A stretch of DNA of 46,690 nucleotides from Clostridiaceae bacterium. GTDB taxonomy: Bacteria > Bacillota > Clostridia > DSM-8532. The position numbers and the translations under genes were made by a program. Shown here in pieces: positions 1-46,690 of the stretch. Within the stretch, counting starts at the first letter, position 1; every line of letters starts with the position of its first letter. Location of the stretch: the NCBI GenBank assembly GCA_012519655.1, contig JAAYPS010000097.1:1-46690 (forward strand), given 5' to 3'. The notes under the pieces were generated by a model. That model saw only the letters and a list, made by a program, of their open reading frames with translations. It ran no database searches and was not told where the DNA came from.

Positions 1-1281
1 AAAATACTCGGTTATTTCAAGACCGCTGCGTATAGCATAATTCTGCCCACGATCCTCAGGATAAATTTGCGACATAGATGTCAAGTATAAACCCTCCATA
101 GGAGTTTTAATATCAGGTATGAGTTTAGAGTAACCAGTCCTTACCACAGGTTGTGAATCCTTTGCTCTGTTAATATGAATATTTTTAATCCATTCTTCTT
201 TAAAATCAGGAAAAATCTTTTTAAGTCCTTTAATAAACAATTCTTTTATTTCTTCATCATCTTGGATGAAAAGCTTATTTGTTGTATCTAAATACCTTGA
301 TAGATAAACAATGTGAGAGTTATATTTATGACTTTTGATCAATTTACTATGTTCAATGACCAAAACGAAGGGTATCTCCTTGTCTGCAACCGTCATCCAG
401 TAATTTGGAGACAGACTTTCAGAAAGCTCAAGAATAGCACAAATATTTGCTTTGTATTTGATTTTTCTAAGCTTGTCAAGGTAGTGCTGTCCCATTCCTT
501 TTATGACATATGATAGCTTTTCAGGTGATGCTGTAAAGATAACATTGTCATATTCTTCAGTACCAGAGGCGCTTTTTACTGTAAATTTATCGTGGGCTTT
601 AGATATTTCTGTAACACCATCATTAAGACGAATTTCACCTTTATTTGTTTTAATTTTGTTAGCCATAGCTTCATACAATTTTATAAAGCTTCCATCCATG
701 TACCCTAAAAGTTCCTTGTTTATGTTTTTCCCTCTGCTTGAGCCGCGAAGTTTAAATTTATTCCATATCCAAGTTGCAGCAATTTTATCGCTATCTATAT
801 CAAACTTAGAATTTAAGAGGGGTTCCCATACACATTTATAACTTTCCTCACCAGCATTCCTAACAATCCAATCTTTTGCTGTTGTGTCTTCAATAGACAG
901 ATAATCTTTAATAAACCAAGCCTTTATCACCATCAATCCCATTCGTACTCTGCTAATAAATGACAAAGGTTTAAACATTAAAAGATCAATAGGGGAGGTG
1001 AAGGGGTATATTTCATTGTTTATATAAATTACATTTGATGGCTCATACCATTTAAGGTCATTTTCAAGACCAAGTTCTTTTATTGCATCAATTATAATGG
1101 TGTCATTTGTAAATATATGATGATAATACACTTCCAGCAGATCGTCGCCTATAGGAATAGCCGCTGCTAAGCCACCTAACTTATCTGATTTTTCATAAAC
1201 AGTAACACTATGACCTTTCTCGGATAATTTCCAACCAGCAGTAAGACCAGTTGCGCCTGCACCAATAATAGCTATTTTCAT
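1..1281 (-). CDS. FAD-dependent oxidoreductase (protoporphyrinogen oxidase / amine oxidase-like), partial
   Basis: An open frame of 427 codons starts at ATG 1281 and is still open at base 1, so the C-terminus lies outside the window. The first residues, MKIAIIGAGATGLTAGWKLS, form a Rossmann FAD-binding fold with the GxGxxG dinucleotide motif. An acidic residue ends the second strand (VYEKSDKLGG, residues about 28-37), as in the NAD(P)/FAD oxidoreductase group that includes HemY-like and UDP-galactopyranose mutase-like flavoproteins. The end of the visible part (TSMSQIYPEDRGQNYAIRSG) resembles the C-terminal FAD-binding segment of this group. It is the last gene of a leftward operon after GtrA and a DUF2298-like membrane protein, 78 bp downstream of the latter, which suggests a role in modifying a surface or lipid-linked sugar. 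The substrate is unknown. The ribosome site is a weak GGAGG-like stretch (complement of cctcc, 1290-1294). Confidence 0.8.
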   Translation of the reverse strand, partial: MKIAIIGAGATGLTAGWKLSEKGHSVTVYEKSDKLGGLAAAIPIGDDLLEVYYHHIFTNDTIIIDAIKELGLENDLKWYEPSNVIYINNEIYPFTSPIDLLMFKPLSFISRVRMGLMVIKAWFIKDYLSIEDTTAKDWIVRNAGEESYKCVWEPLLNSKFDIDSDKIAATWIWNKFKLRGSSRGKNINKELLGYMDGSFIKLYEAMANKIKTNKGEIRLNDGVTEISKAHDKFTVKSASGTEEYDNVIFTASPEKLSYVIKGMGQHYLDKLRKIKYKANICAILELSESLSPNYWMTVADKEIPFVLVIEHSKLIKSHKYNSHIVYLSRYLDTTNKLFIQDDEEIKELFIKGLKKIFPDFKEEWIKNIHINRAKDSQPVVRTGYSKLIPDIKTPMEGLYLTSMSQIYPEDRGQNYAIRSGLEITEYF

Positions 1282-1359
1282 ATAATCAAGCCTCCAAAGA
1301 CATATTATCTGATTTATTACATTTAGTATATTATAGTATTAATATTTTTATTTTGCCTA

Positions 1360-3606
1360 CTATTTTACTTCATATATAGTGATATCATTGCTTTGAAAAG
1401 CAATTGTAAATAACTCTTTAAAAATACTTTCATCAAGATCATACTCTGTAGCTTCCCGATTTTGTTCTTCAACAACAATATAGTCAATACCTTCGGATAC
1501 TGCAAGCTGTCTTAATTCATCCGGAACTGTTGAGTTATAAATCTTTTTCATAACCTTCTCTCTTGTGCTAATATCATAGCCTGCAGTTATAGTAAAGTAT
1601 GGATAACCATTATAAACGCTCCTACCTGCTAGCATTATTGACATTGGGGCTCCGTAATGCGTCATATAATGAGTAAGAAATATATCGTCAGGATTTGTCT
1701 CATTTTTTACCCAAACGTGAACGGCATCTCTTTGGTTATAAGAAACATTGTTTTTGTCAAGATTATAAAGAGTTATCATATCTACGATACCTGTACAACT
1801 TAGCAAAAATGCTAGGTAAAGAGCAATGAAATTGGAGATTTTCTTGGGTTTAAACAATTCAGATAGTAAATCAGCAACGGGTATATTTAGAAGCATGACC
1901 GATTGCATAATATATTTATGGTTCACAGTAATATCTGGTGTTAGTTGAAGGGTTGACGCTAAAATTATTGGACTTAGAAAAACCGGAATCAAAAACACAG
2001 ACATATCACTCACATGAATATTATTATCTTTCATAAAAATAACAGCAAGAAAGCAAAAGTAAGCTCCTAATATTATTACTTTCCAAAATAAGTTAATAGC
2101 TGGCATAAACATTATGAGAATTATTATCGAGATACTTGAAAGTAAAATACCAATCCACTTTCTTTTGCGTACTGTATATGCAATATATACTCCAACAAGA
2201 ATAAAAGGGAGAATTCCTAATAGCTCTATGAAATATGAGAGAATATGGTGTAAACTATCTGACTTAGCTAAAAATCCAGGAGTGTACTGTAAAGAAACAA
2301 CTCCTGTTCCAGTGCCAGCAAAAAGTCTTGATTGTAAAGTTGAAAGAATAAATGTAATTACTGCAGTTATAAGATATTCAAGCTTGTGCTTTGAAAGTGC
2401 TGCCATTATAAATAATACAGAAATTGCACCAATTACTACAGCTCCATTCCAAAATGCCAAAAGACCAAGTATGAGTCCTGCTAGTACACAGGGCATTATT
2501 GATTTGCATACCCAAGCTTTTTTTGAAAACATAATGGTAATAATATACTCTATAATAATAGATCTATTTGTGCTTGAAAATTCACTTTTATATCCTTTTT
2601 TGACATTATTAATTTGCTTTTTAATATATTCTATTGTATCTACAAAAATAGGGAGCATGAGAAAAAGGGATAGGATAAAAAGGCCAAGAGCAAAAGCAAA
2701 ATGTCTTTGATTAATATATACTTTCTGTGTCCAAAGCCCCCATCCTTCATTAAGAGTATTACCTATATGTTCTCTAAAAGTACCGTCAGCATTTCTATTT
2801 TTAGCTATTGCATATAAAAAATCATTAGGACTCGAAAACTCGCTTGCGAATGTGAAAAAAGAAAAGGAGCTTCGAAAAGTAAAAAGTACACAAGTAATAA
2901 TGCCTGCAAGTATCTTCTTGGTTAGAAAGGTTGCAAGAGAATATAACAGCATATTTAAGCATATTAGAGAAAGAATGCTCGGGATATTTAAGGCTTGTGG
3001 CAAGGGTAATCCTAGATATTCAAGGTTGCCTGCCATAAAATAAAACATAAAATGATATCTGATTGTACCATCAGGAAAATGAGGGTATTGTGTGGGGAAG
3101 TTACTACCTAAAGAGAATGAACGGATTACAGGCAGGTTAGCACCAAAATCACTGAAAGCAGAAACTCCTACCTTGAGTATGTCTCCATCTATAAATAAAG
3201 AACGGTTTATAAAGAAAGCCCAAAATATAGTTGAAGCTATTATTACAAACCATTCTGATTTCTTAATATTTATGGATATCCGCCTTTTAATATTATATAA
3301 AAACTTCTCTATACGTTTTTTTTGCAAAAAAGCAATAAAAAGTATTATCAACAAAGCCAACAAAAAAGAAAATATGTTTGCGTAAAGTAAAGAAGAACCT
3401 GAATCCTTAAAGGCTAATGCCAAAAAATAAGTTATCCAGGAAAGGATTAGTGTACCTACTAAATACGATGCTGGAAAAAGCAAGAAAGTAGGGCTTACAA
3501 CATTGTTGGAATTTAACAAGATAATTCTTGACTGCCAGTAAGGCTTTAAAAAAAGCACGATGGACGCGCCCAACAATATTGAAATTATTATATATAACAA
3601 AGCCAT
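1360..3606 (-). CDS. Large polytopic membrane protein, DUF2298-like (probable GT-C-type fold)
   Basis: This 748-residue protein is very hydrophobic, with many membrane segments spread along its length and a soluble C-terminal part (about residues 610-748). Residues 151-155 (FSDFG) and 184-190 (YHFMFYF) occupy the places of the MDFG and YYYFG motifs of the DUF2298 protein encoded divergently at 4466. The C-terminal domains of the two also correspond (a VxxWxxNE/N stretch, an AGRxVYNGYP-like region, then an IDYIVVEEQ / VEYIVIGKL strand). I therefore read it as a diverged member of that family. DUF2298 proteins have no settled function; the architecture resembles GT-C glycosyltransferases that use polyprenyl-phosphate sugars. 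The start has a good ribosome site (GGAGGAG, 8 nt upstream). It lies 72 bp after gtrA in the same operon. Function is inferred, not shown. Confidence 0.75.
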   Translation of the reverse strand: MALLYIIISILLGASIVLFLKPYWQSRIILLNSNNVVSPTFLLFPASYLVGTLILSWITYFLALAFKDSGSSLLYANIFSFLLALLIILFIAFLQKKRIEKFLYNIKRRISINIKKSEWFVIIASTIFWAFFINRSLFIDGDILKVGVSAFSDFGANLPVIRSFSLGSNFPTQYPHFPDGTIRYHFMFYFMAGNLEYLGLPLPQALNIPSILSLICLNMLLYSLATFLTKKILAGIITCVLFTFRSSFSFFTFASEFSSPNDFLYAIAKNRNADGTFREHIGNTLNEGWGLWTQKVYINQRHFAFALGLFILSLFLMLPIFVDTIEYIKKQINNVKKGYKSEFSSTNRSIIIEYIITIMFSKKAWVCKSIMPCVLAGLILGLLAFWNGAVVIGAISVLFIMAALSKHKLEYLITAVITFILSTLQSRLFAGTGTGVVSLQYTPGFLAKSDSLHHILSYFIELLGILPFILVGVYIAYTVRKRKWIGILLSSISIIILIMFMPAINLFWKVIILGAYFCFLAVIFMKDNNIHVSDMSVFLIPVFLSPIILASTLQLTPDITVNHKYIMQSVMLLNIPVADLLSELFKPKKISNFIALYLAFLLSCTGIVDMITLYNLDKNNVSYNQRDAVHVWVKNETNPDDIFLTHYMTHYGAPMSIMLAGRSVYNGYPYFTITAGYDISTREKVMKKIYNSTVPDELRQLAVSEGIDYIVVEEQNREATEYDLDESIFKELFTIAFQSNDITIYEVK

Positions 3607-3678
3607 GAGTACTCCTCCGACTAAAATTAATTTAATAATAAAAGCCTGCTACAAAAATCAACATTGTAAATATAAATA

Positions 3679-4134
3679 TTAGTCCTTATAAATGACTTTT
3701 TTATATAATATAAAGTTCCAGGAAACAATAAACACCATAATAATTACTTTGGGTAGGTAATATGGTATCCATGGCGTTGCTGGGAACATGTATTCTAAAA
3801 GCTTTGTAATTGCTGTAAACAGAAGAATGTTTCCTACAACCATATTAAAGAAAAATAGAAGTCCATAAGAAAATAGTTGCTTTTTGAAGTTTTTATGAGA
3901 TTTAAAGGTAAAAAATTTATTAAGTAAGAAATTAAACCAAAATATAAATGTATAAACCAGTATATTAGTTACAACGTCGTGCAATGGTAAAATTCTTCGA
4001 AATATAAGAAACAAAACGTACTCAATAGTGAAAGTGGTTATCCCTACTATTAAATACCGTATTAATTTTTTAATTGAATCGGGATTTAAAAACTCCTCTG
4101 AAATTTTATCTATTATTGTACGTATTCCAATCAT
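3679..4134 (-). CDS. GtrA-family membrane protein
   Basis: The 151-residue protein has four hydrophobic segments and the family pattern RYLIVGITTFTIEYVLFLIF near the N-terminus (about residues 25-44). It also has a NFLLNKFFTFKSHK motif (about residues 88-101) between the second and third segments. GtrA-like proteins are thought to help flip or transfer polyprenyl-phosphate-linked sugars across the membrane. The start ATG at 4134 follows AGGAG at a normal distance. It is the first gene of the leftward operon with the DUF2298-like protein and the flavoprotein, which fits a glycan-assembly role. A matching promoter (TTGCAC, 17 bp, TATAAT) lies about 145 bp upstream. Confidence 0.88.
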   Translation of the reverse strand: MIGIRTIIDKISEEFLNPDSIKKLIRYLIVGITTFTIEYVLFLIFRRILPLHDVVTNILVYTFIFWFNFLLNKFFTFKSHKNFKKQLFSYGLLFFFNMVVGNILLFTAITKLLEYMFPATPWIPYYLPKVIIMVFIVSWNFILYKKVIYKD

Positions 4135-4280
4135 TTAAAATCTCCTAGTTAAATAAAAGTTCTCAAAGTGAACTTCTCTTTACATAACAAAGTTGTTTTT
4201 GACTTAGACCATATTTACATTACATACAGTTATTCACAAATCTGAACTAACTGATAAATATATAATATCCAGTAGAAATA

Positions 4281-4309
4281 ATTATATCAGCTGGAAAAGT
4301 ATAGTGCAA
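4281..4309 (-). promoter_or_regulatory. Predicted sigma-A promoter of the gtrA operon
   Basis: Read on the minus strand, TTGCAC (4309-4304) is followed after 17 bp by a perfect TATAAT (4286-4281). It lies about 145 bp before the gtrA start. A leader dyad AAGTTC / GAACTT (4157-4162 and 4170-4175) lies between the promoter and the ribosome site. Confidence 0.6.
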
Positions 4310-4314
4310 ATAGT

Positions 4315-4344
4315 TAGACAAAAGCTGAGCATCTTTGATATAAT
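4315..4344 (+). promoter_or_regulatory. Predicted sigma-A promoter of the rightward DUF2298 gene
   Basis: TAGACA (4315-4320), 18-bp spacer, TATAAT (4339-4344). Its -35 box is only 5 bp from the -35 box of the opposite-facing gtrA promoter, making a compact divergent promoter. The expected transcript carries a leader of about 115 nt. Confidence 0.6.
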
Positions 4345-4350
4345 ATCGTT

Positions 4351-4465
4351 GCTATGAAAGGCGAGAAATAATTATTCCAAGGTGCATCGACAAAAGCCTT
4401 GATTATGGAATTTTGCGATGCTAATAATTTAAGTACCGCTGTACAAGAAACAGGGAGGAAGTAAA
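4351..4465 (+). other. Structured 5' leader of the DUF2298 gene
   Basis: With the rest of 4141-4465, this is the gene-free space between the two divergent glycan units. The leader can form a hairpin from 4384 to 4421: GCATCG plus CAAAA (one bulged A) pairs with TTTTG plus CGATGC, 11 pairs in all. A short CTGT/ACAG stem sits just before the GGGAGG ribosome site. AAGGC (4358-4362) is complementary to GCCTT (4396-4400) in the loop, so a pseudoknot or alternative pairing is possible. I do not recognise a known riboswitch class. Confidence 0.35.
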
Positions 4466-6733
4466 ATGGCTAAACCACTTAACTATTTAAAATTTCTTAC
4501 AAGATTAATACCATATTTATTATTGCCTTTTACTATTCTTTTTTGGGCATTAATATTAAAAAATGAGTTTCTATATGTTATTAATTGGTGGGCAGTTATT
4601 TTATTTTTAGGTGTTCTTTTCCTACCCATGTCGAAGAACATATTTTATACATTTACAGATAAGGGTTTTATATTTTCAAAAGTTATAGCATTGGCAATCA
4701 GCTCATACATGTTTTGGTTTCTATCAAACTTAAAAATTCTGAAGATAACAACATTTAGTTGTTGGAGTGTAACCATTTTATGTGGTGTAATTACTTACAT
4801 TGTTTTCTATAAAAACCCGAAGAATGTAACAAGCATATTCGATAAGGATGTTATCAACTGGGTTCTGATAGGCGAAAGTATCTTTCTTTTTTCTTTGAGC
4901 TTTTGGACATACCTAAGAGGCTTTAATCCACGTATTGAAGGACTCGAGAAGTTTATGGATTTTGGATTTGTAAACAGTATTCTGCGTTCTGGCTATGTAC
5001 CTCCACAAGATATGTGGTTTGCAGGTAAATCAATAAACTATTATTATTTTGGTCAGTATGTAACGGCATTTTTGACAAGCTTAAGCAGGTTAGAAACTGA
5101 AATTGCATATAATATTATGATGGCAACACTGTTTGCTTTCAGCATGGTGCTTTGTTTTACAATCGTCACAAATATGTTAAAAGGTCATGGAATTACTCAA
5201 AAAGCCCCTGTGATATTAGGTGGTTTAATAGCTTCTGCACTAGTTTCTTTAGGTGGTAATCTTCATTCTTTTTTTTATGGGATTCTACCTAAGTTCTCAA
5301 AAGAAGAGAATAATTATTGGTTTCCAGATGCGACCAGATATATAGGTTATAATCCTGAAACCAATGATAAAACAATACATGAATTTCCCGTATATTCATT
5401 TGTTGTATCGGATTTACATGCCCATGTAGTAAACATGATTTTCGTTCTTACTATAATTGGTATACTGTTAGCGATATTTAGAAAGATACAGTCCAAAGCT
5501 TACGAGAATCTGCAATCCCAATCCCAATACCGTATTAATGAATTGTTTTTTCCAGAAATGCTGTTGATAGGACTATTTATTGGAATATTTCAGATGTCCA
5601 ATTACTGGGATTTCCCAATATACCTAACAGTGTGTATTTTTGTATTCGTATGTGCAGGGATAAGAAGTTATGGTTTTAGTAAAAAAGCCTGGGCGGTTAC
5701 TGTTATACGTTTTACATTAGTATTGTTATTATCGCTACTATTTGCTCTTCCATTTAACTTGTCTTTTGAAAAAATGTCCTCTCAGATCCGTATTGCTAAG
5801 AATCATTCATTACCACATCAGTTATTTGTGTTATGGGGATATCAATTTATTTTTGTATTAATTTTCTTTTGTGTAATAGTATATGCGGAACAAAATCTAA
5901 TATGGAGACGTGCTAAAGGTGAGGAACGATTAGAAATACGCAAGAATATGGGGTTCTTTGATAGAGTAAGAAGTGTTCTTGAAAAGTACTCATTGGAGGA
6001 TGTATTTGCAGTAATCCTATGCATATCAGGAATAGGATTAATTTTTATTCCTGAGCTTGTTTATGTAAAGGATATTTATGAAAGAGGATACGCAAGAGCA
6101 AATACTATGTTTAAACTTACTTTTCAAGCCTTTATTATGCTTGGACTTGCATGTGGTTACATTTTTATACGAATAAGAAAGACACCATATCAAGGTTGGA
6201 GAATAGTAGTAGCAAGAATAATAACTGTGATCATGATTGTATTACCTATGATATATCCATTTTACGCCATACCAAGCTGGTATAAAGATATGGATGTTAA
6301 AAACTATCAGGGAATTGATGGTCTTGCATTTTTGGAAAAGGAGTATCCAGACGATTATGAGCTTATATATTGGCTCCGCAATAATATTCAAGGGCAACCC
6401 GTTGTACTTGAGGCTAATGGTGACAGCTATACCTATAACTGCAGAATATCTATGGCGACAGGTCTTCCAACAATTCAAGGGTGGTTTACGCATGAATGGC
6501 TGTGGAGAGACGATGTAACTTTAGTTCAAGAACGTATAGATGATGTTATGACAATATATGAATCAGATGATGTGGAACAAACAAAAGAGCTCCTGGACCA
6601 ATACCAAGTGGAATATATTGTTATAGGCAAACTTGAATATAAAAAATATCCGAACTTAAATGAGAATAAACTAATGAGTTTTGGCTCAGTGGTGTTTGAG
6701 AGACCTGATATTAAGTTAATAAAAGTTGAATAA
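4466..6733 (+). CDS. DUF2298 / Chlor_Arch_YYY-family membrane protein
   Basis: The 755-residue polytopic membrane protein carries the hallmarks of the DUF2298 (TIGR03662 'YYY') family: FNPRIEGLEKFMDFG at residues 153-167, the YYYFG motif at 192-196, and a FPVYSFVVSDLHAHVVNM stretch around residue 310. The family is known from Archaea, Chloroflexi and a few clostridia; its biochemical role is not established, though the layout (long membrane part, soluble C-terminal part from about residue 620) resembles GT-C glycosyltransferases. The ATG follows GGGAGG. It stands alone on its strand, divergent from gtrA and a shorter-motif homologue, so the two large proteins may be paired partners in one glycan pathway. 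That is inference from context. Confidence 0.85.
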   Translation: MAKPLNYLKFLTRLIPYLLLPFTILFWALILKNEFLYVINWWAVILFLGVLFLPMSKNIFYTFTDKGFIFSKVIALAISSYMFWFLSNLKILKITTFSCWSVTILCGVITYIVFYKNPKNVTSIFDKDVINWVLIGESIFLFSLSFWTYLRGFNPRIEGLEKFMDFGFVNSILRSGYVPPQDMWFAGKSINYYYFGQYVTAFLTSLSRLETEIAYNIMMATLFAFSMVLCFTIVTNMLKGHGITQKAPVILGGLIASALVSLGGNLHSFFYGILPKFSKEENNYWFPDATRYIGYNPETNDKTIHEFPVYSFVVSDLHAHVVNMIFVLTIIGILLAIFRKIQSKAYENLQSQSQYRINELFFPEMLLIGLFIGIFQMSNYWDFPIYLTVCIFVFVCAGIRSYGFSKKAWAVTVIRFTLVLLLSLLFALPFNLSFEKMSSQIRIAKNHSLPHQLFVLWGYQFIFVLIFFCVIVYAEQNLIWRRAKGEERLEIRKNMGFFDRVRSVLEKYSLEDVFAVILCISGIGLIFIPELVYVKDIYERGYARANTMFKLTFQAFIMLGLACGYIFIRIRKTPYQGWRIVVARIITVIMIVLPMIYPFYAIPSWYKDMDVKNYQGIDGLAFLEKEYPDDYELIYWLRNNIQGQPVVLEANGDSYTYNCRISMATGLPTIQGWFTHEWLWRDDVTLVQERIDDVMTIYESDDVEQTKELLDQYQVEYIVIGKLEYKKYPNLNENKLMSFGSVVFERPDIKLIKVE

Positions 6734-7313
6734 TATTGTAATGAGTAATGCGCATTAAATAATGCGGCATTATCTTAGATTTACTGAATTCGTATCATCT
6801 TAAATCGTATTAAAATTTGTGAGCATAAACTATCATTTTATTAGGATTGCTCCCAACAGTAGCAAGATAAATGTCGCATAATATAAATGGGTTGAAACTA
6901 ATAAATATTCAGAAAAAAAAGCACATATTGTATGTATTTAATAAAATAATGCCAATTATAAACAAATGTGCTTTTCCAGATTAAAAAATATGAAATTATT
7001 TAAACAACATCTATTATTAAAAGGAGGAACAAAATGAAAAAAAGTTAATGAATGTTGTCATGTATATAATATACCACAATAAAGATAAAATTACCATTAA
7101 GAGAAGATTAAAGTTATGAACAATTCGTAAACAAATTATTTAATTTTGTGTATCAACTCCAATAATTAATTATTCTGAGAATGATAAATATTCATGTGAA
7201 AAACAATAAGGTTTTTCGCATAACAAAGCTACATTTTATTAGCAAAGATATTTTGCTTTTTTATACTATATATATTATTATGATGATAATCACGAAATGA
7301 AAGAAGGATACAT
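6734..7313. other. Gene-poor AT-rich spacer with a decayed small reading frame
   Basis: No convincing gene is seen in these 580 bp. An inverted repeat AAAAGCACAT / ATGTGCTTTT (6917-6926, 6966-6975, 40-nt loop) is present. At 7020 a strong ribosome site (AAAGGAGG) leads to an ATG at 7034 that stops after four codons (MKKS). A second ATG overlaps that stop and codes for about 23 residues before another stop. This looks like the remnant of a small gene or a minimal leader peptide. No transposase, tRNA or T-box pattern was found. Confidence 0.4.
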
Positions 7314-8813
7314 ATGAGATATGAAAGCACCCGTGGGGGTCTTACAAATATTAGTTCTGCTGAAGCAATAAAGATGGGAATTGCACCAGATGGTGGGCTT
7401 TTTGTTCCGGACAAAAAAGTAAGCATTGATTTATCTTTTATAGAAGGTTTAGTGAAGGATACTTATCAACAAAGAGCTCAAAAAATTCTGTCGCTTTTTC
7501 TTACTGATTTTGATAAAGTTGAGCTACATGATTGTATAAATAAAGCATATTGTAGCCAATTTTCAGCTAAAGAAATTGCACCTTTAAAGCAGCTTCACGA
7601 TAAGCTCCATATTATGGAACTATGGCATGGACCCACCTGTGCTTTTAAGGATATGGCTTTACAAATTCTTCCTCATTTTATGGTTAAAGCAATTGAAAAA
7701 ACAGGCGAGAAAGCAGAAATTGTTATATTGGTTGCGACTTCTGGCGATACTGGAAAAGCAGCTCTTGAAGGTTTTGCTGATGTGGACGGAACTAAAATAA
7801 TTGTCTTTTATCCAAATGGAGGAGTAAGTGAAATTCAAAAGCTACAAATGGTTACGCAGTCAGGTAACAATGTTAGCACTATAGCTGTTAATGGTAATTT
7901 CGATGATACTCAGACAGGAGTTAAAGAGATTTTTACTGATAATGCCCTTAGCAATGCCATGAGAGAAAAAGGACTTGCATTTTCTTCAGCAAATTCAATA
8001 AACTGGGGTAGACTTGTACCGCAGATTGTATATTATTTTTCTGCATATGCAGATTTATTAAAAGATAATACTATAAATCTTGGAGACAAAATAAATTTTG
8101 TTGTTCCAACTGGTAACTTTGGGAATATTTTAGCAGCTTGGTATGCTATGGATATGGGGCTTCCAGTTAATCGACTCATTTGTGCATCCAATGAAAATAA
8201 TGTGTTGACTGATTTCATTATTAACGGTGTATATGATAGACGAAGACAGTTCTTTAAAACACTATCTCCATCTATGGATATATTGATTTCAAGCAACCTT
8301 GAAAGATTATTGTATGAACTTAGCGGTAGAAATTCTAACTTTGTACGCACATGGATGAATGACTTATCAGAAAAAGGTGAGTATTCGGTGGATGAAGCAA
8401 CCAAAGAACTCATCCAGCAAGTATTTTGGGGTGGTTATTCCAATGATGAAGAAACCATAACATGCATTCAGAGCATTTATGATGATTGCGGGTATGTAAT
8501 GGATACACACACTGCTGTTGCTATGGATGTTTACGATAAGTATGTGATTTATACAGGCGATCTAACACCAACCGTTATTGTTTCAACTGCCAGCCCGTTC
8601 AAGTTTAATAATAGCGTATCCAAAGCACTATTAGGAGATAAAACAGAAGGTTTAAATGAATTTGAACTATTAAATATGCTCTCAGAAAAGACTGGATGGG
8701 ATATACCTAAAGGATTAAAAGATCTTGACAAAAAGCAGATTCTTCACAGAACTGTATGTGAAAAGAATGAAATGAGTAAAACTATGAGGAAAATGCTAAA
8801 TCTAAATGACTAA
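7314..8813 (+). CDS. thrC: Threonine synthase
   Basis: The enzyme converts O-phosphohomoserine to threonine with pyridoxal phosphate. The N-terminus MRYESTRGGLTNISSAEAI and the APDGGLFVPD segment are typical of the long (fungal/Gram-negative-type, about 500 residue) class. The PLP lysine is K112 in HGPTCAFKDMALQ, and the substrate-phosphate loop is the ATSGDTGKAALEGF segment at about residues 142-155. Length (499) is normal for this class. The ATG follows AGAAGG at 7302-7307. It is followed after only 20 bp by hprK and may share its transcript. No other threonine gene is in the window. No leader attenuator was seen in the AT-rich upstream region. Confidence 0.95.
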   Translation: MRYESTRGGLTNISSAEAIKMGIAPDGGLFVPDKKVSIDLSFIEGLVKDTYQQRAQKILSLFLTDFDKVELHDCINKAYCSQFSAKEIAPLKQLHDKLHIMELWHGPTCAFKDMALQILPHFMVKAIEKTGEKAEIVILVATSGDTGKAALEGFADVDGTKIIVFYPNGGVSEIQKLQMVTQSGNNVSTIAVNGNFDDTQTGVKEIFTDNALSNAMREKGLAFSSANSINWGRLVPQIVYYFSAYADLLKDNTINLGDKINFVVPTGNFGNILAAWYAMDMGLPVNRLICASNENNVLTDFIINGVYDRRRQFFKTLSPSMDILISSNLERLLYELSGRNSNFVRTWMNDLSEKGEYSVDEATKELIQQVFWGGYSNDEETITCIQSIYDDCGYVMDTHTAVAMDVYDKYVIYTGDLTPTVIVSTASPFKFNNSVSKALLGDKTEGLNEFELLNMLSEKTGWDIPKGLKDLDKKQILHRTVCEKNEMSKTMRKMLNLND

Positions 8814-8833
8814 AATCAAAGTAGGTGATTATT

Positions 8834-9796
8834 GTGGCTAAACCAGCATATAATGTGACATTGGGCAAGATTATTAGCGAATTTCAATTAGAAGAGTTAA
8901 ACTATGTACAAGGCGGACATGATAATTTAGTTGTAACAGCGGATATAAACAGACCAGGTCTACAACTTGAAGGTTTCTATGAGTATTTTGGTTCGGACAG
9001 AATTCAGCTCATCGGCAAGGTTGAGATGTCTTATCTTGCCTCTTTAACATACGAGGACAGATATGCCAGCTTAAGCTCTTTCTTCAGTTATGATATACCA
9101 TGTGTAATTATTGCAAGAGGGCTTGAGGTTTTCCCCGAGATGATAGAATTAGCCACTGAATACGGGAGGCCTTTACTTCGCACAACTGAAGAAACATCAA
9201 GGTTTGCAAGTTATTTAATTTACTATCTGAATGTAGAATTAGCGCCACGTTTAACTAAGCATGGAGTTTTAGTAGAGGTTTACGGAGAAGGAGTTTTAAT
9301 GCTTGGTGAAAGCGGTGTTGGAAAAAGCGAGGCTGCTCTTGAGCTAGTAAAGCGGGGTCATCGCCTTGTTGCTGATGATGTAGTTGAAATACGTAAAGTA
9401 TCAAATAAAACCCTGGTTGGAAGTTCACCGGACATTATACGACACTTTGTAGAAATTCGTGGTATTGGAATTCTGGATGTTAAAAATCTATATGGTGTAG
9501 GTTCTGTAAAGATGACCGAAGGCATAAATCTTGTTGTAAATATGGAATTGTGGGATACAAAGAAGCAATATGACAGACTTGGTTTAACGGATGAGTATAC
9601 CGAAATATTAGGATTAAGGATTCCTTCACTTACCATTCCGGTTAGACCAGGTAGAAATCTGGCAATAATTATTGAAGTTGCTGCAATGAATCACAGGCAA
9701 AAGAAAATGGGCTATAATGCGGCTCAGGTGTTAAATCAGAGAGTTATGAGGGAGATTGAAAACAATTCGAATTCAATGGATAAGAATAATAAATAA
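8834..9796 (+). CDS. hprK: HPr(Ser) kinase/phosphorylase
   Basis: The bifunctional enzyme phosphorylates and dephosphorylates HPr at Ser46, the signal for CcpA-dependent catabolite repression in Firmicutes. The Walker A loop GESGVGKS is at residues 158-165, followed by the [10 protein letters not shown] signature (207-216) and a C-terminal MREIENN tail. Length is 320 residues, typical. I chose GTG 8834 because AGGTGA sits at the right distance; a GTG at 8825 in the same frame would overlap the ribosome site. The gene begins the classic hprK-murB-rapZ-yvcK-whiA cluster. A catabolite-control kinase fits a genome with a hemicellulose island 24 kb downstream. Confidence 0.95.
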
Positions 9797-9820
9797 TTGT
9801 GAATTCAGGAGATTTGGTGT

Positions 9821-10741
9821 ATGGATTATTGCAAGGAAATGGAAGTAGCAAAAGACTTTAGCAGCATATTAGATAAAGAACAAATATTATTTAATGTGCC
9901 AATGAATGAACATACATCGATGCAAGTAGGAGGCAAGGCAAAAGTAATTGTTTTGCCTTCAAGCATAGAACAGATAAAACAAGTATTAGAACGTATTTAT
10001 GAAAATAATGTGCCATGCTATGTAATGGGTAAAGGAACAAATTTGATAGTTCGTGATAGTGGATATGATGGTATTCTCATTATGCTTTCACATAATTTTT
10101 CAAAAACAAAAATATGCGATAATATTATAACTGCTCAATCAGGAGCATCAATTGCTTCTATATCAAACTTGGCTTGTCGACACTCATTATCAGGTTTAGA
10201 GTTTGCTGCAGGAATTCCAGGTACAGTTGGTGGTGCAGTGGCTATGAATGCCGGGGCTTATGATGGTGAAATGAAGGATGTGGTTATTGAAGCTACCTGC
10301 ATAAATAAAGAAGGTGAAGTGTTTTGCCTTAGTTTAGAAGAGCTTCAGTTTGGGTATAGGACAAGTAAAATACAAAAACAAAATTTTTTTGTATTGGAAG
10401 TTAATATGGAACTTACACCAGGTATTAAGAATCAAATTAGTGAAAAAATGAAACTGCTCAATAATAGGAGAAGGGAAAAACAACCCCTTAATTTACCTAG
10501 TTCAGGCAGCATTTTTAAAAGACCTGAGGGATATTATGCAGGAAAGTTGATAGAAGATGCAGGCCTGAAAGGATACAAGATTGGCGGCGCACAAGTTTCC
10601 GAAAAACATTGTGGATTTATTGTAAATACCGGAACAGCAACTGCCACCGATGTGATTGAGTTGATTGAATATATAAAAAGAAAGGTTTTTGATAATTCTG
10701 GAGTAGTGTTACAACAGGAAGTTAAAATACTAGGAGGATAA
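9821..10741 (+). CDS. murB: UDP-N-acetylenolpyruvoylglucosamine reductase
   Basis: MurB reduces the enolpyruvyl group of UDP-GlcNAc-enolpyruvate to give UDP-MurNAc, the second committed step of peptidoglycan synthesis; it uses FAD and NADPH. The FAD-binding region includes KGTNLIVRDSGYDG (residues 71-84) and GLEFAAGIPGTVGGAVAMNA (125-144). The C-terminal domain has SSGSIFKRPEG (227-237), with S230 as the likely proton donor, and GLKGYKIGGAQVSEKHCGFI. Length is 306, typical. The ATG follows GGAGAT. The ribosome site of rapZ (AGGAGG) lies inside its last codons, showing translational coupling. Confidence 0.95.
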   Translation: MDYCKEMEVAKDFSSILDKEQILFNVPMNEHTSMQVGGKAKVIVLPSSIEQIKQVLERIYENNVPCYVMGKGTNLIVRDSGYDGILIMLSHNFSKTKICDNIITAQSGASIASISNLACRHSLSGLEFAAGIPGTVGGAVAMNAGAYDGEMKDVVIEATCINKEGEVFCLSLEELQFGYRTSKIQKQNFFVLEVNMELTPGIKNQISEKMKLLNNRRREKQPLNLPSSGSIFKRPEGYYAGKLIEDAGLKGYKIGGAQVSEKHCGFIVNTGTATATDVIELIEYIKRKVFDNSGVVLQQEVKILGG

Positions 10742-10744
10742 AAA

Positions 10745-11629
10745 GTGCAATTTCTAATAATAACGGGTATGTCTGGGGCAGGAAAAAGTTTATGCGTTAA
10801 ATATCTGGAAGACACAGGATACTTTTGTGTTGACAATTTACCGCCTTCTCTTATTCCAAAGTTTGCAGAGATTTGTCTTCAGGGTCAAATTAAGATGGAA
10901 AAAATAGCTCTTGTCATGGACATACGAGGTGGTTCCTTGTTCTTTGAGTTGTTTCCGGCTCTTGAATCTCTTGCTGCTTATGGAATAGCATATAAAATAC
11001 TCTTTTTGGAATCACAGGACAATGTACTTATAAAAAGATTTAAAGAATCACGTAGAATGCATCCTCTATCGCCTGAAGGACGAATTTCAGACGGAATAAC
11101 AGAAGAGCGTCGCTTATTGCAGGCAGTAAAGGAAAAGGCGCATTATATTATAGATACATCAAACTTGACACCAAGGCAACTGAAACAAGAAATAACAAAT
11201 CTTTTTATTGAAGGAAAACCTTTTTCTGGACTAATTATTAACGTAATTTCGTTTGGATTTAAATATGGTGTGCCTATTGATTGTGATTTGGTGTTCGATG
11301 TCCGTTTTATACCAAATCCATACTATATTGATACACTAAAGCCTTTAACCGGAAATGATAAGAAAGTAAGCAACTATGTAATGAGTTTTCATGAGAGTAC
11401 TGTTTTTCTATCAAAACTTGTGGATATGTTTGATTTCCTAATCCCTAATTACATTAAAGAAGGAAAGAATCAGTTAGTAATTGGTATAGGTTGTACAGGT
11501 GGAAAGCACCGCTCGGTTACAATTGCAAATCGTTTGTATGAAATATTAAAGGCTAAAAACAGTAGCGTTGTCCTTGAGCACAGGGACATTGAAAAAGATA
11601 ACAGGAGAGCAAGAAATGAATCCTCTTAA
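10745..11629 (+). CDS. rapZ: RapZ-family P-loop nucleotide-binding protein (YvcJ)
   Basis: The protein has the family Walker A GMSGAGKS at residues 8-15, [12 protein letters not shown] after it, and the C-terminal RapZ signature [10 protein letters not shown] near residue 250. In enteric bacteria RapZ adapts RNase E to the small RNA GlmZ; in Firmicutes YvcJ hydrolyses GTP and its target is less clear. Start is GTG 10745, three bases after the murB stop, with AGGAGG upstream inside murB. Its 3' end overlaps yvcK by 14 bp. Length is 294, typical. Confidence 0.94.
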
Positions 11630-12890
11630 GTTACTTTCTACTACCTATAAATATAGAAAGTGGTTATCAAAGGGTTTTGCCGGATTAATATTTATACTTG
11701 CTGGTATAATTGCTTTAGTATATAGGGCAGAAATTGAAACATTTCAACTACTAGCCGCATTATTATTATGTGGAATCGGTATAGTTTTGTGTTTTTTTTG
11801 TTTCAGAGAGATAATCTTAGCATTATTACGATTTAATAATAATGGCCATAATCATCCACCTCAAAAGATGTTGGATATTGGGAAGAGGATATACCACCAC
11901 ACACAGTTACGTGAAGGTCCTCAAACAGTAGTTATTGGTGGTGGTACTGGTATTTCCACGTTGCTTAGAGGACTTAAACAATATACATCAAATATATCTG
12001 CAATAATAACGGTTGCTGATGATGGCGGAGGCTCGGGAATGCTAAGAAAAGACATTGGTATTCTTCCGCCAGGCGATATTAGAAATTGCATACTTGCACT
12101 ATCTGACACAGAGCCTCAAATGGAGAAATTATTGCAATATAGGTTTAAAGATGGTGATTTAAAAGGGCAATGTTTTGGAAATCTTTTTCTGGCAGCCATG
12201 ACTGGTATTAGTGGAAGTTTTGAAACTGGTGTACGAAATATGAGCGAAGTTCTTGCTGTTACAGGAACTGTGCTGCCCGTTACTTCTGAGAATATCAATC
12301 TATTAGCTGAACTTGAAGATGGCACAGTAATCAATGGTGAATCAAGAATCGGTAATCACAATAGTATTCATCCCGGACGAATAAAGCGAGTTTATTTAGA
12401 CAAAGATAATGTAAAACCGTTGGATAGTGCAATAAGCGCAATAAAAAATGCGTCTGTAATAATTCTTGGACCAGGAAGTTTATATACGAGCATTATACCA
12501 AACCTGCTTGTAGACGATGTTGCACAAAGTATTGCAAAATCCAGTGCAATAAAAATTTATGTAGCGAATGTTATGACCCAACCAGGTGAAACTGATGGGT
12601 ATAGTGTTTATGATCACATTAATGCAATATATCAGCATGTAAGGATTGATGGGTTTATTGACTATTGCATTGTTAACAAAGGTAAAGTGCCTGAAAAAAT
12701 ATATAAGCGCTATGTGGAAGATGGTGCTTCAATGGTAAGGTTAAACCCAAATAGAATTAAAAAGCTTGGAATTGAGATATTAGAACGTGATTTGCTACAA
12801 ATAGATGATAAAGGTTATGTACGCCACGACCCAGTAAAGCTAGCAAAAGTTATTCTTGAAATATGCAATAATAAGGCAGGTAAGGAATAA
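11616..12890 (+). CDS. yvcK: YvcK/CofD-like gluconeogenesis factor with N-terminal membrane anchor
   Basis: YvcK-type proteins bind UDP-sugars and are needed for normal wall growth on gluconeogenic carbon sources. The core starts at [19 protein letters not shown] and continues [17 protein letters not shown] and PPGDIRNC, the CofD-like nucleotide-binding fold. Unlike B. subtilis YvcK, this one has about 85 extra N-terminal residues containing two hydrophobic segments (within residues 17-65), so it is probably tethered to the membrane. ATG 11616 was chosen because AGGAGAG precedes it; a longer frame from 11568 lies inside rapZ and lacks such a site. Its stop (TAA) shares one base with the next start. 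Confidence 0.93.
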
Positions 12891-14848
12891 TGTTTTTTGG
12901 AAAATCATATTGGAAAACGTTTGAGCAGGGAATCCAAAGAGAATGGCTTATGACAAATGGAATTGGCGGATTTTCATGTAGTTCAATTATTGGTGCAAAT
13001 TCCAGACGATATCACGGTCTTCTAACTGCTTCCTTAAATCCACCTGTCGAACGATTTCTGGTGTTGTCAAGCATAAATGAAAGTATTATCTTCAGTAATG
13101 AAAAAGTACACTTATATTCTTTTAAGACACCGGATTTTACTGCTCATGGAGAATATCATCTTGAATCTTTCCAATATAACTATATACCCGAATATAATTA
13201 CCGAGTTGGTTCAATGGTTATCCAAAAAAGAATATGCCTTTTATACGGTAAGAACCAGGTTGCTATTGTTTATACAATTCATAATGCAATCAATAGCACT
13301 CTGCGCATTACACCTTTAGTGAATTTCAGAGATTATCATCACCTTTCACAAAACAACAACATGAGTTTTACTTCAATATGCAGCAATAGAAAAATCTTTA
13401 TTACTCCATATAATATGGACAAAAAAATAATGTTGGAATGTTCTGATGGTGTTGTAGTTGAAAAACCATGTTATTTTTATAATATGGACTATGAGTACGA
13501 GCGCGAAAGAGGGATGGATAGTACCGAAGATCATTATATCCCCGGTTACTATGATATAGAGCTTTTAGAAGGTAAACACAAAACAATTACATTAGTATGT
13601 AGCTTCAATGAATCAATAGACTTATTAGACGGTGAAAAAATTATTGCCCAAGAGATACAAAGACAGAAAGACTTATTGCAAAATACAAAAGATATTCCAT
13701 TTCTCAAACACCTTATAATAGCTGCTGATAAGTTTATAGTACAACGTAAGTCCACGTATTCAAAAACTATAATCGCAGGTTACCCCTGGTTTACAGATTG
13801 GGGTCGTGATACCATGATAGCCTTTACGGGATTGACTCTATCTACAAACAGATTTGATGATGCTCGTGATATTTTATATACATTTTCTAAATATGAAAAG
13901 TATGGATTAATTCCAAACGTGTTTCCCGATGGCAATAATGAACCTGCATATAATACGGTTGATGCAGCATTATGGTTTTTTGAAGCTGTATATAAATATA
14001 TTCAATATACAAGTGATTGGAATTTTGTAAAAAAAGAGATACTTAGTGTTTTAAAAAGAATTATTAGCTCTTATAAAGAAGGTACAATATTCAATATTAA
14101 AATGAATAAGGATTTTTTGATCTCTGCAGGAGATGAGAATACACAGCTAACCTGGATGGATGCCAAGGTAGGTGATTGGGTTGTGACACCAAGGCATGGT
14201 AAAGCTGTCGAGATAAATGCATTATGGTATAACGCTGTAATGGTAATGGCTTATCTAACCAGGGAACTTGGTGAAAATTGCAACAGTTATGTTAAGTTAG
14301 CTCAAGATATAAAGGATAGTTTTATTGAACTTTTTTGGAATGAGAATGAGGGTTGTTTATATGATGTTGTAAATTTATATGGTAAGGATGACAAAATACG
14401 CCCTAATCAAATTTTGTCTGTAAGCCTATCTTTCCCAGTAGTGGAAGGGTGGCATGCAAAAAGCATAGTAAATACGGTCTATAATAAATTATACACTGCT
14501 TATGGACTTAGATCGTTATATCAAAAAGACCCATGTTACAGGGGGATTTATATTGGTGGTCCACTTGAAAGGGATGGTGCTTATCACCAGGGAACGGTGT
14601 GGACATGGCCACTTGGTCAATTCATAACTGCCTATGCAAGAGTCTATAAAGATGATAATAATCTTAAGAATAATTTAGAAAGGTTTTTCATTCCATTCGA
14701 AGATCATTTCAAGGATGCATGTCTGGGTAGTATATCCGAGATATTCGATGGAAATGAACCATTAATAGCAAGGGGATGTTTTGCACAAGCATGGAGTGTA
14801 GCAGAAATTTTAAGAGCATATACAGAAAACTTTCTGCCTTTACTATAG
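12890..14848 (+). CDS. Glycogen debranching enzyme (amylo-alpha-1,6-glucosidase, GDE/GH133 type)
   Basis: The 652-residue protein has an N-terminal GDE domain (REWLMTNGIGGFSCSSIIGANSRRYHGLL, residues about 19-47, with the NGxGG and RRYHG motifs) and a C-terminal alpha/alpha toroid. The catalytic segment is GYPWFTDWGRDTMIAFTGL around residues 299-317, and DGAYHQGTVWTWPLGQFI lies further on. The family removes alpha-1,6 branches from glycogen after phosphorylase action. No signal peptide, so cytoplasmic. It starts one base into the yvcK stop codon (TAATG), hence is translationally coupled to a central-carbon regulator. No other glycogen gene is nearby. Which branch-point activity it has in vivo cannot be told from sequence. 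Confidence 0.92.
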   Translation: MFFGKSYWKTFEQGIQREWLMTNGIGGFSCSSIIGANSRRYHGLLTASLNPPVERFLVLSSINESIIFSNEKVHLYSFKTPDFTAHGEYHLESFQYNYIPEYNYRVGSMVIQKRICLLYGKNQVAIVYTIHNAINSTLRITPLVNFRDYHHLSQNNNMSFTSICSNRKIFITPYNMDKKIMLECSDGVVVEKPCYFYNMDYEYERERGMDSTEDHYIPGYYDIELLEGKHKTITLVCSFNESIDLLDGEKIIAQEIQRQKDLLQNTKDIPFLKHLIIAADKFIVQRKSTYSKTIIAGYPWFTDWGRDTMIAFTGLTLSTNRFDDARDILYTFSKYEKYGLIPNVFPDGNNEPAYNTVDAALWFFEAVYKYIQYTSDWNFVKKEILSVLKRIISSYKEGTIFNIKMNKDFLISAGDENTQLTWMDAKVGDWVVTPRHGKAVEINALWYNAVMVMAYLTRELGENCNSYVKLAQDIKDSFIELFWNENEGCLYDVVNLYGKDDKIRPNQILSVSLSFPVVEGWHAKSIVNTVYNKLYTAYGLRSLYQKDPCYRGIYIGGPLERDGAYHQGTVWTWPLGQFITAYARVYKDDNNLKNNLERFFIPFEDHFKDACLGSISEIFDGNEPLIARGCFAQAWSVAEILRAYTENFLPLL

Positions 14849-14962
14849 TATAAGATGCTTATATGAACTGATTTACAATCATATGAGTTTTTTTCTTGTA
14901 AAAATATACTCTATGTACATTGATTTTAGATCATTGAATTCATATTTTGGGGGAGAGGTAAT

Positions 14963-15904
14963 ATGTCTTTTTCATCCGATATTAAGGACGAGTTGTGCAG
15001 ATTACAAAATGAAAAGCCATGCTGCAATTTCTCAGAGCTTGCAGGTATGCTGCGTGCGGGTCTTAGTGTGCGCAAAATTGGCAAAAATTACACTCTTTCA
15101 TTTATTACTGAGCATGCAATGGTTTCAAGACTGATCTATAGCAGGATGAAGGAATTTGTTCCTGACTGTGTGGAGATTAGTGGAGAGAAAACAACAAGAT
15201 TTAAAAGACATGTGGTTTACAGGCTTAATTTTCGCAAGATACTAAAAATGCACAAAGGGTTAGAGCTCCTACATTCAATTGGTATGAATATTAATCTTTC
15301 TGAAGGTGAAATTATTTATACGGATTTTCAGTTACAGGATAGATGTTGTATTCGCGCCTATTTAAGAGGTGGGTTTCTTGCAGTTGGTTCTGTAACCAGT
15401 CCAGATAAATCATACCATGTGGAATTGTCATTCACTAACGATTCAATTTCCAGCGAATATATGAAATATATGGAGTACTTCGAACTAAAACCTAAAAGTT
15501 TGGTACGGAACAATAATTCTGTTGTATATATGAAGGAAGGACAGGATATTGTAGATTTTTTAAATATCATAAACGCTCATAATGCCCTTCTGGAAATGGA
15601 AAATATACGTATTTTAAAGGATATGAGAAATCAGGTTAATAGAATTGTAAATTGTGAGACAGCCAATTTAGGGAAAATAGTTGATGCATCAGTAAAACAA
15701 GTTGAATGTATTAAGCTACTTGATCGTACTATTGGTATTGAAAACCTACCGATAAACCTAAAAGAAATAGCCCGCTTGAGATTGGAGAATCCAGAAGCAA
15801 GTATGTCTGAACTTGGGAAAATGCTGAATCCTGAACTTAGTAAATCTGGTGTCAATCATCGTATGAGAAGACTTCAAAAAATGGCGGATGATTTAGCCAA
15901 GTAG
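14963..15904 (+). CDS. whiA: WhiA, sporulation/cell-division DNA-binding regulator
   Basis: The N-terminal half has a degenerate LAGLIDADG homing-endonuclease-like fold: KPCCNFSELAGMLRAG at about residues 18-33 and CIRAYLRGGFLAVGSVTSP around 129-147. The C-terminal WhiA helix-turn-helix includes LARLRLENPEASMSELGKM-like sequence and ends SKSGVNHRMRRLQKMAD. WhiA is conserved in Gram-positives, affecting division and chromosome segregation in Bacillus and sporulation septation in Streptomyces. ATG 14963 follows GGGGAGAGG. It is separated from the debranching enzyme by 114 bp. Length is 313, typical. Confidence 0.95.
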   Translation: MSFSSDIKDELCRLQNEKPCCNFSELAGMLRAGLSVRKIGKNYTLSFITEHAMVSRLIYSRMKEFVPDCVEISGEKTTRFKRHVVYRLNFRKILKMHKGLELLHSIGMNINLSEGEIIYTDFQLQDRCCIRAYLRGGFLAVGSVTSPDKSYHVELSFTNDSISSEYMKYMEYFELKPKSLVRNNNSVVYMKEGQDIVDFLNIINAHNALLEMENIRILKDMRNQVNRIVNCETANLGKIVDASVKQVECIKLLDRTIGIENLPINLKEIARLRLENPEASMSELGKMLNPELSKSGVNHRMRRLQKMADDLAK

Positions 15905-15913
15905 AAAAATAAA

Positions 15914-15938
15914 AGGGTTTTTTCGGGAAATAAAGAAT
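15914..15938 (+). promoter_or_regulatory. Possible SigH-type promoter of the spoIIA operon
   Basis: The 51-bp gap before spoIIAA holds AGGGTTT (15914-15920) and GAAT (15935-15938), 14 bp apart. This roughly fits the AGGAnnT / GAAT pattern of SigH promoters, which drive spoIIA in known spore-formers. No Spo0A box (TTTGTCGAA-like) was seen. Weak evidence. Confidence 0.3.
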
Positions 15939-15955
15939 AGTATGAAAGGAATGGA

Positions 15956-16270
15956 GTGATTGTATTGGATATTACAGTTCAACAGGAGAAAAGTGTATTG
16001 ACTGTTTTTCTAAAAGGAGAGTTAGATCATCATACTGCTTCAAAAATAAAAGATACCATTGATTTACTCATGTTAGAATCGTCTGTAAAAATGCTAATAC
16101 TTGATATGAGTGAAGTTACCTTTATGGATAGTTCGGGTATAGGCATGATTGCTGGCAGGTATAGAAGGGTTAAAAGCCTTGGCGGTAGTATGTCAATTAG
16201 GAATGCAAACAAGGTAATTTCAAAAGTATTAAAAATGTCAGGTATAAATCAATTGATGAAAATAAGCTGA
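15956..16270 (+). CDS. spoIIAA: Anti-sigma-F factor antagonist
   Basis: The 104-residue STAS-domain protein has the family phosphorylation motif MDSSGIGMIAGRY around residues 57-69; S59 is the predicted serine phosphorylated by SpoIIAB. Unphosphorylated SpoIIAA binds SpoIIAB and frees SigF in the forespore. The start is GTG 15956 after AAAGGA, although TTG 15965 with GGAG upstream is also possible and would shorten the protein by three residues. It heads the spoIIA operon, 60 bp before spoIIAB. Confidence 0.93.
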   Translation: MIVLDITVQQEKSVLTVFLKGELDHHTASKIKDTIDLLMLESSVKMLILDMSEVTFMDSSGIGMIAGRYRRVKSLGGSMSIRNANKVISKVLKMSGINQLMKIS

Positions 16271-16330
16271 TAGAAAAAGAACGATTATGCCGGAAATCCG
16301 GAACTATAGTGTATTGTGAGGTTATGAGAA

Positions 16331-16756
16331 ATGCAGTCAATAAACAGGATGAAAATTGAATTTGACAGTAAGTCAACAAATGAAGCTTTTGCTAGAGTTG
16401 TAGTAGCGGCATTTGCAGCACAGTTGGATCCCACACTGGAGGAACTGGCAGATTTAAAGACCGCAGTATCCGAAGCTGTAACTAATGCAATAATACATGG
16501 ATATGAAAATAAACCAGGAACTATTTATATGGAATGTGTTCTTTATACTGGTGAGATTATGGTTGTCATTGAAGATAAAGGAGTAGGAATAGAAGATATT
16601 GAAAAAGCAAGAATTCCCTCATATACAACAAAACCTGAATTGGAGAGATCAGGGCTGGGATTTTCTATTATGGAAAGCTTTACAGATAGTTTTGAGATTG
16701 AGTCATCAATGGGAAGTGGCACAAAAATAACTATGAAAAAAAAGTTTACTACATAA
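16331..16756 (+). CDS. spoIIAB: Anti-sigma-F factor / serine kinase
   Basis: The 141-residue GHKL-type kinase has the N box EAVTNAIIHGYEN (about residues 48-60), the G1 box IEDKGVGIEDI (about 77-87) and a G2-like ERSGLGFSIM (about 98-107). It holds SigF inactive and phosphorylates SpoIIAA. ATG 16331 follows GTGAGG at 9 nt; an in-frame ATG at 16349 has only a poorly spaced AGG. A 209-bp gap separates it from sigF, longer than usual for this operon. Confidence 0.95.
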   Translation: MQSINRMKIEFDSKSTNEAFARVVVAAFAAQLDPTLEELADLKTAVSEAVTNAIIHGYENKPGTIYMECVLYTGEIMVVIEDKGVGIEDIEKARIPSYTTKPELERSGLGFSIMESFTDSFEIESSMGSGTKITMKKKFTT

Positions 16757-16965
16757 GGCATATACATTTTATATTTTATGCTCGATATAGCTAAAAAATC
16801 TACTTCTGTTGTCCCGACACCCAATATGTACTACTATATGACCGGTTTTGTAACTAACTTTACCGTTTCTATTGTTTCTGACGCATTTTTTGTTTCACAG
16901 AACGAATAACTTACTTATTAACCTAATTGAATTCATTTTATTTAGCTTAGAACAGGAGTTTTTTT

Positions 16966-17718
16966 GTGGATGAAATAATTTCTGAACAAGAGAATTTATA
17001 TGCTAAAACTTTAAATCTAATATTACAAGCTCAAAAAGGTGATAAAGAAGCTCAGAATATTTTAGTTGAAGAGAATATTGGGCTTGTATGGAGTATAGTA
17101 AAACGCTTTAAAGGTCGCAATACTGAAGTTGAGGATATTTTCCAAATAGGATGTATAGGGCTTGTGAAAGCTATAAAAAAGTTTGATCCTGGCTTTGAAG
17201 TTAGATTTTCAACATATGCAGTACCGATGATTATGGGCGAAATTAAACGATTTTTCAGAGATGATGGTAGCATTAAGGTAAGTAGAGCATTAAAGGAGCT
17301 TGGACATAAAGCAAATGCAGCAAGAGAATATTTAGAAAAAACAACTGGTAAATCTCCATCAATACAGGAGTTGTCTGACAATCTTGATGTTGAACCTGAG
17401 CAATTAGTTCAAGCACTTGAAGCAGGGTATCAACCTGAATCGCTGTATAAGACTATTGGTGATAGTGAAAATTCCATGTATTTAATTGATAAGCTAATAG
17501 TTGAAGATGGAAGTTTTAAGGAATCTGCTATTCTCGATCGTATATCACTTACAAAAGCCATTGAAAGCCTCGATGATAGATCAAGGCAAATCATCTATCT
17601 TAGATATTTTAAAGAAGAAACTCAGCAAGCCGTAGCGAATATGCTTGGAATATCTCAAGTACAAGTTTCAAGGCTTGAAAAGAAGATTATGGAGGAATTG
17701 AGAAATATGTTTCTATAA
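16966..17718 (+). CDS. sigF: RNA polymerase sigma-F factor, forespore-specific
   Basis: The 250-residue SigB/F/G-type sigma factor has region 2 (NIGLVWSIVKRFKGR and FQIGCIGLVKAIKKFD), then YAVPMIMGEIKRFFRDDGS, a region 3 segment with LGHKANAAREYLEKTTG, and region 4 ending with SQVQVSRLEKKIMEELR. It directs the first forespore gene set after asymmetric division. The start is GTG 16966 behind CAGGAG (16953-16958). SigG is similar in sequence; placement directly after spoIIAA and spoIIAB identifies this copy as SigF. Confidence 0.95.
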   Translation: MDEIISEQENLYAKTLNLILQAQKGDKEAQNILVEENIGLVWSIVKRFKGRNTEVEDIFQIGCIGLVKAIKKFDPGFEVRFSTYAVPMIMGEIKRFFRDDGSIKVSRALKELGHKANAAREYLEKTTGKSPSIQELSDNLDVEPEQLVQALEAGYQPESLYKTIGDSENSMYLIDKLIVEDGSFKESAILDRISLTKAIESLDDRSRQIIYLRYFKEETQQAVANMLGISQVQVSRLEKKIMEELRNMFL

Positions 17719-17793
17719 GGACTTAAAGCGCTTGTAATATATTTTCATTCTCTGACTAAACATGCAAATTAATTCCCTAAGTAACCTTATATA

Positions 17794-17828
17794 ACCTTTC
17801 GAATAGAATATATTGGAAGGTCTATTTT
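17794..17828 (+). terminator. Probable intrinsic terminator after sigF
   Basis: ACCTTTC (17794-17800) pairs with GGAAGGT (17815-17821; one G-U pair), followed by ctaTTTTT. The stem is short but well placed, ending just before the next gene's start. Confidence 0.45.
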
Positions 17829-17841
17829 TGTTTATAGGGTT

Positions 17842-18336
17842 ATGAAAACATTAGGTTATAACAGAAAAGATGCAATAGAATATGCGCATAAATGGGCATT
17901 TGGTAGAAATCCAAAATACCTTGATTTTAGTAAATTAGGGGGAGATTGTACAAATTTTATATCCCAATGCATTTATGCAGGATGCAAGACCATGAATCAT
18001 AAACCGATATATGGGTGGTATTACTATAATAGTTATAATAGAACAGCATCGTGGACAGGAGTTCAGTATCTATATGATTTTCTTATTAAAAATAAAGCAG
18101 CAGGTCCATTTGCAACGGAAGTCCCGATTTCACAAATACAAGCAGGTGATATCATTCAATTATCATTTGATGGTACAATCTTTAGGCATTCGCTATTTGT
18201 TGTAGAAACTGGTAAAACGCCTAATACGCAAAACATCAAAATATCTACTCATACTTATGATCGGGACAATTATCCTATAAGCAACTATATTTATAAGAAG
18301 TACAGATGCCTTCATATTGAAGGTTACCGCATATGA
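17842..18336 (+). CDS. Small Amidase_6-domain protein
   Basis: The 164-residue protein matches the putative amidase domain PF12671: YNRKDAIEYAHKWAFGRNP at the N-terminus, then GGDCTNFISQ with the predicted catalytic cysteine C36, and FRHSLFVVE with the likely partner H116, as in NlpC/P60-like cysteine peptidases. No signal peptide is seen, unlike many spore-associated members, so it may act in the cytoplasm, in the mother cell, or be exported another way. It lies directly after sigF but probably beyond a terminator. The ribosome site is weak (ATAGGG). Its 3' end overlaps the convergent DUF1015 gene by 13 bp. Confidence 0.85.
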   Translation: MKTLGYNRKDAIEYAHKWAFGRNPKYLDFSKLGGDCTNFISQCIYAGCKTMNHKPIYGWYYYNSYNRTASWTGVQYLYDFLIKNKAAGPFATEVPISQIQAGDIIQLSFDGTIFRHSLFVVETGKTPNTQNIKISTHTYDRDNYPISNYIYKKYRCLHIEGYRI

Positions 18337-19685
18337 TCGGGTAGAATCTTCCTGCATTCAAGATAATACCTCTTATCCTCAGCTTCGCCCATTGAAAATG
18401 TTTTCCTTGGGAGAGCACCATCGGAAATTACAGTCTTAAATAAATCTCCTTTTTTCATTGACGGTAATAAAAATCCCATAATAGAATCTTGCTTGCTAAG
18501 TCTTTTAACAACTTCGTCACCATGCACATAATCAATATTTATATCTTGATTATGCTCAATATAATGATCAAGAAAGTTTTGTAATGTTCCCACCTCAAGA
18601 GTAAATTGTGGATTATTAACCCAAATATAACCCGATTTATTATTATGTAAAAACGGGATTATATGCTTCGAAGATTTCGTAGTGGGCTGTTCATTAAGGT
18701 TTTCCATGTATTCATACCCACATTCAACACCATTTTCAGTATAAAACCTAACTAACTCTTTAAGAACATTATCAGCATTGACATTGAATAAAACTCTGTG
18801 TATTGGTTCAAACTCAAGACCGGAGTCGTGAACATTAACAAGCTCAACAAGTGCATAGCGTGCAGGATGAGTTGTTTTTTCAGTATCTGAAAGAGACTCT
18901 TTTATGTTTTCCCAGCAAGACTTTGCAGTTGCCAAAGAATGATTACCATCACCTACAGCAAATAGTAAAGGACTAGTAGAAGATGTAACATTGTACTTCT
19001 CTGAGAATATTTCGGGTGATTTTAAATTTAGTAAGCTATAATAAATATCTTGAAGAACATTAATATCGTTTAGTTGATAACCTTCGATATGACCACCATT
19101 CATCATTAAGTTGAATGAGTAGAGCATTTTCATATTATTTTTATTTCTTATTATGGGCTCCATGACTGTATTATTTGGATCGTCAAATAATACCATTATA
19201 TGAGGTAATTCAAGGCAGGCCTTTTCTCGTATGAGTATTCTTGGAGGCAGCCTGTCTAAAATAGTTCCTTCGGTTGCGCGTATTAGACTTTCAGAGTCCT
19301 TTGAAAAATCATAATGCTCTAAGTCAATCGCACATACAAGACCTTTTCGAGTTTTTGCTGTGCTAATGGTTCTTTCTACATATATAAATGAGTTTTGAAC
19401 TTCACAAAAATAGCCATTGTCAAGATAATCACACATTGTCTTATTTATTGATGCAATTCTGTGTTGTTTTTTATCTTGAGTTTCTTCAAGGTAAACTTCC
19501 GGATAAATAAGGTGTAGTGTGGACGGTTCATCATGAATCAACTTATCGACATTTTCCCAATATTCGGGCTCAGATGTATATTGATCACAGGCAACAACAG
19601 CCCATTTCTCATAATTTATGTTTTGATTTGGAAGTAAGACTGATGCTATGTCTATTCCAAGCTCTTTTTTAAATTTGTTATTCAT
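18324..19685 (-). CDS. DUF1015 family protein
   Basis: The 453-residue protein begins with the family pattern IASVLLPNQNINYEKWAVVACDQYTSEPEYWE, and holds the typical central VGDGNHSLATAK motif (about residues 245-256). DUF1015 proteins are soluble and widespread in clostridia. Their function has not been established, although the DGxH motif suggests a nucleotide- or phosphate-related activity. The start is supported by GGAGGAG six bases upstream. It is the only minus-strand gene in this housekeeping stretch, and its last codons overlap the end of the amidase gene. Confidence 0.85.
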   Translation of the reverse strand: MNNKFKKELGIDIASVLLPNQNINYEKWAVVACDQYTSEPEYWENVDKLIHDEPSTLHLIYPEVYLEETQDKKQHRIASINKTMCDYLDNGYFCEVQNSFIYVERTISTAKTRKGLVCAIDLEHYDFSKDSESLIRATEGTILDRLPPRILIREKACLELPHIMVLFDDPNNTVMEPIIRNKNNMKMLYSFNLMMNGGHIEGYQLNDINVLQDIYYSLLNLKSPEIFSEKYNVTSSTSPLLFAVGDGNHSLATAKSCWENIKESLSDTEKTTHPARYALVELVNVHDSGLEFEPIHRVLFNVNADNVLKELVRFYTENGVECGYEYMENLNEQPTTKSSKHIIPFLHNNKSGYIWVNNPQFTLEVGTLQNFLDHYIEHNQDINIDYVHGDEVVKRLSKQDSIMGFLLPSMKKGDLFKTVISDGALPRKTFSMGEAEDKRYYLECRKILPDHMR

Positions 19686-19826
19686 TTGCTCCTCCTATGT
19701 AAGACTCAAAATATAGGTCAATTTTAATAGAATATGTAAATTTAGTCAAATCAAAAATCACGCATTGTTTTAGCTATTTCAAGCAATAATAACATTGAAA
19801 CTATAATGAAAGGAAGTACTTACTTA

Positions 19827-20357
19827 ATGTATTACTGGTCGCAATGCTCTGGTACATCGGTATATCTTGAGAATAAGAAAATCGGTCATATAGAAAATAT
19901 GATGATTAACAAAGCTGATAAGACTGTTATTGCTTTTGTATTAGAGAGAAAAAGTACCGATATTAAGTATCGTTATTTTCCGTTAACAAAAGCAACAGAA
20001 ATCCAACGTGATAGTATTACCATAGAGAGTGAAGAAGACATAAAGGTATTATCAAATGAAATAAGACAAGAACATATTTTTGTTGAGGATATACTAAACA
20101 AATCCATAGTTGATGACGACGGGAAATGGGTTGGTAAAGTTGTTGATTTTGCCTTCGATAAAACCAATGGTAATATTCAGGAAGTAATTATGTCCGATAG
20201 TATAATGTTGGATCTGTGGTTGGGTCGAAGAAAAATGCCGGTTTATAGTACGGTTGAGTTTTCCGAAGAATTAATACGTATTGACAAGAATGCAAAAAAA
20301 GACATTAAAAAGCTCCAAAAAGGGCTTAAAGACTGGATTAACGCAGATTTTATGTAG
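19827..20357 (+). CDS. PRC-barrel domain protein
   Basis: About 176 residues containing two PRC-barrel-like beta repeats: GTSVYLENKKIGHIENMMIN near the N-terminus, and KSIVDDDGKWVGKVVDFAFD at about residues 92-111. Such proteins, related to YlmC/YmxH and the RimM C-domain, often act in sporulation or RNA-linked contexts; the role here is unknown. ATG 19827 is preferred because AAAGGAAG lies 10 nt upstream. An ATG at 19806 would overlap that ribosome site. It is divergent from DUF1015 across a 141-bp gap. Confidence 0.8.
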   Translation: MYYWSQCSGTSVYLENKKIGHIENMMINKADKTVIAFVLERKSTDIKYRYFPLTKATEIQRDSITIESEEDIKVLSNEIRQEHIFVEDILNKSIVDDDGKWVGKVVDFAFDKTNGNIQEVIMSDSIMLDLWLGRRKMPVYSTVEFSEELIRIDKNAKKDIKKLQKGLKDWINADFM

Positions 20358-20471
20358 TTTATGACACATCTAAAGTGTAACTATATGCTCAAAGACAGGG
20401 TTAATAGTGACATTTTATAGTGATGTATTGTTAACGAAAAATCAAAAGATTATGAATAGGAGGAGATATGA

Positions 20472-20651
20472 ATGAAGACGGGTTTTACAACCGGAATGGT
20501 TATAGGTGGAGTTGTCGGTGCTATGATATATATGGTATCAAATGGTGATATGAACATGAAAAGAACCAAAAAACGCATCATGCGAATGGGCAAAGATATG
20601 TGTAAAAGCTCCAGGCGTCTTATGTCTAATATTGGCGATATGATGCATTAA
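20472..20651 (+). CDS. Small YtxH-like membrane protein
   Basis: A 59-residue frame begins MKTGFTTGMVIGGVVGAMIY, a glycine-rich hydrophobic helix typical of YtxH-like small proteins. It continues with a basic, methionine-rich tail (KRTKKRIMRMGKDMCK). The start ATG 20472 has a strong AGGAGGAGA ribosome site. It lies between a PRC-barrel gene and a permease gene on the same strand. YtxH-like proteins are linked to general stress in Bacillus; no function is known here. Confidence 0.75.
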   Translation: MKTGFTTGMVIGGVVGAMIYMVSNGDMNMKRTKKRIMRMGKDMCKSSRRLMSNIGDMMH

Positions 20652-20677
20652 TGGTTAGAAAATCTTCCCTTTTGAAA

Positions 20678-20713
20678 CCTTTTCTCAAAACACTCATGAT
20701 TTTTGGGAAAAGG
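20678..20713 (+). repeat. 13-bp inverted repeat (strong hairpin) without U-tract
   Basis: CCTTTTCTCAAAA (20678-20690) pairs over its full length with TTTTGGGAAAAGG (20701-20713), with a single G-U pair and a 10-nt loop. No run of T follows on either strand, so it is not an ordinary intrinsic terminator. It lies 34 bp before the permease start. Confidence 0.7.
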
Positions 20714-20747
20714 TACATATCTACTCTACAAATGTGGAGGTGCTTTG

Positions 20748-21785
20748 TTGAAATTGAGTCGATTAATAAAAATATTCGTTGTTTCAGCTCTAATTTTAGG
20801 GCTTATTTTTTTAAGTTTTCGTTTTGGAAAAGATATCATTAATGCAATGCTACCACTTATTATAGGAATAATTATTACCTATCTGCTTTTGCCTTTAATT
20901 GATTTTTTCGAAAAACGGAATATTTCAAGAACAATGAGTATTCTTATTTCAATGTCTTTAATTGTTTTTATTATTTTTGCAATATTGAAGTGGATAATAC
21001 CAATTATGGCTTCAAATATTACTGAGATTGTAAAAGTAATCCCCGATATATTCGATTCAGTATACAAAAGCCTCTTAGACTTAATTGAAAAAAACCTACC
21101 ATATGATTTATACAATAGTGTAGAAGAAGAAATTAACAATGGATTCTTAGTGCTACAACAAAAAACGATAGCAGGATTATATAGCCTAATTTTGTTAATA
21201 CCTAAAACAATAGCTACAGTAATAGACGTATTGGTTGGACTTATCTTGTCGTTTTATATTTTAAAAGATAAAGAATTAATAATAAAGAATTTGAAACTTA
21301 TATTCCCTAAAAAATATCGGGAAGAAATCTTTTGTTTTATGAGGGATATCCACAGGGTTGCATTAAAGTTTATACAAGGTCAAATAATAATAGCCATTAT
21401 TATTGGCATTATTGAAACAATTGGGCTCTACATAGTAGGAATGCCGTACGCGATTTTTCTTGGGTTCATAGGTGGTATTTCTAATATAATTCCATATTTT
21501 GGCCCATATATAGGAGCAGTGCCAGCTGTTGTGATAGCATTAACTATATCGCCCTGGAAAGCACTTTTAGTCATTTCTGTTTTTGTTATTGTGCAACAAC
21601 TTGACAACATAATTCTAACACCAAAAATCATAAAGGGAAAACTGGGCTTACATCCAATAATAACTATAATGTCGGTGTTAGTGGGGGGACGTTTGTTTGG
21701 TTTTTTCGGTCTTGTATTTGCAGTTCCAATAGTAGCCATGATAAAAATTATAGTAAAGAAAGTCTATCGAATGATAACAGGGTGA
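20748..21785 (+). CDS. AI-2E family transporter (PerM/YtvI-like)
   Basis: The roughly 345-residue membrane protein has the family layout: N-terminal membrane helices, a soluble loop (ITEIVKVIPDIFDSVYKSL to about residue 140), then further helices with GLILSFYILKDKE and GFIGGISNIIPYFGPYIGAV. Members export small molecules or act in sodium/proton antiport; the link to AI-2 is shown only for a few. TTG 20748 is the best start because GGAGG ends 7 nt upstream; a preceding TTG (20745) is in the same frame. It is 171 bp upstream of alaS, an arrangement often seen in clostridia. Confidence 0.88.
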   Translation: MKLSRLIKIFVVSALILGLIFLSFRFGKDIINAMLPLIIGIIITYLLLPLIDFFEKRNISRTMSILISMSLIVFIIFAILKWIIPIMASNITEIVKVIPDIFDSVYKSLLDLIEKNLPYDLYNSVEEEINNGFLVLQQKTIAGLYSLILLIPKTIATVIDVLVGLILSFYILKDKELIIKNLKLIFPKKYREEIFCFMRDIHRVALKFIQGQIIIAIIIGIIETIGLYIVGMPYAIFLGFIGGISNIIPYFGPYIGAVPAVVIALTISPWKALLVISVFVIVQQLDNIILTPKIIKGKLGLHPIITIMSVLVGGRLFGFFGLVFAVPIVAMIKIIVKKVYRMITG

Positions 21786-21798
21786 TGGCTTTTCACAC

Positions 21799-21827
21799 TT
21801 GACTCAATTCTATGGATTTCGTATACT
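21799..21827 (+). promoter_or_regulatory. Predicted sigma-A promoter of alaS
   Basis: TTGACT (21799-21804), 17-bp spacer, TATACT (21822-21827). The leader of about 120 nt ends with a TTAGCTC-AAAA-GAGCTAA hairpin (21925-21942) immediately before the GTGAGGG ribosome site. No T-box (AGGGTGGNACCGCG) is present. Confidence 0.6.
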
Positions 21828-21956
21828 TGAGTAAGCGAATTGGTAAAATAAGCTTTATCCATAATTTGCTTTTGCTTTATGGTATTCAACAGCACATTTA
21901 GTATATATCTATAATTAAATAATATTAGCTCAAAAGAGCTAAAGTGAGGGTTCATC

Positions 21957-24596
21957 ATGAAGAAATTAGGATTAAATGAATTACGAGAAGAATATTTATC
22001 TTTTTTTGAAAGTAAAGGTCATTTACGTTTGCCCAGTTTTTCGCTGGTTCCTGATAATGATCCGAGTATTTTATTAATAAATGCGGGTATGACACCGCTT
22101 AAACCTTATTTTACAGGACAACAGGTTCCACCAGCAAAAAGAGTTACAACATGTCAGAAGTGTATACGTACACCTGATATTGAGAATGTAGGAATTACAT
22201 CACGGCATGGGACTTTTTTCGAAATGTTAGGGAATTTTTCCTTTGGCGATTATTTTAAGACAGAAGCTATTACTTGGGCTTGGGAGTTTTTAACTAAAGT
22301 AATAAACATTCCAGAAGATAAACTCTATGTATCTGTTTATTATGAAGACGATGAGGCATTTGACATATGGAACAAAGTGGTGGGACTTCCAAAAGAGAAA
22401 ATCTTCAGAATGGGCAAAGAAGATAATTTCTGGGAGCACGGTATTGGACCTTGCGGGCCATGTTCAGAAATTCATTATGATCGTGGTATAGAAAAAGGGT
22501 GTGGCGAGGAAAGCTGTACAGTTGGTTGCGAATGTGACAGATTTATTGAGGTTTGGAATCTTGTTTTTACCCAGTTCTATCGTCAAGAGGATATGACGTA
22601 TGTACCACTGAAGTCTAAGAATATTGACACAGGTATGGGACTTGAAAGACTAGCATGTGTTGTCCAAGCGGTTGATAATATCTTTGAAGTTGATACAAAT
22701 AGGCGCTTATTGGATCATGTATGCAATATAGCACAAGTAGAGTACGGGAAGGACCCCAAAGAAGATGTTTCAATTCGTGTCATAACTGATCATATAAAAA
22801 GTTCTGCTATGATGGTCTCTGACGGAGTTTTACCTTCAAATGAGGGCAGGGGTTATGTTTTAAGAAGGCTTATACGCCGTGCTGCGAGACACGGAAGGCT
22901 ACTTGGTAATAAGGATTTATTTCTTTCCAAATTAGCAGATACAGTAATTGATGCTTCTATGGGAGCGTATCCTCATATGGATGAAAAACGTGATTACATT
23001 AAGAAAGTAATATCCATTGAAGAAGAAAAGTTTTACAATACCGTAGATCAAGGTATGAGTATATTGGAACAACATATACAAGATTTAAGTAAGCAAGGCA
23101 ATACAACTATAGCAGGTGATATGGTTTTTAAATTGCACGATACCTACGGGTTCCCGATTGATCTAACAAGAGAGATAGCTCAGGAAAATTCTATGATAGT
23201 TGATGAAGACGGCTTTAATAAGGAAATGAAAAAGCAGAAGGAAAAAGCTCGAGAAGCATATTTGAAAAAAGAAGGATCTGCATGGGAAAAAGATCTGTTC
23301 ACAGGTGAAAACAAGTTCTTTACTACTGAGTTTACTGGTTACAATGAATTTGAAACAAAGGCATTGGTAAAGTTCATTATTCAAAATGGTGAATTAGTAG
23401 ACAATGCTCAAATGGATGACGAGATAACTATTGTTCTTGATAAAACACCATTTTATGCAGAAAGTGGCGGACAGATAGGTGATGCAGGTATTATCATAAG
23501 CAATAATTTCGAAATGATTGTAACAGATTGTAAAAAGACTTCGGATGGAAAATATCTTCATATAGGAAAAATAAAATCTGGCGTTGTGCAGCTTGATGAC
23601 GAGGTCACAGCTAAAATTGATATATTAAAAAGAAAAAGTACTGCAAGAAATCATACAACCACTCATATACTTCATAAAGCGTTGAAGAATGTTTTGGGAG
23701 ACCATGTAAGCCAAGCAGGTTCTTTTGTTGCTCCAGACCGTTTGAGATTTGACTTTACACACTTTTCCCAGCTGACGGATGAACAGATAGAACAAGTCGA
23801 ACAGCAAGTTAACGAGATTATACTGGCAAACCATCTTATTTCTATAAAAGAAATGCCCATTGACGAAGCTAAAGAGCAGGGTGTAGTTGCTTTGTTTGGT
23901 GAAAAGTATGGGGATATAGTGCGGGTAGTTTCTGTGGGAAATTATAGTAAAGAACTATGCGGAGGAACGCATATTTACTCAACTGGTGAGATAGGCCTTA
24001 TAAAAATTGTAAGTGAAAACGGTATTGCTTCAGGTGTACGCCGTATTGAAGCATTGACTGGAATGAACGCAATTTATTGGTACAAAGAACATGAACAAAT
24101 GTTAAAAAGCGTAGCCGATATTGTAAAAACCACTCCAGAAGAAACAAGCTTAAGAGTTTCTAATCTTGTAGATGAATTAAAGAATACTCAAAGAGAGCTA
24201 AAATCAGTAAAAGAAAAAATGATGAGTAAATCAGTTGATAACTACCTAGATAAGGTTGAGGAGGTATCTGGCATCAAAGTTCTGGTAACCCAATTAGAGC
24301 AATTAGATATGGCTGCTCTTAGAAACATGGCAGATACTATAAAAAATAAGCTGGGTTCATCAGTGGTAGTATTAGCAAGTTCGATTAATGGAAGAGTTAA
24401 TTTGGTTGTATCAGCCACAAAGGATGCTGTAGCTAAAGGCGTGAACAGCGGAAAAATAATTAGTGAAGCTGCAAAAGCTGTAGGTGGTGGTGGCGGAGGT
24501 AGACCGGATATGGCCCAAGCTGGTGGTAAAAATGCTGATGATATTGGTAAAGCACTTGAAGTTGCTATGAGTAAAATAAAAGAACAGCTTGCTTAA
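21957..24596 (+). CDS. alaS: Alanyl-tRNA synthetase
   Basis: Class II synthetase charging tRNA-Ala. The catalytic core shows TSRHGTFFEMLGNFSFGDYF (residues 81-100) and the EVWNLVFTQF segment; the editing domain has TTHILHKAL and the zinc-binding LCGGTHIYSTGEIG. The C-terminal oligomerisation/C-Ala domain ends with GGGGGGRPDMAQAGG. Length is 879 residues, normal. A four-cysteine insertion (CGEESCTVGCECDRF) near residue 190 is usual in Firmicute AlaRS. ATG 21957 follows GTGAGGG. The next gene (HIT) follows closely and likely shares its transcript. Confidence 0.97.
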   Translation: MKKLGLNELREEYLSFFESKGHLRLPSFSLVPDNDPSILLINAGMTPLKPYFTGQQVPPAKRVTTCQKCIRTPDIENVGITSRHGTFFEMLGNFSFGDYFKTEAITWAWEFLTKVINIPEDKLYVSVYYEDDEAFDIWNKVVGLPKEKIFRMGKEDNFWEHGIGPCGPCSEIHYDRGIEKGCGEESCTVGCECDRFIEVWNLVFTQFYRQEDMTYVPLKSKNIDTGMGLERLACVVQAVDNIFEVDTNRRLLDHVCNIAQVEYGKDPKEDVSIRVITDHIKSSAMMVSDGVLPSNEGRGYVLRRLIRRAARHGRLLGNKDLFLSKLADTVIDASMGAYPHMDEKRDYIKKVISIEEEKFYNTVDQGMSILEQHIQDLSKQGNTTIAGDMVFKLHDTYGFPIDLTREIAQENSMIVDEDGFNKEMKKQKEKAREAYLKKEGSAWEKDLFTGENKFFTTEFTGYNEFETKALVKFIIQNGELVDNAQMDDEITIVLDKTPFYAESGGQIGDAGIIISNNFEMIVTDCKKTSDGKYLHIGKIKSGVVQLDDEVTAKIDILKRKSTARNHTTTHILHKALKNVLGDHVSQAGSFVAPDRLRFDFTHFSQLTDEQIEQVEQQVNEIILANHLISIKEMPIDEAKEQGVVALFGEKYGDIVRVVSVGNYSKELCGGTHIYSTGEIGLIKIVSENGIASGVRRIEALTGMNAIYWYKEHEQMLKSVADIVKTTPEETSLRVSNLVDELKNTQRELKSVKEKMMSKSVDNYLDKVEEVSGIKVLVTQLEQLDMAALRNMADTIKNKLGSSVVVLASSINGRVNLVVSATKDAVAKGVNSGKIISEAAKAVGGGGGGRPDMAQAGGKNADDIGKALEVAMSKIKEQLA

Positions 24597-24624
24597 AGAG
24601 CTATTATCGGGAGGAGGAATAGTT

Positions 24625-24969
24625 ATGTCAGATTGTGTATTTTGTAAAATTATCGAAGGAATAATACCGTCAAGTAAGGTGTATGAAAATGATGATATAG
24701 TCGTTTTCAAGGATATAAATCCTGTAGCACCTATTCACGTTCTGGTTGTACCTAAGGTTCATATTGAAAGCCTTGAAGCGTTAAATGAGCAAAATATCGA
24801 TATAGTACGTAAGATTCATTTAGCAATATTGCAAACAACAAAGCTTCTCGGTATAAATGAGGAAGGTTATAGAGTTATAACCAACTGTGGTAAAAATGGT
24901 GGTCAAACCGTACCACACCTTCATTATCACATTATTGGCGGAACTAAATTTAGCGAAAAAATTATATAG
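24625..24969 (+). CDS. HIT-family (HinT-like) nucleotide-binding hydrolase
   Basis: The 114-residue protein has CVFCKIIEGIIPSSKVYENDD at the N-terminus and the histidine triad PHLHYHIIGG near residue 100. HinT proteins hydrolyse nucleoside phosphoramidates, including acyl/aminoacyl adenylates produced by aminoacyl-tRNA synthetases, which fits its position 28 bp after alaS. ATG 24625 follows GGGAGGAGG; an upstream in-frame ATG lies inside alaS. The C-terminus is slightly shorter and lacks the usual W-P-P-G ending. Confidence 0.93.
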   Translation: MSDCVFCKIIEGIIPSSKVYENDDIVVFKDINPVAPIHVLVVPKVHIESLEALNEQNIDIVRKIHLAILQTTKLLGINEEGYRVITNCGKNGGQTVPHLHYHIIGGTKFSEKII

Positions 24970-25054
24970 AGGTTGTATTTATATTCGACTAGTTTTTGGT
25001 TATACCTTGTTTTTATGTTAATTTTGTAGTATCATCAAGTATATAAGGTTTTAT

Positions 25055-25075
25055 AAATGCGATGTTCGCATTTTT
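25055..25075 (+). terminator. Intrinsic terminator of the alaS-HIT transcript
   Basis: AAATGCGA (25055-25062) and TCGCATTT (25066-25073) form an 8-bp stem with a TGT loop, followed by TT (five T in total at the end). Confidence 0.7.
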
Positions 25076-25109
25076 AAGAGCTTGTCAATAATTAAGAGTA
25101 ATAATAATA

Positions 25110-25139
25110 TTGACTGTGCCCGAAACCATATTATATAAT
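25110..25139 (+). promoter_or_regulatory. Predicted sigma-A promoter of rpsU
   Basis: TTGACT (25110-25115), 18-bp spacer, TATAAT (25134-25139), about 96 bp before the rpsU start, and just after the preceding terminator. Confidence 0.65.
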
Positions 25140-25234
25140 ATTGTGTGTGCTTATGGCAGAATGATTTATTAATCTGCTAAAAGGAATAAATTCCCCGGCA
25201 CGACTGTATGATACAGAAGAGGGGAGGGAAAAAT

Positions 25235-25411
25235 GTGTCCGAAATCAGAGTAAAAGAGAATGAATCCCTAGATAGTGCGCTTAGAAGATTTAAACGCCAA
25301 TGCGCAAAGTCAGGTGTTCTTGCAGAGGTTAGAAAAAGAGAGCATTACGAGAAACCTAGTGTAAGGCGCAAAAAGAAGTCTGAAGCTGCAAGAAAGAGAA
25401 AGGTAAAGTAG
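25235..25411 (+). CDS. rpsU: 30S ribosomal protein S21
   Basis: The 58-residue basic protein begins [20 protein letters not shown] and ends with a run rich in K and R ([15 protein letters not shown]), as usual for bS21. It binds the platform of the small subunit near the anti-Shine-Dalgarno. The start is GTG 25235 following a strong GGGGAGGG, rather than the ATG at 25208 that lies upstream of that ribosome site. It has its own promoter and terminator and so is a single-gene unit. Confidence 0.96.
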
Positions 25412-25535
25412 AGGCGTATATTTACTGTCCTTAAAAAACTAATACGCTTGTAAACTGATGAAGGCTATACTGCAAAAACAAATACAAAGCTGATTGTAGC
25501 AGAGTTAAGAATATAGTATAGAGCTTTTGATAATT

Positions 25536-25566
25536 AAAGCCCGAAATGAAAGTTTTCGGGCTTTTT
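25536..25566 (+). terminator. Intrinsic terminator after rpsU
   Basis: AAAGCCCGAAA (25536-25546) pairs with TTTCGGGCTTT (25554-25564) around a short loop, followed by further T residues. The 124 bp between rpsU and this hairpin hold no gene that I can support. Confidence 0.85.
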
Positions 25567-25623
25567 GCAAAGCGTTATATAGATAAGTTAGCACAGTAAT
25601 ATAACTTACAAAACATTTGCATA

Positions 25624-25650
25624 TTTAAAGGCGGGTAATCCGCCTTTAAA
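25624..25650 (+). repeat. Perfect 11-bp palindrome in the recJ leader
   Basis: TTTAAAGGCGG (25624-25634) and CCGCCTTTAAA (25640-25650) form a perfect stem with a GTAAT loop, ending 24 bp before the recJ ATG. There is no clean T-tract directly after it. It may be a weak terminator, an operator, or an mRNA structure near the ribosome site. Confidence 0.7.
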
Positions 25651-25674
25651 AATATATTTTCTTAAAGGGGTTTT

Positions 25675-27840
25675 ATGTTCGAAGACTTTTTTCTTGGAAA
25701 TCAAGTTATCTGGGAAGTGAAAGAATCTGATCATTTGAAGGTAAAAAACATATCAGACAAACTAATGCTTCCAACAACTCTTTCAGATGTACTTATAAAA
25801 CGAGGCTTAACAGATATAGAGTGTATTAAATCATTTCTAAAGCCATCTATAAAAAACTTGCATGATCCAATGCTACTTCCTGATATGGATATTGCAGTGG
25901 AACGAATAATAAAAGCAAAGCAAAATGCCGAAAATATAATCATATATGGTGATTATGATGTGGATGGAATAACTTCCACATCGATTTTGTATTTGTTTTT
26001 TCAATCTATTGGTATCAAAGTTTCATTCTATATTCCAGATAGAATTGATGAAGGGTATGGAATATCTGACAAGTTTGTGGATTATTTAAATGAAAATCAC
26101 TTTGACCTCATGATTACAGTGGATTGTGGTATTTCGTCTAGGAATATTATTAACGAAATAAATGATAATTTATCTGCCAAAGGTCATAATATGGATATTA
26201 TAGTCACAGATCACCATCAACCAGACATGGAAAACTTACCTGTAGTTCTTGCATTAATTAATCCTCATTTGCCATATAGTGAATACCCATTTGATAAGCT
26301 ATGTGGTGCAGGTGTGGTGTTTAAGCTTGTACAGGCATTGTGCTGTAAACTTGAACTCGGTGATGAGTATTTATATTACATTGATTTGGCTTGTCTGGGG
26401 ACAGTTGCAGATATTGTAGAATTAACAGGTGAGAACCGTGTAATTGTAAGTACCGGACTAAAAAAGATTAACAGGCTACCGAATTTAGGAATAAAAGCGC
26501 TTTTAGATGTTGCGCAGATTAAAGATGAGATAATTGATGCCTATAAACTTGCATTTATTGTTGCTCCAAGAATAAACGCTGCAGGAAGAATGGGAGACGC
26601 ATCAAGAGCAGTTAAACTTTTTACTACTCATGATATTTCAACTCAAGAAAAACTGGCAAAAGTTTTACAAGACGAAAATAATTTGCGTCAAAAAATACAG
26701 TTGGATATTTATGAAAAAGCATTAGAATCAATAGAAAGTGACACAACATATAATGAGCAGAAGATTATAGTTGTATCGGGTGATGGGTGGCATCAGGGTG
26801 TTATCGGAATAGTCTCGTCCCTGCTTGTTGAGCATTTTCATAAGCCCTGCTTTGTAATATCGGTTTTTGGTGACATAGCCACCTGTTCTGCCAGAAGTAT
26901 TGAAGGTTTTAACATATATGAAGGAATGGAATACTGCAAAGATTTGCTTGTTAAATATGGCGGTCATGAACAAGCAGGCGGATTAACTATAAATAAATCA
27001 AACATTAATAAGTTTAGAGAGAAAATAAATGAATTTGCACAAATTGTAATGCATGACACTATTATGAAGCCCAAAATCGTAGTAGATGCCGATATAAGTA
27101 TTAATGATATTAATATTGAATTGGCTGATTATTTAATGGCAATGGCTCCATTTGGTGAAGGAAACCCAAAACCTCTTTTTAGAATAAGAGATGTAAATGT
27201 CATTGAAAGTAGGCAAATAGGGTTTGACAAATCCCACTTAAAACTCCTCCTGCAAAATGGTAACAGTCAATTATCTGCTGTTGCCTTTAGGATGGCTAAT
27301 ATGCAACAACTGCTAAAAGCAAATAATAAAATAGATTTGATATGTGAAATAGGTATTAATGAATATATGGGTAAAAGAAATGTCCAACTGTTTGTAAAGG
27401 CCATTAGATTGCATGAAAATCAAATTAAAAAGAACAAAATAATGCTTGAAATAGCTGAAAAATTTGAATATCTTGATAATAACAAAGAATGCATTTATAA
27501 TAGTGTTAATAATTTTGGGATTGCTTTTAAAGATATTAATATTACAAGACAGGAATTGGGTGTTATATATAAACACATTCTTGAAATTGGTAAATGCACA
27601 TTAACAACAGGTCAGTTATTTGTACATACACAAAAGCTAAGTGAAAAATTATCAAGCTTGAATTGTTTTAAAATGTTAATAGGTTTTATTATTCTTGACG
27701 AGCTTGATATAATTGTTTTTTCACGAACGAATTATGACGAATTCAAAATTAAGTTGCCAGAGAATACTGAAAGAACATCCCTTTTGAATTCCAAGATTCT
27801 TTCCTTTATAAATAACTTGCAGCAGGTGGTAGAAAAATGA
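25675..27840 (+). CDS. recJ: Single-stranded-DNA-specific exonuclease RecJ
   Basis: The 721-residue DHH-family 5'-3' exonuclease takes part in recombination and repair. The DHH domain has GDYDVDG at residues 92-98 and TDHHQP at 178-183; the DHHA1 part has GWHQGVIGIVSSLL and GGHEQAGGL; an OB-like domain follows. The last 130 residues or so are a less conserved C-terminal extension, common in Firmicute RecJ. The ribosome site is AAAGGGG. Only 10 bp separate it from the following rel gene, a pairing often conserved in clostridia. Confidence 0.95.
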   Translation: MFEDFFLGNQVIWEVKESDHLKVKNISDKLMLPTTLSDVLIKRGLTDIECIKSFLKPSIKNLHDPMLLPDMDIAVERIIKAKQNAENIIIYGDYDVDGITSTSILYLFFQSIGIKVSFYIPDRIDEGYGISDKFVDYLNENHFDLMITVDCGISSRNIINEINDNLSAKGHNMDIIVTDHHQPDMENLPVVLALINPHLPYSEYPFDKLCGAGVVFKLVQALCCKLELGDEYLYYIDLACLGTVADIVELTGENRVIVSTGLKKINRLPNLGIKALLDVAQIKDEIIDAYKLAFIVAPRINAAGRMGDASRAVKLFTTHDISTQEKLAKVLQDENNLRQKIQLDIYEKALESIESDTTYNEQKIIVVSGDGWHQGVIGIVSSLLVEHFHKPCFVISVFGDIATCSARSIEGFNIYEGMEYCKDLLVKYGGHEQAGGLTINKSNINKFREKINEFAQIVMHDTIMKPKIVVDADISINDINIELADYLMAMAPFGEGNPKPLFRIRDVNVIESRQIGFDKSHLKLLLQNGNSQLSAVAFRMANMQQLLKANNKIDLICEIGINEYMGKRNVQLFVKAIRLHENQIKKNKIMLEIAEKFEYLDNNKECIYNSVNNFGIAFKDINITRQELGVIYKHILEIGKCTLTTGQLFVHTQKLSEKLSSLNCFKMLIGFIILDELDIIVFSRTNYDEFKIKLPENTERTSLLNSKILSFINNLQQVVEK

Positions 27841-27850
27841 CGGTGGTTTC

Positions 27851-30040
27851 ATGAATACGGTATATAATAATCTCATAGCAAAACTTAAATCAATAGGAAA
27901 AGACTATGATTGGGATCTTCTTGATAAAGCATTTAAGTTTGCGTGTGAAGCTCATGAAGGGCAAAAAAGAAGCTCAGGGGAACCTTTTGTAACACACCCT
28001 TTGCATGTAGCTTATATTCTTGCTGAAATGGAAATGGATACAACTACCATAGTAGCAGGTATGTTGCATGATACCGTTGAGGATACTTCATTTACATATG
28101 AAAAAACTGTAAAGCATTTTGGAGAGGAAATAGCAAATCTTGTAGATGGAGTTACGAAACTTGCCAAAATACCTTATACAAACAAACAAGAAATTCAAGC
28201 TGAAAACTTAAGAAAGATGTTCTTAGCTATGTCAAGAGACATACGTGTTATTATTATAAAGCTTGCAGACAGGCTTCATAATATGCGAACTCTTAATTTT
28301 AAAACAAAGGAAAAGCAGCTTGAAATCTCTCGCGAAACCCTGGATATTTATGCTCCATTGGCACACCGCTTAGGTATTTATAGAATTAAATGGGAGCTTG
28401 AAGATTTAAGCTTCAGATATTTACATGAAAAAGAGTATTATGATCTTGTAGAAAAAATATCTCAAAAACGAAGAGAACGCGAAGAATACATTTCTCAAAT
28501 CGTTGAAAATGTTTCAAAGAAATCGAAAGAACTAGATATAAATATCTTCATTGAAGGCCGTCCAAAGCATTTATACAGTATATATAGCAAGATGAAAAGA
28601 CAGAATAAGGAATTGGATCAAATATATGATTTATTTGCAATTCGTGTAATTGTGGATTCAGTAAAAGACTGTTATGCTGTTTTAGGGCTTGTACACGAGC
28701 TTTATAAACCCATGCCAGGGCGGTTTAAAGATTATATTTCCATGCCAAAACCAAATATGTATCAATCCCTCCATTCAACTCTTATAGGTAGTGAAGGTGT
28801 TCCCTTTGAAGTGCAAATACGCACTTGGGAGATGCATAGAGTATCTGAGGTGGGTATTGCTGCGCACTGGAAATATAAAGAAGGTGCCAAGCAAAATGAC
28901 GATCTTAGCGAGAAATTAGTATGGTTAAGACAGTTGCTGGATTGGCAGAAAGATACAACAGATCCAGATGAATTTTTGGAAAACCTAAAGATCGATCTTT
29001 TTACAGATGAGGTTTTTGTGTTTACTCCAAAAGGTGATGTAAAATCTCTTAAAGCAGGTTCAAGTCCTATTGATTTTGCTTATTCAATTCATAGTGATAT
29101 AGGCAATAAAATGATAGGTGCAAAGATAAATGGTAAATTGGAAAGCCTTGATTATGAACTGCAAAATGGTGATATTATTGAGATTGTCACTTCATCGGCC
29201 AGTAGAGGACCCAGTCGCGACTGGCTAAAAAGGGTAAAAACTTCTCAAGCAAGAAATAAAATCAATCAGTGGTTTAAAAAGGAAAAACGAGAAGAGAATA
29301 TCGAACGAGGAAAAGAGCTATTTGAAAAAGAGTTAAAAAAACATCGAATCAGCGCTCACCAAATTTTAAAACAAGAATTGATAGACTCAGCATTTAAAAA
29401 ATATAATTTTAATGGAATTGATGAAGTGTATGCTGCTATTGGTCTGGATGCCATTACAAGCAGAAAAGTAATAACACGACTAAAAGAAGAGTATCGCAAA
29501 ACCCTTCCAGTTGAAGAACAAAATATTATTAGTAATGAAAAGCAAAAAAGCAAAGAAAAACCTAAGAAGGATGGCTATAATATTGAAACTGGTGTAATCG
29601 TTAAGGGTATAGAAAATTGCCTTGTGCGACTTTCAAGATGCTGCAATCCAGTACCTGGTGATGATATTATAGGATATATTACCAGGGGTAGGGGTGTATC
29701 GGTTCATAGAAAAGATTGTGTAAATATTGTAAACACATTAAGTGGGGAAGATGAATCTGTCAGGCTAATAGAGGTAAGCTGGCATAACGCTAATGCAGTG
29801 TCCTATCAGGCTGAATTAATAGTAAAGGCACATGATAGAACTCATTTATTGATGGAAATAACTAATTTTATAGGCGATTTAGGAATTCCTTTAAAAGCTA
29901 TTAATGCAAGGACCACGAAGGACAATGTTGCTATAATGAACTTAACAGTGGAGATAACAGATACTGAGCAACTAGATAATATAATCAAAAAAATAAGAAG
30001 AGTTCCAGATGTATTTGAGATATCAAGAAGTAATCAGTAA
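27851..30040 (+). CDS. rel: Bifunctional (p)ppGpp synthetase/hydrolase
   Basis: The 729-residue long RSH protein has an HD hydrolase domain (THPLHVAYILAEME, with H49; MLHDTVEDT, HD at 73-74), a synthetase domain (RFKDYISMPKPNMYQSLHS near residue 300), a TGS domain (DEVFVFTPKGDVKSLKAGSS near 387-406), the conserved cysteine-containing helical/ZFD segment (LSRCCNPVPGDDIIGYIT) and a C-terminal ACT domain (about 655-729). It makes and degrades the stringent-response alarmone. HD residues look intact, so both activities are expected. The ribosome site is weak (GGTGG); translation may be coupled to recJ. Confidence 0.96.
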   Translation: MNTVYNNLIAKLKSIGKDYDWDLLDKAFKFACEAHEGQKRSSGEPFVTHPLHVAYILAEMEMDTTTIVAGMLHDTVEDTSFTYEKTVKHFGEEIANLVDGVTKLAKIPYTNKQEIQAENLRKMFLAMSRDIRVIIIKLADRLHNMRTLNFKTKEKQLEISRETLDIYAPLAHRLGIYRIKWELEDLSFRYLHEKEYYDLVEKISQKRREREEYISQIVENVSKKSKELDINIFIEGRPKHLYSIYSKMKRQNKELDQIYDLFAIRVIVDSVKDCYAVLGLVHELYKPMPGRFKDYISMPKPNMYQSLHSTLIGSEGVPFEVQIRTWEMHRVSEVGIAAHWKYKEGAKQNDDLSEKLVWLRQLLDWQKDTTDPDEFLENLKIDLFTDEVFVFTPKGDVKSLKAGSSPIDFAYSIHSDIGNKMIGAKINGKLESLDYELQNGDIIEIVTSSASRGPSRDWLKRVKTSQARNKINQWFKKEKREENIERGKELFEKELKKHRISAHQILKQELIDSAFKKYNFNGIDEVYAAIGLDAITSRKVITRLKEEYRKTLPVEEQNIISNEKQKSKEKPKKDGYNIETGVIVKGIENCLVRLSRCCNPVPGDDIIGYITRGRGVSVHRKDCVNIVNTLSGEDESVRLIEVSWHNANAVSYQAELIVKAHDRTHLLMEITNFIGDLGIPLKAINARTTKDNVAIMNLTVEITDTEQLDNIIKKIRRVPDVFEISRSNQ

Positions 30041-30082
30041 AATACTAAACATCGCAAAATGCGAAATAAATCGGAGGAAATT

Positions 30083-30559
30083 ATGCGAGCAGTAGTACAG
30101 AGGGTTAGCAGTTCAAAAGTTATTGTAGACAGCAAAACAACGGGAAGTATTGACAATGGTTTGATGGTTCTACTGGGTATAGGTCATGATGATACCCATC
30201 AAGATTTAATATATTTGGCTGATAAAATTGCAAATTTAAGAATTTTTGAAGATGAAAATGGGAAAATGAATTTATCTGTTCTTGATATTCATGGTGAGAT
30301 ATTGGTTGTATCTCAGTTTACATTATTTGCGAACTGTCTAAAAGGAAACAGACCCAGTTTTGTAGAAGCTGCACCACCTGAAATGGCTAATAAGCTATAT
30401 TGTGAGTTTGTGGAATACATTAGAGAAAAATACTCTATCAATGTGGGAACAGGAATATTTCAGGCTTCTATGCACCTCGAAATACATAATGAGGGACCTG
30501 TAACCATTTTTCTTGACAGTGCTATGAAAATAAAAAATCGTGGTGGTGAAGTGAAATGA
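30083..30559 (+). CDS. dtd: D-aminoacyl-tRNA deacylase
   Basis: The protein (158 residues) begins [13 protein letters not shown] and has the two active-site motifs of the family, [17 protein letters not shown] (corresponding to SQFTL) and the cross-subunit [11 protein letters not shown] (GPxT). It removes D-amino acids from tRNA. ATG 30083 follows TCGGAGGA; an upstream ATG at 30059 lies before that ribosome site. It sits between rel and an MBL hydrolase, with which it overlaps by four bases. Confidence 0.95.
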
Positions 30560-31179
30560 CAATAAAGTGTTTGTCAAGCGGTTTGTTACAATCCAATGTT
30601 TATGTTGTTTCTAAAGATGGCGAGGGAGTTGTCATTGATTGCGGGTGTCCGCCCGAGCTACTACTTGATTATGCTAAAGGGTATAATATAAATATTCGAC
30701 ATGTGATTTTAACTCATGGTCATTTTGATCACATTTATTATATTGATAAGTTTCGACAAATGGCTGATGTTCAAGTCCATATTCATCAAAATGATTCTGA
30801 ATGTTTATCAGATACTCAAAAAAACGGACTTGCACATTTTCCCGTCCAAGGCTTTTCTACTTTTTCTCCCGCTGACAATATTCTAACAGATGGGGATGAA
30901 ATTAATGTTTCAAACCTTACTTTTAAAATAATCCATACGCCAGGTCACACAAAAGGTGGTATTTGTATACTGGTGGAAGATGCTCTTTTTTCAGGTGATA
31001 CTTTGTTTAAATTATCTGTAGGAAGAACTGATTTTCCAGGTGGTTCACTCGACGAACTGATGATGTCAATCAAGGAAAAACTCTATTCTTTACCCAATGA
31101 TACTACTGTATATCCTGGCCATGGTGATATTACAACTATAGGCTTTGAAAAAACTCACAACCCCTTCTGTAGAGTATAA
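30556..31179 (+). CDS. MBL-fold metallo-hydrolase (glyoxalase II-like)
   Basis: The 207-residue protein carries the zinc motif THGHFDH (HxHxDH) near residue 54, followed by [11 protein letters not shown], a [15 protein letters not shown] metal ligand segment and VYPGHGD near the C-terminus. This matches the YcbL/GloB-like hydrolase group, which often hydrolyses thioesters; the substrate here is unknown. The ATGA overlap with dtd shows coupling. It closes the recJ-rel-dtd unit. Confidence 0.93.
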
Positions 31180-31288
31180 GATAAATGAATTTGAAATGAC
31201 TGTGCAAATGAAGTATATCATCGATGGATTTTTATGTAATTTTAACACAGAGTCTTGTTATTTGGGACATAATATTTATTTTTTGGGG

Positions 31289-31317
31289 AACATAATATTT
31301 TACGTTCACATAAGATA
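31289..31317 (+). promoter_or_regulatory. Predicted SigK-type promoter
   Basis: AACA (31289-31292), 16 bp, CATAAGATA (31309-31317) matches the SigK pattern (AC, 16 bp, CATAnnnTA) exactly at the fixed positions. It lies 36 bp before the coat-like gene start. A second CATAATATT copy occurs just upstream. Confidence 0.5.
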
Positions 31318-31352
31318 ATATTGATAAACTCAATAACAAGGAGTGAACTTAT

Positions 31353-31784
31353 GTGAATGGATTTTTATGTAATCATATGAGTGAGTATTCATACGGAGCA
31401 GAATGTCCATACAGGCAATCATGCCCAGTAAGAGCCCAATGCCCTTATTGTCCACATCAACATGATGGAAATATGGATTATAGTATGAACATGTTACAGT
31501 ACCAACAATATAATTGCTATGGATACCCAAATTCAAATATGAGCCCCATGGAGTATGGTTATCAGAACAATTACCCCTATAATAATATTACAAATTTAAG
31601 TCCAATGGAGTACGATTACCAGAATATTTATCCCAACTCTGTACTTACAAATGTTGAACCAGATTATTATGATTACTACTATGATTATGGCGATAATCAA
31701 ATGTATAATAATCTTGGTTATATTTGTCCTAATGAAGCTATCAACAGTCCGTGGAGCAACAATCGTATGTATAACCCCAACTAA
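31353..31784 (+). CDS. Tyr/Asn-rich cysteine-containing protein, spore-coat-like
   Basis: The 143-residue product is unlike metabolic enzymes: Tyr, Asn, Pro, Met and Asp dominate. The N-terminal part has a cluster ECPYRQSCPVRAQCPYCPHQ with five cysteines in 'CP' units. Next are two imperfect repeats of about 20 residues beginning SPMEYGYQNNYP and SPMEYDYQNIYP, then a tyrosine/aspartate run. Such composition is typical of spore coat or crust proteins that crosslink through tyrosine or cysteine. The best start is GTG 31353 behind AAGGAG. An ATG two bases upstream is out of frame and stops at once. A predicted SigK-type promoter precedes it. The assignment is by composition and promoter only. 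Confidence 0.6.
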   Translation: MNGFLCNHMSEYSYGAECPYRQSCPVRAQCPYCPHQHDGNMDYSMNMLQYQQYNCYGYPNSNMSPMEYGYQNNYPYNNITNLSPMEYDYQNIYPNSVLTNVEPDYYDYYYDYGDNQMYNNLGYICPNEAINSPWSNNRMYNPN

Positions 31785-31817
31785 AGTGACTGTCTTTATA
31801 ATAAGTTGCCCAGCCAT

Positions 31818-31851
31818 TACGCACCTCATTGTTTCGAATATGAGGTGCGTA
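31818..31851. repeat. Perfect 12-bp inverted repeat
   Basis: TACGCACCTCAT (31818-31829) and ATGAGGTGCGTA (31840-31851) around a 10-nt loop, 34 bp after the coat-like gene. No T-run follows on either strand. It probably stabilises or ends the upstream mRNA, or is an operator for the GH2 gene. Confidence 0.6.
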
Positions 31852-31889
31852 GTTGCAATTAGCGATTCTTTGTAATTTCAACAAATAAT

Positions 31890-31918
31890 TTGAAATTTAT
31901 GTTACTATTGATTAAGAT
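31890..31918 (+). promoter_or_regulatory. Possible sigma-A promoter of the GH2 gene
   Basis: TTGAAA (31890-31895), 17 bp, TAAGAT (31913-31918), 47 bp before the ATG. The same two hexamers with the same spacing occur upstream of the AraC-GH43 gene. A competing TATAAT (31924-31929) has no good -35. Confidence 0.4.
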
Positions 31919-31964
31919 TATACTATAATTCAAAAATATTATTGTAAAGGGGAAGGTGGAAAAT

Positions 31965-33758
31965 ATGGAAAATAAAATCGACAACAAATCTACTGGGACT
32001 TTTTTAGATAATATTCACGATGAAGATTATGAAAGACCATATTTATCAAAGATGGTTACATCATCGGATATGATTTTTGACAACTATAGGGAAAAGGAAA
32101 GTCTGAATGGGTATTGGAATTTCCAAATTGATCAGTATGATACATGTATACGAGCAAAGTGGTATGAAGAAGAATATAAGCTCGAGTCGGGAATGTATCA
32201 ACCAGTTGACTATGATTTTGATAGTTGGGATACCATAAAAGTTCCTTCATGTTGGAACACTCAAAATGAGAGGTTTTATTATTACGAAGGACCAGCAGTT
32301 TATACCAGAACATTCCGCTATGAAAACAGAGGTGAAGAAAGAGTTTTCATTAAATTTGGTGCTGTAAATTATGAAGCTAAAGTATTTCTGAACAAAAAAT
32401 ACATAGGAATGCATAGAGGGGGTTCCACTCCATTTTTCATTGAAGTAACTGGATTGCTTGAAGAAAGCAATCGTATTATTGTAGTAGCAGATAACACCAG
32501 AAAAAAAGAAGCAGTACCGGCAAGAAATACCGACTGGTTTAATTATGGTGGAGTATATAGGGATGTTGAAATATTAAGGCTTCCAGAAACATTTATAAAG
32601 GATTTTCGTATTAGCCTTGTGCCAAACAGCAACTTTAAGAAGATTAGAGTTCAGTTGGAAGTTGATGGTCGCCAATTAAACGAAAAAGCAATAATTGAAA
32701 TACCTAAGTTGAACATAACTAAGGAAATTAATTGTGTGAACGGGAAGGCTGATTTTGAAATTAAAGCCGACCCCGAGTTGTGGAGTCCTGAAAAACCTCG
32801 GTTATATGATGTTAAAGTTAATTACCTATTTGATTCTATTCAAGATAAGGTTGGGTTTAGAGAAATTAAAGCCGATAAAACAGGTATTTATCTTAACGGA
32901 CAAAGGATTTTCCTTAAGGGTGTATGTACTCATGAAGAAAGCGTTCCAAACGGAAAAGCAATTACAGAAGAAGAAATAATGGAAAACTTTAATCTTGCAA
33001 AGCAAATGAATTGCAATTTCATGCGTTTAGCACATTATCCACATACAGAAAAAGCTGCAAGGATAGCTGATAAAGTTGGAATACTTTTATGGGAAGAGGT
33101 TCCTGTATATTGGGCAATAGATTTTAAGAACCATGATACATACAAAAATGCAGAAAACCAGCTAACCGAACTCATTCTACGGGATACTAACAGGGCAAGC
33201 GTTATTATTTGGTCGGTAGGGAATGAAAATGCTGACACCGATGATAGGTTAGAGTTTATGAGTTCATTAGCAAAAAAAGCTAAGGAAATCGATCCTTCCA
33301 GACTTGTATCGGCTGCCTGCCTTGTAGATACTGACAATCTGATGATTAAAGATAGGCTTACTGATTACCTTGATATTATCGGCCTTAATGAATACTACGG
33401 ATGGTATGCTCCTGATTTTAATGATTTAATAAAACTACTTGATAATAGCAATCCTCAAAAACCCGTTATCGTTACTGAATTTGGGGCTGATGCTCTTAAA
33501 GGTGCTCGCGGAACATTCGATGATTTAGGTACTGAGGACTGTCAGCTATATGTTTACAGAAAGCAAACTGAAACACTAGATAAAATACCATATATACAAG
33601 GTACAACACCATGGATTTTATATGATTTTAGATGTCCTCGTAGAACTAATCCACTTCAGTTGGAGTATAACAGAAAAGGCCTTCTATCCGAGGATAAGTC
33701 ATATATAAAGCCGGCTTATTATGTAATGAAAGAATTTTATGCTACAAAAAAATATTAG
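31965..33758 (+). CDS. Glycoside hydrolase family 2, probable beta-glucuronidase
   Basis: About 597 residues with the GH2 order: N-terminal jelly roll (GYWNFQIDQYD, KVPSCWNTQNERFYYYEGPAVY), an Ig-like domain and a TIM barrel. The acid/base glutamate is in IIWSVGNENAD and the nucleophile in VIVTEFGADALKGARG. Near the C-terminus, EYNRKGLL has the N-x-K arrangement that contacts the glucuronate carboxylate in beta-glucuronidases, and the size matches that group, so I favour beta-glucuronidase over beta-galactosidase. No signal peptide, so cytoplasmic. ATG 31965 has GGAAGGTGG upstream; GTG 31956 in the same frame would be too close to AAAGGGG. It is convergent with the AraC-GH43 gene. Confidence 0.85.
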   Translation: MENKIDNKSTGTFLDNIHDEDYERPYLSKMVTSSDMIFDNYREKESLNGYWNFQIDQYDTCIRAKWYEEEYKLESGMYQPVDYDFDSWDTIKVPSCWNTQNERFYYYEGPAVYTRTFRYENRGEERVFIKFGAVNYEAKVFLNKKYIGMHRGGSTPFFIEVTGLLEESNRIIVVADNTRKKEAVPARNTDWFNYGGVYRDVEILRLPETFIKDFRISLVPNSNFKKIRVQLEVDGRQLNEKAIIEIPKLNITKEINCVNGKADFEIKADPELWSPEKPRLYDVKVNYLFDSIQDKVGFREIKADKTGIYLNGQRIFLKGVCTHEESVPNGKAITEEEIMENFNLAKQMNCNFMRLAHYPHTEKAARIADKVGILLWEEVPVYWAIDFKNHDTYKNAENQLTELILRDTNRASVIIWSVGNENADTDDRLEFMSSLAKKAKEIDPSRLVSAACLVDTDNLMIKDRLTDYLDIIGLNEYYGWYAPDFNDLIKLLDNSNPQKPVIVTEFGADALKGARGTFDDLGTEDCQLYVYRKQTETLDKIPYIQGTTPWILYDFRCPRRTNPLQLEYNRKGLLSEDKSYIKPAYYVMKEFYATKKY

Positions 33759-33811
33759 ACATTGATAAATAAATTGATCATGCAAGGAAGATAGAAGAAT
33801 GTGGATTATAG

Positions 33812-36800
33812 TTAGCTAAACCACCAACAATCTAAGTTAAGTAGATTATGTTCACTATCGCCCTTAAAGATAAAGAAAACATTATGAACACCGGTAACTC
33901 GACTTAACTCAGATGAGAATATATCCCAATTATCATAGCTGCCGGTGGAGCCAACGCCTAATACGCATACTATCTTTCCTTGCGAACTATCCAGCCTTAT
34001 TTCTATTTCTCCGCCTGTTATAGAAGATGCCCGTACATGGAATTGAGTAGCTCCTTTTTCTCCAAAATCTACATTTGCCACCGCAATCCAATCGCCGTCG
34101 TGTATATCAGTAACACATAAGTTCGTACAGCCAGGTATAATGGCTGTGTTGACGCCAGCTTGCCAAGCGAAGGTTTCTGCTCCTGTTTGTTTATATGGAT
34201 CGAGCGTAACTGGCAGGGTAACACCATCCATATCAGGTTTTACAGGCTTTATACGTCCGTCAAATGTGATGTCAATCGCGTTGATATGTACAGAGCGATA
34301 ACCATTTACTTTTCTATGTGCCTTACTTAATGTTTGTGTATTATACGCAATATACCAATGTCCTTTGTAAGTGAAAATACAGTGATGGTTGTCACTACCT
34401 ACGCCGAAGATATTCGACGGGTTTTCTAATACTTTTCCCATATATGTAAATGGTCCCGTTGGAGATTCTCCTACCATGTACACAATATCTCCATAAGCTC
34501 GATTTGATATTCTATGTTCTTCCTTGGAGTTGGAGGAATATGAGTAATAATATCTCCCGTTAAATTTATGAATCCACGAGTGCCCTAAAAACGCTGGAAC
34601 ATCGATTGTTACGGGGGTGTCAACTGTACTGATCATATCATCACCAAGGTTAACAACATGAGCTGTGCACGGATACAAGGTAGCTTTCTGAGTTTGAGAG
34701 GGGAGAGCACTACCGAAATAAAGATAGCCAGTTTGGTCGTCATCCAATAATACTGCAGGGGCAAAACATCTAGCAGCATCCCCTTCACTAGATATATGAT
34801 GATAAATCAGTGGAGCACCAAGAGGGTCTGTCCATGGACCGATTGGAGTATCTGCAGTTAATACGCCTATACTCGAATTGCCATTTGAGAAGTATAAGAA
34901 GAATTTGTCTTTACCTTCGAAAGGCTTGCAAACAACGGCAGGGGACCAAGAATTCGACGCCCAGTTTGCCACACCATTTGGACCAGCTACATTTATCTCG
35001 CCATGATCTGTCCAGTTGATCATATCTGTGGATGAAATGACTGCAATTGTATGGATTTCTTTGTAGCTATTCATAACTAATCGTCCATGAGTATTGTATT
35101 GATATCTATCGGCGGTCATATATATATATAGCCGTCCGTCATATTCCAATGCACATGGATCTGCGCCATACTTGTGACTTATCAAGGGATTTGACATACC
35201 CGGAAGTTTTCCTTTTGCATTGGTTTGCACCGCTATTAACCGAATGGCTGTTTTTGCTTTATGTGTTCGATATAGAACCTTACCGCCGTTAACATGGATG
35301 TAGTCGATTGTGATGAACAATTCCGTGTTTTTTTGAATAAACCTATTTACTCTTAATCTGATTACCGCAAACACTTCGGATGAATTATGAGTAAAATTTA
35401 CTTGTTTTCCTGTTACAAATAATTGTAATCGATGATTGCTAAACTCATATGTAGTATCTCCAGTTATATTACTGTTTAAAAATGACACTCCATCCACGTC
35501 TAACTGCTCTGGGATGGTAAAAGAAATACTTATATCGTCATAGAAACCTTCTGGTAAAGGATCCATTCGAATAGGTAAGTCAAAAAATATGTTAGGGATG
35601 CCGGGCTTTTCTATTTGCTCATCAAGTGAAACATTCAGTATTGTAAAATCCACATGTTCAGAAAAGTCATCCGATATACGAAAATAGTCAAAATCTGCAT
35701 ATCCACCTACTATTTGTGTAGCGAAATAAAATAACGCAAAGCGATAGCCGGTAAAATGAGTCAGTTTGTATTGCATATGTAAAACATCACCTATTGGATG
35801 CCAATGGATTTCGTCCTTGCTATAGTAGAAGTGGGCTTGGTCGATTGCATTGGTAAAGTCAAAGTCGATACGTAAATATGCAATATCTCCATTTAAGAGA
35901 ACACTTTCTTTCTCATCAGGTCGACCACTTGATGCGTTTACCATTATGATGTATTTGCTTCCATTTACCATTTTCACACCCACAAACCCATAGATTTCCT
36001 GTAACGCGGCAATACCGGCGAAATCCCCATCTTTCATCCCGCGGGTGTCTATGGCAACCGTGCCAGCACATATTGGACCGAAGGTTCGTTGTGTTAGGGT
36101 ATTACGTGCATCAGTTAATTCGTTGCATAGATATCCGGATTTTAATCTCAGATACCCTGGTCGCTCAGTCAGTGACCATAAGTTGTGATCAGGATTATGG
36201 TTCCATTGCCATACAAGTGACAGTCTGGAATCATTGGGGTCATTTTCAAAGGCAGCTGTCTTAATTTTCCGTATTAAAGGCTTTTCGATCATGGATACGC
36301 TCTCCACGTAAAAATCCATCAGGTCATCACCTTTTTTAGGGTGTGGAACCCAAGGTGTTTCAACGAATATTGCAGTTGATGATAAATCTGAGTCCACAGG
36401 TAGTGTGTATGTACCACGTATGATACCCCATTCGCCTCTTTTCACTACTCCAGAAGCCATATTTCTAATGGTCTCCCAACTTTCACCCCGGAAAATACTG
36501 ATAAGAAATTGCTTCTTAGGTGGTCCTGTCATATACTTTATGCGTGCTGATACCTCATATACTCCTCCCGGAACGAGCTTGCCTGACAAATCTTGTTTCG
36601 GGCCAGCTCCAGTAGCTACCCGATCGGATACAAATAATACAGATTTACCCAGAGATTCATCATAAATCATGTTCAAGCTTGCAATATAGGTGTTCTCCCA
36701 ATGAGCTATCCCATTTTCGAAAGTATTGTTGACCAGTAATTCTTTATCGCACCTGTCACTATTTAGCACTGGAACATCATCTATATGACTGTATAAATAC

Positions 36801-38779
36801 CTTATGTAATTGACGGCTGTAAAATTCTTTGAAATGTTGCTTTGGTAAAATTCATCGGAGCTGACTATTCCTTTAAGATTACCTCTCAAGTGGGGAAGAG
36901 CCATTTGTGTTGGAATGCGATCGATTCTCAGAACAGGCCAATTATCTTCCCATGTCATAGGAATTAAAACAGGGATTCGCCCAACTGCTCCATGATCTTG
37001 AAACAACATAGCATACCAATCACCTGAGGGCGTATCAAAGATTCCACCCTGAGCAACCCCCATATTATTAAAATCCAAATCGTCATCCAATATGACGCGT
37101 CCCTCATACGGCCCTTCAACCCTGTCTGAGCGATAGCATAATTGTATACGTCTTCCAGAGCCTGTAGTAGGCCATGCAATCAAGAATATATAATAATAAC
37201 CATTAATTTTATAGATATGAGCACCTTCAGCAGGAAGGCCATCCTTACCACCCACATCAGTATTTTCAATAATCACGCAGTCGAGACCGTCTTCTTTTAT
37301 GGCTGTTGCGTCGGCGGTTAATTCAATTAAGCGTATGCAACCCGATCCATAAACAAGATAGACGCGTCCATCATCGTCAAATAGAAGACTTTGATCATGA
37401 TATACCTGATCTAACTCATACCGTCGCCATCGACCGTTCTCAATATTTTCAGTCTGGAATATATACGTCTTATCAGTGTTATAAGATGCAACTGTAACAT
37501 AATATGTTCCTTTATGAAAACGAAGGCTTGCAGCCCATGTGCCCTTTCCATACGCATGAGATTGGTTACGCAAAGTGTTGGTATCGCTGTCGTCTAATAT
37601 GTCACATACGTAATTTGCGATTTCCCAGTTTACAAGATCAATTGATTTCATAATAGGGCAGTGAGGTGCAAAATACATGGTGGTACTAACCATATAGTAT
37701 GTATCGTTTACACGGATTACATCTGGGTCGGGTATATCGGTCCAGATATAAAGAGTGTTAAATTTATTATTTCTGTTTATCTGTGTTGAGTCTGATATGT
37801 TATATGTTAATGGACTTGAAGTGATATATGGGGGTATTTTCATTATATTATAATCTTCAAAATCCATATCATAACCGATCTTTGTATTCTTAACTAAACT
37901 ATTTTCTGGTCGTGGCTCATTAATTTTATAAAGATTGCAGAATTCTGTGGGGGTACAATTTGAATATTTCTTAAAGACTCGATTGAAAGTAACGATACTT
38001 TGAAAACCTGACTCAAGGGCAATCTCAGTTATTGGTTTAGTAGAATATATTAGTAAATCCTCTGCTTTTTTAATACGAACCTTATTCAAATATTCAGAAA
38101 AAGAAAGTCCTGAGTTTTTCTTAAACCATCTGGTGAAATGATATTTACTGAACCCTGCTGCATCTGCTATCATGTCCAATGTGATATTATCTTTATAATG
38201 TGTATTTATGTAATTTATGCAATCATTCAGTTTTGCAGCGTTATCCCGGCGCATACTCAGTGTTGAATAAACACCTGACTGGTCATTGCTCTGTTCTCGT
38301 GACAGATGTACTGATATCTCAAAGAGTTTACAGAGGATATTAACTTCGTAATACGGTTGTTTGTAAAGGTACTCATCAAGCATATATAGAAGTCTTTTTT
38401 GAATGTAGGCATGCAATCCTTTTGCAGATTCAGGTGTGATTAATGCATGCCTTGTGTAAACAATGGAAGCGTTCAACAGTCCTTGTATAGCGTTTAATAT
38501 CTGTATGTCAAATATTAAAATGATACGTTTACCATCTTCATGATCGGATTTTAACTCATGTAACTGACCATGTGGAATAATGAAAATGTCGTTTTCGTTT
38601 AAGTGGTATGCATCTGTGCTTATATCCACAGTTAATGACCCTTTGATGGGCATGATTATTTCAACTGCATTATGCCAATGAGTCTGGTAATGGATTTCTC
38701 CAAAATTGTGAAACAGGATAAATTGATTGTCAGACTCATAGGACAGGATTTCCATTATTTCATCTGGCTTTCTGTCCAT
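33812..38779 (-). CDS. AraC-type regulator fused to two GH43 domains and carbohydrate-binding modules
   Basis: A single 1655-residue frame. Residues 1-95: AraC cupin (HWHNAVEI at 34-41). 186-286: two-helix AraC HTH (NITLDMIADAAGFSKYHFTR; PITEIALESGFQS). About 345-640: GH43 with likely base D351 (IPDPDV), modulator D462 (HDQS) and acid E518 (AEGAH). About 680-835: CBM4/9-like. About 845-1040: beta-xylosidase-type lectin domain. About 1041-1185: an unassigned beta domain. About 1197-1520: a second GH43 of the arabinoxylan hydrolase type (SNPLISHKYGADP, D1207) in which the usual Asp and Glu are A1340 and G1399. About 1535-1655: CBM6-like. No signal peptide or membrane helix. It has its own GGAGGT ribosome site and probably its own promoter, and follows the ABC permeases. 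Likely a cytoplasmic sensor-enzyme controlling this xylan-type locus. Domain calls are strong; the regulatory model is inference. Confidence 0.88.
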   Translation of the reverse strand: MDRKPDEIMEILSYESDNQFILFHNFGEIHYQTHWHNAVEIIMPIKGSLTVDISTDAYHLNENDIFIIPHGQLHELKSDHEDGKRIILIFDIQILNAIQGLLNASIVYTRHALITPESAKGLHAYIQKRLLYMLDEYLYKQPYYEVNILCKLFEISVHLSREQSNDQSGVYSTLSMRRDNAAKLNDCINYINTHYKDNITLDMIADAAGFSKYHFTRWFKKNSGLSFSEYLNKVRIKKAEDLLIYSTKPITEIALESGFQSIVTFNRVFKKYSNCTPTEFCNLYKINEPRPENSLVKNTKIGYDMDFEDYNIMKIPPYITSSPLTYNISDSTQINRNNKFNTLYIWTDIPDPDVIRVNDTYYMVSTTMYFAPHCPIMKSIDLVNWEIANYVCDILDDSDTNTLRNQSHAYGKGTWAASLRFHKGTYYVTVASYNTDKTYIFQTENIENGRWRRYELDQVYHDQSLLFDDDGRVYLVYGSGCIRLIELTADATAIKEDGLDCVIIENTDVGGKDGLPAEGAHIYKINGYYYIFLIAWPTTGSGRRIQLCYRSDRVEGPYEGRVILDDDLDFNNMGVAQGGIFDTPSGDWYAMLFQDHGAVGRIPVLIPMTWEDNWPVLRIDRIPTQMALPHLRGNLKGIVSSDEFYQSNISKNFTAVNYIRYLYSHIDDVPVLNSDRCDKELLVNNTFENGIAHWENTYIASLNMIYDESLGKSVLFVSDRVATGAGPKQDLSGKLVPGGVYEVSARIKYMTGPPKKQFLISIFRGESWETIRNMASGVVKRGEWGIIRGTYTLPVDSDLSSTAIFVETPWVPHPKKGDDLMDFYVESVSMIEKPLIRKIKTAAFENDPNDSRLSLVWQWNHNPDHNLWSLTERPGYLRLKSGYLCNELTDARNTLTQRTFGPICAGTVAIDTRGMKDGDFAGIAALQEIYGFVGVKMVNGSKYIIMVNASSGRPDEKESVLLNGDIAYLRIDFDFTNAIDQAHFYYSKDEIHWHPIGDVLHMQYKLTHFTGYRFALFYFATQIVGGYADFDYFRISDDFSEHVDFTILNVSLDEQIEKPGIPNIFFDLPIRMDPLPEGFYDDISISFTIPEQLDVDGVSFLNSNITGDTTYEFSNHRLQLFVTGKQVNFTHNSSEVFAVIRLRVNRFIQKNTELFITIDYIHVNGGKVLYRTHKAKTAIRLIAVQTNAKGKLPGMSNPLISHKYGADPCALEYDGRLYIYMTADRYQYNTHGRLVMNSYKEIHTIAVISSTDMINWTDHGEINVAGPNGVANWASNSWSPAVVCKPFEGKDKFFLYFSNGNSSIGVLTADTPIGPWTDPLGAPLIYHHISSEGDAARCFAPAVLLDDDQTGYLYFGSALPSQTQKATLYPCTAHVVNLGDDMISTVDTPVTIDVPAFLGHSWIHKFNGRYYYSYSSNSKEEHRISNRAYGDIVYMVGESPTGPFTYMGKVLENPSNIFGVGSDNHHCIFTYKGHWYIAYNTQTLSKAHRKVNGYRSVHINAIDITFDGRIKPVKPDMDGVTLPVTLDPYKQTGAETFAWQAGVNTAIIPGCTNLCVTDIHDGDWIAVANVDFGEKGATQFHVRASSITGGEIEIRLDSSQGKIVCVLGVGSTGSYDNWDIFSSELSRVTGVHNVFFIFKGDSEHNLLNLDCWWFS

Positions 38780-38829
38780 ACTGTACCTCCAATTATCTTT
38801 TTCAATAAATGAAGCAACCCTACATTACC

Positions 38830-38858
38830 ATCTTACATGGATAATAGATTTTTTTCAA
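38830..38858 (-). promoter_or_regulatory. Predicted sigma-A promoter of the AraC-GH43 gene
   Basis: On the minus strand, TTGAAA (38858-38853), 17-bp spacer, TAAGAT (38835-38830), 51 bp before the start. It would allow transcription apart from the transporter genes. Confidence 0.5.
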
Positions 38859-38905
38859 ATGGTTTATATTCAATTTGTAATTACTTTTTAATAAGAGCCT
38901 CTATA

Positions 38906-39790
38906 CTACTCTTTAACGCTACCGATATTAACAGTTACAAAATACTTTTGAAGGAATGGATATACCACGAGGATAGGTACTGTCGCTACCATAGTCATAG
39001 CCGCACGCAATGAGTTCGGGGTAACCGTGCTACGAGAAGTATGAGATTCAGCTAAATAATCTGGTTGTTTGACCCCAGACTGCATTGATGAGGATAATAT
39101 CTTCATCATTTCATATTGAAGGGTACTCAATTCCTGTTTTGGCGCAAATATAAAAGAGTCAAACCATGAGTTCCATGAGCCAACTGCCACCCATAATGCA
39201 ACAGTAGCTAGAACTGGCATACATAACGGAAAAATAATGTTGAAATATATTTTTAGCTCGGAGGCACCGTCAATTTTCGCAGATTCCACAAGAGATGCTG
39301 GTAGTGAATTTATGTATGTACGTATGACAACTACGTTGAAAGCGCCAACCAATCCGGGTAGTACATAGACCCAAAAGTTATTAATCAGACCCAAGTTGCG
39401 GTACAAGAAATACTGCGGAATTAACCCTGCATTTATGTACATAGTCATTATCATAAATGTGGTCAGAAACTTTCGGAAAATGAATTCCTTTCGGCTCAAT
39501 ACATATGCGAATAAACCTGAGATAAACACGCCTACTATTGTTGTTATCAATGTTCGAGCCACTGACACTATGAAAGCTTTAAATATTTTGTCAGTTTTAA
39601 ATACGCTTTGATAGTTAAATAGTGTCCACTTTCTCGGCCATAAGTAAAGAGAGCCTTTCATAGAATCCCTAGCTTCATTAAAAGAAGTAATCAACGTGTT
39701 CCAAAGTGGATACACCATGATAATGACAATTATAGCCATAAAGAACACAATAATACCGTCAATAATCTTATCACCAAATGATTTTCTCAT
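38906..39790 (-). CDS. Sugar ABC transporter permease (LplC/YtcP type)
   Basis: The 294-residue membrane protein has six hydrophobic segments and the EAA loop ESAKIDGASELKIYFNIIFP (about residues 189-208) that contacts the ATPase. It belongs to the second permease class of CUT1 oligosaccharide importers. The start follows GGAGGT. It lies 37 bp after the partner permease. No ATPase gene is present here, so it probably shares an MsmK-type ATPase encoded elsewhere, as is common for these clostridial importers. Confidence 0.92.
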   Translation of the reverse strand: MRKSFGDKIIDGIIVFFMAIIVIIMVYPLWNTLITSFNEARDSMKGSLYLWPRKWTLFNYQSVFKTDKIFKAFIVSVARTLITTIVGVFISGLFAYVLSRKEFIFRKFLTTFMIMTMYINAGLIPQYFLYRNLGLINNFWVYVLPGLVGAFNVVVIRTYINSLPASLVESAKIDGASELKIYFNIIFPLCMPVLATVALWVAVGSWNSWFDSFIFAPKQELSTLQYEMMKILSSSMQSGVKQPDYLAESHTSRSTVTPNSLRAAMTMVATVPILVVYPFLQKYFVTVNIGSVKE

Positions 39791-39827
39791 TTCAATACCT
39801 CCAAGACGAATAGCTCAACTGAACTTT

Positions 39828-40769
39828 TTAAATTAATTTTTCCTCGCCCACCCAATCGGCGATTTTATTGCATAGTGTTAATACTATGACGCTGACCACC
39901 GTTTTGAACATACCGGCTGCGGTTCCGAAAGCAAAACCACCAGATCTCCCAAAACCTCTTTTAAGTACAAAAATATCAATAGTTTCCGAAACATCAAGTA
40001 CGAGACCATTTGAACCTAAGATATACTGAACTTCAAAGCCTGCGTTGAGAATCCATCCTGCGTTTAAGATAAGAAGGATGATGATTGTAGATTTGATACC
40101 TGGTAAAGTAATATGCCACATTCTACCGAAACGGCCGTACCCATCTATAGCCGCAGCTTCGTACAAGGCTGGATCGATAGAAGTGATTGCTGCCAAGTAG
40201 ATGATGCTATTCCAACCCATAGACTTCCATACATTTGTAAAACCAACAATCCACCAGAAATAACTCGCCTCTCCCAAAAAATGTATTTTATTTTTTACGA
40301 GTCCAGTCGCAAGTAACAATTCATTTATAATCCCGCCGTCCATGGATAGAGCATTTGAAACCAAACCGCAAACAATAATCCAAGAAAGGAAATGGGGCAT
40401 ATAAGATATTGTTTGCACTACCCGCTTGAATTTAAAGAATGGCCCCGTGAGTTCGTTTAGAAACAGCGCAAATGCGATGGCTGTAACAAAACTAAGCACA
40501 AGGTTGATTATACTCATTCCCAAGGTGTTTCGCATAACACGGTAAAAGTCAGGGTCTGTAAATAGGTTTCTAAAATGAGTAAACCCTATCCATTCTTGTT
40601 CAAAAAAGGATAATTGTGGTTTGTAATTCTGGAATGCCATGGTAAGTCCCCATAGTGGTAAATATGAAAAAATAAGAAAATAAACAAAATAGGGCACTGA
40701 AATTAAGATCAGTGCTTTTTGTTTACGAACTTCATCAAGAAAATTTCCTTTAGCACTTTTGTTAAACAT
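39828..40769 (-). CDS. Sugar ABC transporter permease (LplB type)
   Basis: About 313 residues with the pattern FSYLPLWGLTMAFQNYKP near the N-terminus and the EAA motif AAAIDGYGRFGRMWHITLPG. It is the first permease of a CUT1-type importer. The start at 40769 is chosen because AAGGGG lies 8 nt upstream; a longer frame from 40796 would include the ribosome site. Together with the other permease and the upstream binding lipoprotein it forms one importer, probably for hemicellulose oligosaccharides given the adjacent GH43 fusion. Confidence 0.92.
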   Translation of the reverse strand: MFNKSAKGNFLDEVRKQKALILISVPYFVYFLIFSYLPLWGLTMAFQNYKPQLSFFEQEWIGFTHFRNLFTDPDFYRVMRNTLGMSIINLVLSFVTAIAFALFLNELTGPFFKFKRVVQTISYMPHFLSWIIVCGLVSNALSMDGGIINELLLATGLVKNKIHFLGEASYFWWIVGFTNVWKSMGWNSIIYLAAITSIDPALYEAAAIDGYGRFGRMWHITLPGIKSTIIILLILNAGWILNAGFEVQYILGSNGLVLDVSETIDIFVLKRGFGRSGGFAFGTAAGMFKTVVSVIVLTLCNKIADWVGEEKLI

Positions 40770-40817
40770 ATAGATATCCCCTTCTTTGCTTTTCAATAAG
40801 GTTCAATGTACTATACA

Positions 40818-40850
40818 AAGGGACGATCGCCTTTGCAGGCGACGCCCCTT
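40818..40850 (-). other. Intercistronic hairpin between binding protein and permease genes
   Basis: AAGGG, CG and TCGCC (40818-40831) pair with GGCGA, CG and CCCTT (40838-40850), with two interruptions and a 6-nt loop. It is GC-rich compared with its surroundings and has no T-tract. Such stems between binding protein and permease genes usually protect the upstream mRNA so that more binding protein than permease is made. Confidence 0.65.
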
Positions 40851-40871
40851 CTATCGGTTTGAAAGACCAGG

Positions 40872-42596
40872 TTATTCATATAAACTCATCTGAATTTGTC
40901 TTTCTATTTCTGCTTCCAGAGCAGGGTAGTCAACGCTCTCGTATCTTTGTGCGTATTCAGCCCAAGCAGCTTCAAAATCAGTAGACATGATTACATCGGG
41001 CAGATACCTATTTTGAAGATCTGTTATTTGGTCAAAAATTGGTTTAGCAATATTGTCGTCTTCCATTGTGGAGAAAATTGACCAAACTTCAGGATAGCCA
41101 GGATGATCCATTAGAGGAAGGAAGTCGGACTTGGTGTAATAACCATATTTTTGATAGAATTCTTTGTCATAATCGAATTGATTCTCAAGTCTTTCTTCAG
41201 GCTGTGTTCCTGCTCCAGTGGAGTTACCGTTGGAGTAACGACCTTCTAATTTCGGGAACTGGTCTCCGATGACCAATCCTGCGTTAGCTAGACGCCAGTC
41301 TGGATTGTCGAAATTGGCTTTCTGCTCTGGAGTACGTCTGTAGCGACCATTAGCGTCAACATAGTAGTCTTCGCCTTCGATACCCCAGTACATCAAGCGA
41401 TGTACGTCCTCTTCAAGAAGTGTATCCATAAACTGTAAAGCACGCTCGACATCTTTACACTCAATGCTGATGCCCATGCCATTACCGCCTATGATCCCTT
41501 CATTTCTTACTCTGTTGTAAGGAACTGGGGTGCCGTCATAACTGATTCCTAGAGGGACATAAGTTCTATTAATTTTGCCCTCGGATATCAATACAAATTC
41601 ACCATCCTGGAAGTTCCATTGCTGGTCGAACATAGCTAATACACGACCGTTAGAAATAACGTTCAAGTATTGGTCATAGTTTCTAGTAAATGTCTCAGGG
41701 TTGATCAAGCCTTTTTTGTATACTTCGTTAAGCTTTTTGTAATAATCCTTAGCATACCATTTGTTTTGATAGATTTCTACTTCTAAGGTGTCTGGGTCAA
41801 CTACTACATCGCCTTCGTTACGTCCACCAATCAGATGCTGTGGAGCATTTTTCAGGCAGAATGAGCGCCAGTCTTGTGAATGTACTTCGAAAGGCAGAGT
41901 GGGCTGACCATCGATGGTTGGATGTGCTTCGTAATAACGTTCTAGCAAGTCAAAGAATTCATCTAATGTCTTTGGATAAGTATATCCGTCCCAAGCAAGT
42001 ACATCTTTCTGAATCCAGAAAGCAGGACCGTTGTAATCTGCCTCATAAAAATCGTCTTCTCCGTCATTAAGCCAATACTGACGGCTCCAAATGTCAAGTA
42101 TGTAAACTTTTCCATCATTTGATACACTGCGAAGTCTATCCATATAATCCCCATAATGCTTCCAAAGATTTGGATAATTAGGAAGATAGTCGTCAAGTGC
42201 AGCAAACGAGCCAGCATTTAAAAATCTTCCGCGTGCTTGTCCGGCACCAATTAAATCGGGATAGTCGCCACTGGCGATCATGATTCCAACTTTTTGTTCC
42301 ATGTCACCAACAAGAAATTCATAGTCAATGGTGACGCCTGTGATTTCTTTAATCTTTTGGACAATTTTGTTATCGGCTGGAGGAGCCTCACCTGGGCCTG
42401 CGACAAACATGGTAAATGTTATGGGTTCAAGCTTATCACCATCTGTCCCAGGTGCAGGAGTATCGCCGTCTTTTGGTTTAGCTGCGGTTGTTGGGGCTGG
42501 AGTGTCTGGTGAAGTGACAACTGGCCCACATGCAGAAAAAACCGTAATGATCATGACAGCAACTAACAACATAGTAAGAATTCTTTTACTTTTCAT
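40872..42596 (-). CDS. Extracellular sugar-binding lipoprotein of an ABC transporter
   Basis: About 574 residues. A lipoprotein signal MKSKRILTMLLVAVMIITVF ends in the lipobox FSAC with C23, followed by a Pro/Thr-rich linker (TSPDTPAPTTAAKPK). The body is a family-1-type solute-binding protein of the large LplA class. The start 42596 has AAAGGGG 8 nt upstream; the longer frame from 42647 adds residues before the signal peptide and is unlikely. It heads the leftward importer operon. The ligand is unknown, but the GH43 fusion in the same operon suggests xylo- or arabinoxylo-oligosaccharides. Confidence 0.93.
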   Translation of the reverse strand: MKSKRILTMLLVAVMIITVFSACGPVVTSPDTPAPTTAAKPKDGDTPAPGTDGDKLEPITFTMFVAGPGEAPPADNKIVQKIKEITGVTIDYEFLVGDMEQKVGIMIASGDYPDLIGAGQARGRFLNAGSFAALDDYLPNYPNLWKHYGDYMDRLRSVSNDGKVYILDIWSRQYWLNDGEDDFYEADYNGPAFWIQKDVLAWDGYTYPKTLDEFFDLLERYYEAHPTIDGQPTLPFEVHSQDWRSFCLKNAPQHLIGGRNEGDVVVDPDTLEVEIYQNKWYAKDYYKKLNEVYKKGLINPETFTRNYDQYLNVISNGRVLAMFDQQWNFQDGEFVLISEGKINRTYVPLGISYDGTPVPYNRVRNEGIIGGNGMGISIECKDVERALQFMDTLLEEDVHRLMYWGIEGEDYYVDANGRYRRTPEQKANFDNPDWRLANAGLVIGDQFPKLEGRYSNGNSTGAGTQPEERLENQFDYDKEFYQKYGYYTKSDFLPLMDHPGYPEVWSIFSTMEDDNIAKPIFDQITDLQNRYLPDVIMSTDFEAAWAEYAQRYESVDYPALEAEIERQIQMSLYE

Positions 42597-42807
42597 TAAT
42601 GGATCCCCTTTCTTTGATTTGTTGATTTTAGACAAATAACAATGCATTTATCTAATACTAACTATACATGTTGCCTAATTTGGTATGCTAATCAAATATT
42701 GCGATGTTCTTACCATAAATTGCTATTGTTTATTTTATAAATTGTCATGTGATGAAACTTTTGTCTTATGTCTGGTAGGCAGAACACAGTAGAACACATT
42801 AGTTAAC

Positions 42808-42891
42808 AGATGTTTACATAGTACAATACTGATGTTACAACATATCTATGAGCCTACAAACATTATTTATATGCTAATAGATGTTTACATA
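42808..42891. promoter_or_regulatory. Two direct repeats AGATGTTTACATA, candidate operator
   Basis: The identical 13-mer occurs at 42808-42820 and 42879-42891, 71 bp apart. The similarity extends to about 21 bp (A-C/T-AGATGTTTACATA followed by ACAA). The second copy overlaps a 7-bp dyad, GCTAATA (42873-42879) / TATTAGC (42902-42908). Widely spaced direct repeats are typical of AraC-family sites, and the neighbouring operon encodes an AraC-type protein. Confidence 0.5.
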
Positions 42892-43033
42892 TAACAAATA
42901 ATATTAGCAAAGAAAATAATGTTTAATTATTGTGCAATTAGCTGTTATAGTAAGATATAAAATCATATTATTGTACATCGAGACATGATCAAAAATCGAT
43001 CAGAGAAAAGTTTTTTAATGTGTATAAATTATA

Positions 43034-43062
43034 TTGACATACTTTGCGAATGAACATATAAT
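43034..43062 (+). promoter_or_regulatory. Consensus sigma-A promoter of the TRAP operon
   Basis: TTGACA (43034-43039), exactly 17 bp, TATAAT (43057-43062): a perfect match to the housekeeping consensus. It starts a leader of about 208 nt before dctP. Confidence 0.85.
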
Positions 43063-43068
43063 GATGGT

Positions 43069-43276
43069 GTAGGATGGTAATACGGAAGCGAAAAGTATAT
43101 TAATACTATTGTATTGGATATGTCGGTAAGATCTACTAGAATTTAGAGTGTTGCGAATCTATTAATACTTTGCAAAGTACTTTGAATTTTGGTACACTCT
43201 TAGAGCATAAACAATACATTTGTTTCCATGAACCCCTACGGGTTTTTTTTATTACTTTTTTATGGAGGTATAAACC
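43069..43276 (+). other. TRAP operon leader with possible attenuation structure
   Basis: The leader contains AGAGTGT (43145-43151) complementary to ACACTCT (43194-43200), enclosing the palindrome CAAAGTACTTTG (43173-43184). It is followed by an intrinsic terminator and then the ribosome site. This order (strong promoter, structured RNA, terminator, gene) is that of an attenuated or riboswitch-controlled operon. No known class was recognised. Confidence 0.45.
43230..43250 (+). terminator. Intrinsic terminator inside the TRAP leader
   Basis: AACCC-CTAC-GGGTT followed by a run of T lies between the promoter and dctP, 30 bp before the start codon. The stem is short, but the U-tract is strong. 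Confidence 0.6.
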
Positions 43277-44341
43277 GTGGGTAAAATTGGAAATTTATCA
43301 CGAACAGTACTAATCAGAGGACTCTTAGTAGTAGCATTATTATTTGCACTAGCTATTCAATCATCATGTATGAGCTCGGTACATGCTCAAAAGGAAGGAC
43401 CCATTAAACTAAAACTTGCAAGCTTCTTTCCAGGGACTCACCCTGCTGAAACAGAGTTGGTTCAGGGATGGGCAGAAGCTATTGAGAAAGCAACTGATGG
43501 AAGGGTAATTATTACAAGTTACCCTGGTGAAACACTTCTTAAGGCTGCGGATATCTACAATGGCGTTGTGGATGGCGTTGCAGATATAGGGCTATCATCT
43601 TTCTCTTACAATTCAGGTCGTTTTCCAGAAATTGAGGCTTTCGAGCAACCTGGTATAGTCTATAAAAACTCAAAGTCTGCAAGTAAAACTGCTTGGGAAG
43701 GTATACAGGAGCTTGATCCTGAATGTGTGCAAGATACTAAATTACTTATGGTAATAGCTACTGGCCCTGGAGATCTATTCACACGAAAACCAGTAAATAA
43801 ACTTGAAGATTTAGTAGGAATGCAAATCAGAGCTACTGGCCTTACAGCTGATACACTTGCATTGACAGGTGCAGTTCCTGTTGGGATGCCGCAATCGGAT
43901 GCATACGAATCATTGTCAAAGGGTATTGTAAACGGAAATCTTGCGCCTATTGAGGTATTAAAGACATGGAAACATGCCGAAGTGACAAAACATCTTACCA
44001 GAACTCCATTCCTATACAATAATTTGTTTTATATAACTATGAACATTGATAAATGGAATGCTATGCCCGAAGATATTAAGAACATAATCACTGAGGTTTC
44101 TTTAGAATATCAAGAAAAGGTAGGAATAGGGCTTTGGGATAGACAAAACCAGGCTGCACTTAAATGGGCAATAGAAGAAGAAGGAATCGAAATAGTAGAA
44201 CTTTCTGAAGAAGAAACACAAAGGTGGATTCAAAAAGTTATGCCAATGCAAGAAAAATATATTGAGAAAAATGGTGAAGCTGGTATAAGAGCGCTTGAAA
44301 CAGCAATGAGGCTTGCTGAAAAATACAATGATGAATATTAA
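43277..44341 (+). CDS. dctP: TRAP transporter solute-binding protein (DctP family)
   Basis: The 354-residue secreted protein has a signal peptide (basic start, then LLVVALLFALAIQSSC). It could be cut either as a lipoprotein at IQSSC or after VHA-Q, seven residues later. The mature part starts with IKLKLASFFPGTHPAETELV, and the carboxylate-binding arginine is in LVGMQIRATGLTAD, as in DctP proteins for C4-dicarboxylates, sialic acid and uronates. The start is GTG 43277 after TATGGAGGT. It is the first gene of dctPQM. A uronate ligand would fit the nearby GH2 glucuronidase, but the sequence does not prove it. Confidence 0.93.
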   Translation: MGKIGNLSRTVLIRGLLVVALLFALAIQSSCMSSVHAQKEGPIKLKLASFFPGTHPAETELVQGWAEAIEKATDGRVIITSYPGETLLKAADIYNGVVDGVADIGLSSFSYNSGRFPEIEAFEQPGIVYKNSKSASKTAWEGIQELDPECVQDTKLLMVIATGPGDLFTRKPVNKLEDLVGMQIRATGLTADTLALTGAVPVGMPQSDAYESLSKGIVNGNLAPIEVLKTWKHAEVTKHLTRTPFLYNNLFYITMNIDKWNAMPEDIKNIITEVSLEYQEKVGIGLWDRQNQAALKWAIEEEGIEIVELSEEETQRWIQKVMPMQEKYIEKNGEAGIRALETAMRLAEKYNDEY

Positions 44342-44381
44342 TCTCAACATATAATGAAAACATTTTAGGGAGGAATAATGA

Positions 44382-44861
44382 GTGAAAAAGTTTGAGAGCA
44401 TTGTAGAAAAAACAAGCCAAGTTTTGAATACTATTGCTGGATATGGAATTGTTGTGACTATGGTATTAATAGTTCTTAACGTTATTTTAAGATCTTTATT
44501 TAATATTCCCATTAAAGGCGTTTATGAAATATCAGGATATTTAACAGCTATTGTTGTGGCTTTTACCCTTGCGCAATGTGCTTTAGAAGGTGCGCATATA
44601 GCAGTTGAAATTCTTATGGATAAGTTAAATTCAAAAATACAATTGGTTATAAATACAATTTGGAGTTCAATTATGATAGTTTTTCTATTCTTCATAGGTA
44701 TACAAGTTTTCTCTAATGGAATCACTGTAATGAAAAGTGGTGAAGTTTCACCAACTGCACAAATTCCATTTTATCCCTTTATCTTTTTGGTATCGATAGG
44801 TTTCTTTGTCTTATGCTTTGCAGAGATACATAAAACTGTTAAGGGGGTAAGAGTAAAATGA
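44382..44861 (+). CDS. dctQ: TRAP transporter small permease (DctQ)
   Basis: The 159-residue protein has four membrane helices and the family pattern NVILRSLFNIPIKGVYEISGY near residues 29-48, plus a VAFTLAQCALEGAHIAVEIL segment. Start is GTG 44382 following GGGAGG; an ATG four bases earlier is out of frame and soon stops. It overlaps dctM by four bases (ATGA), so the two membrane subunits are translationally coupled. Confidence 0.92.
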   Translation: MKKFESIVEKTSQVLNTIAGYGIVVTMVLIVLNVILRSLFNIPIKGVYEISGYLTAIVVAFTLAQCALEGAHIAVEILMDKLNSKIQLVINTIWSSIMIVFLFFIGIQVFSNGITVMKSGEVSPTAQIPFYPFIFLVSIGFFVLCFAEIHKTVKGVRVK

Positions 44862-46165
44862 CACCAGAAGTTATAGGTCTTATTGGAATAATTCTAATGT
44901 TACTACTTATAATGTTAAAAATCCCCATTGCTTATTCTATGTTTATAGTTGGTTTTATCGGATTTGCAATAATTGTTAGTCCAGATGCAGCACTTTCGAT
45001 GGTTGGAACCGAAATATTTTCAAATTTCTCATCATATACACTAAGTGTAATACCTATGTTTGTATGGATGGGGTTTATAGCATATTATTCTGGAGTTGGA
45101 ACTAATCTTTATGCTCTTGCAAACAGGTTTTTGGGCAGGTTACCTGGTGGTCTTGCTATGGCAACTCAAGCAGCATGCGCGATATTTGGCGCAATCTGCG
45201 GTTCAAATACAGCCACAGCTGCCACAATAGGAGCAATTGCAATTCCCGAAATGAAAAAATATGGTTATGATGATTCCTTATCAACTGCAAGTGTTGCTGC
45301 TGGGGGAGCTTTAGGAATACTAATACCACCAAGTGTTATTTTCATACTCTATGGCGCAGCAACCGAGCAATCCATAGGGAAACTATTTATTGCTGGGATA
45401 GTTCCAGGAATATTGTTAATGTTGTTATATATGTTAACAATCTACATACTCGTAATTAAAAACCCATCCCTTGCACCCGTTGCAGATAAAGATGCAATGG
45501 CAGAGGAGGGTACAATATTTAAAAGTGGATTAGTCGAAATATTTTTTACATTCTTTGTATCTTTAGGCGGTCTTTTTGCTGGATATTTTACACCAACTGA
45601 AGCTGGTGCAGTCGGTGCCGGAAGTATACTTTTAATAACATTTTTAAGAAAAAAATTAACTTGGGATGGTTTTAAGAAGTCTCTACTGGATACGACAAGA
45701 ACAACAGGAATGATTATGCTTCTTGTTGCCGGCGCTATGGTTTTTGGGCGTTTTATAGCTGTAAGCAGATTGCCCTTTGAAATGGCTAATTGGGCGTCAA
45801 GCCTTGCATTACCACCATTCATAATACTAGCATTAATACTGGTTATATATGCCATACTTGGCTGTTTCATTGACGCACTTGCATTGATATTGCTCACCGT
45901 ACCAATTTTTTATCCAGTAGTAGTAAATATATTAGGTTATAATCCTATTTGGTTTGGAGTTATTATTGTTCTGGTTGTAGCAGCAGGGGTTATTACACCA
46001 CCTGTTGGAATGAATGTATTTATTATAAAAGGTGTGGCAAAGGATGTACCCCTTGAAAAAATATTCAAAGGAATCTGGCCATTTCTCTTTGCTTTGGTAA
46101 TATGTATAGTTATATTGCTCATATTTCCACAGCTAACTACATTCCTACCCGACTTATTAGGATAA
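44858..46165 (+). CDS. dctM: TRAP transporter large permease (DctM)
   Basis: The 435-residue membrane protein shows the DctM patterns IPMFVWMGFIAYYSG, AICGSNTATAATIGAIAIPE and GGALGILIPPSVIFILYG, and the C-terminal GVITPPVGMNVFIIKGVAKD. It forms the sodium-driven channel subunit that takes up the solute delivered by DctP. Twelve or so membrane helices are expected. Its stop codon is the first part of a short palindromic repeat element. Confidence 0.95.
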   Translation: MTPEVIGLIGIILMLLLIMLKIPIAYSMFIVGFIGFAIIVSPDAALSMVGTEIFSNFSSYTLSVIPMFVWMGFIAYYSGVGTNLYALANRFLGRLPGGLAMATQAACAIFGAICGSNTATAATIGAIAIPEMKKYGYDDSLSTASVAAGGALGILIPPSVIFILYGAATEQSIGKLFIAGIVPGILLMLLYMLTIYILVIKNPSLAPVADKDAMAEEGTIFKSGLVEIFFTFFVSLGGLFAGYFTPTEAGAVGAGSILLITFLRKKLTWDGFKKSLLDTTRTTGMIMLLVAGAMVFGRFIAVSRLPFEMANWASSLALPPFIILALILVIYAILGCFIDALALILLTVPIFYPVVVNILGYNPIWFGVIIVLVVAAGVITPPVGMNVFIIKGVAKDVPLEKIFKGIWPFLFALVICIVILLIFPQLTTFLPDLLG

Positions 46166-46221
46166 CACAGAGGGACGGTTCTTTTGTGTTAAACAACACA
46201 GAGGGACGGTTCTTTTGTGCT
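46164..46221. repeat. Two tandem copies of a GGGACGGTTCT palindromic repeat
   Basis: Two near-identical 27-bp copies (46164-46190 and 46195-46221) differ at one position, with 4 bp between them. Each consists of AACACA arms complementary to TGTGTT around a constant core GGGACGGTTCTTTTG. From memory, similar repeats with this core are frequent in intergenic regions of clostridial genomes. The first copy overlaps the dctM stop. Confidence 0.8.
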
Positions 46222-46225
46222 AATT

Positions 46226-46271
46226 ATAGATGTATTAGGAATTTTAATGTACCTAATACATCTATTTTTAT
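46226..46271 (+). terminator. Intrinsic terminator of the TRAP operon
   Basis: A 14-bp perfect stem, ATAGATGTATTAGG (46226-46239) with CCTAATACATCTAT (46252-46265), followed by TTTTTAT. Confidence 0.85.
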
Positions 46272-46587
46272 AACATATATAATGTAAATAAAAATATAAA
46301 GTGAACGCTAAATACAATAAGGGCAAGAGTTTAGGTGAATTTAGACAATAAACTCTGTTTTTTGTCTAAAAATAGAAAGAATTATGCAGTTATCATTAAT
46401 AATATTTTTTAAAGCATAATGGTATTTTTTCAAGTTCAAGCTAATTATAGATACTAAATGTTATGAAACTTTTACATAGGGTAAAATTATAAATAAGGTT
46501 TTATAGGTATGCAAATAAAATAAAGCTACTGATTTAAGTAAATGAGAGCAGGAGCAAATATTTATTATGAATTTGGAGGTAGTTAAT
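46272..46587 (+). other. Gene-free leader region before the pirin-like gene, with alternative hairpins
   Basis: Two overlapping, mutually exclusive stems occur: AGAGTTTA (46326-46333) with TAAACTCT (46349-46356), and TTTAGACAA (46340-46348) with TTGTCTAAA (46362-46370). They could switch. No promoter with good hexamers and no reading frame of note were seen. Confidence 0.45.
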
Positions 46588-46690
46588 ATGAAAAGAAGAA
46601 TGGTCAAAGATAAGGTCAGAGGTTATAGAACTACAGATGGAGCAGGAGTAAATTTAGTTAGGGTTTTAGGCAATACTACAGTTGAGAGCT
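46588..46690 (+). CDS. Pirin-family protein, partial
   Basis: The reading frame begins with ATG 46588 behind TTTGGAGGT and codes for 34 residues before the window ends: a basic start (MKRRMVKDKV) followed by GYRTTDGAGVNLVRVLGNTT. This matches the N-terminus of pirin proteins (DGAGVxLxRVxG), cupin-fold Fe-binding proteins, some of which have quercetinase activity. The rest is outside the window, so the assignment rests on a short stretch. Confidence 0.65.
   Translation, partial: MKRRMVKDKVRGYRTTDGAGVNLVRVLGNTTVES

What the first reader, a model, noticed from the sequence alone, without database searches (positions are those of the whole stretch)
33812..38779. A 1655-residue AraC regulator fused to two GH43 domains and CBMs
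Seen: one uninterrupted frame joins a complete AraC regulator (cupin plus HTH, to about residue 286) through a linker of about 55 residues to GH43, CBM4/9-like, lectin-like, second GH43 and CBM6-like modules. No signal peptide, no internal ribosome site at the junction. Known: AraC regulators normally sense small sugars, and GH43s are usually separate enzymes. Inference: the protein may be a one-component sensor in which substrate binding or turnover by the GH43/CBM part controls DNA binding, coupling the regulator directly to the oligosaccharides brought in by the transporter encoded in the same operon.
Basis: partly seen in the sequence, partly recalled or inferred. Interest (0 to 1): 0.88.

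Follow-up and report, generated by a model that had tools for sequence, protein, structure and literature searches.

The report
AraC regulator fused to disarmed enzyme
A bacterium has joined a DNA-binding sugar-response regulator to a large plant-fibre-degrading enzyme that is normally secreted, and one of the enzyme's two cutting sites has lost its key residues, so the enzyme has probably become the part of a gene switch that senses imported plant-sugar fragments.

Summary
Window 33812-38779 (-) is one 1655-codon frame with a ribosome-binding site at its start: AraC cupin + HTH, linker, GH43, CBM4/9, GH43_C2, a cohesin-like domain, a second GH43 and CBM6. A MAG of a different family (L013) encodes the same architecture at 55% identity, so it is not a chimaera. 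From GH43 onward it is a known secreted enzyme architecture; the regulator stands where secreted relatives carry a signal peptide or anchor.

L013 lost different ones, with a 123-residue deletion. All 28 unfused relatives keep all three. The first GH43 keeps its triad here.

The neighbouring oligosaccharide ABC transporter is 75-84% identical in congeners and a same-family genome, where it has strong promoters and LacI-like boxes. Here these are gone, replaced by two 23-nt direct repeats found nowhere else in the genome.

Best reading: a one-component arabinoxylo-oligosaccharide sensor built from a partly disarmed enzyme, activating the transporter operon. The regulatory mechanism is inferred. 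AraC-GH39 fusions are known, so this is a new variant of a known kind.

The parts
33812..38779 (-). AraC-GH43-CBM4/9-GH43_C2-cohesin-like-GH43-CBM6 fusion gene, 1655 aa
38786..38790 (-). Shine-Dalgarno GGAGG, 7 nt before the start codon
38285..38779 (-). AraC cupin (ligand-binding) domain, residues 1-165
   Evidence: Pfam PF02311; 40% identical to L013
37922..38254 (-). double helix-turn-helix DNA-binding domain, residues 176-286
   Evidence: Pfam HTH_18/HTH_AraC; 55% identical to L013
37748..37921 (-). linker, residues 287-344; no internal ribosome-binding site
   Evidence: 22% identity to L013
36860..37747 (-). first GH43 domain, residues 345-640, catalytic D351, D462, E518 all present
36353..36742 (-). 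CBM4/9 carbohydrate-binding module, residues 680-809
35675..36235 (-). GH43_C2 concanavalin A-like domain, residues 849-1035
35234..35644 (-). all-beta, cohesin-like domain, residues about 1046-1182 (tentative)
   Evidence: 4dh2 cohesin matched by the L013 model
34220..35197 (-). second GH43 domain, residues 1195-1520, fold kept, two of three catalytic residues lost
34760..34762 (-). codon 1340: Ala in place of the pKa-modulating Asp (D163 of Bacillus subtilis XynD)
34583..34585 (-). codon 1399: Gly in place of the general acid Glu (E225 of B. subtilis XynD)
33815..34180 (-). CBM6 carbohydrate-binding module, residues 1534-1655
38906..39790 (-). ABC sugar permease (MalG type)
39828..40796 (-). 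ABC sugar permease (MalF/UgpA type)
40872..42647 (-). extracellular oligosaccharide-binding protein (SBP) of the ABC transporter
   Evidence: 75-84% identical in G001-G003 and G012
42804..42826 (-). direct repeat copy 1 TTGTACTATGTAAACATCTGTTA, candidate regulator site
42875..42897 (-). direct repeat copy 2 TTGTTATATGTAAACATCTATTA, candidate regulator site
31956..33758 (+). GH2 (beta-glucuronidase/galactosidase-like), convergent neighbour; membership in the system uncertain

Best explanation
The gene encodes a cytoplasmic one-component transcription regulator in which a whole arabinoxylan-degrading enzyme of secreted type serves as the sensing part. The AraC double HTH binds two direct repeats upstream of the neighbouring ABC-transporter operon. 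Imported arabinoxylo-oligosaccharides are bound by the CBMs, the disarmed second GH43 propeller and possibly the first GH43; this changes the state of the AraC part and activates the transporter operon. The second GH43 holds sugar without cutting it; the first GH43, whose triad is intact, may slowly clear the signal. SHOWN: the continuous frame, the architecture, an orthologue, the lost catalytic residues, and the transporter's changed control region with unique repeats. INFERRED: cytoplasmic location, ligand identity, that this regulator binds those repeats, and the coupling of sugar binding to DNA binding.
For: (1) Same architecture in two MAGs of different families, sisters in the tree of the C-terminal half (support 99/96). 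(2) Second GH43: Asp and Glu lost here; in L013 base Asp to Glu and a 123-aa deletion over the catalytic blades; 28 of 28 unfused relatives keep D/D/E. The lesions differ, so catalysis was released in both lineages. (3) Other pocket residues (two His, two Trp, Arg) are kept here, and the model fits B. subtilis XynD over 465 residues at 1.7 A (Z 53.3). A GH43 with the same Glu-to-Gly change was crystallised with xylobiose bound (2exk, listed). (4) The AraC part stands where relatives have a signal peptide or anchor. (5) The adjacent transporter is orthologous to that of congeners, where it stands beside GH43, and in one case GH51 and GH39, genes, and to that of L007, where it adjoins a GH43-GH43 gene of the same kind. 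(6) Congeners and G012 have LacI-like AAAACGTTTT boxes and 10-12/12 promoters upstream; the window has neither, but has two 23-nt direct repeats, unique in 2.6 Mb; no shuffle of 200 gave so good a repeat.
Against: No experiment links the protein to the repeats or to any sugar. The first GH43 has an intact triad, so the protein may simply be an enzyme with a regulator attached. L013's genome has no orthologue of this transporter's SBP, so the target is not conserved. The L013 deletion removes much of the second propeller, which fits decay of a useless domain as well as reuse. The repeats lie 157-250 bp before the SBP start, rather far for a directly activating AraC site unless the leader is long. 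The two fused proteins form one clade, so the link between fusion and loss rests on one lineage with two separate outcomes.
Confidence: 0.55

Rival explanations
1. A two-function protein: an active cytoplasmic arabinofuranosidase/xylosidase (first GH43) joined to an AraC regulator that senses a monosaccharide through its own cupin. The fusion gives fixed stoichiometry; the enzyme part does not signal, and the second GH43 is decaying.
For: First GH43 triad D351/D462/E518 intact. An AraC cupin is present. The second GH43 has 14 of 94 near-invariant positions changed, against 0-1 in the unfused relatives of its clade.
Against: In L013 the first GH43 also lost an active-site Asp (D462 to His), the only one among about 110 domains. 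The cupin is the least conserved AraC domain between the two fused proteins (40%) while GH43a and C2 are the most conserved domains (69-70%).
Confidence: 0.25
2. A trigger enzyme: turnover by the first GH43, not binding, sets DNA binding, for example by clearing the inducer or by a product passed to the cupin.
For: First GH43 triad intact here.
Against: L013 has lost the pKa-modulating Asp of that domain, although a GH43-like xylanase with Asn at this place is active (PMC11022575), so L013 may still turn over.
Confidence: 0.12
3. Two proteins in practice: an internal start or cleavage in the linker yields a separate regulator and enzyme.
For: The linker is poorly conserved (22%).
Against: No Shine-Dalgarno sequence before the internal ATGs at codons 305 and 313; one frame kept in two lineages.
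Confidence: 0.05
4. Assembly chimaera or sequencing artefact joining two genes.
For: The host genome is a draft in 198 contigs.
Against: L013, an independent MAG of another family, has the same joined frame with divergent sequence.
Confidence: 0.02

Closest known systems
AraC-GH39 fusion proteins (beta-xylosidase-like; staphylococcal AryK-type regulators)
   Same: N-terminal AraC (cupin + double HTH) joined to a glycoside-hydrolase domain in one chain. PMC8543862 states that an AraC-like domain is found N-terminal in some GH39 xylosidases. An example in an 834-codon frame was met here in the same class (L183).
   Different: The window protein carries two GH43 propellers, further binding modules and a disarmed second propeller; GH43 (propeller) is unrelated in fold to GH39 (barrel; own knowledge). 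The NCBIfam AryK model matched only over the AraC part (107 bits, cut-off 850).
Secreted GH43-CBM4/9-GH43_C2-(cohesin-like)-GH43-CBM6 xylanolytic enzymes of Paenibacillus and other Bacillota
   Same: Same domain order from the first GH43 to CBM6, about 40-56% identical in best segments.
   Different: They have a signal peptide or membrane anchor instead of AraC and keep both catalytic triads.
Bacillus subtilis XynD (PDB 3c7e/3c7g), arabinoxylan arabinofuranohydrolase, GH43-CBM6
   Same: Fold and sequence of residues 1185-1655 (49% identity over 465 residues).
   Different: XynD keeps D24/D163/E225; here D163 is Ala and E225 is Gly.
Xua arabinoxylo-oligosaccharide uptake system of Ruminiclostridium cellulolyticum (PMC9675976)
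   Same: ABC importer with cytoplasmic GH43/GH51/GH39 enzymes and an AraC-family regulator.
   Different: There the AraC protein is the response regulator of a two-component system; here sensor and regulator would be one chain.

Membership tests
AraC/XylS regulators | Two-HTH DNA-binding domain | tested here: met
   HTH_18 77.9 bits, HTH_AraC two stretches
AraC/XylS regulators | N-terminal cupin ligand-binding domain | tested here: met
   AraC_binding 28.2 bits against cut-off 21.1
AraC/XylS regulators | Binds direct-repeat DNA sites and controls transcription on ligand | not testable with these tools
   Candidate repeats found, binding not tested
GH43 (first domain) | GH43 sequence with Asp base, Asp modulator, Glu acid | tested here: met
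   GH43 201 bits for the whole protein; D351, D462, E518; hydrolysis not tested
GH43 (second domain) | Sequence and five-bladed fold of the family | tested here: met
   82 bits; Z 53.3 to 3c7e
GH43 (second domain), as an active enzyme | Asp base and Glu acid both present | tested here: not met
   Base D1207 kept, acid Glu replaced by Gly1399, modulator Asp replaced by Ala1340
AraC-glycoside hydrolase fusions | AraC regulator N-terminal to a GH domain in one chain without signal peptide | tested here: met
AraC-GH39 / AryK | GH39 domain and curated AryK score of 850 bits | tested here: not met
   No GH39 match; 107 bits

The most novel reading that the evidence does not exclude
A complete multi-module polysaccharide-degrading enzyme of secreted type was captured by an AraC regulator in place of its signal peptide, had its second catalytic site disarmed, and became a cytoplasmic oligosaccharide receptor that took over a transporter operon formerly under LacI-type control: an enzyme-to-sensor conversion caught with its intermediate states (one site disarmed here; in L013 one site destroyed and the other probably impaired).
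Probability: 0.4. Interest if true: 0.8.

Novelty: new variant of a known kind. Interest (0 to 1): 0.62.

Why it matters
If right, it shows how bacteria can build a sensor for a complex oligosaccharide by re-using the enzyme that recognises it, rather than evolving a small-molecule pocket. It gives a natural series (secreted active relatives, half-disarmed window protein, further disarmed L013 protein) for testing enzyme-to-receptor evolution. It would also offer a one-protein switch responsive to arabinoxylan fragments, and a reason not to annotate such genes simply as enzymes.

Tried and rejected
Assembly chimaera: rejected because of L013. Further AraC-GH43-GH43 fusions: none other among the 80 loci kept from the genome-contig scan (scanned), 61 relatives, 38 and 198 family members of L013 and L007 (scanned), about 390 genomes in each of two class samples, 398 phylum genomes or plasmids; these searches are partial and can miss divergent cases. 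L007, the nearest relative after L013, is cut by its contig end before the position of an AraC part, so whether it is fused is open; its catalytic residues are intact where visible. Conserved DNA site in L013: the 23-nt motif was not found there (best 8 mismatches). I first took the D462-to-His change in L013 as proof that its first GH43 is dead; PMC11022575 reports an active GH43-like enzyme with Asn at that place, so this is only an indication. Literature on AraC-GH43 fusions: nothing found in six searches of the open library, which lacks most subscription papers.

Full report
OBSERVATION. The frame 33812-38779 (-) is open for 1655 codons. It starts at an ATG with GGAGG seven bases upstream. 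Pfam finds AraC_binding, HTH_18/HTH_AraC, GH43, CBM4_9, GH43_C2 and CBM6, with a second GH43 stretch. Between GH43_C2 and the second GH43 lies an all-beta domain (residues about 1046-1182) that Pfam does not name; the L013 model of this region matches a type I cohesin (4dh2, TM 0.63 on the target), which I take as tentative. The in-frame ATGs in the junction have no ribosome-binding site.

IT IS REAL. L013, a Defluviitaleaceae MAG, encodes the same order of domains in one frame. Identity by domain: cupin 40%, HTH 55%, linker 22%, first GH43 69%, CBM4_9 55%, C2 70%, cohesin-like 41%, second GH43 57% (with a 123-residue deletion in L013), CBM6 50%. In a maximum-likelihood tree of the C-terminal half the two fused proteins are sisters (99/96), with L007 next (100/99).

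WHERE THE ENZYME PART COMES FROM. GH43-CBM4/9-C2-GH43-CBM6 is a standing architecture of secreted or anchored proteins in Paenibacillus, Paenactinomyces, Clostridia and others. In these the first GH43 follows shortly on a signal peptide or membrane anchor. In the fused proteins the AraC regulator takes that place; the window protein has no hydrophobic segment there (Kyte-Doolittle maximum 0.76 in the first 60 residues). The protein should therefore stay in the cytoplasm (inference).

THE SECOND GH43 IS DISARMED. Aligned to B. subtilis XynD (3c7e), the base D24 is kept, D163 is Ala1340 and the general acid E225 is Gly1399. In an alignment of 30 second-GH43 domains every one of the 28 others keeps Asp, Asp and Glu. 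L013 has Glu for the base and has lost the stretch that carries the acid. Fourteen of 94 near-invariant positions are changed in the window protein, 0-1 in the unfused relatives of its clade. Pocket residues His1465, His1466, Trp1273, Trp1278 and Arg1495 are kept. The predicted structure (pLDDT 90) overlays XynD over 465 residues at 1.7 A, Z 53.3. The library lists a G. stearothermophilus GH43 with the same Glu-to-Gly change crystallised with xylobiose (2exk); so such a change leaves sugar binding possible. GH43 catalysis needs two carboxylates, base and acid (PMC7809346), so hydrolysis by this domain is unlikely. The first GH43 keeps D351, D462 and E518; in L013 D462 is His, the only such case in about 110 domains. 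That change alone need not kill an enzyme (PMC11022575).

THE NEIGHBOURHOOD. Upstream on the same strand lie the SBP and two permeases of a sugar ABC transporter. The SBP is 75-84% identical in three congeners and in G012 of the same family, none of which shows the fusion gene next to it (G003's contig ends there). In the congeners the divergent neighbour is a GH43, with GH51 and GH39 genes in G002 and a LacI regulator in G001. This suggests arabinoxylan-derived oligosaccharides as cargo (inference). In L007 an orthologous transporter (SBP 55%) stands next to a GH43-GH43 gene of the same kind, in another gene order; this second pairing supports a functional link.

CHANGED CONTROL REGION. Upstream of the SBP, the congeners have AAAACGTTTT boxes (one mismatch in G012) and promoters matching 10-12 of 12 consensus positions; the window has no box better than two mismatches and no promoter above 9 of 12 on that strand. 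Instead it has two 23-nt direct repeats, 71 bp apart, three mismatches between them; none of 200 shuffles did as well. With up to three mismatches the motif occurs only there in the whole genome and not upstream of the four orthologous operons or in L007. The LacI orthologue (71%) and the divergent GH43 orthologue are still in the genome, on another contig. So the transporter has left its LacI-type context and now lies beside the AraC fusion. That the fusion binds the repeats is inferred.

MECHANISM AND RIVALS. I favour an oligosaccharide-binding sensor that activates the transporter. The main rival is an active enzyme fused to an independent AraC regulator, with the second GH43 decaying. Trigger-enzyme action by the first GH43 is possible. 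Tests that separate them are listed under next steps.

COMPARISON. AraC-GH39 fusions are known (PMC8543862), and I met an AraC-GH39 (L183) and an AraC fused to a mannosylglycerate-hydrolase-like domain (L182) in the same class. AraC-GH fusion is thus a recurrent kind. What is new here is the kind of enzyme (a whole multi-module, two-GH43 protein of secreted type), the residue losses confined to the fused proteins, and the altered target operon. I found no paper on such a protein in the open library.

LIMITS. Only two fused sequences are known here; both are from draft assemblies. The organism could not be named. Nothing was tested at the bench.

Noticed in passing
L182:515-3961 (-): AraC regulator fused to a mannosylglycerate-hydrolase-like (six-hairpin) glycoside hydrolase domain, 1149-aa frame, in a genome of the same class: another AraC-GH fusion of a different GH type.
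   Followed up: partly
L183:1332-3833 (+): AraC fused to GH39, 834-aa frame, related to the AryK model (195 bits, below its cut-off).
   Followed up: partly
L205, L206, L207, L208 upstream of the SBP genes: AAAACGTTTT palindromes with strong consensus promoters upstream of the orthologous transporter in congeners and G012, near a LacI gene in G001: a likely LacI-type arabinoxylan regulon of this genus.
   Followed up: partly
window 43034-43062 (+): A perfect 12/12 sigma-70 promoter (TTGACA-17-TATAAT) ahead of the divergent TRAP transporter genes 43277-46165.
   Followed up: no
L189:5515-8135 and L190:4273-6902: Among the closest stand-alone AraC relatives of the fusion's regulator part, two lie next to a GH43-CBM6 gene related to the second GH43 (convergent), so this AraC group and this enzyme are also neighbours elsewhere.
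   Followed up: partly
L013:6124-8998: In L013 the fusion gene directly follows an HlyD/FtsX-type gene cluster and precedes GH95 and GH10 genes; no orthologue of the window's transporter SBP was found in that genome.
   Followed up: partly
window 37661-37663 (residue 373 of the fusion protein): A near-invariant Gly of GH43a is His in both AraC-fused proteins (H in only one other of about 110 domains, L060); a possible shared derived change.
   Followed up: no
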